A stretch of DNA of 44,366 nt. It comes from a virus. Of this stretch, positions 1-44,366 are shown in pieces. The notes beneath the pieces were generated by a model. That model saw only the letters and a list, made by a program, of their open reading frames with translations, was not told the DNA's origin and made no database searches. Numbering within the stretch: the stretch's first letter is position 1; each line of letters starts with the position of its first letter. The stretch is from IMG/VR virus record IMGVR_UViG_3300030104_002307, positions 1-44,366 of that record; one strand, written 5' to 3'. Position numbers and translations under genes: made by a program.

Positions 1-271
1 TATCTGACTCTTCCTGTGTTATTTTAGCACACATCTTTCTAGCACCGCCTACTGAAAGACCCTTTACTTTTGAGAATCTACTTCGTACGGTATACATTTT
101 ACGGCTTGCATATACTATATCGCTAGGAATATGAAGGCTTCTGACCATTTTATCTACTCCTAGATACTTGGCTACTGCTTGAGTGCATATATTTTGATTC
201 GGATTTTCTGGATTATTTGAAGTCCTTTTGTAGTAGTCGCGGGCGGATTCGTGTCGGCGGTATCGGCTCAT
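1..271 (-). CDS. Partial hypothetical protein, C-terminus beyond left edge
   Basis: The reading frame runs from ATG at 271 leftward through position 1 without a stop, giving at least 90 residues that begin MSRYRRHESARDYYK. It is basic at the N-terminus and contains QNICTQAVAKYLGVDKMVRS, which could be a short helical DNA-binding segment, but no family is recognised. The start at 271 is preferred over an in-frame ATG at 277 because a TATA box lies 29 nt upstream of it, the spacing seen at other genes here. The gene is divergent from the small plus-strand gene at 529. It is complete only beyond the window. Confidence is high that it is coding and low for function. Confidence 0.6.
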   Translation of the reverse strand, partial: MSRYRRHESARDYYKRTSNNPENPNQNICTQAVAKYLGVDKMVRSLHIPSDIVYASRKMYTVRSRFSKVKGLSVGGARKMCAKITQEESD

Positions 272-292
272 ATACATCCGTACGCATATAGG

Positions 293-300
293 TATATAAA
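293..300 (-). promoter_or_regulatory. Archaeal TATA box for the leftward gene
   Basis: Read on the minus strand this is TTTATATA, beginning 29 nt before the ATG at 271. That places the expected archaeal transcription start at or next to the start codon, so the mRNA would be leaderless or nearly so. Confidence 0.5.
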
Positions 301-361
301 CATTTGGATGGGTGGTTTTTACTCGTTTTTTACTTACTTTTTTACTGCTGATGTATATTAC

Positions 362-393
362 GCACCTAGTGTAGATTATGCACCTAGTGTAGA
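362..393. repeat. Two direct repeats, 18-nt period, in divergent promoter region
   Basis: The 14-mer GCACCTAGTGTAGA occurs at 362-375 and again at 380-393, exactly 18 bp apart. A partial third unit (ACGCACC) follows at 396-402 and then a C7 run. The array lies between the minus-strand TATA box at 293-300 and the plus-strand TATA box at 441-448. A tandem operator for a virus- or host-encoded regulator is the simplest reading; origin iterons are an alternative. Confidence 0.55.
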
Positions 394-440
394 AAACGCA
401 CCGCCCCCCCGACGTTGCTATATCTGAGATGAGATGGGGG

Positions 441-448
441 TATATAAT
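441..448 (+). promoter_or_regulatory. TATA box for the small plus-strand gene
   Basis: TATATAAT follows a G-run. Transcription starting about 25 nt downstream would give a leader of roughly 55-60 nt before the ATG at 529. This is unlike the leaderless spacing seen elsewhere in the window. Confidence 0.5.
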
Positions 449-492
449 CTTTCGTATGTACCATTCTCAAGTAGGGTTAGAAAGCGTCTGAC

Positions 493-516
493 CGAAAGCC
501 TTAATAACGGGCTTCG
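493..516 (+). promoter_or_regulatory. Hairpin in the 5' leader of the 529 gene
   Basis: CGAAAGCC (493-500) can pair with GGCTTCG (510-516) with one bulged A, closing a 9-nt loop. A Shine-Dalgarno-like AGGAG (520-524) follows immediately before the ATG at 529. The hairpin sits where it could modulate ribosome access. No riboswitch class is recognised. Confidence 0.35.
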
Positions 517-528
517 ACTAGGAGTATC

Positions 529-678
529 ATGGCGGACAACGACGACCCATATGACCTAAAAGAGATATACCCACATTGGGAGGATTGTGAGGATTTCTAT
601 GAAATCCTTAAAGAAGGAGCAATAGGCTCAGTAAATTGTGAATGGAGTTTCTGCCCATTCTGTGGAGACTACATTTGA
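529..678 (+). CDS. 49-aa acidic Cys-motif protein
   Basis: The frame reads ATG (529) to TGA (676-678) and encodes 49 residues starting MADNDDPYDLKEIYPHWEDC and ending with FCPFCGDYI. It has a C-terminal CPFC knuckle plus two other Cys (20 and 37), so it could hold one zinc ion in a small ribbon. It is strongly acidic. It has its own TATA box, a leader hairpin and an SD-like AGGAG 4 nt before the ATG, and is followed by a strong hairpin, so it looks like a monocistronic unit. No family is recognised. A small regulatory or anti-host protein is possible, but this is only inferred from its isolated position and regulation. Confidence 0.6.
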   Translation: MADNDDPYDLKEIYPHWEDCEDFYEILKEGAIGSVNCEWSFCPFCGDYI

Positions 679-694
679 AAATAAAACCAAAAAT

Positions 695-725
695 GGGGGT
701 CGGTGTAAAAAATGCACCGACCTCC
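695..725 (+). terminator. Strong stem-loop after the 49-aa gene
   Basis: GGGGGTCGGTG (695-705) pairs with CACCGACCTCC (715-725) over 11 bp with one G-T wobble and a 9-nt A-rich loop. It begins 16 nt after the stop codon at 678. The stem is followed by CAAAAATACA rather than a T-run, so it may act as an mRNA 3' stability element, with termination at the T-tracts further on. Confidence 0.6.
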
Positions 726-773
726 AAAAATACACTTTATGCGTACGTACCCCCCGCCTAGCACCTTACGCAA

Positions 774-815
774 TTTTTTATAATTTTTTGAAAAATATTT
801 TTTTATATTTTTTTC
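774..815 (+). terminator. Oligo-T tracts, archaeal-type terminator
   Basis: Several T5-T8 runs lie between 774 and 815, in the orientation expected to end the plus-strand transcript starting near 470. Oligo-T tracts are the usual intrinsic terminator of archaeal RNA polymerase. The same AT-rich stretch overlaps the end of the minus-strand gene at 803, so it may serve the convergent transcripts. Confidence 0.5.
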
Positions 816-1045
816 CACTCGCGTATCATTTGGGTTCTACGCCAAAGATGTCGCTCTTTGACTTCTAACTCCCGCATATACCTAAATACGGAACTGCCGT
901 ACATTTGTGTCCACCTATCGGGAACACCCTCATTCACCTTTCGACAAACCTCATCAGTTTGCCGCCACTCGTTAAAGTAGCCATCGTCATACAAGTTTTT
1001 TAATATGTGTCTATACAATTTTTTTCTCTTCATTGGGCCGGGCAT
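803..1045 (-). CDS. 80-aa basic protein downstream of terminase, possible winged-helix
   Basis: An 80-residue basic protein rich in Arg, Lys and Trp/Tyr. The predicted pattern is helical, with a segment around residues 28-57 (TDEVCRKVNEG through SVFRYMRELE) that looks like a helix-turn-helix with a recognition helix. Its ATG overlaps the TerL stop by one base (TAATG), so it is translationally coupled to TerL. A small DNA-binding protein beside TerL could be the missing small terminase subunit, which is not otherwise identifiable in the window, but that is a positional guess. Family not recognised. Confidence 0.65.
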   Translation of the reverse strand: MPGPMKRKKLYRHILKNLYDDGYFNEWRQTDEVCRKVNEGVPDRWTQMYGSSVFRYMRELEVKERHLWRRTQMIREWKKI

Positions 1046-2553
1046 TACAATCCTCTCCTATTTATCACTTTACCTCCAATACCACTACGCTCTCTATTCA
1101 AGCCTGTCGTACTACCCCCTATCCACTCTCCGCCTGTCATAGTTTTCATAATAACGGGCATATCGGGGGTTTTGTATGTGAATTGGTCTATGGCGTGTGC
1201 AAAGGCCATAACTGTATCGTTATGTCTGCCTAAATCTACAATCATCCCATCACGCCACGCATGGGTTTTTAATTCGTCAAGAATAATCTCAACCATTCGT
1301 CTAGTCTCATCATTACCATAAGGTAAGCATACCATTTCTCTCTCAAACCAAACTCTCAGTCTGTTTAAGATACCTTGCTTAAGTGTCCTGTTACCTACCT
1401 TACTAGGTCTATAATCTATTACCGCCCCCTTCTGTGCAAGTAGGCTTTCATACATTTGTTGGAAACCCACATCTTCGACTGCTATCGGGCAGTTACCATA
1501 TCTCTTAGCCCACTCTATTAACATATTTGCTTGTTTGTCCGGTGGGAAATCATTACGCCTCCACATATTTACAAAGTGTATAAAACCTTGTTCGTCCTGT
1601 CTAAGAACAATCATTACGCTATAATCCTTACCAAGACCGTGTGCAGGGTCAAACCCTATTACATATCTGTTGTTATCTATCTTTTCTGTTTGTAGTATAG
1701 TATCTAAGTCAAGATTCTTACGCACCAAGTTTTGTGGAAACACGGAAGAGTCATCGTCAACTACCCTACATAGGTACTCTTGTGCAAACTCTAACTCACC
1801 TACGGCATCTTTTTGCTCTAGTAGAAACTTAATACTACGGTATTCCGGCCAAAGTGCTTCTGCCTCTATTTCACCGTTACTAGATTTCCATTCGTCGTAG
1901 TTTGTAATAGCATTCCACGTATCACTTTTCCAAGACTTGTTGCTTAACATCTCTGTGTGATACAGGTCGGTCATAGACATAGGTGTGCCTACAACATAAA
2001 AAGAAGAACCCGGACTTAACATAGGTGTAATCGCCTTTCTAAACCATTGTTGTAAAGTCGTAGGATTCATCTCATCAGAATCAACTAACACATCGTCAAA
2101 TGCTACACACGCGGGATGCTCACCACGAATTGCTGAACCAACAGAAGTAGCCATAATCCACGCACCATTAGTAAAGTGAATCTCAGTCTTGTTACCCTTC
2201 TTAGGGTCAAGATACCTAGATAACTGAGGATGTAGTTTCAAATCGTCTCTAATCTCTTGTAGCCTTCTTATAGCAGTATCTTTACTAGCAGAAATCAACC
2301 AACAAGTAAACGGTTTACCATTTGCCTTCTTCTCAAACAAACATTGATGTAATAGTTTTACCCTAAGAGTAGTTGACTTACTATGGTCTCTAGGTGCAAT
2401 AATACAAACACGATGTACTTCCGAGCCTTTTCTATCTCCGTACATATCCATCCATTCGCCTATATGGTCTCCCCACGTATAACCTAGCCATTCGTAAAAA
2501 TACTTTACAGAACGTCTACTACGTTCCATAGCCAAATCTTGCGTAAACCCCAT
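1045..2553 (-). CDS. terL: Terminase large subunit (TerL)
   Basis: Packaging motor ATPase and nuclease that translocates concatemeric DNA into proheads through the portal and cuts it at headful or specific sites. The 502-aa product has a Walker A variant APRDHSKST at about residues 53-61, a Walker B CVAFDDV with the Asp pair at about 153-154, and a C-terminal RNase H-fold nuclease motif VIGFDPAHGLG with a catalytic-type Asp near 302. The size is normal for the family. I place the start at ATG 2553. An upstream GTG at 2604 is open, but it would overlap the zinc-ribbon gene almost completely, while the ATG lies 4 nt after that gene's stop. It is third in a minus-strand operon after the phosphoesterase and zinc ribbon. 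Confidence 0.95.
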   Translation of the reverse strand: MGFTQDLAMERSRRSVKYFYEWLGYTWGDHIGEWMDMYGDRKGSEVHRVCIIAPRDHSKSTTLRVKLLHQCLFEKKANGKPFTCWLISASKDTAIRRLQEIRDDLKLHPQLSRYLDPKKGNKTEIHFTNGAWIMATSVGSAIRGEHPACVAFDDVLVDSDEMNPTTLQQWFRKAITPMLSPGSSFYVVGTPMSMTDLYHTEMLSNKSWKSDTWNAITNYDEWKSSNGEIEAEALWPEYRSIKFLLEQKDAVGELEFAQEYLCRVVDDDSSVFPQNLVRKNLDLDTILQTEKIDNNRYVIGFDPAHGLGKDYSVMIVLRQDEQGFIHFVNMWRRNDFPPDKQANMLIEWAKRYGNCPIAVEDVGFQQMYESLLAQKGAVIDYRPSKVGNRTLKQGILNRLRVWFEREMVCLPYGNDETRRMVEIILDELKTHAWRDGMIVDLGRHNDTVMAFAHAIDQFTYKTPDMPVIMKTMTGGEWIGGSTTGLNRERSGIGGKVINRRGL

Positions 2554-2557
2554 AATA

Positions 2558-2683
2558 TCACATCGGATGTAATTCTTTCTTCCCACAATGGGGACATATA
2601 CCACTCTTAGCCTTTTCTAATTGCATACGTGGTGCTTCCCAACCACAAGACCAACATTTAGCAGAAGTCCATCTACTCATCAT
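2558..2683 (-). CDS. 41-aa zinc-ribbon microprotein
   Basis: ATGATGAGT... at 2683 reads 41 codons to TGA at 2558-2560. The product contains CWSCG and CPHCG knuckles separated by 15 residues, the classic two-knuckle pattern of a rubredoxin-like zinc ribbon. Its start overlaps the end of the phosphoesterase gene by 11 bp and its stop is 4 nt before the TerL ATG, so all three are likely translated from one message. The role is unknown. The position suggests a partner in DNA packaging, such as DNA or TerL binding. Confidence 0.8.
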   Translation of the reverse strand: MMSRWTSAKCWSCGWEAPRMQLEKAKSGICPHCGKKELHPM

Positions 2684-4121
2684 GCACCACCGGAGCAAAC
2701 AAACTTCCTGTCAATCCTAGATTTTTGTCAATGATGTATGCAGAAAGACCTGCTCTAGCCATAACATATCCGTTACGACTATGGTATCTATCTTCTCCCG
2801 CCAAACTAGGAAGTTGCACGACTATACAACCGCCGACCTCTTTCATTTGCTGATGATGAAGATGACCATGAAACCAAAGATGATTTTGTGTGATACCCCA
2901 ATCCTTTCTTGCTTCGTGAGCCATAAGAGAATGTAGTTTATTCATAATCTTACCATCCCCATGTGTAAAACCTATTAGGTTGTTACCATAAGTAATATAT
3001 TGTCTAATGTAAGGACTTACTGTAACTGTAACATCATCACAATCATTATAGTAGGCCTCTAAGTAAAGCATAAGCATAATACTTGTGTGCCTATCGTGAT
3101 TACCACCCATAAACACCAACTCTACATCACTTACTGTTCTAAGCAAATCAATGTGTTGTCGTGCAAGGTCGCAACCCTGCATAAGAATCTGTGCGGGTGT
3201 AGCGGCCATATCTTGACCTGTACCCGCCGTTGTCGTACCAACATCGTTATCTACGTGAAACCAATCAGAACCAATACCTACAAAAAACTTTTCCGGTTGA
3301 CTAGGTAATCTTGCTAACAACTCTTCTGTCTTTGTAAGAACCCTATCCTTTGCTTCATCCAAATCGTAACTGTGTCCTACTTCATCAACCCAACCGTACT
3401 TACCAAAGTGTAAGTCGGTAGGAGAAAGAACAACCGCGTACTCCATGTTTTGTTTCAAAGGTTTTCTTTTGACAGGTGCGGGTTTGTGATTAGATAGAGA
3501 CTCAAAAAACTCTTCGCTAAGAGACTCGCGTAGAAGAGTATACTTTTTTGCATCCTTCTCTATATCTCTCCACTTTTTCTTTTCTGCCTTTTTGATAATC
3601 TCCATTTTACGAATGTCTAAGAAACTCTCTACCATATCGTCAAGAGTGTTAGCCTGTACTTCTTCATCGGTGAATGGTTGCATACCATGTTTCCATTTGT
3701 TTACACGGATATACTCACTAACCCAAACTGCGGGCATATCAAACTCTCTAGCCATTTCTTCGTAAGTTAAACCACCGCCGACATCAGAGTATGCCTTTTT
3801 CATAGCACGATGTTTTTCGCCCTCTACTACTAGCATACCATCATGGGAATCTAAAAGAACAATATACTTATCATTAGATTTATCGTAGTATATGCGTGTC
3901 GCCGATGTTGTAGTATCTTGGTAATTATCTACATTGTTTATACTGTTACCTTTCGCTAACCATCTATTGATAGCCCCTCTCCAACCTTGATAGGTTCTCA
4001 AAGGCTCTACTTCGGCTAGAAATGTAGCCAACTCTGTTACAGACGACCAATGACGGTCGTTCGCAAACTTTTCTATTAATTCAGTACCACCCGCAAAATA
4101 TTGCTTTCGTGATTCGCTCAT
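2673..4121 (-). CDS. HTH-fused calcineurin-like metallophosphoesterase
   Basis: The 482-aa protein has a C-terminal calcineurin-like phosphoesterase domain (about residues 228-470). It carries the full metal-binding set: DLH (236-238), GSDWFH with Asp 286, GNHD (340-343), TH at 386-387 and GHLH (419-422). The N-terminal half holds a HTH-like segment near 117-145 (YEEMAREFDMPAVWVSEYIR) and a charged helical linker at 170-215. Relatives include Mre11/SbcD-like nucleases and phage phosphoesterases; the active-site layout supports a two-metal nuclease or phosphatase. It is first in the packaging operon, so a role in processing DNA ends or recognising packaging DNA is plausible but inferred. The HTH suggests sequence-specific DNA contact. 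Start at ATG 4121 is supported by a TATA box 29-31 nt upstream. Confidence 0.85.
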   Translation of the reverse strand: MSESRKQYFAGGTELIEKFANDRHWSSVTELATFLAEVEPLRTYQGWRGAINRWLAKGNSINNVDNYQDTTTSATRIYYDKSNDKYIVLLDSHDGMLVVEGEKHRAMKKAYSDVGGGLTYEEMAREFDMPAVWVSEYIRVNKWKHGMQPFTDEEVQANTLDDMVESFLDIRKMEIIKKAEKKKWRDIEKDAKKYTLLRESLSEEFFESLSNHKPAPVKRKPLKQNMEYAVVLSPTDLHFGKYGWVDEVGHSYDLDEAKDRVLTKTEELLARLPSQPEKFFVGIGSDWFHVDNDVGTTTAGTGQDMAATPAQILMQGCDLARQHIDLLRTVSDVELVFMGGNHDRHTSIMLMLYLEAYYNDCDDVTVTVSPYIRQYITYGNNLIGFTHGDGKIMNKLHSLMAHEARKDWGITQNHLWFHGHLHHQQMKEVGGCIVVQLPSLAGEDRYHSRNGYVMARAGLSAYIIDKNLGLTGSLFAPVVHDE

Positions 4122-4144
4122 ATTCTTAGCGTATTAGGGAAGGC

Positions 4145-4152
4145 ATATAATA
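4145..4152 (-). promoter_or_regulatory. TATA box for the packaging operon
   Basis: On the minus strand the sequence is TATTATAT, about 31 nt before the ATG at 4121, consistent with near-leaderless transcription of the phosphoesterase-zinc ribbon-TerL operon. Confidence 0.5.
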
Positions 4153-4280
4153 GTTTTGTGTATTATTTTCATAAGTTTTGTGATTTACAAAATAAAAAAA
4201 CCGTTGTACCGCAAGCCTAAAATTAATTTATTCTATTTCTTCAATGGTATGTTTGGTAGTAGGCCATTCTTTCTCTATTA

Positions 4281-4295
4281 GTTACCGTAGGTAAC
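4281..4295. promoter_or_regulatory. Perfect 6+6 palindrome in divergent intergenic region
   Basis: GTTACC-GTA-GGTAAC lies roughly midway in the 307-bp AT-rich gap between the divergent phosphoesterase (4121) and portal (4429) genes. The gap otherwise holds the two promoters and no convincing gene. A dimeric repressor or activator site controlling both late operons is the simplest reading. Confidence 0.45.
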
Positions 4296-4400
4296 TTCTC
4301 TACGTTATAGAAATAATTAAAAAAATAGAAAGTATTAGAGTGGTAAAGCGTTTTATTTTTTCTGAAAAATACGAAATTATTGAAAAAATAACCACAAACA

Positions 4401-4406
4401 TTAAAA
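4401..4406 (+). promoter_or_regulatory. Weak TATA-like element before portal
   Basis: TTAAAA lies 28 nt before the ATG at 4429, at the spacing used by other promoters here. The match is weak and the region is very AT-rich. Confidence 0.3.
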
Positions 4407-4428
4407 GACACCCATAAAATTGAAAAAT

Positions 4429-5832
4429 ATGGCCGAGAAGCGCAGAGCATGGAACTTATTTGGATTACTTGCGAAGGAAGATGTCAAAAACCCTATGTTA
4501 GAAAGACAAAGAGTAGGAATGTTGAAGGAAGATTTTAATGCAGTAGCCGGAATACCCGATATTGTAAGAGATACCGAGAGATTGCGAAAAGACAGTAACC
4601 ACGATAACGAGTTTGACCTTTACGATAATATGTTAAAGTTAGACCCCGAACTAAATGGTGCGGTTCGTGCCGTTTCTCTTACGGCTAACAACTATGAGAT
4701 TAATTATAGTCGTGGAAAAAACGCTCAAATACGAAATGCAATACGCAACTTGGTAGAAGATACAATAGAGTTTGACGACATTATGATTAACGCTATGCGT
4801 AACCTTATGGTATACGGTAATGACATCAATAAAATCGTTGGTAAGGCGGGTGTAGGTGTAACAGATATACAAAGTTTACCCGTAAAACAAATAAGCATAG
4901 TAGACCAAAGAGGCGGTATAGGTTCTTATTTCGTCGCTGACGAAGATAACCCTATTATCAAAGCAACTACATACATGGTAAGAGAAGGCTCACAATACGA
5001 AAGGGCGATTCCCGTTAAAGAAATACTACACGTAAAAATAGATGCAAGGTCAAATTGGTTTACAGATAATAAATTACGAAAGACGTACGGTATATGGGGT
5101 GCAAGTAGGTTTACATCACTTAAACAACCTATACGCATGAAGTATAACTCGATGAATAACCGCATAAGCCTTGAGGACTCAATGACAAAGCAGTTTATCA
5201 CAATTGACAAATCTGCTATCGAGCATATCCAAGACCCTGTTGAACAGAACGAAAGACTCAAGCATATTATGGATGAAGTCATAAAGTTGTTTGAGGGTCT
5301 ACGCGGCGACCAAATACCTGTGCTACCGCACTATGTAGAGTTACATCACGTTGATGTAGGTAACTCTGTTCCTAACAATACAGGTTTCTTAGATGCAATA
5401 AACGCAGATATAGCGGCCGTACTACAAGTACCAAGAGTTGCCGCAGGGCAAGAAAAGGGTTCAACCTTTGCCGCAACATACAACGCAAACTTATGGGCGG
5501 TTCAAGCAATAAGCCGTATGCACCGCATACTTTCTGAGGCCGCAACAAAAATATTTATGACTCACTTAGACTTGTTAGGTATTGAGTATCGAAAGCAAGA
5601 CTTACCTACAATTAAGTTTGAGGCTATGGATAGCGAAACACCGCTAAATATTATGCAAAGAGCAGTTATGGGTTACGATGCAGGTATACTAACTTTGAAT
5701 CAATCACTAGATATGTTAAGTCTGCCTACAATGGGTAGAGATGGTGATGATAGAAAGAATGATAGTACACCGGAAACCGGAGAATTGCCTAGAGAGAACT
5801 CTCAAGACGGTGCTTCGGATATGGTAGAATGA
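4429..5832 (+). CDS. Portal protein
   Basis: Dodecameric ring at the capsid vertex through which DNA is packaged and ejected. The 467-aa product has the size, position (first late head gene, divergent from terL) and overall mixed alpha/beta character of tailed-virus portals. It has an N-terminal segment DPELNGAVRAVSLTANNYEI typical of the wing, a long helical stem around 250-300, and a C-terminal Ala/Thr-rich region with VPRVAAGQEKGSTFAATYNA resembling the crown/clip transition. I use ATG 4429 rather than the in-frame TTG at 4420. It overlaps the next gene by 4 nt (ATGA). Assignment rests on pattern and synteny. Confidence 0.85.
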   Translation: MAEKRRAWNLFGLLAKEDVKNPMLERQRVGMLKEDFNAVAGIPDIVRDTERLRKDSNHDNEFDLYDNMLKLDPELNGAVRAVSLTANNYEINYSRGKNAQIRNAIRNLVEDTIEFDDIMINAMRNLMVYGNDINKIVGKAGVGVTDIQSLPVKQISIVDQRGGIGSYFVADEDNPIIKATTYMVREGSQYERAIPVKEILHVKIDARSNWFTDNKLRKTYGIWGASRFTSLKQPIRMKYNSMNNRISLEDSMTKQFITIDKSAIEHIQDPVEQNERLKHIMDEVIKLFEGLRGDQIPVLPHYVELHHVDVGNSVPNNTGFLDAINADIAAVLQVPRVAAGQEKGSTFAATYNANLWAVQAISRMHRILSEAATKIFMTHLDLLGIEYRKQDLPTIKFEAMDSETPLNIMQRAVMGYDAGILTLNQSLDMLSLPTMGRDGDDRKNDSTPETGELPRENSQDGASDMVE

Positions 5833-6383
5833 GTTTGGTATACAATAGATTTACTTACGAAGAGTCTTACATGATTCTATTAGGCATGGTAATTTTCCTA
5901 TCCCTCTATATACACTCAAAGAAATCTATTGAAACATTTATTAAACAAAGAAAGTTGAGACGTTCTATGTCCGAGATGAAAATGACAAATCCTAACGAAA
6001 CCCTTATGCTAACTTTTGGTATGGGTGTTGTTATGGCTTGGGTAGTTATTGCGGCTACCGCATCCTACTTTAGCATTGTAGAACAAAGAGAGATTTCAGA
6101 TTCTCAATTAACTGTTATAGGTTTACTTGGAGGGCCGGCACTTCTTATCATAACAAGTGTACTAGATTTATTTAAGGGTAAAGAAAGTGCTAAAATCGCA
6201 GTATTACCCGACAGACTTTCCGCAGATGTTCAAGCAACTGACGCTGAAAAGACTCACACACGCTTACTAGAAGAATACAAACTAAAGCATGACCTAGAAA
6301 TGGAAAAGATGCAAAAACAACATACATTAGATATGGAAGCATATCAAGTTACTAACGCTAAACCTAAGAAGAAAAGTGATTAG
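5829..6383 (+). CDS. Three-TM membrane protein with C-terminal coiled coil
   Basis: The 184-aa product has three hydrophobic segments: about 14-30 (MILLGMVIFLSLYIHSK), about 58-81 (LTFGMGVVMAWVVIAATASY) and about 96-115 (LTVIGLLGGPALLIITSVLD). These are followed by a charged cytoplasmic helix rich in Lys/Glu/Met (about 135-180) likely to form a coiled coil. The start overlaps the portal stop (ATGA), so it is translationally coupled to portal. No family is recognised. Holin-like, membrane-tethered assembly or superinfection-exclusion roles are all possible. It opens a cassette with the next two genes. Confidence 0.8.
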   Translation: MSLVYNRFTYEESYMILLGMVIFLSLYIHSKKSIETFIKQRKLRRSMSEMKMTNPNETLMLTFGMGVVMAWVVIAATASYFSIVEQREISDSQLTVIGLLGGPALLIITSVLDLFKGKESAKIAVLPDRLSADVQATDAEKTHTRLLEEYKLKHDLEMEKMQKQHTLDMEAYQVTNAKPKKKSD

Positions 6384-6403
6384 ATGACATATGACGGACA
6401 TCC

Positions 6404-7321
6404 TTGTTGGGTGTTCGTTTTAAGATTAATAGGAGTTATTATACCGTAACATTGAAATTACACGGTGGGTTTAGAGTGGATAGGGTAATCACGTTGACGG
6501 CACAAGAAGCGGAATCAATTATAGAAACTGTCAATGAAAGGGCGCAAGAAATACGCTCCTTGATGATTACATTAGCATCTATTATAGCGTTAGTAATGCC
6601 GGGAATGGAAGCAATAGGTATTCTTGACCTTACACCATACGGTGATGGGGATGACGAATGGATTGGAGACGACAATTGGGAATGGAGTGATGACTTTGAA
6701 TGTGGTGATGGCTCTACCATACAGGCATCTTTAGTCAACGACGGATATAAGAATTGTCAAGATGGTTCAGATGAACCCGAAGCCGATGAGGAAGATTGCG
6801 AAGAAACGGATAGTTGCGAAGAACCCGATATTATCTATGGTTGCACCGACCCCGATGCCCTAAACTATGATGAAGAAGCATGGGAAGATGACGGTAGTTG
6901 TGAGTTTGAGGAAGAAGAAGAAACATGGGGATGTACCGATGATACGGCAACAAACTATGACCCATACGCAGATAATGATGATGGCTCTTGTGAATACAAA
7001 GAAGGTCAACCATGCGACCCCGAAATGTACGATGCGTATTTTGAATACGATAATAGCACTATAACATTCCATTGGGACGCAGACCTTATTTGCGACAATG
7101 AACCCCATAACCTTACAGTCTTTTGGACTATATACGAAAATGAAACAGGTAATTGGACTAAGATACAACCCGAACTAACATACGAAACCTACTACCAAGA
7201 TTGGGATTATGTTAATGTATCAGCAAGTGGTTTACCAAAAGGTAAATATGATATTTTTGCTACCTTTGAGATACATGGTGATTACTCAAGAGCCGTTGAT
7301 TGGTACGGGGTTGAAATATGA
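6404..7321 (+). CDS. Membrane-anchored acidic surface protein: LDLa-like motif, two GCTDP-type repeats, glycosylatable domain
   Basis: The 305-aa product has a short N-terminal region, one TM segment at about 53-74, and a very acidic, Cys-containing ectodomain. Residues about 98-131 resemble an LDL-receptor class A calcium site (FECGDGSTI then VNDGYKNCQDGSDE) but lack several canonical Cys. Residues about 146-167 and 176-197 are two copies of the G-C-T-D-x(3)-A-x-N-Y-D...DDGSC repeat common in secreted proteins of marine bacteria and archaea. The C-terminal ~95 residues look beta-sandwich-like and hold five N-glycosylation sequons (NST, NLT, NET, NWT, NVS). The start is uncertain: no ATG is available, and TTG 6404 or 6407 follows an in-frame stop. 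It overlaps the ferredoxin gene by 4 nt. It probably sits in the host membrane or on the virion; function unknown. Confidence 0.75.
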   Translation: MLGVRFKINRSYYTVTLKLHGGFRVDRVITLTAQEAESIIETVNERAQEIRSLMITLASIIALVMPGMEAIGILDLTPYGDGDDEWIGDDNWEWSDDFECGDGSTIQASLVNDGYKNCQDGSDEPEADEEDCEETDSCEEPDIIYGCTDPDALNYDEEAWEDDGSCEFEEEEETWGCTDDTATNYDPYADNDDGSCEYKEGQPCDPEMYDAYFEYDNSTITFHWDADLICDNEPHNLTVFWTIYENETGNWTKIQPELTYETYYQDWDYVNVSASGLPKGKYDIFATFEIHGDYSRAVDWYGVEI

Positions 7322-7593
7322 CGCACGTAGTTACGTCTGCTTGTGTAGACCATAAGTATCAAGATTGTGTTGCAGTATGTCCTGTTGATGCTTTTAGGGA
7401 AATGGAAAACTATTTAGTGATTGACCCCGACGACTGTATAGATTGTGCGGCTTGTGTTTCTGAGTGTCCTGTTGACGCGATATATGCTGATGATGATTTA
7501 CCGGATGAGTTTATTTATTGGCTTGATAAGAATGAAGAAGAAGCCATTGACGCACCATTGGCGGACGGTAATTCTTTAGTGCTTGGTGCTTAA
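7318..7593 (+). CDS. fdxA-like: 7Fe-type ferredoxin (3Fe-4S + 4Fe-4S)
   Basis: Small electron carrier. The 91-aa product shows C9, C17, C21-Pro and C40-x2-C43-x2-C46-x3-C50-Pro, the order found in Azotobacter FdI-type 7Fe ferredoxins. By that comparison C9, C17 and C50 would bind the 3Fe-4S cluster and C21, C40, C43 and C46 the 4Fe-4S cluster. The extra Cys at FdI position 11 is His12 here, which fits a 3Fe rather than 4Fe site. The acidic C-terminal tail (EFIYWLDKNEEEAI) is shorter than in FdI. ATG 7318 overlaps the stop of the surface-protein gene (ATGA), so it is co-translated with it inside the structural operon. It looks like an auxiliary metabolic gene; its redox partner is unknown. Confidence 0.9.
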   Translation: MTHVVTSACVDHKYQDCVAVCPVDAFREMENYLVIDPDDCIDCAACVSECPVDAIYADDDLPDEFIYWLDKNEEEAIDAPLADGNSLVLGA

Positions 7594-7594
7594 C

Positions 7595-7603
7595 TTTAAT
7601 AAG
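7595..7603 (+). promoter_or_regulatory. TATA box before protease/scaffold gene
   Basis: TTTAATAAG starts 32 nt before the ATG at 7627, immediately after the ferredoxin stop. It matches the TTTAANTAAG flavour seen at other plus-strand starts (for example 24487) and would allow capsid genes to be transcribed independently of portal. Confidence 0.5.
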
Positions 7604-7626
7604 ACACACCGTTTCTCCGTAGGGTT

Positions 7627-9471
7627 ATGAGTTGCGACTGTAATCAAGTAGCGGCAGAACCTACACCTATGGATAATGAAACTCACGAACAATATATGTC
7701 TCGTTGTCAAGAGGCGGGTTATACCAAAGAAGAGTGCATGAAAGCACACGAAGGACACACTTTTAGAGACCAAGATGAACCACATGGTAGAGAAGACCAT
7801 GTAGAAGGTTACTATGAGGACGAAAAGAAAAAGAAAAAGAAATACGCTAGTGAAGATGGCGACTGTGGATGTGGATGCAAAGGTGCGGTTGTTGCTTACG
7901 AAGATTGGGATGAAACCGACGTAATAGCCGCAGAATATCAAGGACGAAAAGTTACTCTTAACAAACCATTCAGAACATCGGGCGCAAGCAAAAAGTTTGG
8001 TGTTTACACTAAAAACGAAAAGGGTAACGTAGTTCTTGTAAGATTTGGCGACCCTAACATGGAAATCAAAAGGGATGACCCGGAAAGAAGAAAATCCTTT
8101 AGAAGCAGACACAACTGCGACAATCCCGGCCCAAAATACAAAGCAAGGTATTGGTCTTGCAGACAATGGCGCGGCGGTAAAAAGGTTGAGGCAAAAGACG
8201 CAGACGACCCATGCACCGAAGGCTACGAACAATACGGTATGAAAATGAAGAATGGTAGAAAAGTACCTAACTGTATTCCTATCGCAGAGGCAAAAGCAAG
8301 GAGAAAGGCCGAAGCCTACGATTCTTGTGAACCGGGATTTGAAAAGGTAGATGGTAAATGTAAAAGAATCGCAGTTACTCTTGACTTAGAGATTGGAGAG
8401 GTAGAAGCAAAGTTAATTGCTGAAACCGGAAAAACAGTTTACGAGATAAGAGGTATAGCATTCCACGAAGGTATGAATAAAAACTCTTGGTCTTTAACAC
8501 CGCAAGGTGCAAAGGCCGTCGCAGAACAAATGAAAGATTCTGATGTTACGCTATATCACCCTGCACCAAACGAAAACGGTGCGGGTTTTACAAGAAACAC
8601 GGAAGATATTGAAGAATCAACCGTAGGAAGAATAGTTGGTGCATCTTTCTTTACTACTGCAACAGGATATGAAGTTAGATATGTAGCACACGTAACAGAG
8701 GCAAGATTATTCCCAAGTTTAGAAGAAGGTCTATGGAAGGAAGAAGGTTATGGTGTAAGTATAGGTGGTTCGGGTGTACCCGTAGAGGCTACCGACGAAG
8801 GACTAACTTTTGGTGAAGATTTTACATTTGACCACTTAGCATTAGTAGTAAACCCTGCTTACGACCGAGCAAACGTAGAGTCTATACAGAAAATACAATT
8901 AGAGGAAGAATTACCAATAGCGAGCGAAGTTTCACAAACCTTTATAGGTCATTCAATCTCTGAGGGGAATCAACAAAAGGTGATTGATATGACCGATGAA
9001 GAAAATACAACAATAAATTATGAAGCCGAGATGGAGTCTGTAAAGGCAGACCTTGTTCTCGCAAATAGCCGAATTGCAGAATACGAAGCAGTCGAGGCTC
9101 AGAGAGTAGAGGATGTTAGAACAACTCTTGTATCTAAGGCTACCGAACTAGGTATGTCCGGACACGAAGATTTGTCAACACCTACACTTGAGACTCTTAT
9201 CGCTTCTTGGGAAGAGGCACACCCTGTGCCTACCCCTGTCGAAATGACCCCTGTGGAATCAGAAGTAAAGCCTGTCGCAGAGACAGTCGAGGCTTCCGAA
9301 GATGTCCCAATGGTCGCTAACTACCTAAACGGTAAAATTGTTAGCAACGACGAAAGGATGTACGCCAAAGCATGGAACGCTTGGGCTTCTGCATGGAACA
9401 AAACACTCGCAACTGATGAAAGGGCAAGAATGGTTGCCCCAAGTTACGACACACTAAAGGAGATGAACTAA
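7627..9471 (+). CDS. Prohead protease/scaffold fusion with N-terminal Cys-rich and basic domains
   Basis: The 614-aa protein appears to fuse several parts. Residues 1-90 are Cys/His/Lys-rich (GDCGCGCKG). Residues about 102-185 match a domain common in marine tailed phages, with signature VRFGDPNMEIKRDDPERRKS and HNCDNPGPKYKARYWSCRQW. Residues about 250-430 resemble a herpesvirus-assemblin/HK97-type protease, with EEGYGVSIGGSG (candidate Ser) and FDHLALVVNPAYD (candidate His). Residues about 455-520 are a coiled-coil scaffold, followed by a Pro/Glu-rich linker and a C-terminal segment. The role would be to direct shell assembly and then cleave head proteins. The position just before decoration and capsid genes supports this. 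Catalytic residues are inferred from motif similarity, not alignment. Confidence 0.8.
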   Translation: MSCDCNQVAAEPTPMDNETHEQYMSRCQEAGYTKEECMKAHEGHTFRDQDEPHGREDHVEGYYEDEKKKKKKYASEDGDCGCGCKGAVVAYEDWDETDVIAAEYQGRKVTLNKPFRTSGASKKFGVYTKNEKGNVVLVRFGDPNMEIKRDDPERRKSFRSRHNCDNPGPKYKARYWSCRQWRGGKKVEAKDADDPCTEGYEQYGMKMKNGRKVPNCIPIAEAKARRKAEAYDSCEPGFEKVDGKCKRIAVTLDLEIGEVEAKLIAETGKTVYEIRGIAFHEGMNKNSWSLTPQGAKAVAEQMKDSDVTLYHPAPNENGAGFTRNTEDIEESTVGRIVGASFFTTATGYEVRYVAHVTEARLFPSLEEGLWKEEGYGVSIGGSGVPVEATDEGLTFGEDFTFDHLALVVNPAYDRANVESIQKIQLEEELPIASEVSQTFIGHSISEGNQQKVIDMTDEENTTINYEAEMESVKADLVLANSRIAEYEAVEAQRVEDVRTTLVSKATELGMSGHEDLSTPTLETLIASWEEAHPVPTPVEMTPVESEVKPVAETVEASEDVPMVANYLNGKIVSNDERMYAKAWNAWASAWNKTLATDERARMVAPSYDTLKEMN

Positions 9472-9472
9472 G

Positions 9473-9883
9473 ATGGTACAATATTCTGGAAATGACCCAA
9501 GACACGCACCCGACATACAAGAGACTTTTGCAGGTAAAGGCTTTTTGGTAAAGTATGATGCAAGCGGACTTCTAAAGACCGCAGCAGTTACAGACACACC
9601 AATTGGTTACTCTGCTGCTGAATCTTCACGCGGTGAAGATGGAGAATTAGAGGCGGCAGGTACAGGAACTTTGTCTGTACTTCCTCTTGACGGATTGGTT
9701 TACCTTGTTGCAGCAGCAGCAATTTCCGCACCTAAGTTCGGACTACCAATCTATGTTTCACAAACTGCTTCCGACAACGGAACAGTAGACGACGATTCCT
9801 CTAATAGTGCAGTCCTTGTAGGCTACTACTGTGGAGACGAGTCCGCAATTGCGGCGGGAGACTTAGTGCCTGTTTGGTGCTAG
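9473..9883 (+). CDS. Capsid decoration/cement protein
   Basis: The 136-aa protein is small, beta-rich and Gly/Ala-rich, lies directly upstream of the major capsid gene and one nt after the protease gene. Its pattern (early GKGFLVKYDASG, IGYSAAESSRGEDG, then VSQTASDNGTVDD and VLVGYYCGDESAIAAGDLVP) resembles the lambda gpD / DUF2190-type cement proteins, which bind capsid threefold sites and stabilise the expanded shell. Family assignment is by pattern and synteny. Confidence 0.7.
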   Translation: MVQYSGNDPRHAPDIQETFAGKGFLVKYDASGLLKTAAVTDTPIGYSAAESSRGEDGELEAAGTGTLSVLPLDGLVYLVAAAAISAPKFGLPIYVSQTASDNGTVDDDSSNSAVLVGYYCGDESAIAAGDLVPVWC

Positions 9884-9917
9884 ACCTAAAATGGAGAAAT
9901 AAAAGGAGATAGATATT

Positions 9918-10826
9918 ATGAACAGTACACTAGAAGAAATACTAAACCCAACGGCAGCAGTCGGGCCATTCGCGCCCGGAGATTCAGTCCTAGAGCAGAC
10001 TCTAAGAGACTTTATTCAACTACAATCAAACACAATTGCTATCGCAACTGACCTCGTAGGAGTTCGCTCAGTTTCTTGGCTATCATTCACATGGTATACA
10101 GGAGTTGTAGGAACATTCTCCTACCCATTGGACGATGTTGCACTAACTGACCCAACCAACATTGGTACTCAGAATTACAGTACCAAGTTAGAGAAGGGAC
10201 AGGGACGATGCACTTTCCTCGACGCAGTAAGGCTAAGAGGCGAATCCTTTGAGAACATTGACAGGCAACAACTTGGAATTGTTCGTGCAAGAGCAGATAC
10301 AATTGACAACCACATACTAACAACCCTAGCGGCAGGTGCAGATAACTCAGTTGCTTGCACACAAGTATTCGGTCATGCTTCCGCAGATGAGGAAGGCGAC
10401 ATACTAAAGACTATGGATGACATCTTTGCTAACGCAAAGGTTAGCGGAAACGAACCACTTGCTTTGGTTCTCCCTGCTGACAAGAGAAGTGCTATCCTAA
10501 ACACAACACTATACGGAAACGTAGTTGAGTCTCTAGGCGACCACTTGGCTAGAATCGCATCCCTAAGAATCTACTACACAAGAGATTACGGAAGCGGAAA
10601 TGCAATCGGCAACGACGGACTAATGCTAGTACCGGGTGCTGAGACTGCTGAGTTCTTTACTTACAACGGGCCGGGCTTCCAAGAGACTGAGTTGACTCGT
10701 CTACCGGGAGTAGGTTTCGATTGGTTGCTAACAGGCTACATGGGTAGCGTTATCCACGAACACCAAGACGGTGCAAGTGCTAACAAATCCCATAGAATAG
10801 TCAAACTAACCGGAGTCCGTTCTTGA
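9918..10826 (+). CDS. Major capsid protein, HK97 fold
   Basis: The 302-aa product sits in the canonical slot after protease and decoration genes. It has a helical N-arm (LRDFIQLQSNTIAIATDLVG), a spine-helix-like stretch around 105-140 (ESFENIDRQQLGIVRARADT), and a domain with TMDDIFANAKVSGNEPLALV and a C-terminal beta region ending with HRIVKLTGVRS. It shows no long cleavable delta domain, consistent with a separate scaffold in the upstream gene. A good SD (GGAG at 9905-9908) precedes ATG 9918. Codon choice is more GC-rich than in the neighbours, as expected for a highly expressed gene. Confidence 0.85.
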   Translation: MNSTLEEILNPTAAVGPFAPGDSVLEQTLRDFIQLQSNTIAIATDLVGVRSVSWLSFTWYTGVVGTFSYPLDDVALTDPTNIGTQNYSTKLEKGQGRCTFLDAVRLRGESFENIDRQQLGIVRARADTIDNHILTTLAAGADNSVACTQVFGHASADEEGDILKTMDDIFANAKVSGNEPLALVLPADKRSAILNTTLYGNVVESLGDHLARIASLRIYYTRDYGSGNAIGNDGLMLVPGAETAEFFTYNGPGFQETELTRLPGVGFDWLLTGYMGSVIHEHQDGASANKSHRIVKLTGVRS

Positions 10827-10843
10827 ATAAGGACGGTGGTTAA

Positions 10844-11251
10844 ATGCCTAAAGAAACTAAAAAGACTTCTACTAAGAAGAAAGCAACGAAGGCTAAGGCG
10901 GCTTCTACAAAGAAGCCGTCTAAAGCCTCTCTTGTTACTAAACTGAAAGAAGCGGGTATTTTAGTTCCCGAAGATGCTGATGTAGCAACTATGGAACATA
11001 GACTTAAGTTTTGGAAAGAAGGACACGGCTACATGGTGAGGATTCACCGTAATGCGGGTTCAAGATTTGCAGAGCATCCTCTTATACTACTAGATTCACC
11101 TAGAAAGGCACTATATTGGTTGCCGCCAAGTGAAATGACTGATAAGATTCTCGCCACACGCAGAGTTGTTGTAGTAGGCCGTTCGGAGAAACCTTCAAGT
11201 AACATGGTAGTTATTGATGTTCCAACGGACTATGAGACAAGGTTTGCGTGA
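10844..11251 (+). CDS. Basic-tailed virion protein with possible SAP/HeH-like segment
   Basis: The 135-aa product has a Lys/Thr/Ala-rich N-terminal tail over about 30 residues (TKKTSTKKKATKAKAASTKK), typical of a nucleic-acid-binding arm. Next comes a short helical segment LVTKLKEAGILVPEDAD that resembles SAP/HeH helix-extension motifs, then a mixed domain (KEGHGYMVRIHRNAGSRF). It directly follows the capsid gene. A capsid-associated DNA-binding or head-completion role is plausible. The family is not securely recognised. Confidence 0.65.
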   Translation: MPKETKKTSTKKKATKAKAASTKKPSKASLVTKLKEAGILVPEDADVATMEHRLKFWKEGHGYMVRIHRNAGSRFAEHPLILLDSPRKALYWLPPSEMTDKILATRRVVVVGRSEKPSSNMVVIDVPTDYETRFA

Positions 11252-11260
11252 GGAATAAAA

Positions 11261-11743
11261 ATGTCATTTGATGTAGGTAATCTAGTAGTAGATGAAGCGG
11301 CTACTGTCGGTAGTACAAACATTACTGTCGCACAAATACGCGATTTATTGAACAGGCCGAGAGGCTTAAATCACAATACTATCGTAGAGTATCTTAACAT
11401 TAGAATCGCAGAAATAAATAAAAAATCAAGAGCATCGGGCTACGTTGGAGTTACTTCCGATAACGCACCTACTACAACACTAAGAGAATCAGCAATAAAA
11501 CTATTAGTATGTTGTGATTGCCTACGTGTCCTCATAGATACTATACCCGCAGTTGTACCGGAAAAAGAACAAGGTACACAAGATATTAGATTCAATAAAC
11601 AACTAGAGACGTTTGAAAAGCAAGCGGCGGAAGCACTTGCACTAATAGAAGAGAAGGGTGGTACGGCATTTTATGTTAAGGGTACTTCATCCAAAGTGAG
11701 TGGAACGACAACAGGCGAACTATCCGGCTCACTTACAAGTTAA
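11261..11743 (+). CDS. Probable head-tail connector / head completion protein
   Basis: A 160-aa mostly helical protein with VAQIRDLLNRPRGLNHNTIV, RESAIKLLVCCDCLRVLIDT and a long charged helix, ending in a Ser/Thr/Gly-rich tail. Size, helical character and position between the capsid and fibre genes fit an adaptor-like connector. Not recognised by a definitive motif. Confidence 0.55.
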   Translation: MSFDVGNLVVDEAATVGSTNITVAQIRDLLNRPRGLNHNTIVEYLNIRIAEINKKSRASGYVGVTSDNAPTTTLRESAIKLLVCCDCLRVLIDTIPAVVPEKEQGTQDIRFNKQLETFEKQAAEALALIEEKGGTAFYVKGTSSKVSGTTTGELSGSLTS

Positions 11744-11756
11744 GTGAGGGGTAAAA

Positions 11757-12992
11757 ATGCCGAGCATACACTATTGGAAAGGCGGTAATGGAAGTGGGCC
11801 GGAACAAACTGACCCTACTAATCTAAATAATTGGGTTACTGCGTCCGGTGGCTCTACTGTTTCGGCCGCTTTACCTACTAATACAGATGTTGTTAACTTT
11901 GACGGTACGGCAACAACAGATTGCTCTTTTGCTGATACGTTTCCCGCTTCCGGTACTTTAGGGGCAATAATAGTAGCAAAAACATTTGACCACACAATAA
12001 CTACTACGGGTGCGGCTATCATAAATCTAGGTGATTTACAGGCGGCACACGTTTCATTTGTAGACGCTAACCATGCTTTAAAGTTTGATTTTGTTACTGC
12101 ACCAACTAATACAGTTTATGATGGTGCAGGTGTAAGTTTTACTACGGCAAAAGCACCTATTAATTACGCTATGCACACGGGTTCTATATTTATAGATGAC
12201 GCAAGTAGACAAAATACTACTTTTGATTTTAACGCGAACACTATTACACTTGTAGATGGTGTTTATCCTAAGATAGAAGGGACAGGAAGTATTTACGCTA
12301 AAAAAATCTATGAGACCAATGCAAAAGGAGAGTTTAACACTTATGGTTCTGTTGATATGTGGACTATCGCGGGCGATATAAACTTTATAGCAGATGATTA
12401 TGACATATACGATTACGAAAAAGAGTTTTACTTTGAAGGTGGTTTTACTGCTTTGGGTGCAAACTTTAAGTTCGGGCATACTACCGCAAGGTTTAAAACA
12501 TACAGAAGTTCCGGTACAGGTTCAGTTGTATTCCCCGTAACAGGAGAGTTGAATAGTGCCGCTTTTGGTAATGATACTAATAAAACTTTTGATACACAAT
12601 ATCATAAAGTTATTATAGAAAGTAATGATAACGCCGCAAACTATTGGTTAGTTAGTGGTGGTAAGGTTCTTGAGTGTAATGAACTCGTAGTTAATGATGG
12701 CGGGCGATTTTATGGGCCTGTCGCGGGTACTAACGCAGTAGTTATACGTTCTGTCAAAAGACCTACTATATATGGTGATTGGAACTTTAGGCAAGTAACA
12801 GATGGTATTTATGAAAGTATAGGTGGTACTAATGTATTGCCTGTAACTCATGGTGGTACAGGACTTATTACCGTTCCGCCGGGAGCAATTCTTTATGGAG
12901 ACGGTCAAGGAAACTTACAGGTACTTACAATAGGAAGTACCGGACAAACATTGAAAGTACACAGTAGCGGTGTACCATATTGGAGTAGTTGA
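11757..12992 (+). CDS. Beta-rich virion protein with tail-fibre-type C-terminus
   Basis: The 411-aa product starts MPSIHYWKGGNGSGPEQTDP and is dominated by short beta repeats with Gly/Asn/Asp turns, consistent with a beta-helix or beta-sandwich. The C-terminal ~50 residues (VTHGGTGLITVPPGAILYGD then IGSTGQTLKVHSSGVPYWS) are a classic tail-fibre/short-fibre motif of tailed phages. It probably forms a trimeric surface fibre or head fibre used in adsorption. It ends 58 nt before the giant fibre gene, and the two may act together. Confidence 0.7.
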   Translation: MPSIHYWKGGNGSGPEQTDPTNLNNWVTASGGSTVSAALPTNTDVVNFDGTATTDCSFADTFPASGTLGAIIVAKTFDHTITTTGAAIINLGDLQAAHVSFVDANHALKFDFVTAPTNTVYDGAGVSFTTAKAPINYAMHTGSIFIDDASRQNTTFDFNANTITLVDGVYPKIEGTGSIYAKKIYETNAKGEFNTYGSVDMWTIAGDINFIADDYDIYDYEKEFYFEGGFTALGANFKFGHTTARFKTYRSSGTGSVVFPVTGELNSAAFGNDTNKTFDTQYHKVIIESNDNAANYWLVSGGKVLECNELVVNDGGRFYGPVAGTNAVVIRSVKRPTIYGDWNFRQVTDGIYESIGGTNVLPVTHGGTGLITVPPGAILYGDGQGNLQVLTIGSTGQTLKVHSSGVPYWSS

Positions 12993-13020
12993 GGAAAACT
13001 GTAATAAGACACAAGCGAAA

Positions 13021-13028
13021 TTAAAAAA
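13021..13028 (+). promoter_or_regulatory. Possible TATA box for the giant fibre gene
   Basis: TTAAAAAA starts exactly 30 nt before the GTG start at 13051. A second candidate, TGTAATAAG at 13000-13008, resembles the sequence before the gene at 7627, including the following ACACA. Either could promote the fibre gene independently. Confidence 0.35.
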
Positions 13029-13050
13029 ATAGCGGGCGTAGCGTATAGGG

Positions 13051-16000
13051 GTGATTGAGATACCATTAACAGATAATAAGAACGTAATATTAGGTACTGA
13101 GTCCGGTAGAACAGGTGTTACGCCCCACACGGCTCAACTTCTAAAGGATGCTGACGCGGGCTATTTATTCTATGGTGATGGGTCTACCGTAGGTGGTGTT
13201 TCTGTTGACGTTAGGCCGACTACTGCTAAAACCGCAGATTATACTTTAGTAAGAAAAGACGAAGCACGTTTAATTACATTTAATTCCGGTAGTGGTGTAA
13301 CTTTAACAATACCTACTAATTCTAGTGTACCTTTTGTTACAGACTTAACAGAAATACACGTATTAAATATAGGTGCGGGTGCAGTAACTCTTTCGGGTGC
13401 ATCCGGTGTAACAGTTAATGGTAGCACTACTTTAGGCCAATATATTAAAGCAACTATTAGAAAAACAGGTACAGACACTTGGATAGTTATAGCGGCATCA
13501 GCAGGTGATATTGAGGGTGTGGTAGCAGGTACAGGTCTTAGTGGTGGTGGTACTTCCGGTACTGTAACTCTGAATAACACGGGCGTAACATCCATCGTAG
13601 CGGGTAGTAATATTTCTATAAGTGGTGCTACGGGTGCGGTAACAGTAACAGGTACAGATACAAACACGCAACTTTCTACTGAGGAAGTGCAAGATATTGT
13701 GGGTGCTATGTTCTCTTCCAATACCGAAACAAGAATATCCGCTACCTATGAAGATGGAGACGGGACTATTGACTTGGTAGTAGACGATATGACGGCAAAT
13801 ACACAGTTAACTACCGAAGAAGTACAGGATATTGTAGGGGCTATGGTATCTAGCAATACTGAAAGTGGTATTGCGGTAACGTACGAAGATGGTGATGGTA
13901 CTTTAGATTTTGCAGTAACAAGCCAAACAGATAATAATTTTACGACAACACTAAAAAACAAACTAGACGGAATAGAGGCTAGTGCTACTGCTGACCAAAC
14001 TGCGGCAGAAATTAGGGCTTTGGTCGAGTCTGCTTCTGATTCTAATGTATTTACTGATGACGACCACACAAAGTTAAATGCTATCGAGGCTAGTGCAACG
14101 GCAGACCAAACCGCATCTGAAATAAGAACATTAGTTGATTCTGCATCAGACTCTAATGTGTTTACAGACGCAGACCATACTAAACTAGATGGTATCGCGG
14201 CAAGTGCTAATAACTACGCTATCTCATCCGATTTGTTAGATGAAGATAACATGGCTTCTAACTCAGCAACTAAGGTTGCTAGTCAACAGTCAATCAAAGC
14301 GTATGTTGATGCTGAAGTTGCCGGAGTTGTAGACTCTGCACCCGCAGCACTAAACACACTTAATGAGTTGGCCGCCGCTTTAGGTGATGATGCTAACTAT
14401 GCTACAACTACTTCTACTGCTTTGGGTAACAGATTAAGAACAGATGTAGACAGTCAAGGTCTTACTTCTACACAACAAGGTAATGCTTTAACAAACTTAG
14501 GTATTACTGCTACTAAAGCAGAAATAAACATTCTCGATGATGGTCTTTCTGCAAGTGATATTCCAAGTCTTGCGGCAAGTAAGATTACAAGCGGTACATT
14601 CGCAACTGCTAGAATCGCTGATGATGCTATCACCGCAGGTAAATTAAATGTAAGCGGAGACGGTTCTGCTACACAATTCCTTCGCTCTGATGGGGATGGC
14701 TCTTTCTCATGGGCCGTACCAACAGATACAAATACTCAATTAACACAAGAACAGGTTGAGGATTTCGTAGCAGGGGTAGTAACGGCAGGTTCAAATGTAA
14801 GTGTTACTTACGATGATGCAGCCGGAACTTTAACTATCGCATCTACTGATACAAACACGCAGTTAACAACGGAAGCGGTACAAGACATAGTGGGGGCTAT
14901 GTTTTCATCAAACACAGAAACTAGAGTTAGCGTAACTTATGATGATAGCGACGGTACTATTGATGTTGTAGTAGATGACATGACGGCTGATACTAATACA
15001 CAACTAACTCAAGAACAAGTAGAGGATTACGTAGACGGTTTGTTGACCGCAGGTAGTAACGTATCACTTACTTATGACGATGCGGCGGGTACTCTAACTA
15101 TCGCGGCAACAGACACTAATACTCAATTAAGTACAGAACAAGTCCAAGATATAATAGGTGCTATGGTCGCTAGTAATACAGAAAGCGGAATAACTGTAAC
15201 TTATGAGGACGGCGACGGAACTTTAGATTTCGCAGTTGCTAGTCAAACAGACAACAACTTTACAACTACTCTAAAGAATAAGTTAGATGGTATCGCTACA
15301 TCTGCTAATAATTATACACACCCTAACCATAGTGGTGAAGTAACTTCTACTGCTGATGGTGCTACTGTTATAGCATCAAATGTTGTTGATGAGGATAATT
15401 TAAAGGTAACTAACTCTCCAACAGATAATTACCTTTTAAGTTATGACGATGCAAGCGGTGGGTTTACTTGGGTTTCCGCAGGTTCGGGAGAAGCAAATCA
15501 AAATGCCTTTACAACCATAGCAGTAAGTGGTCAAGATAATGTAGTAGCAGATTCTACTACTGATACACTAACTTTGGCGGCAGGTTCTAATGTAACTATT
15601 ACTACAACCGCAGGTAGCGATACAGTAACTATTGCTTCTGCTGATACTAATACACAGTTAAGCACCGAGCAAGTTCAAGATATAGTCGGGGCTATGTTCT
15701 CTTCTAACACAGAGACGAGAATAAGTGCGACTTACGAGGACGGTGATGGGACTATCGACCTTGTTGTTGACGACATGACTGCGAATGATAATACATTTAG
15801 ACCTGTTACCGCAGGTGGTAACACACTAGGCTCTAGTGAGACATTAGCATTTACCGCAGGGTCTAATGTAACTATTACAGAAAGCGGTGGTGCAGTAACA
15901 ATAGCGTCAACAGACACTAACACTAATACTCAATTATCCGATGAACAGGTACAGGACATTGTAGGGGCTATGTTCTCAAGTAACACCGAAACAGGTATAG

Positions 16001-18882
16001 CGGCGACTTATCAAGACGGAGACGGAACAATAGATTTAGTTGTTGGAACACTAAATCAAGATACAACCGGAACTGCATCTAAAGTTACTGTATCTGACAG
16101 TACGGCTAACACTAATTTCCCTGTTGTATTCCACGATGAATCCAATGCTCTTTTAGATGATACAGGGGCTTTAAGATACAACCCAAGCACAGGAACATTA
16201 CTCGTTCCTAATTTGAATGTGGCGGGTACGACAACACAAGTAGACACAGTAACTATGGAAGCGAGTAATGCAATTGTCTTTGAGGGGGCTACTGCTGATG
16301 CTTATGAAACTACATTAACTATTACTGACCCAACTGCTGATAGAACAATTACATTACCAAACGCTTCGGGTACAGTTTCTCTTTCAGATACACAATTAAG
16401 TACCGAGCAGGTTCAAGACATCGTTGGTGCTATGTTTAGTAGCAATACAGAGACTAGAATTAGTGCAACCTATGAGGATGGGGACGGAACAATAGATTTA
16501 GTCGTTGATGACATGACGGCAAACGACAACACTTTTAGAACAATTACTGCGGGCGGTAATACTCTTGGTGCAAGCGAAACACTAGCCTTTACCGCAGGTT
16601 CAAACGTAACAATAACAGAATCCGGCGGTGCGGTTACTATTGCGTCTGCTGATACTAACACTCAACTATCCACAGAACAAGTACAGGATATAGTAGGTGC
16701 TATGTTTACTTCTAATACTGAAACTAGAATTAGTGCGACTTATGAAGATGGAGACGGCACGATAGATTTAGTAGTAGATGACTTAAATACAGATACTCAG
16801 TTAAGCACAGAACAAGTACAAGACATAGTTGGTGCTATGTTTAGTGGTAACACGGAAACAAGAGTATCAGCCACATATCAAGACGGTGATGGGACTATTG
16901 ATTTAGTGGTCGATGACATGACCGCAAACACTACGTATACGGCAGGTACTAACCTAACATTAAGTGGTACAGAGTTTAGTGTTGATGATGCTTTCTTGAA
17001 GAATGATGCTAACGATACTACAACAGGAACAATTACTGCGGGTGGATTTACTACGGCAGGTTCTATTACACTTGGCGGTCATGCGGTTGCCGACATAGAC
17101 ATAGGTAGTGAGTTTGTTGATACTGACGACCACTTGATGTCATCCGGTGCAATTAAAGAAAAGATTGAAAGTTATGGTTATGTTACTAGCGGTGGTGCTA
17201 GTAATATTAATGGTTTATCTGATGGTAAGACTTCAACATACTCTTTATTCTTAGGTGTCGCACCAACTAACACACAAGATTACAACGTAGCAGTAGGGAT
17301 AGGGGCATTAGACGCATTGAACGGCACTAATGGAACAAAGAACGTGGCGATAGGGTACAATACTTTAACGGCAAACACAGAAGGTTTCAAGAACGTAGCG
17401 ATAGGCTATGCGGCAGGTTCAGCGAATACTGACGCAGACCAAAACACTCTTGTTGGTAGTCAAGCAGGTACGGCAGTAACAACAGGCGGTGCTAACACCG
17501 CAATAGGATGCAACGCTGCCTACGCATTAACTACGGGAACTTATAACACTTTTGTTGGTGCATTAGCCGGAGACGGATTTGATACTGAAAGTGAAAATAC
17601 GGCCATTGGATATGGGGCATTTGGTGGTGCAGTTGATGGTGGAGATGGGAATGTAGCAATAGGAATGTATGCTCTCGACGGCCCGGTAGCAGATGACCAT
17701 AATATCGGTATAGGAGTTCACGCATTAAGTAACTTGGCTCATGCTGATGATGTGATAGGGATAGGCCATCAAGCAGGTTACAGTATCACGACAGGTAACA
17801 GGCAAGTATTAATCGGGGCGCAAGCAGGTTATGATTTAACAGACGGCTCAGAAAACGTAATGATAGGTTATCAAGCAGGTACAGATACTACGGGAAGTAA
17901 CAACACTTTCATAGGAACGGAAGCAGGTTACGACAACCATGATGGTGCAGGTAACGTATTCGTTGGTAAACAGGCGGGTTATGGAAGCAGTACATCGGGA
18001 GATTACAATACGGGTCTAGGTACATCGGCGTTGAACTCATTAACAAGTGGTGCTAATAACATCAGTATAGGTTGGTTTAGCGGTGATGCAGTAACCGAAG
18101 GTAGTAGAAATATATTCATCGGTAATCAAGGCGGTAACAATGTTACAACAGGTAATAACAACGTCGTTATTGGTAACGCCGATGTTTCTTCTGCGACAGG
18201 ACATGACCAATTATCAATAAGTTCCGGTGATGGAAGCCCTGTATGGATGACGGGCGACTCATCCGGTGTCGTTGATTTCCCTAATGGTTTTACAAACAAT
18301 GGTTCAGCAGTTGGTGGAGACACAACAAGACTTGCTACTATGAAAAGCAAATACAAATCTGCCGCAGATAAATTACATTTATCACAAGGGCCACACATGG
18401 GTCAAGTAGCCAAGAACTTTTCACAAAATCAATTCCTTATCTTCCAACCATTTTATTCCGGTGCGGGCGGCGAGTTTACAAAAGCAAGTTGTACTTTTAA
18501 CTCCGGTGTAACAGGTGCAAGTGCAGGTATTTGTATTTGGGAAGAGGACAGTAATGGTTTGCCTAAGACAAGACTTGGTAATGAAATAGAGATTGATGGA
18601 ACATCAAGCGGTGTAGCAACTACCACAGGATTAAGTATAACACTAAGTGCAAATACAAAGTATTGGGTATCATGGAGAACACACCCCGACGCAAGTGGAA
18701 CGTGTGATTTCTCCGGTTATGAGATTGCTATGGAGCCGTTAGTGATGGGCGACCAAGACATACCGTTCTGTAATGTTTTGTTTTATGTTAGTAATGCTGC
18801 CGCACCAAGCAGTTTAAGTCAAGGTAACTTTACAAGCACTTACAGACAAAACCTACCGAAGATGTGGTTAGAACAGAGTTGA
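13051..18882 (+). CDS. Giant repeat tail fibre with YadA-like head repeats
   Basis: A 1943-aa virion adhesin. GTG 13051 is the only start after an in-frame TAG at 13039 and is preceded by a GGGG SD-like run. Residues about 1-200 form an attachment region containing VVAGTGLSGGGTSGTVTLNN, as in many fibre shafts. Residues about 205-1300 hold eleven copies of a ~45-residue unit (TQLSTEEVQDIVGAM... and two variant VEDF/VEDY copies) plus coiled-coil-like spacers. Residues about 1430-1710 are tandem 14-20 residue repeats of NVAIGY/NTLVGSQAG type, like the Hep_Hag/YadA head of trimeric autotransporters. The C-terminal ~200 residues form a distinct tip domain with GVTGASAGICIWEEDSNGLP. It is presumably trimeric and recognises the host surface. 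The next gene is a likely fibre chaperone. Confidence 0.85.
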   Translation: MIEIPLTDNKNVILGTESGRTGVTPHTAQLLKDADAGYLFYGDGSTVGGVSVDVRPTTAKTADYTLVRKDEARLITFNSGSGVTLTIPTNSSVPFVTDLTEIHVLNIGAGAVTLSGASGVTVNGSTTLGQYIKATIRKTGTDTWIVIAASAGDIEGVVAGTGLSGGGTSGTVTLNNTGVTSIVAGSNISISGATGAVTVTGTDTNTQLSTEEVQDIVGAMFSSNTETRISATYEDGDGTIDLVVDDMTANTQLTTEEVQDIVGAMVSSNTESGIAVTYEDGDGTLDFAVTSQTDNNFTTTLKNKLDGIEASATADQTAAEIRALVESASDSNVFTDDDHTKLNAIEASATADQTASEIRTLVDSASDSNVFTDADHTKLDGIAASANNYAISSDLLDEDNMASNSATKVASQQSIKAYVDAEVAGVVDSAPAALNTLNELAAALGDDANYATTTSTALGNRLRTDVDSQGLTSTQQGNALTNLGITATKAEINILDDGLSASDIPSLAASKITSGTFATARIADDAITAGKLNVSGDGSATQFLRSDGDGSFSWAVPTDTNTQLTQEQVEDFVAGVVTAGSNVSVTYDDAAGTLTIASTDTNTQLTTEAVQDIVGAMFSSNTETRVSVTYDDSDGTIDVVVDDMTADTNTQLTQEQVEDYVDGLLTAGSNVSLTYDDAAGTLTIAATDTNTQLSTEQVQDIIGAMVASNTESGITVTYEDGDGTLDFAVASQTDNNFTTTLKNKLDGIATSANNYTHPNHSGEVTSTADGATVIASNVVDEDNLKVTNSPTDNYLLSYDDASGGFTWVSAGSGEANQNAFTTIAVSGQDNVVADSTTDTLTLAAGSNVTITTTAGSDTVTIASADTNTQLSTEQVQDIVGAMFSSNTETRISATYEDGDGTIDLVVDDMTANDNTFRPVTAGGNTLGSSETLAFTAGSNVTITESGGAVTIASTDTNTNTQLSDEQVQDIVGAMFSSNTETGIAATYQDGDGTIDLVVGTLNQDTTGTASKVTVSDSTANTNFPVVFHDESNALLDDTGALRYNPSTGTLLVPNLNVAGTTTQVDTVTMEASNAIVFEGATADAYETTLTITDPTADRTITLPNASGTVSLSDTQLSTEQVQDIVGAMFSSNTETRISATYEDGDGTIDLVVDDMTANDNTFRTITAGGNTLGASETLAFTAGSNVTITESGGAVTIASADTNTQLSTEQVQDIVGAMFTSNTETRISATYEDGDGTIDLVVDDLNTDTQLSTEQVQDIVGAMFSGNTETRVSATYQDGDGTIDLVVDDMTANTTYTAGTNLTLSGTEFSVDDAFLKNDANDTTTGTITAGGFTTAGSITLGGHAVADIDIGSEFVDTDDHLMSSGAIKEKIESYGYVTSGGASNINGLSDGKTSTYSLFLGVAPTNTQDYNVAVGIGALDALNGTNGTKNVAIGYNTLTANTEGFKNVAIGYAAGSANTDADQNTLVGSQAGTAVTTGGANTAIGCNAAYALTTGTYNTFVGALAGDGFDTESENTAIGYGAFGGAVDGGDGNVAIGMYALDGPVADDHNIGIGVHALSNLAHADDVIGIGHQAGYSITTGNRQVLIGAQAGYDLTDGSENVMIGYQAGTDTTGSNNTFIGTEAGYDNHDGAGNVFVGKQAGYGSSTSGDYNTGLGTSALNSLTSGANNISIGWFSGDAVTEGSRNIFIGNQGGNNVTTGNNNVVIGNADVSSATGHDQLSISSGDGSPVWMTGDSSGVVDFPNGFTNNGSAVGGDTTRLATMKSKYKSAADKLHLSQGPHMGQVAKNFSQNQFLIFQPFYSGAGGEFTKASCTFNSGVTGASAGICIWEEDSNGLPKTRLGNEIEIDGTSSGVATTTGLSITLSANTKYWVSWRTHPDASGTCDFSGYEIAMEPLVMGDQDIPFCNVLFYVSNAAAPSSLSQGNFTSTYRQNLPKMWLEQS
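13663..16920 (+). repeat. Eleven copies of a ~135-bp fibre repeat, synonymously diverged
   Basis: The encoded unit TQL(S/T)xExVxDIVGAM-x5-TEx...YxDGDGTxDxxV occurs eleven times between about 13663 and 16920, nine copies with VQDI(V/I)GAM and two with VEDFVAG/VEDYVDG. Neighbouring copies differ at most third codon positions (for example GTGCAAGATATTGTGGGTGC versus GTACAGGATATAGTAGGTGC) while the protein stays nearly identical. Confidence 0.85.
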
Positions 18883-18887
18883 TTAAG

Positions 18888-19175
18888 ATGGGTTTAGGAA
18901 ATATAGAAGCAGAAAGAAAAAAGCGTATTTTTGATGTTGACGGTAACGTAACAATAGAAAATATTGATGTATCTTGGGAACTCGTTAGAGCATATCGAGA
19001 CGCTTATCTAACACAGGCTGATTTATGGATGTTAGTAGATAGATACAATACATTAACAGAAGCACGACAAACAGAAATAACCACATACAGACAGGCTCTT
19101 AGAGATTTACCAAGCAACTACACAGAAGCAAATGACGCGGCAGATAACTTCCCGACCGCACCTACTTGGTTGTAA
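18888..19175 (+). CDS. Probable tail fibre assembly chaperone
   Basis: The 95-aa product begins MGLGNIEAERKKRIFDVDG. Its C-terminal half contains YRQALRDLPSNYTEANDAAD followed by FPTAPTWL, the hallmark of phage tail assembly chaperone / fibre assembly proteins (YRQALRDLP...WP...P). It follows the giant fibre gene by 5 nt, the usual position. ATG 18888 is preferred to the GTG at 18864, which would overlap the fibre gene. It likely helps the fibre trimerise. Confidence 0.7.
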   Translation: MGLGNIEAERKKRIFDVDGNVTIENIDVSWELVRAYRDAYLTQADLWMLVDRYNTLTEARQTEITTYRQALRDLPSNYTEANDAADNFPTAPTWL

Positions 19176-19186
19176 TATTAAAAATC

Positions 19187-19195
19187 TTTATTAAA
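19187..19195 (+). promoter_or_regulatory. TATA box before the 101-aa gene
   Basis: TTTATTAAA begins exactly 30 nt before the ATG at 19217, indicating a near-leaderless transcript. Confidence 0.5.
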
Positions 19196-19216
19196 CTCTT
19201 ATGTTGTGGTGTTAAT

Positions 19217-19522
19217 ATGGCGTTGACAGTTGCGATAGAAACAGGATTCGGATTGAGTTGTGCAGAAGCACACGTAGTAATTAGAGATTTCAGAATGGAT
19301 AAAGAAGTCGCAGAAGATGGTACTAAGTCCTTTACAGTAACCTATGGTGGTTTAATCTATATGGATGCTACCAAATACACAGAAGGAAAATCAGCGATTA
19401 CCGGATTTAATTACCGATTCCCATTAGACGTAACAGATGAGGCAGACCAACATAACCTACTAAAACAATGTTATCTTAACATGAAAACACAAGCAGGTTT
19501 TACTGACGCAGTAGACGCTTAG
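19217..19522 (+). CDS. Hypothetical 101-aa protein
   Basis: A soluble alpha/beta protein beginning MALTVAIETGFGLSCAEAHV, with a beta-strand segment KSFTVTYGGLIYMDATKY and a C-terminal helix. I chose ATG 19217, because the longer form from GTG 19166 would overlap the preceding gene and cross the promoter. No family is recognised. Similar small proteins with FxVxY...GLIYxDxxxxxxGK segments occur near fibre genes in tailed phages, so a virion role is possible. Confidence 0.6.
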   Translation: MALTVAIETGFGLSCAEAHVVIRDFRMDKEVAEDGTKSFTVTYGGLIYMDATKYTEGKSAITGFNYRFPLDVTDEADQHNLLKQCYLNMKTQAGFTDAVDA

Positions 19523-19524
19523 AT

Positions 19525-19533
19525 ATATCTATA
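19525..19533 (+). promoter_or_regulatory. TATA box before the 114-aa membrane protein
   Basis: TATATCTAT lies 32 nt before the ATG at 19557. Confidence 0.45.
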
Positions 19534-19556
19534 CGACACTACTCCGACGTATTATC

Positions 19557-19901
19557 ATGCGTGATGGCGGAGAAGGCGTATTGCTAGGTGTATTAATTTT
19601 AGGTTTATTGTTGGCTTCCACAGGTACTCCGTCAATAGACCAATATGAAAGAGACGGCACTATAACTTGTAGAACAGTTGTAGGTGAAGTAGTACATAAA
19701 GAAGCACCATTTGAATTGTATGTAGAAGTACAAGATAATATAGTTGGAGAAAGAGAGGGGTATCACGTTTATGTTTCGCCGGAAGTCTTTGCTAATTATA
19801 GTGTAGGAGATACCCACGAAGAAGCAATATGCACGTTTACCGATTACGAATACTTTAGAGATATTATAGAACAGTTGAAACAAAGTGGTATTTTAAACTA
19901 A
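19557..19901 (+). CDS. Single-TM or secreted small protein
   Basis: The 114-aa product begins MRDGGEGVLLGVLILGLLLA, a short N-terminal region followed by a hydrophobic segment (about 8-22) that acts as a signal peptide or anchor. A soluble, acidic, beta-rich domain of about 90 residues follows (ITCRTVVGEVVHKEAPFELY, HVYVSPEVFANYSVGDTHEE) and faces the outside. No family is recognised. It has its own promoter and starts a run of short genes, several membrane-associated (19557-20932). Confidence 0.65.
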   Translation: MRDGGEGVLLGVLILGLLLASTGTPSIDQYERDGTITCRTVVGEVVHKEAPFELYVEVQDNIVGEREGYHVYVSPEVFANYSVGDTHEEAICTFTDYEYFRDIIEQLKQSGILN

Positions 19902-19904
19902 CTC

Positions 19905-19912
19905 TTTAAGTA
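19905..19912 (+). promoter_or_regulatory. TATA box before the 61-aa gene
   Basis: TTTAAGTA begins exactly 30 nt before the GTG at 19935, which also supports that GTG as the start. Confidence 0.5.
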
Positions 19913-19934
19913 TGGGGTATGTTTACCTTAGTCT

Positions 19935-20120
19935 GTGTCTGATAAGGACAGAGTGATACGCAAAGGTAAAATTGTATATAATCCGCCGGAAAAATCATAT
20001 ACCAATGTAAACATTGAAGAGACACTTCATGGCTACAAGGTTTATCGGGTTGGGGCTACAAAACCTTTTAGTGTCATTCCATTCTCAGCAGTAACACAAA
20101 TAATATATGAGCGTGAATAA
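19935..20120 (+). CDS. Hypothetical 61-aa protein
   Basis: A GTG start is supported by the TATA box 30 nt upstream. The product is small, basic and beta-rich (VIRKGKIVYNPPEKSYTNVN, GYKVYRVGATKPFSVIPFSA) with no Cys or TM segment. It resembles an OB/SH3-like mini-barrel in pattern, but no family is recognised. Its TAA is followed one nt later by the ATG of the SAP-domain gene. Confidence 0.55.
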   Translation: MSDKDRVIRKGKIVYNPPEKSYTNVNIEETLHGYKVYRVGATKPFSVIPFSAVTQIIYERE

Positions 20121-20121
20121 A

Positions 20122-20514
20122 ATGAGTGGAAATAACACAACAACAGAGACTTGCATAAATGCACTTAACGAAACAATAGACTGTATACCTTTGGATTCGT
20201 CATCTCTTTTAGATGACATAGAGGTTGTACTTATTGCGATAGCCGCATTGTTGGGTATACTAGCATGGGGTATGAAGAAATACAAGGAATTGAATGCAGA
20301 CGGAAAGATAACTTTAGATGAGGTTATTGATTCTATGGGAGAAGTTAAGGAAAAGGTAGCCGAGGCAAAGGAAGAAGTCGAGAAGATTGAAAAGACTCTT
20401 GACTCACACAATGTCGCAGAACTAAAGGTTATGCTTAAGGAAGCAGGTCTTTCTGTTAGCGGAAAGAAAGCAGACCTTGTTGCCCGATTAGAGGCATACA
20501 AGGAAGGGCAGTAA
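20122..20514 (+). CDS. Membrane protein with coiled coil and C-terminal SAP domain
   Basis: The 130-aa product (start ATG 20122, just after the upstream stop; ATG 20107 is also possible) has an N-terminal outside-type segment with sequon-like NNT and NET. One TM segment follows at about 35-55 (VVLIAIAALLGILAWGMKKY), then an EF-hand-like LNADGKITLDEV and a Glu/Lys coiled coil. A C-terminal SAP motif (HNVAELKVMLKEAGLSVSGK then ADLVARLEAY) completes it. SAP domains bind DNA, so the architecture would tether DNA to the membrane. The TM-NADGKITLDE core also resembles some phage holin-like proteins, so lysis is an alternative. It is followed without gap by two tail-anchored proteins. Confidence 0.75.
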   Translation: MSGNNTTTETCINALNETIDCIPLDSSSLLDDIEVVLIAIAALLGILAWGMKKYKELNADGKITLDEVIDSMGEVKEKVAEAKEEVEKIEKTLDSHNVAELKVMLKEAGLSVSGKKADLVARLEAYKEGQ

Positions 20515-20760
20515 TTGACGGAAAAAGATGTAATTAGTCTAAGGTTAGATAACCTAGAAAACATGGCCGAAAGGCATGAGCGTCTTATCGAACAGTTGGT
20601 ACAATCGCAGATAGACATGAAAACAGGTCTTACAAAGGTTGCTACGGAATTAGAAATTACTAATGGTTTGATTGGTACTTACATGGCTAATATGCAAAAG
20701 ATTATTTTTACCCTAATAGCAATTGTAGCAGGTGCTATGGGTATTTCTACGCAGATGTGA
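20515..20760 (+). CDS. Tail-anchored coiled-coil protein, XhlA/holin-like
   Basis: The TTG at 20515 follows the previous stop directly. The 81-aa product has a charged helix (SLRLDNLENMAERHERLIEQ and onward to about 60) and one C-terminal TM segment (MQKIIFTLIAIVAGAMGIST). That layout, coiled coil then terminal TM, matches XhlA-type hemolysin/holin accessory proteins of phages. Membrane-associated lysis function is inferred from architecture only. Confidence 0.65.
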   Translation: MTEKDVISLRLDNLENMAERHERLIEQLVQSQIDMKTGLTKVATELEITNGLIGTYMANMQKIIFTLIAIVAGAMGISTQM

Positions 20761-20764
20761 TATT

Positions 20765-20932
20765 ATGAATCAAGAAGAGTGGTATGAATGGTGCAGAAGT
20801 GTTACTAATACTCTCACAAACCTTGAAAAGACACTCAAGGCCTACCACAAATTACAGAAGCGTATGCTTTACATTATGTTTATAGGATTTACGGCGGTGT
20901 TATCGAATGGTTTACTATTGTACTACAAGTGA
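20765..20932 (+). CDS. 55-aa tail-anchored membrane protein
   Basis: ATG 20765 lies just after the stop of the previous gene; an in-frame ATG at 20732 would overlap it. The protein begins MNQEEWYEWCRSVTNTLTNL, has an amphipathic helix, and ends with one TM segment (MLYIMFIGFTAVLSNGLLLY). It has the same coil-then-TM layout as its upstream neighbour, so the pair may act together, for example as a holin pair. The C-terminus overlaps the start of the next gene by 26 bp. Confidence 0.6.
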   Translation: MNQEEWYEWCRSVTNTLTNLEKTLKAYHKLQKRMLYIMFIGFTAVLSNGLLLYYK

Positions 20933-21452
20933 TGTTGGCTCAAGATTAGGTCTTAACTCAGCACAAAGGACGCAAGCATCTTCTCGACTTAACTCCGGTA
21001 TTCGTAGGGCAAGTATAGATATAGACCAAACATTTAGAGACTATGGTAGAGACGTTCCTAGTAAATCCATAGCAGACACTACTGCTAACGGTGCGGTAAG
21101 TGCGGGTGATACTACTATGACTTTAACAAGTGCTTCATCCTTTTCTACAACAGGTAATGGTAATATAGATGGTGATTCATTCGTATGGACGGGTAAGGAT
21201 GCTAGTAATGCTAATATATTAACAGGTGTTAGTGGAGTTTCCGCAGACCACGCTTCCGGTGTTACAGTTCAACAAGGTGAGATGGCTCACGTATTAAGAG
21301 AAATATGTGCTGATTTAGCGGCGGCTTACTATATGGAAGATGAAGGTACTTTCCAAACCACAGGTGCAGAAGGCTCTATGCGTGGGACTACACTAAGAGA
21401 ACGCGGTGAGTTTAATCTAAAGAGATTGGCTCACTTGGGTAGTGTGGATTAG
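20907..21452 (+). CDS. Head-tail connector (gp6-like adaptor)
   Basis: The 181-aa product begins MVYYCTTSDVGSRLGLNSAQ, the typical opening of tailed-phage head-tail adaptors, followed by RLNSGIRRASIDIDQTFRDY and a C-terminal helical stretch (MAHVLREICADLAAAYYMED). A beta insertion (about 58-115, AGDTTMTLTSASSF and VFWTGKD-like) sits in the middle. It is followed by tail completion genes in the usual order. Motif-level similarity and synteny agree. Confidence 0.7.
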   Translation: MVYYCTTSDVGSRLGLNSAQRTQASSRLNSGIRRASIDIDQTFRDYGRDVPSKSIADTTANGAVSAGDTTMTLTSASSFSTTGNGNIDGDSFVWTGKDASNANILTGVSGVSADHASGVTVQQGEMAHVLREICADLAAAYYMEDEGTFQTTGAEGSMRGTTLRERGEFNLKRLAHLGSVD

Positions 21453-21460
21453 GTGAAACG

Positions 21461-22126
21461 ATGGCTAAATATGGTTATGTTAGAGTACCCTACACACATC
21501 CGGGTTTTCCCGAAACAAATGCAATAGAGACTTTCAAAGCAAACGCTAAAACTTCGTTAGACGAAGGGCAACAAGAAATGGATAAACTTGCACAAAAAAT
21601 AAGAGTAAAAAATGGCCCAAAGGGAGAGCAGTTGCGTAAAAGGAAGAATATGGCTAGACGCAATAAAAAACCGCAAGGGCCAATGAAGTTTGACTTTTAT
21701 TTCGATTCTGCGGCCTACGAAATTATCAACAAAGAAATAAGAGAACAGATAAAAGAAGGCATGAAGGGGTTTATGGAATCCGCAACACGTAACGCGGCAA
21801 AAGATACTAAAAACCAAATTAAGAATATGCCTAGACAGTTTAAAGGTAAATTAAGCCCCGGCAAAAAAGCCGCAGGTGATTTCTACGATACAATAGCAGA
21901 TTCATTAGATGTGGTAGAAAAAACAAGTGATAAACAACCAAATCAATTTACATCCTTTACTGCGGGTTCGTTTGACGGTGGTAGTCCTACGGGTGTTAAG
22001 GGTAGTAGGGGTGCTAATCTATTAGAAATACAAGGTATGGGGTCATTTAAAATGACACGAAGCCCATTTGGTGGTACTAAAAGGCTTGGTGCAAGTAGTA
22101 TAATAAGGAAATTAAAGGGGCGATAA
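21461..22126 (+). CDS. Tail completion protein (HK97 gp10-like)
   Basis: A 221-aa very basic helical protein, with KVNGP-type basic stretches and a central amphipathic helix (AYEIINKEIREQIKEGMKGF). The C-terminal region (KMTRSPFGGTKRLGASSIIR) is Gly/Ser/Arg-rich. Size and position between connector and tail terminator match the HK97-gp10-like / minor tail protein slot. No catalytic motif was seen. Confidence 0.6.
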   Translation: MAKYGYVRVPYTHPGFPETNAIETFKANAKTSLDEGQQEMDKLAQKIRVKNGPKGEQLRKRKNMARRNKKPQGPMKFDFYFDSAAYEIINKEIREQIKEGMKGFMESATRNAAKDTKNQIKNMPRQFKGKLSPGKKAAGDFYDTIADSLDVVEKTSDKQPNQFTSFTAGSFDGGSPTGVKGSRGANLLEIQGMGSFKMTRSPFGGTKRLGASSIIRKLKGR

Positions 22127-22127
22127 A

Positions 22128-23186
22128 ATGGCGATAGCAACAAAAACACAGTATTGGTCTAGTCGAATGATAGGTGATGACCCTACATCTTTAGACGGTA
22201 GTTTCAACGCAGACTTTACGGCTTCTAGCGGTGGTGGTTCAGCATCCGGTGGTAATTGGGTAATTACTAATGGCGTATACACAGTAGCACCAACAGGAAC
22301 GGCTAACACTTTAGTAGCAGTATTAGAGTATACAACCGCACCCGATGATGGTACAGTTCTTATGAAGATAGATGACGGTACAAAAAAAGTAGAGGTTCAA
22401 TCAACAGGAAGTAATACTTCTATCAAGTTGGTAGGTACAAGCACAGTTACTATTACAGATTTAGACCTTGCGAAAGCAGAGGATAACCCCACAACCTTAA
22501 TTTTACGTCTTACCCTTGATGGTAGCGACGCTAGATTATACACACATGAGATTATTAACGATGATGACGGTTCTGCCGTCTATAAGAGCGTTACGGCCGC
22601 CTCTTCGTCCTCGGCAGGGGTAGTGTGGGGCAACACAAGTGGAAGCGTTAAATGGGCTTCTATTTACCATTCTAAGTTCGGTGCTTTTAGCCCCGAAGAA
22701 TTATTACTATCAGACTTTGCTCAAGACACTCTTGCACGTATGGGTCTAGCGATAGTAGCACAAATAAAAAATAGCACTAGACCATACTTAAAAACACAGG
22801 TTTCTGATGCGTCTATTGTTTATGGTTATGATATATCATCACAAATGTTAAATAGGTTGATAACACCAACAATACACGTTTTGGTAGAAGAGTTAGGTTC
22901 ACCTACCTTTGATTCTTTAGGTGGTGCTAAAATATCACAAGAGTATGATGTAAAAGTTTTTATTACCGTAAAAGGAACAAACTATGAGAACGCATATCGT
23001 CATGGACTAAATATTTTAGGAGAAATCTTTGATGAATTGTATACTAAAACCGGGGTAAACGGAACAACAGACAGTATTATAGCCTACGACGCACAGTTAG
23101 ATTCTAAGATGGACGATGACGAAACAGTATGCGTACACACGCTTACTATGACGTATATGCGTAGAATAGATATGCGACACCGATGA
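22128..23186 (+). CDS. Tail terminator with N-terminal beta-sandwich domain
   Basis: The 352-aa protein has two parts. The first ~190 residues are beta-rich (VLMKIDDGTKKVEVQSTG) and look lectin- or jelly-roll-like. The last ~165 residues (LLLSDFAQDTLARMGLAIVA, PTIHVLVEELGSPTFDSLGG, HTLTMTYMRRIDM) resemble tail terminator/gpU-type proteins that cap the tail tube. Terminators are normally ~130-170 aa, so the N-terminal domain is an addition that could display on the neck. Confidence 0.55.
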   Translation: MAIATKTQYWSSRMIGDDPTSLDGSFNADFTASSGGGSASGGNWVITNGVYTVAPTGTANTLVAVLEYTTAPDDGTVLMKIDDGTKKVEVQSTGSNTSIKLVGTSTVTITDLDLAKAEDNPTTLILRLTLDGSDARLYTHEIINDDDGSAVYKSVTAASSSSAGVVWGNTSGSVKWASIYHSKFGAFSPEELLLSDFAQDTLARMGLAIVAQIKNSTRPYLKTQVSDASIVYGYDISSQMLNRLITPTIHVLVEELGSPTFDSLGGAKISQEYDVKVFITVKGTNYENAYRHGLNILGEIFDELYTKTGVNGTTDSIIAYDAQLDSKMDDDETVCVHTLTMTYMRRIDMRHR

Positions 23187-23237
23187 TAATGTTAATAAGT
23201 CATTAGTATCGTTGAAGAACCACATAGAGGTGCTACT

Positions 23238-24293
23238 ATGGTTAATGAGATACTAAATAGATATATTTCTCTTGAAATAGAGGATGCTTATGGCGTAGAA
23301 AATACTTCAGCAAATACAGTTATCTTTGGTGAAGTTGATGACGAGTCATTCGCAACAAGACAAGATTTGCTAACAAGACAAGATATGAGTCATTACTCAT
23401 CTGCTAAATCCGTTACAGGCGGAGAATACTCAGAGGGTGGATATAATATGGCCGTTCAACTAGATACATTTTTGGCTACTACACTACTAGCCTTTTTCCC
23501 AAAATATTCGGAAAGCGGCGACGTACACTCTTTTGAAGAACCTGCTGCCGGAACAGAAGCACAGGCAGGTAGTTTCCCATACGATTCATTTACAATTCGT
23601 GTAGGTAGAGAAGCAAAGGAACACACATACACAGGTATGGCGGGTAACAGGCTATCTATGTCTGCAAGCGTTGGTGAATATGTAACTCTGTCTGCTGATT
23701 GGGTAGGATGCAGAGAAAGTGCAGTAGCGGCCCTAGTAAATACCGCAGGTACTCTTTCATTTAGTGGAGACGCACTAGAAGCACTATATTTCGCTAACGG
23801 ACACGTTAAGTTTAATAACAATGGTACTTTTTCCACAGGTGTAGTTAAGTCTGTTTCTTTTGAAGTAAACATGAACAGAGACACCGACAACGCTTACGGG
23901 CTAGGAAACTCAACCTATGTACGCATACCACCTTCACAAAGGAGAGAGGTAACAGGTACTATTGAGTTCAACCAAGTTATTCACACTACAAGCGTAGCAG
24001 AACCTACTTACAACGGTTTGATTGCAGAGGATGGCGTACAATACAATCCGGGTGGCGGAAACGATGCTTTACAACTACAATTTAGAGAAGAAGCGGGTAC
24101 TGCTTCTGCTAACCTAATGGAAATTAATTTTTACAATATTAGATTTGAAGCACCGGAAGCATCTGTAAGCGGAAGAGACACACAAACAATGAGTGTTGGT
24201 TTCGTAGCACTATATGATGATACCGCAGAAGCAGTCATGGATATTAAGATTGAGGGCGGTGGCTTAGGCGACTCCGCACTAACTTGGTTGTGA
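23238..24293 (+). CDS. Major tail tube protein
   Basis: A 351-aa protein with the beta-sandwich pattern of tail tube subunits (SFTIRVGREA-like PYDSFTIRVGREAKEHTYTG, VKSVSFEVNMNRDTDNAYGL, VTGTIEFNQVIH) and position before the tail chaperones and tape measure. Pattern DIKIEGGGLGDSALTW closes it. It has an SD-like GAGGTG (23226-23231) before ATG 23238. Longer than lambda gpV (246 aa), so it may carry an extra domain. Confidence 0.75.
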   Translation: MVNEILNRYISLEIEDAYGVENTSANTVIFGEVDDESFATRQDLLTRQDMSHYSSAKSVTGGEYSEGGYNMAVQLDTFLATTLLAFFPKYSESGDVHSFEEPAAGTEAQAGSFPYDSFTIRVGREAKEHTYTGMAGNRLSMSASVGEYVTLSADWVGCRESAVAALVNTAGTLSFSGDALEALYFANGHVKFNNNGTFSTGVVKSVSFEVNMNRDTDNAYGLGNSTYVRIPPSQRREVTGTIEFNQVIHTTSVAEPTYNGLIAEDGVQYNPGGGNDALQLQFREEAGTASANLMEINFYNIRFEAPEASVSGRDTQTMSVGFVALYDDTAEAVMDIKIEGGGLGDSALTWL

Positions 24294-24297
24294 TTGA

Positions 24298-24483
24298 ATG
24301 AAAGATTACATAGAGTCTCTTGAAAGAGATATACCGGAAAAGTATATGGGTTTACTTTTAGGCATGAGCGAGCATAAAATTGCTAGGTATGTCAAAAGAT
24401 TTCCAATGAAGGTAGCAACTGTAAAGAAGGTAGTACCAAAGGAAATACCAAAAGTTGTTGAGAAAATAGATGAAGAAGAGTAA
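24298..24483 (+). CDS. 61-aa hypothetical tail-region protein
   Basis: A small charged helical protein beginning MKDYIESLERDIPEKYMGLL, with a Lys/Val/Pro-rich C-terminal tail (VKKVVPKEIPKVVEKIDEEE). It starts 4 nt after the tube gene. No family is recognised. It is likely real because of the clean start, spacing and good codon usage. Confidence 0.55.
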   Translation: MKDYIESLERDIPEKYMGLLLGMSEHKIARYVKRFPMKVATVKKVVPKEIPKVVEKIDEEE

Positions 24484-24486
24484 TTC

Positions 24487-24495
24487 TTTAAATAA
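24487..24495 (+). promoter_or_regulatory. TATA box before tail chaperone genes
   Basis: TTTAAATAA followed by G matches the plus-strand TATA flavour. The next start (ATG 24549 or GTG 24540) is 53-62 nt away, so this transcript would have a short leader containing GTGC-AGTA-GCAC (24522-24533), a small 4-bp hairpin. Confidence 0.45.
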
Positions 24496-24548
24496 GCCTA
24501 TAACTCATGCTTAACTAGAGTGCAGTAGCACGTAGTGAAGTGAAACAG

Positions 24549-24899
24549 ATGCCTGTTATGAAGAAAGAAATAGAGTTAGACGATGGAACAAAGATATGGG
24601 TAAGACAGGCTTCCGGTATGGAAAGACTGAAAATTACTAACATTCAAGGAAAAGTATTCCGTAAAATGCAACACGCGGGCGACCCTACCGAGTGGACTGA
24701 TGAACAACAACAAGAGTTTGCTGAAATGTTAGATGAAATGGGTGGTGGAGTAGAAGCACAAATGGAAGCATGGATTCCACCATGTATTTTAGATGAAAAT
24801 ATAGATTACAATTTACTAACTTTTGAAGAGTTAAATCGTATATTACAATTTGTTAGGGGCGACGACCAAGATGGTGTTGTACCTTTTCAGAGTTCCTGA
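24549..24899 (+). CDS. Tail assembly chaperone, G-like
   Basis: The 116-aa product from ATG 24549 (three residues longer from GTG 24540) contains ELDDGTKIWVRQASGMERLK and a helical C-terminus (LTFEELNRILQFVRGDDQDG). Its position between the tail tube and tape measure genes, plus a second short ORF in the -1 frame, follows the lambda gpG/gpGT arrangement. It is likely to wrap the tape measure protein during tail assembly. Confidence 0.65.
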   Translation: MPVMKKEIELDDGTKIWVRQASGMERLKITNIQGKVFRKMQHAGDPTEWTDEQQQEFAEMLDEMGGGVEAQMEAWIPPCILDENIDYNLLTFEELNRILQFVRGDDQDGVVPFQSS

Positions 24900-25207
24900 T
24901 GGTTGCACCGAGCCTCTGCATGGCCTTCAAAGGAACATTACCGTCTGATTTGTGGCTCAAGTATTCGGTAGAGGGTGGTAGACACCTAATGGAGTTAGAC
25001 CTTATCGTGGCCGCAAATATCAATGATAAAATATCAGAAGCAACTGATAAAGCAAAGAAAGACGACGGTAAAAGTATGGTTGCTAGACGCAACCAAAGGC
25101 GTAAACAACGCAAACTATTATCAAACAATACCGATTTATTTGAGTCGTTGAGAGAAAGCGGGGTCGAAATAGTGGGCGACCCAAAGAGTAGCGGTGAAGA
25201 TAAATGA
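24899..25207 (+). CDS. Second tail assembly chaperone ORF, T-like
   Basis: The 102-aa product from ATG 24899 overlaps the previous stop (TGATG) and lies in the -1 frame. It begins MVAPSLCMAFKGTLPSDLWL and has a basic C-terminal helix (MVARRNQRRKQRKLLSNNTD). It resembles the T half of the lambda G-T pair. Expression may be by reinitiation or by -1 frameshift. The -1 frame is open only from 24857, and no canonical slippery heptamer was found in 24857-24897. It overlaps the tape measure start by 4 nt. Confidence 0.65.
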   Translation: MVAPSLCMAFKGTLPSDLWLKYSVEGGRHLMELDLIVAANINDKISEATDKAKKDDGKSMVARRNQRRKQRKLLSNNTDLFESLRESGVEIVGDPKSSGEDK

Positions 25208-28092
25208 TAGCAGAAATAGGTCTAATTACTTACTTTACTCCGTTTCTTTTTATAAGCATGGCCGTCGCTATGCTAGTGCTTCGTGCAGGTGCTTCAAGAA
25301 TATTCTTCGACATCGTAGGTACGATGCAAGCAGACAAGTTAATTAAAGATACAAAAGCGTCCGCTACTATTATAGAAGCATTGTATTTAGATGCGTTAGT
25401 TGGTGTGCAAGAAGCCGTTGGTGAGTTAGGTATACACTTTACTAATCTTATGGATGACGTTATGCCTATTGGTAGAGAAATAGGAGAAGCACAACGTCAG
25501 TTTGAAAAGTTCGTAAGCGAGGGTGAAGATTTAGCAGTTTTAAATAAAGAGATAATAGAAATAGGGCATTCCTTTGGTTTTGCCGCAGATGAGTCTTTTG
25601 AGGCCGCCGCTAAAATGGCTCAGTTGGCCGGAGTTTTAGGTGCAGGTTCTACTGCTACGGGTACTCAAATGGGTATGGCCTTCGGTCTTATATCCGGTAT
25701 GGACACCGAAGCGGCTATGCAAAGAATGGTTAACCTAAATCAACAAACTAAGTTTATGACGGAAGGTACAGATGAAAACACAAGTGCCGTAGAAAGAAAT
25801 AATAAAATTAGGGAAAATACAATGCGTATTTTAGACCAACTTAACACGATTGAAAATACTTCTGCCGCAACTATGGAACAGATAACTTTCGTTATGAATC
25901 AGTTTGCTTCTCAAGCCCACCTTACAGGTGAGAGTATTGCGGCTATGGCCGCTATGTCTGCCGTTCTCATTGAGGCGGGTGAAGAACAGGGTAAGGGTGG
26001 TAGGGCGTTAAGGACTATTTATGCTCGTCTTGGTGCTGATACTAATGGTGCTAGAAGAGAAGTAGAAAGATTAGGTGTCGCCGTTATAGACCAAAACACA
26101 GGTGCTATGAGACCATTATCTGAGATATTACAAGATTTATCAGTAGAGTATCAAAGTATGGAAGGTGCAGAAAAATCTGCGTTAGCACAAACCATAGCAG
26201 GTAATCTACATTATACTCGTCTTATTAAACTTCTTGAAGGCGTAGACCGTATGAGAGATTTAGAAGCAGATGCTTTACAAGAATTATTCCCTGCACAAGA
26301 AGAAATTAATAGATTACAAGACACTAATCTATATCAACTTGAAGAAATGGAAGCAAGATTGAAGAGTGTTAAAGGTGCATTAGCAGACCAATTGATGCCC
26401 GCATATACAGACTCGGCAAAAATGCAAGCAGTATTTCATCAAGGTATGTTAGATATTATTACCGCAATACCACAATTAGGTGGTGTGTTTAGAATAGCAG
26501 AAATATTTAGAACTATGGTAGCACCTATGGTTAGTTCTTACATAGCAATTGTTAACTTAAGAATTGCTACTGAAACTCTTAGACACGTTAGACGTGCTAT
26601 GCAGGGAGAAGATATGTTCCATCTCACTACTTCAAATGCAATCTCAGATTCTATGACTGAACAAGCGGGAGTTATTAGGGGTCAAGTAATTCCTACTACT
26701 AATGAAGAAATAATAGCATTAGAGGCCAAGATACAGAGATACGAAGATTTGAACCAAAGGCTTATGCAAACTACACAAATGGAAGAACATTATGCCGACG
26801 CTATAAAAAATAACAATAGGCTTATCAAAGGACATACTGCTACCTTAGAGGCAGGTAGAATAGAAGTAATGAGACGAGAAAGAATGGAACAACAACTAAA
26901 TAATTCAGCAATAAACTCTGCTACTATGGCTTTGGGTGGTTTAGGAACTGCGTATTTAATGTTTGGTAAAAGCCAAAAGTCTATGCGTATAGGTATGATA
27001 CTAAATACATTTGCTATGGGTATACAGATAGTTAAGTTGTTGCATAGCACTACTGCACAAATAGCAGAAACTATGGCTAAGTTGGCTAACACCGCCGCCA
27101 CTAATGCTAATACAGGTGCTAAAAATCTAAATATACTTGCTAACTATAATATAGCCGCGTCTGCCGCACTTGCTAGAGTAGGTATAACAGGACTAACTGC
27201 TTCTATGATTACATTACTTGGGCCATTAGGTTTGGCTTGGGTAGCCGCAGGTTTCTTGGCGGATATGTTTACTAATGTCGGTGATGAGGCAAACTATATG
27301 CAAGAATCTATGTCGGTAAGTGTTGAGACCGTACAGGACATAGTTGACGAGTTTAGTTTACAAGAGATAAACGATGAGTTAGCAGAGCAGAGAAAACTCG
27401 TTGATGATTTAGAAGGTGCTACTTCATTATTTGCTAAAGGGCAAAGTGATGCGGCCAAACAACGTATCAGCGAATTAGAAGAAGCACAGGCAATAGAGTT
27501 ACTTGCTCTAAACTCTACTAGGGCGATATTTGAAGAAAGAGAGAGATTACAACAAGAGTATGACGAAGCCGCTTTGAGAGCCGCAACAACAATAGTCAGT
27601 TATGACGCAGATGGAAACCCTATAATGGGTAACCCCGAAACCGACCCCGCTACTGTACGTGCAAAAAAGGCATTAGACGCTTTAGAGGATAAAAATAAAC
27701 GTATTATAGACATATTCAAAACACATAGTGTAGATAGTTTAGAAGAAATAGATAGGTTTGCAGAAAGAACCGTACGAAGCACAGGAGAAATGGCTACTGA
27801 TGTTATTGAAGGTATAGCCGACGTTACAGGTACGGCAGTTGATAGTTTAATAGAGTTTGATAATGCTAGAGAAGAGTTATTCTTTGGTTTTAGTTCTTCT
27901 GCACTAACAGGAGATTTGATTAAACAGGTTAGGCAACAAGGAGTAGAAAATCTAATTAGTAATACAGAAGTCATAATGACAAACAACTTTAACGGTATGA
28001 CTGTACCCGAAGTAGCAGACCAAATAATACAAGAAATAGAGAGTAGAGCGAATATTGTGTTGGGTTCAACAACATCTATGTCTCTCGGCTAG
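25204..28092 (+). CDS. Tail tape measure protein
   Basis: The 962-aa product sets tail length and is packed inside the tail tube. It is mostly helical, with an N-terminal hydrophobic segment (about 5-30). The conserved core of tape measure proteins spans about 115-350 (FGFAADESFEAAAKMAQLAG, MNQFASQAHLTGESIAAMAA, GKGGRALRTIYARLG). Hydrophobic stretches around 560-700 (MALGGLGTAYLMFGKSQKS, MITLLGPLGLAWVAAGFLAD) may insert in the host membrane, with a helical C-terminal third. ATG 25204 overlaps the chaperone stop. Length predicts a tail of roughly 140 nm, using about 1.5 angstrom per residue. Confidence 0.9.
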   Translation: MIAEIGLITYFTPFLFISMAVAMLVLRAGASRIFFDIVGTMQADKLIKDTKASATIIEALYLDALVGVQEAVGELGIHFTNLMDDVMPIGREIGEAQRQFEKFVSEGEDLAVLNKEIIEIGHSFGFAADESFEAAAKMAQLAGVLGAGSTATGTQMGMAFGLISGMDTEAAMQRMVNLNQQTKFMTEGTDENTSAVERNNKIRENTMRILDQLNTIENTSAATMEQITFVMNQFASQAHLTGESIAAMAAMSAVLIEAGEEQGKGGRALRTIYARLGADTNGARREVERLGVAVIDQNTGAMRPLSEILQDLSVEYQSMEGAEKSALAQTIAGNLHYTRLIKLLEGVDRMRDLEADALQELFPAQEEINRLQDTNLYQLEEMEARLKSVKGALADQLMPAYTDSAKMQAVFHQGMLDIITAIPQLGGVFRIAEIFRTMVAPMVSSYIAIVNLRIATETLRHVRRAMQGEDMFHLTTSNAISDSMTEQAGVIRGQVIPTTNEEIIALEAKIQRYEDLNQRLMQTTQMEEHYADAIKNNNRLIKGHTATLEAGRIEVMRRERMEQQLNNSAINSATMALGGLGTAYLMFGKSQKSMRIGMILNTFAMGIQIVKLLHSTTAQIAETMAKLANTAATNANTGAKNLNILANYNIAASAALARVGITGLTASMITLLGPLGLAWVAAGFLADMFTNVGDEANYMQESMSVSVETVQDIVDEFSLQEINDELAEQRKLVDDLEGATSLFAKGQSDAAKQRISELEEAQAIELLALNSTRAIFEERERLQQEYDEAALRAATTIVSYDADGNPIMGNPETDPATVRAKKALDALEDKNKRIIDIFKTHSVDSLEEIDRFAERTVRSTGEMATDVIEGIADVTGTAVDSLIEFDNAREELFFGFSSSALTGDLIKQVRQQGVENLISNTEVIMTNNFNGMTVPEVADQIIQEIESRANIVLGSTTSMSLG

Positions 28093-28100
28093 GTGAGTGA

Positions 28101-31100
28101 ATGGTAAGAAGTGTAACAAAGAAATATCAAGTGTGGCTTGCGGGCTACTACGACGATTTTAATGGGGCTAGAGCAATAGGTGATTTTACGGCCAAGCCTT
28201 CTGATACAACAACGTATACTCATCTTAGCAGTCATTTTGGTAATCCTCTAAACGGCGAGGCGTTTCTAAATCCTCGTTACAGATGGTCTGCCGAAGAAAG
28301 AGAGCAAGATAGCAACGCAGGTAATAAAGTATCGACGACTGCAAATAATATGTTACAAAACGACGGTATATTTGAGTGGCTTACATTTGATGATACAAGA
28401 CTTGGAGATGCTTCGTGGACGGGAAGAGTACAGTTACAATATCCCGACGGACACGTAGCAAACAGATATAAGTTCAATAATGATTCTACATATGGTAGTG
28501 ATTTCTACCAAAGATTTATCAACGGACATAATAGCGACGGTTCATATATAGTTCCTACCGGAGAAAACGATGCTTCTTTTGGTAGGTCAGATATGAAAAG
28601 ATACGATGCTACTAACTACCAAGCGAAAAATGCAGGTAAAACATCTACAACAGGTAACTTCGTACAGAGGGCGCACCTTACAGGCTCTTGGATGGGAGAA
28701 AAGTTAGCACAGACTTCTTCTAACGAACCGTCTTTATTGTTTGCAGAAATTACTTCGCCCTCAAAACAACCGTTTCTATGCGTACAGACAGTCAGAGAAA
28801 ATATTGATGACGACTTTGCTGATGTACCCGCTATCATATATGACGGGCCATTAAACAGTAGATTGGATGGCGATATATTTACCGCAAGAATAGCCGTAAG
28901 AAGTCATATTGCCGAAGGTGTAGGTGTTTGGGATGATATTAAAGTTAAGTTTGAAATAGGATTCCCTACTGCACAAGCAGGTATACTCAACGACGAAGGC
29001 TACACAGGCGTAGCCGCAATAACACAATCTTTAGACCTAAAGACATTTACAGACTCAACAGGTACAGTAGCATACGACAATCAAGGTCTTATAACAAGTG
29101 GTAACAGTTGGTCTTATACAAACGATAACTCTTGGCTTGACGTTGATTTCGTATTTGATTACACGAATACTAAATATGATTGGTACGTAAATGGTGTAAA
29201 ACAAAATAACACACCGGAAGATATGAATGCCGGAACTACTGCCGCAGGTATTTATGGTTATCAATTAAGTATAGAGTCCGATGAGACGGACGGCGACTTT
29301 GGTTATGTATCATATCTTATGTTAGATAGAGTAGGTCTTGTTAGGTATTTATCAGATGATTTTACATCAAGCAACGAACCACAGATAAGTAAATTAGAAG
29401 TAAAACAAAGTAATAACGGATTATCTACTTGTGTAGTAAACATATTCGATGATGCGGGTTTGACGGGTGGTGCTAGAGGAAATGTAGCATCGGATTATCT
29501 TCTTAATTTAAGAGGATTATTTGTATCTTCTACACCTATTGATTGGAACTTGTTGGTATTTGGTGATACAGATAAAAGAATTGATAGACCTATTTGGAGA
29601 GGATTAGTAGATACTTTTAACATAAATCAAAAAGGTAGGTCTAGGGAAATTATATTGAAGGCAGTAGATTCTTTAGATGCTTTAAATAATCAAGTTCCTC
29701 TATGGGATGTAGGACAACAAGGTGAATCAGAGACAGGAGAAGATAGTAATTATTGGGATTATGACTCGCAGGGTTTTAGAGACGCTATGTATTTAGGAAC
29801 AGGCAAATTAAAATTACTTAGTAACGATGTTGGGTTTGAAAGCACTAACAGTTACTTAGAGTCATCTACACAAAGAACACAGTTAGGTTCGGGTCATCCA
29901 ATACAAATGTATAACAACGAAGATTCTACAAATGGCCCAAACGATATAGAAGATTCTTATGAGGGTCTTGCTATCTTAGGATTTGTAGAAAAAAGACACG
30001 CAACAGACCACAAAACTATCGCAATCTTAGCAGAAGGAAGTCATACTTTGGGTGCGGGAGATACAATAAGTATAACTAACACATCTAATCATAATGATGC
30101 TAGTTTACAAATTGAAAGTGAAAGTAATAATGAATTAACATTTACAGGTAATGGTACAAGTACGGGGGCGGCTACCTATTTAGCATACGTTCCCGAAACC
30201 GCAAAAATAGTATATGCAGGGCAACAACCACATAATAGTGCGGCAGAATCATATTTGGATGACGACGGAAACACAGTAGATAATCCTATACCGTTAATTT
30301 CTTGGACGCAGTTTACTAATAATGTTTTTACTACTGCGACCACAACAACAGGGCCATATATTTTTCATTTCTTTTTTGATGCAAACCCTAATCTAAAAAT
30401 AGGCGATTATTTTTACATGAACAGAAGAAACATGGCTCACGCCGTACCTTCTGTAACATACTTTCATCACGAATTGAGACACAAGGTAGTAAGTGTTAAG
30501 AAGTTTAGAAATTACTTTGACACAAGTGGGGCTACCCCTGTTTTGTATAGTGTAGAAACGGAAACTCCTTGTGTTTCACAATTTGGTAATTCACAGGCAG
30601 TAGATGGTCTTTTAGACGGTACGGCAAGGTATGAGTGGTCAAAAGATACCGGACAAACAAATGGTCATTACACTACTGCTATAAATGCAACAAAAACCAA
30701 GAATAGAAGTGTTCATGCTCGTTGGATGAGAGATTTGCCTAAAAGCCTTTGGTTTCAATATCATTTTGGTGTAGTACAAGAAGCGGCGGCAAATACATCA
30801 CAAGACCTTAGCAATCAGACAATAACTTCTTCTACTAAGGTTATACAAATACCACAGGCAACTTACAATTCCATACCTACACATGGCGTAGCGGAAATAT
30901 GGAGTGTTCCTTCGGTGGGTGCAGAAGTCTATCAAGAAAAGTTTATTTATCAAGGAAAGGTACAGGTTAGTAGTAATTATTACATGGTAGGGTGTAAATA
31001 CATAAACAATTCTTATTCAGTTTCTAGTAATAATTTTAAGGTTAAAGTACAGACTATATCTGATAACTACAAACATATATGGCTTCTTTGGTCGGATATG

Positions 31101-34100
31101 AGAAACAACGGTAACGCCAATGCAGATGCGTCTACAAGAAAGAAAAACTTTGGTTTACAATACCCACTACATGATAATTATGATTTTGACTTGTTCTATG
31201 TAGACCAAGTAGACCAAGAAGGGAACATAGATAAGTTTGCTTCGTTAAAGGTTGGAGATGACTTAAGGGTGTGGAATCTCGATTCTACTAGCGACCCTTG
31301 TACGGGCGGTGCTTTTTCTAAGCCCGCAGACTACGCTAACTCAGAATCCTGTACCATAGCCCTAAATAGCACTAATACATTAAGAGTAACAGATAACAGT
31401 CATGGTTTGTCTAACGATGATTATGTTTACATATACAACAGTCTAGCACATGACGGGCTATATCAAATAGAAAATGTAGGAACAAACACCTTTGATATAG
31501 CACAGGGTTGGACGACAGGTGGTACGGCAGACGGTGGTAATACAGGTGGTGTATTTTACGCACCAATAACAGGCTCTCATAAAGACTTATCTACATATCA
31601 AAATTGGGAAGATAAGGCGGGGTCATTTTTAGTTATAGATTCTGCACCTTTCTTTAACCTTAATACTCATGCTAACGGTGGTAAGACAGGGCAGATTGCG
31701 GGTGGCTCTACTGATTTAGGAGATTATGTAGCAACAAGGCATGGTTTCCCTAAACTAATAGACAATTATTGGGAACAGGCTACTGCTACTTATCAAAACA
31801 CAGATAACGATTTATTAGAGCATCCAAACCAAGATAAATTAATTTCTGATGCTCAACTATCACCGGATGGATTTATTTTTGGTGATGTGGGTATTACTGT
31901 TGAAGATGCTAGAAAGTTTGATGACTCCGGTTATGGTATATTAAATACAGTTATGAATAGAAATGGTAACGAAGAAGATAATACTATGTTTTACTTTACT
32001 TGGAAAAATAAATTAGAAACTAAATATAGTAGTGGTAGTGGTGCTACTGCCGTTGCTCTTGTACCTAGCAATTCGTCATCCGGTACTACCCTTACAGGTT
32101 TTTGGGAAGGCACTAGAGCAATAAAATTAGTAAACAGTAGTGGTTCATCCCCCGCCGAATCTCATTACAGTAGTGGTGTAAGGGCGGGAATGACTTTAAT
32201 TAGAACCCCTAATGGTGGCGGCACTAAAACTAGACATACTATACTTAGAGTAGGAGACGAAGCAAATGAAGGTAACATACATGGTGCTAACCAAGAAAAC
32301 ACATTAATTGTAAGTAAATCTACTGTTAAAACAACTTATGATGGTAGCGGTAATTTAGTTAGTGGTAATGATGTTAGTTGGAGTATAGGCGATACTTACG
32401 AAATACCTATACAACTAGGTAAAGTTAAGGTAATAAATAGTGGTGCTATTACACTTTTTCCTAACATGACTATAAACGAAAAAGAACAAGCAATAAATGA
32501 CCAAATGAACATAACACCCGAAGAATGGTTTTATTATGGTTTCCCTGTTAGTTATACTACCGACACTACAAAGGAAACTACACCGGAACACTTTGAGGTT
32601 CATGCTACGGTGCAATCTTCTTATATGTTAAGATTAATGATGCACATGAATGGTTTTTATGAATCGACTAATAGCGGTACTTTTTGGAATCACGATAAAC
32701 TGAGATTTCTTTGGAATGCTTCTATTATGGACTCTTGGCTACCTTCTGCTAAAGTAAGTTGTGTTTTTGATATAAACAATGTACCTATTACATCTATGAT
32801 GACTACTTACAATGACACAAGTAGCAACGATTCATACGGTAGTGTATTAGACAGTAGAGGTAAAACTTTAGGTAGTATAGTAAAAGATTTAACTAAGAAA
32901 ACAGGACACGGTACTACTAACTCACTACCAACTACTTTTTCTTATCTTATAGGTAGAGACAATAGAATAGAAATTAGACCTAAATACAATTCCGGTATTT
33001 CTTTTAACCGTAATAATATGTTAATATCAAGACTAGATGCACAAGTTTCCGGTCAAATAACGAACGTAAGAGTTTATTATAACGACAACCAATCCTTTGT
33101 CGATTATCCGGCAACAAATCTAACAGACACTACACGATGGAAGATTGTGGAACACCCAAAAATACTAAATAGTAAAGAAGCATTGATAGTAGCAAGAAAA
33201 CAATACAACACCTACAATAACAATTCTCTTAGAATGGAAGTAAGCCCTATGTTAGATACTGATGTAGAAGATAAAATGATACATACGGGTAGATATGGAT
33301 ATATCTCAGACCCATACATAGCACTACAAGGTACGGACGACACAGAAGCAAACGTAACTAATTGGACTTACTTGGGTACAGGTGGTGTTTTATTCCCCGG
33401 AATGGTAAATGCTTTACACGGCAACATGAGTACAGACGTAGACCCAATAGAAGATAGATACGGTATAAGTCAAGAAACAGGGTCGGGAGACATTACATGG
33501 AATAACAATTATTATTGGTATGGTAGTAACTCTATATCTAACGCGGTACAAATAGTTCATATACCTAATGATACTCCGTTTGTTGGAAGCACCACAGGAC
33601 ACCCTTTAAGAATATGGGTAGATTTAAAAAATCAAACGGGTACAAATATAGATGAAGCAGAGTTTACTGTTCATATTGCAGATTACAGATTTGATACTAA
33701 TTTGACACACGCCTTACAGAGTTCTCAACTTAGTAACAATACATCGTCTAAAGACGTTAAGCATAGTGGTTATTATGAAATAGATATACCCGCATCTTAC
33801 TATTCCTCACAGGGCAAAATAATTTTTTCATTCAACGCAGAATACTGCCGAGCGTTGCTACGTCATAGGTGTGGCGACCCATCAAAAACAAACAGTAGTG
33901 TGGGTAATTCTACACATAGCGTAGATGCTAATTATTATATTCTTGATAGTAGCGTAGATAACGGTAGTGGTGCTATAAACAAAAATAGTATTTTCCCTCT
34001 AGGTATGAGACCATATACAGAGATGGGCGGTGGATTCCGTAACCAAAGAAAGGAATGGTACGCACCAAGAATACAAATATGTAGAGACCTTTCCTATGTA

Positions 34101-35126
34101 CCTGCAAGTTATGTAGGTGTTACTGATTTAGGTCTTGAAATGAACAATGAAACTATGGTTATACAGTCGGTACAATGGGGTGCTTCTGCTAAAGGTATAG
34201 ATACGGTAAAACTAACTTTAGAAAGAGATGAGTCTTTATCTTCTGATAGGTTACTAAGTTTCCTTCTAAGTGGAGACAACGATGGTTTACAGTCCGGTAA
34301 TAATGGTGGTAGTAGTAGCACCACACCACATTGGGACGCGGGTTGGGGTATAGGATTAGTACCGCCATCACAATATCCTAACGCAGACCATGACCCTAGT
34401 AGTGAGACAGAGTATGATGGTTATGAAGATACAGGAGACGGTACATCATTCGGTGGCGGCATTACAGTAGGTAAGATGAGTAAGAATACTTACGGAAATA
34501 TAAAGGGTAGAATGAATCTTAACAACGACAATCTTTCCGGTGATGCACAGTTTTCTGTTTTAGGACAACAAAAACCTAGTGTAACTCCTTCATCTATGCG
34601 TGGTATAGAGGGTATGGATGTAGATATTACACCTATAAGCGGAACGGCAGTTAAGACGGCAGACGGTTATATTTTTGCAGGTAAAGGTTTGCAGGGTGGA
34701 GACTACAAAGTAGCATCTCAAGAAGTTTCTTTAGAAACAACCTTTGTAGTACCGGAAGATGTTTTGAGCAACAGAATCAGTATAGAGGCAAAGGCTACCC
34801 ACGCACCAACGAGTATTGCGGGTAACAAGACTGCTCTTTTATACGTTACTGTTACTAATCAAGATAACAACGCAAGCGTTACACATACTGCAAGAATAGG
34901 TGCAGGTAAAAATAATGAAACATTAAGTATTTTACCCGAAGTTCCGTTGAGTGGATTGAATAAAGCAGGTAGAAAAATTAAGGTAACTATAACTAGAAAA
35001 CCTGCTACAAGCGACGACGATTCTGACGCTAGTAGTGTTGTACTAAAAAACATTAGTGTGAAGATGCAAAGAGCATCAGCACATACTAAATCTTCTAGCA
35101 ACAATTTTTCTGCAAGCACAGGCTAA
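28101..35126 (+). CDS. Giant tail hub/tip protein
   Basis: A 2341-aa protein directly after the tape measure, the position of tail tip/hub proteins. Around residues 430-535 it resembles tail-hub beta domains (KLEVKQSNNGLSTCVVNIFD, PIWRGLVDTFNINQKGRSRE, IILKAVDSLDALN). Around 1600-1720 there is a second hub-type stretch (ISRLDAQVSGQITNVRVYYN, ALIVARKQYNTYNNNSLRME). The rest is beta-rich with lectin-like segments, and the last ~200 residues form a separate beta-sandwich preceded by a Gly/Ser linker. It is much larger than lambda gpJ, so hub, tip and receptor-binding modules appear fused. It converges with the ERCC4 gene, the two stops overlapping by 4 bp. Confidence 0.75.
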   Translation: MVRSVTKKYQVWLAGYYDDFNGARAIGDFTAKPSDTTTYTHLSSHFGNPLNGEAFLNPRYRWSAEEREQDSNAGNKVSTTANNMLQNDGIFEWLTFDDTRLGDASWTGRVQLQYPDGHVANRYKFNNDSTYGSDFYQRFINGHNSDGSYIVPTGENDASFGRSDMKRYDATNYQAKNAGKTSTTGNFVQRAHLTGSWMGEKLAQTSSNEPSLLFAEITSPSKQPFLCVQTVRENIDDDFADVPAIIYDGPLNSRLDGDIFTARIAVRSHIAEGVGVWDDIKVKFEIGFPTAQAGILNDEGYTGVAAITQSLDLKTFTDSTGTVAYDNQGLITSGNSWSYTNDNSWLDVDFVFDYTNTKYDWYVNGVKQNNTPEDMNAGTTAAGIYGYQLSIESDETDGDFGYVSYLMLDRVGLVRYLSDDFTSSNEPQISKLEVKQSNNGLSTCVVNIFDDAGLTGGARGNVASDYLLNLRGLFVSSTPIDWNLLVFGDTDKRIDRPIWRGLVDTFNINQKGRSREIILKAVDSLDALNNQVPLWDVGQQGESETGEDSNYWDYDSQGFRDAMYLGTGKLKLLSNDVGFESTNSYLESSTQRTQLGSGHPIQMYNNEDSTNGPNDIEDSYEGLAILGFVEKRHATDHKTIAILAEGSHTLGAGDTISITNTSNHNDASLQIESESNNELTFTGNGTSTGAATYLAYVPETAKIVYAGQQPHNSAAESYLDDDGNTVDNPIPLISWTQFTNNVFTTATTTTGPYIFHFFFDANPNLKIGDYFYMNRRNMAHAVPSVTYFHHELRHKVVSVKKFRNYFDTSGATPVLYSVETETPCVSQFGNSQAVDGLLDGTARYEWSKDTGQTNGHYTTAINATKTKNRSVHARWMRDLPKSLWFQYHFGVVQEAAANTSQDLSNQTITSSTKVIQIPQATYNSIPTHGVAEIWSVPSVGAEVYQEKFIYQGKVQVSSNYYMVGCKYINNSYSVSSNNFKVKVQTISDNYKHIWLLWSDMRNNGNANADASTRKKNFGLQYPLHDNYDFDLFYVDQVDQEGNIDKFASLKVGDDLRVWNLDSTSDPCTGGAFSKPADYANSESCTIALNSTNTLRVTDNSHGLSNDDYVYIYNSLAHDGLYQIENVGTNTFDIAQGWTTGGTADGGNTGGVFYAPITGSHKDLSTYQNWEDKAGSFLVIDSAPFFNLNTHANGGKTGQIAGGSTDLGDYVATRHGFPKLIDNYWEQATATYQNTDNDLLEHPNQDKLISDAQLSPDGFIFGDVGITVEDARKFDDSGYGILNTVMNRNGNEEDNTMFYFTWKNKLETKYSSGSGATAVALVPSNSSSGTTLTGFWEGTRAIKLVNSSGSSPAESHYSSGVRAGMTLIRTPNGGGTKTRHTILRVGDEANEGNIHGANQENTLIVSKSTVKTTYDGSGNLVSGNDVSWSIGDTYEIPIQLGKVKVINSGAITLFPNMTINEKEQAINDQMNITPEEWFYYGFPVSYTTDTTKETTPEHFEVHATVQSSYMLRLMMHMNGFYESTNSGTFWNHDKLRFLWNASIMDSWLPSAKVSCVFDINNVPITSMMTTYNDTSSNDSYGSVLDSRGKTLGSIVKDLTKKTGHGTTNSLPTTFSYLIGRDNRIEIRPKYNSGISFNRNNMLISRLDAQVSGQITNVRVYYNDNQSFVDYPATNLTDTTRWKIVEHPKILNSKEALIVARKQYNTYNNNSLRMEVSPMLDTDVEDKMIHTGRYGYISDPYIALQGTDDTEANVTNWTYLGTGGVLFPGMVNALHGNMSTDVDPIEDRYGISQETGSGDITWNNNYYWYGSNSISNAVQIVHIPNDTPFVGSTTGHPLRIWVDLKNQTGTNIDEAEFTVHIADYRFDTNLTHALQSSQLSNNTSSKDVKHSGYYEIDIPASYYSSQGKIIFSFNAEYCRALLRHRCGDPSKTNSSVGNSTHSVDANYYILDSSVDNGSGAINKNSIFPLGMRPYTEMGGGFRNQRKEWYAPRIQICRDLSYVPASYVGVTDLGLEMNNETMVIQSVQWGASAKGIDTVKLTLERDESLSSDRLLSFLLSGDNDGLQSGNNGGSSSTTPHWDAGWGIGLVPPSQYPNADHDPSSETEYDGYEDTGDGTSFGGGITVGKMSKNTYGNIKGRMNLNNDNLSGDAQFSVLGQQKPSVTPSSMRGIEGMDVDITPISGTAVKTADGYIFAGKGLQGGDYKVASQEVSLETTFVVPEDVLSNRISIEAKATHAPTSIAGNKTALLYVTVTNQDNNASVTHTARIGAGKNNETLSILPEVPLSGLNKAGRKIKVTITRKPATSDDDSDASSVVLKNISVKMQRASAHTKSSSNNFSASTG

Positions 35127-35812
35127 TATTTATCTCGTAAACTTAGGATTGCTTTTGCTCTTTTTCTACCAATTCCTTTTACCTTCATAATATCTTTTTG
35201 TGTTGTTCTAGTCCTAAGTATTTTTGGTATACTACCAAACTCCTTTAACAAGCCCTCGGCCATTTCGGGTGTGATACCCTTTACTGTTGTTAGGATTGCT
35301 ATACGCGGGTCTAGGTCGGCAGTTTTTACTGCGTTTTGTAGGTGCGGTGATTGAGTAGACAATGACATATCTTTTTGTGTGTGATTAACAACAAGATACT
35401 CTGTAAAATCGTCCATCGTAGTAACTTCCATGTATTTGATTTTTGGAAATCTTTGATAGAATGTAGTTTTGAATTGTTGTATAACTTTTTTCATACGAGC
35501 CATTTCCATAGCCACTTGTTTAGCGTTTGGCCTTCCACCAATAACATAGGGCTTTAATTGAGTACCATATACAACAAGCATAGGATTCTCAAACTCTTCC
35601 TGTAAGTCTCTTAATTGGGCTACAATAGTACGGGTTCGCCCGAACCCCATAATAGACCTATACAGGTCATTTATCTCTTTTGCTTCTATACCACAAGTAC
35701 CTAAGATATAGTCCGCCGCTTGCAGCCTACATACTTTTACGTTATCTTTACCCATCCTCATTAACAATTTATTAACAACTTTAGGGTTTTCTCTATCGTC
35801 TACTAAGAGCAT
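35123..35812 (-). CDS. XPF/ERCC4-family nuclease with HhH2
   Basis: The 229-aa product is a structure-specific endonuclease of the XPF/Mus81/Hef type without the helicase part. The nuclease motif is visible as DDRE (5-8), Asp34 and E43-x-K45-x3-D49. Two helix-hairpin-helix motifs at the C-terminus (about 173-227, LTTVKGITPEMAEGLLKEFG and VKGIGRKRAKAIL) bind DNA. Archaeal Hef/XPF cleaves branched and fork DNA, so it likely resolves replication or recombination intermediates before packaging. It is transcribed from its own TATA box and is last in the replication region. Confidence 0.9.
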   Translation of the reverse strand: MLLVDDRENPKVVNKLLMRMGKDNVKVCRLQAADYILGTCGIEAKEINDLYRSIMGFGRTRTIVAQLRDLQEEFENPMLVVYGTQLKPYVIGGRPNAKQVAMEMARMKKVIQQFKTTFYQRFPKIKYMEVTTMDDFTEYLVVNHTQKDMSLSTQSPHLQNAVKTADLDPRIAILTTVKGITPEMAEGLLKEFGSIPKILRTRTTQKDIMKVKGIGRKRAKAILSLRDKY

Positions 35813-35833
35813 AGTAGTAACACAGATTGATAC

Positions 35834-35841
35834 TTATTTAA
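35834..35841 (-). promoter_or_regulatory. TATA box for the ERCC4 nuclease
   Basis: On the minus strand TTAAATAA, starting 29 nt before ATG 35812, followed by GTATCAATC, which partly echoes the CCGTAATCA seen after the other early TATA boxes. Confidence 0.5.
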
Positions 35842-35849
35842 GGAGTTTC

Positions 35850-36008
35850 TTACCAACCTTGCTGACTGTATACTTCGCCGCCTATTTCTATCAAGTGTGT
35901 TTTACATTTACCGCAATACTTTTCTAATTCGGTTTGTGTAGTCCATTCACTACCACACATATTACATACTGTTGCTTGTGCTATTGTTATCATTTCCATT
36001 GTCATCAT
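35850..36008 (-). CDS. 52-aa zinc-ribbon protein
   Basis: Start ATG 36008 gives 52 residues with CNMCG (about 15-19) and CGKC (about 31-34), a two-knuckle zinc ribbon, followed by an acidic/aromatic tail ending EVYSQQGW. The SD GAGGT precedes the ATG. A longer form from 36065 would overlap the primase C-terminus and is rejected. It follows primase by 5 nt in the operon, suggesting a primase or replisome accessory role. Confidence 0.75.
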   Translation of the reverse strand: MMTMEMITIAQATVCNMCGSEWTTQTELEKYCGKCKTHLIEIGGEVYSQQGW

Positions 36009-36013
36009 TTTTA

Positions 36014-37042
36014 TTACCTCTTTACTCCGTCGTGCGACCAACACGGCCCTGCGTCTACGCAACACTTTGTTGGTACGTGTTCGTAGTCTATAATACTACC
36101 AACGTGGAATCTTGTTGTGTGTTCGTTATAATCTCTCCAATTTAGTTTAGAGATAAAATTAACTATCGTATCTATTGTGTCTCTTCTTTGTTGTTCTGTC
36201 AAAGTAGAAGGGTGTGCGAACCATCTTAGGTTTTCTGCTAGATGTTGCACTAATGCTATTCTATGAGTGTGTTTAGGATTTTCATAGTTCATGGCCTTTT
36301 CCAAACAAGGTGGTATAGGTATCAAGCCCGCATTACCTATTTCACCTTCAAATTGTGTAACGGTAATGGGTATTTCCTTTTTAGGATTATCAGCAATCCA
36401 CTTTCTAATGTTAAACCCGTCGTTAGGTATCTCACCTCTAAACGGGTCTAAGTGTAGTAGTGCCTCTTGTGGTCTACTAGGAATATTATATTGTAATGGG
36501 TTTTTTATGAATGCCTCTGTATCTATATTTACAGACCATCTACCTCTAGTTGGGTTATATGTGTCCGGTATACGAGTTAGTTTTTGTGGGAATCCTACAC
36601 CATCTAAAGTAACTAGACCTTGAGCCATTAGTCTTTGGTATCTATCCAAATGCTTAGAAATCATAGTACCCTTTACCGGACTATCAAAGAATTGGTGTAC
36701 GTGAAAACCCCTACCTGTAAAGACAGTCCTAACATCTCCATTAAGTCTAGCAATCAAAGTAGCCACATCCCTTTTAACATCTTCTAAGTTTCCGCCTTCT
36801 ACTATATCGAAATCCCACCATGCTCTATCCATAACAACCGATTCAACATCCATCTTCCATGACCTTCTTTCATCTTTTCTCTCAAAGGAATACAGAGAAG
36901 TATAGCAAGATGCTTTACCATTTACTTTTTCGATATAAGTATCGAAATCATCCCTACTCAAACAAGGGGTACGCCGTAGGCCAATCTCTCTAGGAAACTC
37001 TAACGGCATCAAATCACTCCGTCTGTTGACTTCCGCACTCAC
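36014..37042 (-). CDS. AEP primase with PriL-like Fe-S tail
   Basis: A 342-aa archaeo-eukaryotic primase. The catalytic domain has WWDFDI (D77, D79), GRGFHVH with H114/H116, and RIPDTYNP followed by NID near 172-174, matching the three AEP motifs. The C-terminal ~110 residues contain IPPCLEKAM (C246), a helical stretch, and PTKCCVDAGPC (C327, C328, C334), resembling the 4Fe-4S domain of PriL. A fused small-subunit plus PriL-CTD in one chain would make a self-contained primase. The start may instead be ATG 37009 (residue 12), just after the upstream zinc ribbon stop. Confidence 0.85.
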   Translation of the reverse strand: MSAEVNRRSDLMPLEFPREIGLRRTPCLSRDDFDTYIEKVNGKASCYTSLYSFERKDERRSWKMDVESVVMDRAWWDFDIVEGGNLEDVKRDVATLIARLNGDVRTVFTGRGFHVHQFFDSPVKGTMISKHLDRYQRLMAQGLVTLDGVGFPQKLTRIPDTYNPTRGRWSVNIDTEAFIKNPLQYNIPSRPQEALLHLDPFRGEIPNDGFNIRKWIADNPKKEIPITVTQFEGEIGNAGLIPIPPCLEKAMNYENPKHTHRIALVQHLAENLRWFAHPSTLTEQQRRDTIDTIVNFISKLNWRDYNEHTTRFHVGSIIDYEHVPTKCCVDAGPCWSHDGVKR

Positions 37043-37151
37043 AAGCCCAAATAGTAATCTGTTCGGGTGCGTTACCCGTCTGCCCGTTTACTCTCCAAAC
37101 AACCTCAGAACCTTCCCATAGGTCATCAGAACCACACGCAATACACTTCAT
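37014..37151 (-). CDS. 45-aa zinc-ribbon microprotein
   Basis: ATG 37151 to TGA 37014-37016. The product begins MKCIACGSDDLWEGSEVVWR and has CIACG near the N-terminus and CECG near the C-terminus, so it can bind one zinc. It overlaps the annotated primase start by 29 bp and follows the Cas4-like gene by 5 nt. Function unknown; likely an accessory of the adjacent replication enzymes. Confidence 0.75.
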   Translation of the reverse strand: MKCIACGSDDLWEGSEVVWRVNGQTGNAPEQITIWACECGSQQTE

Positions 37152-37156
37152 ACCAA

Positions 37157-38020
37157 TCACAAGCCCCACTCCGTAATACCGTTCAATTCAGCCTCACAAT
37201 TAAGTGAGAAATCGCACCACATAGGGCAGAAATAGTCGTTCCATTTCATAGGCCATTGGTGGGAAGTTAATGAGTCGATAGTCTCGTATAAAGATTCCTC
37301 AAAGGCATTATAGGAACGCTCTAAAAACGGTTCTAATAACGCAAAACCTCTCTCCGCACCTACCCACATAGTTTTACCACGTTTGTTACCCTCAAGCAAT
37401 AGTCTATCGTCGCCATCTTCGGGTATCTCGTAGTCCGGTGTAACATACAAAAAATGAGTTACTTCTTCCTCGTACCCCAACAACCTTAACAATCTAGTAT
37501 AGTAAACTAATTCCTTCCTAGTCCTTCCTAATTTAGACATAGACATATTACCTGTCTTTAATTCTACTAATATAAGACCGCCTGTTTGTGGGTTACGCAG
37601 AACACCATCTATTAACCCTACCCAAACTAAATCATGTCCGTCAAAGTTTTCGTGAACCTCATGTTTTATTTCCGCCTCTACTACATCAAACCCGCCCAAA
37701 TCGTAGGCTATCTGATGTAATAATAGATTTAGGGAGTCAACCCCCTCGTCGTCAGCGACACCTTCTTCTTCGGCTACTCGCATGACGGATTCAGAGCCTT
37801 CTAATAACCCCGCTTCCATAACAGTATGTATCTTAGTACCCCTTATCATTTCCTCAGTAGCAGGTGGTCTTGGTATATCCGCTACATATCTCCAATAAAA
37901 CTGTCTAGGACACATCTTGTAGGTCATAAGAGATGATTTACTAACTCTTAAGGCTTCATAATTCTCATTAGATAAATCTAATGGGTTATAAGAAGAAGAG
38001 ACGAGAGACATAGCAATCAC
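37157..38020 (-). CDS. Cas4-like PD-(D/E)XK nuclease
   Basis: A 287-aa RecB/Cas4-family exonuclease. Visible are C37 in CPRQFYWRY, GTKIH (61-65), D138 in GLIDGV, E153-x-K155 in LVELKTG, a helix (KELVYYTRLLRLLG), and a C-terminal cluster C265-x3-C269-x5-C275. Together with C37 this is the Cas4/AddB-type 4Fe-4S latch. There is no CRISPR array or other cas gene nearby, so it is a viral replication/recombination nuclease rather than CRISPR adaptation. The start is GTG 38020 (overlapping the previous stop) or ATG 38011; I report the longer form. Confidence 0.85.
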   Translation of the reverse strand: MIAMSLVSSSYNPLDLSNENYEALRVSKSSLMTYKMCPRQFYWRYVADIPRPPATEEMIRGTKIHTVMEAGLLEGSESVMRVAEEEGVADDEGVDSLNLLLHQIAYDLGGFDVVEAEIKHEVHENFDGHDLVWVGLIDGVLRNPQTGGLILVELKTGNMSMSKLGRTRKELVYYTRLLRLLGYEEEVTHFLYVTPDYEIPEDGDDRLLLEGNKRGKTMWVGAERGFALLEPFLERSYNAFEESLYETIDSLTSHQWPMKWNDYFCPMWCDFSLNCEAELNGITEWGL

Positions 38021-38328
38021 TCTTCTTCTGTTGTTGTTCCGTTATCCCAATTTTCAAACGTGGTTTGTTCGCCTTCAAAAATGTTATTTCCACACGAAGG
38101 GCAAATATCACTCTTTTCTACCCCTTTAATATCCGGCCTCAACAATTCCTGTCCGCATGATTTACATACAATTCTTTCTATTTTACCTTCTTCATCCAAG
38201 TGATTATACAACATCTTTTGCAGTTTCATAACATCTGAGCCTAGTATTTGTAATACGGTACTAACCTCTGTTGAGAAATTGCTAATCACCTGTGCTAATT
38301 CTTCTTGCGATACCTTCTTCTTCGACAT
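38017..38328 (-). CDS. Coiled-coil plus zinc-ribbon protein
   Basis: The 103-aa product from ATG 38328 begins MSKKKVSQEELAQVISNFST, has a helical region to about 55, and a ribbon with CKSCG (about 65) and CPSCG (about 85), ending in a Thr/Glu tail. The ATG is exactly 30 nt after the early TATA box, so longer starts are rejected. It is the first gene of the operon with the Cas4-like nuclease and primase. The family is not recognised. Confidence 0.8.
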   Translation of the reverse strand: MSKKKVSQEELAQVISNFSTEVSTVLQILGSDVMKLQKMLYNHLDEEGKIERIVCKSCGQELLRPDIKGVEKSDICPSCGNNIFEGEQTTFENWDNGTTTEEE

Positions 38329-38342
38329 ACTTCTTCCTCTTC

Positions 38343-38358
38343 TAATTACGGTTATAAA
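38343..38358 (-). promoter_or_regulatory. Early promoter, copy 1
   Basis: On the minus strand TTTATAACCGTAATTA, with the first T exactly 30 nt before ATG 38328. It overlaps the last codons of the polymerase gene region. It is nearly identical to copies at 41090-41105 and 43185-43200. Confidence 0.8.
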
Positions 38359-38363
38359 GATTA

Positions 38364-40601
38364 CTATAACCAACTGATATTACCTATACCGTTCTTGGCG
38401 TTTTGTAAAGGTTGTGTATTCCAACCCGCTAGTTCGTAATATGGTGATATTTTCTTTATGATAAATCTATCTACCAATACTTTTGCCCCTATATTTTTAA
38501 TACCTTCAATTTCCTTTGGGTCATCAAATGCTATGTATTTACCATCCTCATCAAGAGTTACTAGGAAGAATGACCCTGCCCTATATCCCTTACCTAGAAA
38601 CTCATTAGCCCAAGCCGCACCTGCTGATGAACCGGACAGGACTTTGTAGTTAGACAAGTCTCTTTCTATCTTTCCTTTCATACACAAATCTTTGGCGGGT
38701 GTTTTACCCCCCATTACAGATGTTATTAGGTCTGCTATACGCTCTGTGGTAGCATCCTCAGTTTCGCCATCTAGTATGCCTGTTATGGTGTTTAACATGG
38801 CTTCTTTCATAACTTTAGGCATCCTACTTTGTTTCATTTCAATACCTTTAACATAAATATTAGGTTCGTGATACTTACCATCAGTCCAAGTTACTTTTCC
38901 GGTATATCTATTCTTGGCTACCATGATAAGTCTAGGACACCACTTTTCAAACTGTGCTTCCATCGGGGCTATTCTTTCGTTAATTAAAGGTAACAATTCC
39001 AAACCCTTTTCGGGAGACGGTATTTGACAAAAGACAGAATCAGTATGTCCGTAAAGGACATTGAACCCTACCCTTTGAGCCTCTACCATCAACTCTCCTA
39101 GCGTCTCTCTTGATGTGTGAGTTATGGCCGCCGCAATATCGGGATGATACATACCGTATTTAGCGTCTCCACATACACCATACATAGACGCAACTAAAGT
39201 CTTAGCGGCAAACTGCATACAGTCCCATTTTCTCTGCTCTGCACCGTCTGTCAGAAACATATTCATCTTGTAAATATTACGAAGGTCTGTCATCTTATCC
39301 ATCTGTCTAACAAGTAAACCTTTGTTATCCTGTGAAAACTTAGTGCCGTTACCGCAGTCTATACCATTTGGGTCTAAACTATCCCAACTAATATTATACT
39401 TAGCGGCGTTACTATGATACATAGCCTTAATATCTAAAATACCTACGTTGTCATATACACCCGCTTTGACATCTAATATATCAGCACCTTCGTAATCAAC
39501 TTTAGCGAATTGCGGTTGAGTAGGAATACGTCTATCAAAGTCGGGGTCGGTAAGAACCAACTGAGAAAACATCTTAGTGATAAACGGTGTAGACCTTAAA
39601 TCACATTGTACGATATGTTGTAAAGATGTATAATAATCTAATGCGTTTACTGCTTCGTCTAGTTTAGGTAACAGTCTAACGTCTTGTCTAGCGTAATGTA
39701 GGTATAGAGCCTTATCTTCCCACCATGATTCATTATGCCCCTTCTCCAATTGGATTTTCTGCTCACCCAATATCTCATACGCAACATCGTCTAGTTTGTA
39801 AGAAGGTAACTTACCGTTCTTCAACTCCCATAATTTAGATACTGCAAGCATCAAGTCTATACAGTTTCTACCTACAATGGGTTGCGACCAATCTTTAAAC
39901 TCATACCTCACTCTTCTCATAGGTGAGAGGGACAACTCAGACAGACCGTTGTGCCTACATCTTTCCATAATCTGTTTTATGTCAGCACCAACAACATACC
40001 AACCCGCTATAATATCGGGGTCTTGTTTTTTCATGTGCCGTAGGAAATGAATAAGCATATCTCTTTCAGTAGCGAAGCCCATAGCAGGGGTTTCGTATTT
40101 GTATTCACCATATTCCTTGTACGGTTTTCCTTGCCCGTCTTTTAGACCCTGCTCCGCAAGCGACCTCTCTACAAACCACACGTATTCTTTTTTGGTAAAA
40201 CTATCGTAAACTACCATCACTCTCATTTTATTTGTAGTGGGAGACCACTCACAATCCATGTACCATGTTCTATGGTTATAGTTTTCTATGGGTTCGTTAC
40301 CATCGTTTATGTAGTCTGATAATACTCTATTAACATAAGGTATATTTGCTTCCCAAGTAGTACCGTAATAAGAAAGTTGCTTTACATCGTAGGGCGTAGC
40401 ACAAGTTATCTTTGTCAAATCTTCCCCGTACAAACCCTTGTAACCACTTTCTTTCTTTACTGCCTCTTCTATATGTTCAGCATCTTCATCAGAAACGAAA
40501 GCATAAGGCCAATAACCACTAATAGTTTTTTCGTATCTTTCTTTATTCTTGTTACGGCCTCTGATGATAATATCTCTGCCTCTGCCTCTCTCGACTATCA
40601 T
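38364..40601 (-). CDS. polB: Family B DNA polymerase
   Basis: A 745-aa replicative polymerase. The 3'-5' exonuclease shows YMDCEW near residue 115 (D-x-E), a degenerate exo II (GWYVVGADIKQI), and YARQDVRLL (Tyr-x3-Asp). Polymerase motif A is LDIKAMYHS near 392, motif B is KTLVASMYGV near 469, and motif C is YGHTDS near 520, where the usual first Asp of DTDS is His. KNRYTG replaces KKRY. The second, metal-binding Asp of motif C remains, so activity is likely. It is translated with two zinc microproteins just upstream (ATGA overlap). Confidence 0.95.
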   Translation of the reverse strand: MIVERGRGRDIIIRGRNKNKERYEKTISGYWPYAFVSDEDAEHIEEAVKKESGYKGLYGEDLTKITCATPYDVKQLSYYGTTWEANIPYVNRVLSDYINDGNEPIENYNHRTWYMDCEWSPTTNKMRVMVVYDSFTKKEYVWFVERSLAEQGLKDGQGKPYKEYGEYKYETPAMGFATERDMLIHFLRHMKKQDPDIIAGWYVVGADIKQIMERCRHNGLSELSLSPMRRVRYEFKDWSQPIVGRNCIDLMLAVSKLWELKNGKLPSYKLDDVAYEILGEQKIQLEKGHNESWWEDKALYLHYARQDVRLLPKLDEAVNALDYYTSLQHIVQCDLRSTPFITKMFSQLVLTDPDFDRRIPTQPQFAKVDYEGADILDVKAGVYDNVGILDIKAMYHSNAAKYNISWDSLDPNGIDCGNGTKFSQDNKGLLVRQMDKMTDLRNIYKMNMFLTDGAEQRKWDCMQFAAKTLVASMYGVCGDAKYGMYHPDIAAAITHTSRETLGELMVEAQRVGFNVLYGHTDSVFCQIPSPEKGLELLPLINERIAPMEAQFEKWCPRLIMVAKNRYTGKVTWTDGKYHEPNIYVKGIEMKQSRMPKVMKEAMLNTITGILDGETEDATTERIADLITSVMGGKTPAKDLCMKGKIERDLSNYKVLSGSSAGAAWANEFLGKGYRAGSFFLVTLDEDGKYIAFDDPKEIEGIKNIGAKVLVDRFIIKKISPYYELAGWNTQPLQNAKNGIGNISWL

Positions 40602-40753
40602 GCGACTACCCTATCTATTATCATGTGATTACAGTTTTCACACTCATAAATATCACCTTCGCCTTCTACGTTATCATAAAATATCCAAGAGAAATTAGCA
40701 CCGCATACCTCACAGGTAAGAAATGGAAACTTTCGCGGTCTTTCTTCTACCAT
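40598..40753 (-). CDS. 51-aa zinc-ribbon protein coupled to PolB
   Basis: ATG 40753 to TGA 40598-40600. The product starts MVEERPRKFPFLTCEVCGAN and contains CEVCG and CENCN, a typical two-knuckle zinc ribbon with an aromatic core (WIFYD). Its TGA overlaps the polB ATG (ATGA), so the two are co-translated. It is likely a small polymerase-associated or DNA-binding factor. Confidence 0.8.
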   Translation of the reverse strand: MVEERPRKFPFLTCEVCGANFSWIFYDNVEGEGDIYECENCNHMIIDRVVA

Positions 40754-40866
40754 AATCTATCTCTCCAACAACCGCAGTATCTATCGTTATATGCCCCGCA
40801 TAATAAACAAGTATCTGCCTTCACTACATCAAAGAAAACTCTTGAGTGTTTATTTACTCTCATCAT
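40747..40866 (-). CDS. 39-aa Cys-rich microprotein
   Basis: ATGATG at 40866/40863 to TAG 40747-40749. The product contains CLLCG (about 20-24) and CGC (about 31-33), enough for a single zinc site. It overlaps the end of the 70-aa gene and the start of the following ribbon gene by a few bases at each side. That tight packing argues for translation. Function unknown. Confidence 0.65.
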   Translation of the reverse strand: MMRVNKHSRVFFDVVKADTCLLCGAYNDRYCGCWRDRLW

Positions 40867-41075
40867 TCGTACCATACTTCCACTCCGAAAGTAAGGGTCA
40901 TCAAGCGGTTTATTTCGGGAATATCGTTAGATGTAAATATAGTACCGGACTTCAAATGTATATCCCATACATACTCACCAAACTCATCATGTCTCGTAGT
41001 TACTGCGGCTACCTGTTCCAAATCTAAAACTGTCTCGCCACTATCCGTTCTCAATGCTATTACCTGTTCTCGCAT
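40863..41075 (-). CDS. 70-aa hypothetical protein, first gene of the PolB operon
   Basis: A small mixed alpha/beta protein, MREQVIALRTDSGETVLDLE then WDIHLKSGTIFTS, with no Cys or TM segment. ATG 41075 lies exactly 30 nt after the early TATA box, with an SD-like GGAG in between. The family is not recognised. Its strand pattern resembles small PH/SH3-like phage proteins. Confidence 0.7.
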   Translation of the reverse strand: MREQVIALRTDSGETVLDLEQVAAVTTRHDEFGEYVWDIHLKSGTIFTSNDIPEINRLMTLTFGVEVWYE

Positions 41076-41089
41076 ATTATCAACTCCTG

Positions 41090-41105
41090 TGATTACGATT
41101 ATAAA
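41090..41105 (-). promoter_or_regulatory. Early promoter, copy 2
   Basis: On the minus strand TTTATAATCGTAATCA, first T exactly 30 nt before ATG 41075. It overlaps the end of the HTH gene. Confidence 0.8.
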
Positions 41106-41374
41106 GATTTCCTTTGGCCTCTTCCTCTAGTTTCAATGTTATGTTTGTTCAACCATGCGTTGACGGCCATAGCAGTTACACCACACATAGCACCTATCTC
41201 AGCCATAGTCTTACCCTTGTCAACGTACTCGGTACGCAACCACGCTTCTTCTCTATGAAGCCCTTTGTTAGAGGACGGGTAAAGAGCAACACTTACGTTG
41301 TACTCTTCTCCATCAATCTCAATCACCTTACTGTTTTCTCCTAGTTCTATATCTTTCAATGTTATATTTACCAT
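41099..41374 (-). CDS. HTH DNA-binding protein
   Basis: The 91-aa product from ATG 41374 (an in-frame TTG 41389 is rejected because it overlaps the clamp gene) has an N-terminal beta region and a C-terminal helix-turn-helix around 48-80 (KGKTMAEIGAMCGVTAMAVN then AWLNKHNIETRGRG). Such domains act as transcription regulators or small origin-binding proteins. It is downstream of the clamp by 4 nt and contains the promoter of the next operon within its 3' end, so it may regulate that promoter. That is inference. Confidence 0.75.
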   Translation of the reverse strand: MVNITLKDIELGENSKVIEIDGEEYNVSVALYPSSNKGLHREEAWLRTEYVDKGKTMAEIGAMCGVTAMAVNAWLNKHNIETRGRGQRKSL

Positions 41375-41378
41375 AATA

Positions 41379-42215
41379 TCACTCTCCAATGTTACTCATT
41401 TGGAATATAAAATCGCCATCACCTAGCGTAATCAACATGGGATAACCCATGTTTACTTCTGTGAAATCCCATATAGCGATACTTACATCACTATTAAGAT
41501 TTTGGAATATGTATTCTAAACCACCGTTGTATATGGCGTTTATTGGGTCTGCTTCACAAGCGTCAACGTCTATATCCGTAGTAGTTTTACCCTTAAGTTC
41601 TTTACCTACACCTATCGACAACTTACCGTCTTGGTAAGAAACATGATATTGATTAAACTTCTGTCCGTTCATAGAATCACATCTAAACGCTTCATACATA
41701 GTAGTGCTATCAAGACCTTCTATCAATACTAGAGGCTCTATAACAGAACCGTCATTCTTAGTGTAGGTCTTGTTTTCTGCGTCTATCTTATTTACTATAT
41801 TGTTAGACTTAGTGTACCATTGACCGATAGTTTCCGGCGTGTGAGGAAAAGACCTAGCATCCGTGTTACCTGCAATTGTAGTTTGCTTACTACCACTCTT
41901 GATAGTAATTTTATCACCCTTGTTGATTATGTTTAAAACACCACCATGATACTTTAGTACGCCCAACATATTGTCTATGTCTGTGATAGCGATACCCAAC
42001 CCATTAGAGTTTTGTGTCGTGCATGGTATTGATAAGTTTATCAAGGACGTAACACCATCCTTTACCAAAGAGCGACAATACAATCTATGGTTTTCCGGCA
42101 TCAATGTAGCCGAATGTATCTGCGAAATACTTTTACCGTCAATTGTTTGTTTTCTCTGTGCTAGTCTTAACAACCATACCAAAGAATTACAATCAACTGT
42201 TATAGAGGGGTTCAT
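41379..42215 (-). CDS. PCNA-like sliding clamp (divergent)
   Basis: A 278-aa protein with the alternating beta pattern and length of a PCNA/gp45-type clamp. It begins MNPSITVDCNSLVWLLRLAQ and its C-terminus (VSIAIWDFTEVNMGYPMLIT, LGDGDFIFQMSN) resembles the YPL-type strand of clamps. Position between the RadA-like ATPase and HTH gene, in the replication operon, supports the assignment. No clamp loader is visible, so host loader use is likely. The similarity is distant. Confidence 0.6.
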   Translation of the reverse strand: MNPSITVDCNSLVWLLRLAQRKQTIDGKSISQIHSATLMPENHRLYCRSLVKDGVTSLINLSIPCTTQNSNGLGIAITDIDNMLGVLKYHGGVLNIINKGDKITIKSGSKQTTIAGNTDARSFPHTPETIGQWYTKSNNIVNKIDAENKTYTKNDGSVIEPLVLIEGLDSTTMYEAFRCDSMNGQKFNQYHVSYQDGKLSIGVGKELKGKTTTDIDVDACEADPINAIYNGGLEYIFQNLNSDVSIAIWDFTEVNMGYPMLITLGDGDFIFQMSNIGE

Positions 42216-42219
42216 ACAA

Positions 42220-43170
42220 TCACTCCATCATAAACGGAAGTCCGTACCATTCTACTTTACCACCCTTAACTCTTAGGATGTCATGTGTAGTACCAACCTT
42301 TTCTATGTTGCTACCTTTCATTTCTTCAACGGTAGCACGAACAACCCACTCATTATCTGCTAGTGTTCTGTCTCCTTCTACACCTGCGGCGGGGTCTGCT
42401 TTCTTCATAAATCTACTTAGGAATACTTGCTGAGAAAACTTCCTCATAGTACCCTTTTCCCATTCCGGTCTAAAACCGACAGTCATCAGTACCTTTTTAC
42501 CTGTACCGTCGTCCATGTATTGTGAGACTGCCTTTAGATGGAAGGTGAAGTACACCTTAGCCACGTTTAAACTATGTAGTCTCGTAAGAATATTTCTGTA
42601 AAGGCGGTTACGCTCTCTCCATTCCTTCTGATTGAATGTACCGTCCTCTGTCTCAATAATACCTCTATCTAACAATGACGCTCGCATAGCGTGTTCGCAC
42701 CACTTTAGGAAGGTAGAACCACCATCGAAGATGATACCACCTATACTGTCCGGTGCTTCCTTTACTATGTTAGCAAGAATGTTCACGTAGTATGACGTTT
42801 TATCCAACAATGCCTTGTAGTCTACGTTATTTTCGTCGTCAAAGATAGAGTCATCTGTCTCATCGTGCAACGGCAGAACAATTATATTATCTTGATTAGG
42901 ATAAATATAATCTACTGTCGATTTAGCGGAGTTGTCTACATCAAAAATGTATACCTTCTTACCCTCTTTGATTTCTGCGTCTAAGCACGATAGAGCCAAT
43001 CCGGTTTTAGCAGTATTCTCATGCCCTATAAACGCGGCTCTATGTGTTACAGTATTCATTGTGTTGTTCTCAAACAAATCTCTGTAATACGCCTCATCGA
43101 ACCTAGTCTTAGGCTCTACGGTCTTTGTTTTAGTCTCTGTCTTGTTCGGTGCTTTTTCTCCCCAACTCAT
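42220..43170 (-). CDS. RecA/RadA-superfamily ATPase (Sak4-like)
   Basis: A 316-aa recombinase-family ATPase. Walker A is GHENTAKT (49-56) and Walker B is GGIIFDGG with Asp near 149. The AAA_24/Sak4 pattern is supported by VYIFDVDNSAKST near 73-85 and VYFTFHLKAVSQYM further on. Such proteins promote single-strand annealing or strand exchange with viral replication. It is the first gene of its operon, with an early promoter exactly 30 nt upstream. Confidence 0.85.
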   Translation of the reverse strand: MSWGEKAPNKTETKTKTVEPKTRFDEAYYRDLFENNTMNTVTHRAAFIGHENTAKTGLALSCLDAEIKEGKKVYIFDVDNSAKSTVDYIYPNQDNIIVLPLHDETDDSIFDDENNVDYKALLDKTSYYVNILANIVKEAPDSIGGIIFDGGSTFLKWCEHAMRASLLDRGIIETEDGTFNQKEWRERNRLYRNILTRLHSLNVAKVYFTFHLKAVSQYMDDGTGKKVLMTVGFRPEWEKGTMRKFSQQVFLSRFMKKADPAAGVEGDRTLADNEWVVRATVEEMKGSNIEKVGTTHDILRVKGGKVEWYGLPFMME

Positions 43171-43184
43171 ATATATTCCTCCAT

Positions 43185-43200
43185 TGATTACGGTTATAAA
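43185..43200 (-). promoter_or_regulatory. Early promoter, copy 3
   Basis: On the minus strand TTTATAACCGTAATCA, first T exactly 30 nt before ATG 43170. It lies in the 34-bp gap after the chaperonin stop. Confidence 0.8.
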
Positions 43201-43204
43201 CCTT

Positions 43205-44366
43205 TCACTCCCTCGGTGCTATAATCGCGGCATCGGTCATTAAAACCAATGCGGCGACAGACACGGCACTCTCTAAACTGTTAATAACTACGTTAACAGG
43301 GTCATAGACCCCATCATCTTTAGCCTTTCTCATTTCTCCTGTCTTACCACATACATAATGTTCCTTACCTAGAGAAAACTTACGGTCTACCGAGCCACTA
43401 TTGGTTATAATAGTCTTGATAGGTGTTAACAAACCACTCTCAAACAATTTAAACACATCACCGCCATACCCTGCTTCACTTAACGCTTGCGAAGCATGAT
43501 ACAATGTTGCACCACCGCCGATGACTACACCGGAGTCAAGAGCATGACGACAAGCGTTAACTGCATCGTCTACCCTTTCCTTTCTTTCTACCTGCTCTAC
43601 CTCGGTAGCACCCCCAACATAAATTGTTGAGATGCCCGTAGTAAGTCTTGATAGACGGTTATTCAATTGCTCTGCTAACCATTCATGTTCAGAGCCTTCT
43701 ATATTTTGATGTAAGGTATCTAGGTGTGTGGTATCAGCCACTTCCTTTCTACTTATGACAGTTGTTCTAGCAGAAGCCTCTATACGGTCTGCATCACCCA
43801 TCATGTTAGACGATATATTATTGATACTTTCTTTTAAGGTAGTAGAAAATAACTTAGCACCCGTCAACGCCGAAATATCTTCAAGCCACGCTTGCTTCTG
43901 TTCGTGCATACCACTAGGTTTTACCATACAAGCACTTACCTTACCCTGTATGATATTTACTAAAAGGTTCTGTACCATTTGTGGGTTGTAGTCCGCACAA
44001 AAGAATATGATAGGTCTACCATCCTTTACTGCTATTTCCAACGAAGGGACTAAAGCATTGAAGGTTTCAATCTTTTCAGTAGTACAGACCACGTAAGGAT
44101 TTTCTAAAACGCATTTACTTCTCGGTGAGTTAGCCATAAGATTATGAGCATACCCCGCGTTTATTTCCACACCGGATGAATCTTTAATATATGTTTCTGT
44201 CGTCGGTGATGTTTCTATGGTTATAGCACCTGTTGAGCCTACTTCTGTAACTACATCAGCAATCATAACACCTAACTCTTCATCGTTGTTAGCGGCGATA
44301 GTAGCCACATCCACCAAATCGAAATCCGTTATAACCTCATCTCTAAGATACTCAATGGTCTGCTCT
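43205..44366 (-). CDS. groEL-like: Group I chaperonin (GroEL-type), N-terminus beyond right edge
   Basis: The frame stays open to the right edge, so about 386 residues are visible, ending in AAIIAPRE. It is GroEL-like rather than thermosome-like: DVATIAANNDEELGVMIADV, GGATEVEQVERKERVDDAVN with the conserved Asp for ATP hydrolysis, and SGVVIGGGATLYHASQALSE all match group I chaperonins. The first ~150 residues, including the ATP-binding P-loop region, lie outside the window. The C-terminal GGM tail of E. coli GroEL is absent. No GroES is visible. It probably folds viral capsid, tail or polymerase proteins. A bacterial-type chaperonin beside archaeal replication genes indicates transfer at some stage. 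Confidence 0.9.
   Translation of the reverse strand, partial: EQTIEYLRDEVITDFDLVDVATIAANNDEELGVMIADVVTEVGSTGAITIETSPTTETYIKDSSGVEINAGYAHNLMANSPRSKCVLENPYVVCTTEKIETFNALVPSLEIAVKDGRPIIFFCADYNPQMVQNLLVNIIQGKVSACMVKPSGMHEQKQAWLEDISALTGAKLFSTTLKESINNISSNMMGDADRIEASARTTVISRKEVADTTHLDTLHQNIEGSEHEWLAEQLNNRLSRLTTGISTIYVGGATEVEQVERKERVDDAVNACRHALDSGVVIGGGATLYHASQALSEAGYGGDVFKLFESGLLTPIKTIITNSGSVDRKFSLGKEHYVCGKTGEMRKAKDDGVYDPVNVVINSLESAVSVAALVLMTDAAIIAPRE

Follow-up and report, generated by a model that had tools for sequence, protein, structure and literature searches.

A tail-fibre-like gene in the window analysed here (the complete 44,366 bases of virus record IMGVR_UViG_3300030104_002307) carries eleven copies of a small unit, and the nine long copies, although alike in protein, are random with respect to each other at silent sites. 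We consider it probable that these are old duplicated units with the protein kept by purifying selection, with silent sites drifting and with units turning over.

The following scenario is proposed. The units would have arisen by ancient duplication, as small modules within the body of a modular viral tail fibre. Purifying selection would have held the protein near its consensus while silent sites drifted to the codon composition of each virus, with the consequence that the copies would have lost any DNA trace of common origin. Nor would the array be frozen, since both the number and the order of units differ in a relative; single units in otherwise near-identical fibre genes may have been swapped in place.

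The fibre gene and its units

The preliminary description placed eleven copies at 13663-16920. All eleven unit matches of the record are indeed found there, in frame inside ORF 13051-18882 (+) (Table 1). The copies had been called nearly identical in protein, which is too strong: the nine long units (42 aa each) have a pairwise protein identity of 62-98%, and the two shorter variants at 14731 and 14995 are 38-39% identical to unit 1. The long units do not form one tandem array; they are interspersed with other modules, with start-to-start distances of 135 to 1056 nt. In contigs from viral metagenomes the unit is frequent, with at least 570 of 599 pattern matches confirmed.

Table 1. Features of the tail-fibre-like gene (positions in the window)
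Feature	Coordinates	Strand	Remarks
Tail-fibre-like ORF	13051..18882	+	1943 aa, GTG start; PHROG tail spike and virion structural families
Unit 1	13663..13788	+	long
Unit 2	13798..13923	+	long, variant ending DFAVTS
Second repeated module	13972..14193	+	two adjacent 111-nt copies, 74% DNA identity
Unit 3	14731..14844	+	short divergent type, TQEQVEDFVAG
Unit 4	14854..14979	+	long
Unit 5	14995..15111	+	short divergent type
Unit 6	15118..15243	+	long, variant ending DFAVAS
Unit 7	15649..15774	+	long, equal to the majority consensus of the nine
Unit 8	15925..16050	+	long
Unit 9	16387..16512	+	long
Unit 10	16657..16782	+	long; closest in DNA to a unit of L011 (aa identity 0.95, codon identity 0.72)
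Unit 11	16792..16917	+	long; closest in DNA to a unit of L011 (aa identity 0.98, codon identity 0.65)
C-terminal part	17260..18180	+	short NxxIGxxA-type repeats

The PHROG families match the fibre at residues 1396-1525 (PHROG 4636, tail spike) and 1602-1756 (PHROG 6002, virion structural). The C-terminal part is perhaps the distal region of the fibre, with a putative host-facing role. In the segment pair covering the second repeated module (residues 292-358 versus 329-395) the same codon was used in 15 of 41 cases, compared with an expected fraction of 0.40.

The structure of a unit pair was predicted by a two-unit model built from 67 sequences. The predicted fold is helix-strand-strand per unit (mean pLDDT 79, pTM 0.48). 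The model had no match among PDB structures at E ≤ 0.001; among viral structures 15 matches were found at this threshold, with TM-scores by query length of 0.35-0.49, and 12 of them were unnamed. A profile search of PDB sequences returned two matches, the better one with an E-value of 0.095. The units may build a trimeric shaft, and the modules could serve as structural spacers of the fibre.

A THUMP domain (Pfam PF02926) was considered for the fibre and rejected: the score of 63.9 bits (cut-off 20.6) is reached by the whole protein, while no single stretch passes alone. The Pfam call on the repeats, with an E-value of 1.9e-17, is an annotation trap.

Silent sites among the copies

Among the 36 pairs of long units the mean pS is 0.82 and the mean pN 0.14, with a median pN/pS of 0.20. 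A comparison of dS with dN had been suggested as a check of the scrambling at synonymous sites; Jukes-Cantor dS is saturated, and thus undefined, in 24 of the 36 pairs, while dN is far lower. Units 1 and 7 (13663 and 15649) share 0.98 of their residues at a pS of 1.00, and the same protein identity is accompanied by a pS of 1.04 in units 7 and 10 (15649 and 16657).

Where two long units have the same residue, the same codon is used in 483 of 1174 cases (0.411). This is the value given by shuffling codons, whether pooled over the nine units (0.415 ± 0.012) or within each unit (0.409 ± 0.012); draws from the codon usage of the ORF gave 0.437 ± 0.020 (P 0.107). The longest exact run shared by any two of the nine is 20 nt, against a mean of 21.2 nt after shuffling. 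Serine columns 5, 18, 19, 23 and 26 mix TCN and AGY codons.

Concerted evolution, under which copies in one gene would be clearly more alike in DNA than those of other lineages, is not supported for the window: codon identity among all its eleven copies is 0.426 and that to copies in other viruses 0.412. The pooled genes described below do have a modest excess.

Silent sites are not wholly free, as seven column-residue combinations show codon use unlike that of other columns (chi-square p < 1e-4, the units being non-independent). The effect is small overall, because codon identity of units between viruses is 0.413 compared with 0.410 expected. One exception to the scrambling is Ala15, encoded by GCT in all nine long units, with none of 2000 draws as extreme. 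We rejected its reading as a hidden DNA motif, since it fits a virus-wide codon context before ATG: in the 24 other ORFs of the window (fibre ORF excluded), 18 of the 20 alanine codons preceding ATG are GCT. More generally, over 25 ORFs of the window, now including the fibre ORF, 112 of the 150 fourfold codons that precede ATG end in T, compared with 2337 of 5465 overall.

Purifying selection and age of the units

To measure selection at unsaturated dS we used 37 close pairs of fibre genes. In the units dS was 0.212 and dN 0.022, giving an omega of 0.104, compared with 0.149 in the rest of the gene; pN/pS was lower in the units than in the rest in 28 of the 37 pairs, which are non-independent as the sets share viruses (e.g. 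L121, L127, L133). Together with the saturated dS, this lower omega of the units (0.10 versus 0.15) supports the earlier proposal of old repeats under purifying selection.

The age of the duplications can be judged against a relative of the window, L011. In the rest of the gene aligned between the window and L011 (475 codons) pS is 0.48, while the paralogous units are saturated; thus, the paralogues look older than the split between the two viruses.

There is a counterpoint to our explanation. At a constant rate, an omega of 0.10 and a dS above 3 would lead to a dN near 0.3, while the pN of the most alike copies of the window is 0.04-0.11. Most sites of the unit must therefore be near-invariant. 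Furthermore, protein identity is 0.799 within a gene and 0.750 between viruses (pairs with codon identity up to 0.6), and none of 1000 label shuffles reached this difference; independent old copies by themselves would not lead to such an excess.

Proposed turnover of units

The L011 array has 15 units compared with 11 in the window, the order is rearranged and the C-terminal parts diverge. In the longest stretch shared by the two genes, aa identity is 0.88 and codon identity 0.64 outside the units. For units 3, 4, 5, 10 and 11 of the window the best DNA match lies in L011, and for unit 2 L011 gives the highest codon identity among the matches listed; codon identity to L011 for these six units is 0.65-0.77. 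At the place of unit 1 the L011 unit has an aa identity of 0.64 and a codon identity of 0.36, with flanks at 0.93 and 0.62.

In 26 close pairs we detected 27 divergent patches, seven of them touching a unit; of these seven, four begin within 12 nt of a unit start and one ends within 12 nt of a unit end. Divergence was modestly enriched in units: over the 19 pairs that have units, 218 of 1595 codons inside them were divergent versus 968 of 13191 others (rotation P 0.036).

Three cases were traced. The near-identical genes L102 and L113 have a patch (747-785) lying on a unit (743-784); this is the clearest case, in which one virus has a short unit where the other has a long one, between nearly identical flanks. 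The near-identical fibre genes L037 and L069 show strong divergence in one unit. By DNA, the four versions in these two pairs are closer to sequences in other viruses (0.85-0.92) than to any in the same gene (0.59-0.78); some of the matching viruses are kin of the pair. In the third case, L019 and L101, the best match of each version is the other one (0.84), with no outside source. The divergent single-unit patches may reflect recombination between related viruses; any assignment of its direction and donor would be tentative. The evidence for turnover is thin. Turnover between viruses had not been considered in the preliminary description.

The GC3 of units tracks that of the gene: over 93 genes the slope is 0.93 ± 0.04, compared with 0.94 ± 0.04 for control stretches. 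It follows that exchange, if any, took place mostly among viruses of like composition, or is old.

Alternative explanations

The pooled comparisons in this section were made on the best 80 of >590 candidates per viral scan, i.e. on the genes most similar to that of the window; genes L080-L087, which are copies of the window, and redundant genes (140 reduced to 100) were left out. Genes L164 and above were left out of the close-pair, bias-corrected-null, GC3 and patch analyses.

The same randomness could arise if the copies of an array had been assembled mainly by recent import from different viruses; it would then reflect different origins of the units rather than their age in the lineage. Such import would produce single-unit differences like those between near-identical genes, where two of the three traced cases have their closest matches in other viruses, and units at least 90% protein-identical to unit 7 do occur in 39 other genes, with a mean codon identity of 0.35. 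However, unit GC3 is tied to gene GC3 no less closely than that of control stretches, and the window units with their best DNA match in L011, along with unit 2, look older than the split from that virus. We regard import as the main source of the copies as unlikely. An artefact of sampling is still harder to believe. Because identical repeats are broken up or collapsed when short reads are assembled, arrays of diverged copies would be over-represented among long contigs; at 17 of 79 loci (counted by eye) the fibre match stops no more than 50 bases from a contig end, which would fit frequent assembly breaks within such fibres. Still, such a bias alters which arrays appear and could not create saturated silent divergence, and copies with long identical runs do occur in assemblies. 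The survey of arrays should nonetheless be read with this assembly bias in mind.

The preliminary description had also offered selection against DNA identity: as recombination between identical copies deletes units, silent changes that break homology would be favoured. The window itself goes some way towards this. With a context-aware null, in which codon usage depends on the following base and is learned from sequence outside units, its codon identity of 0.411 is below the expected 0.477 ± 0.021 for usage trained on the fibre (none of 2000 draws as low) and 0.453 ± 0.022 for usage from all ORFs (P 0.027); with unbiased estimators the bias-corrected values are 0.415 and 0.464. Nine of the 16 largest arrays listed fall below expectation (the window, L011, L017, L019, L116, L163, L150, L110 and L006), but the other seven are above it. 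The units of the window are low in comparison with other viruses as well (0.402 versus 0.431); roughly three fifths of the shortfall therefore does not depend on the copies sharing a gene. Shuffling the units' own codons reveals no deficit. Over 67 non-redundant multi-unit genes (731 pairs) there was instead an excess, with a codon identity of 0.461 versus 0.431 ± 0.003 after shuffling and 13 exact runs of at least 30 nt compared with 0.7 expected; the identical stretches between copies reach 80 nt in L131 and 47 nt in L004. In 64 genes under the bias-corrected context-aware null, observed minus expected was +0.007 (bootstrap -0.033 to +0.042). Avoidance of DNA identity thus has no general support in the pooled and shuffle tests, while it is possible for single arrays. 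As a force shaping these repeats we judge it very improbable. A narrower version is equally a long shot: in some long arrays, including that of the window, silent sites would have been pushed below their own codon context since copies alike in DNA lose units, and the copies with identical runs seen elsewhere would be young and as yet unpurged.

Arrays in which the excess of codon identity is particularly strong include L005, L002 and L004. In L005 a single fibre contains 18 units with a codon identity far above shuffle (z 8.0); this array is a candidate for more recent amplification.

Old duplication with purifying selection on the protein retains from the earlier reading what concerned age and selection. 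For silent-site scrambling among protein repeats no special mechanism is needed. Within-unit shuffling, comparison between viruses and bias-corrected codon context are nulls that help to separate age from avoidance. Tail fibres often determine host range, and the one-unit differences suggest that they could be reshaped module by module.

The virus and its possible host

The window encodes a terminase and a portal-like protein (by Pfam, the portal match being below the Pfam cut-off), a tail tube, a tape measure, a family B DNA polymerase (PolB), an ERCC4-HHH nuclease and a GroEL-like chaperonin. The top matches of PolB are in haloarchaeal tailed viruses (25% identity), those of the terminase in Vibrio phages and cyanophages (25-26%) and those of the chaperonin in bacterial phages (32%). 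The chaperonin gene, 43205-44317 (-), adjoins the contig end. Its match covers profile positions 124-488 of 490, and the true start of the gene may therefore be missing from the contig. An ORF of 2341 aa directly after the tape measure, 28101-35126 (+), had no Pfam match.

In 14 control genomes ERCC4 was found only in the four archaea. Among 50 unit-bearing records, which may be fragments, ERCC4 is present in 11 and the chaperonin in nine. Ten genome contigs contain a relative of the unit: eight have bacterial titles, and these may be misbinned viral contigs, one is titled as an archaeon and one as Candidatus Poseidoniales AG-422-I20. The latter contig (NODE_2; L168) has three units in an open frame of 2891 aa, masked stretches included, and is a possible host link to Poseidoniales. 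The style of the name AG-422-I20 is presumably that of a single-cell assembly.

The window belongs to an uncultured marine virus, perhaps one with an archaeal host. We put the archaeal assignment no higher than possible because the chaperonin and the terminase match bacterial viruses best and most of the ten genome contigs are titled bacterial.

Comparison with known systems

Among the titles and opening parts of abstracts listed by searches of the open-access literature we found no paper on such a pattern in phage fibres, and a search of PMC10160649 for selected terms gave no match.

Likeness to archaeal tailed viruses (haloarchaeal viruses and possibly the 'magroviruses' of Poseidoniales) consists of the 25% identity of PolB, the ERCC4-HHH nuclease and the contig titled as Poseidoniales. 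By contrast, the terminase and the chaperonin of the window are closest to those of bacterial phages.

The nearest known parallel to the repeats is found in polyubiquitin genes, where, according to PMC10457151, copies alike in protein also accumulate synonymous differences. The same text presents the roles of purifying selection and concerted evolution as debated (citing Nei et al. 2000, Sharp and Li 1987) and describes polyubiquitin repeats as more alike within species than between species. The window differs in this respect, as its copies, at 0.426 among themselves, are barely above the 0.412 observed to other viruses. The fibre unit is, moreover, interspersed and less conserved than polyubiquitin, and no result here indicates that the two are related.

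Modular tail fibres of marine cyanophages, pelagiphages and others match other parts of the fibre (266 phage records, each covering less than 80% of the query). The unit itself, unlike these fibres, is nearly absent from isolate phages: it was detected in five of 50,697 records at E ≤ 0.001, with an identity of at most 54%. In the fibre of Synechococcus phage S-CREM2 (first 3558 aa) the repeats, different from ours, have a codon identity of 0.617 compared with 0.504 expected. Thus, full randomisation of codons, as seen among the copies in the window, is not universal among phage fibre repeats.
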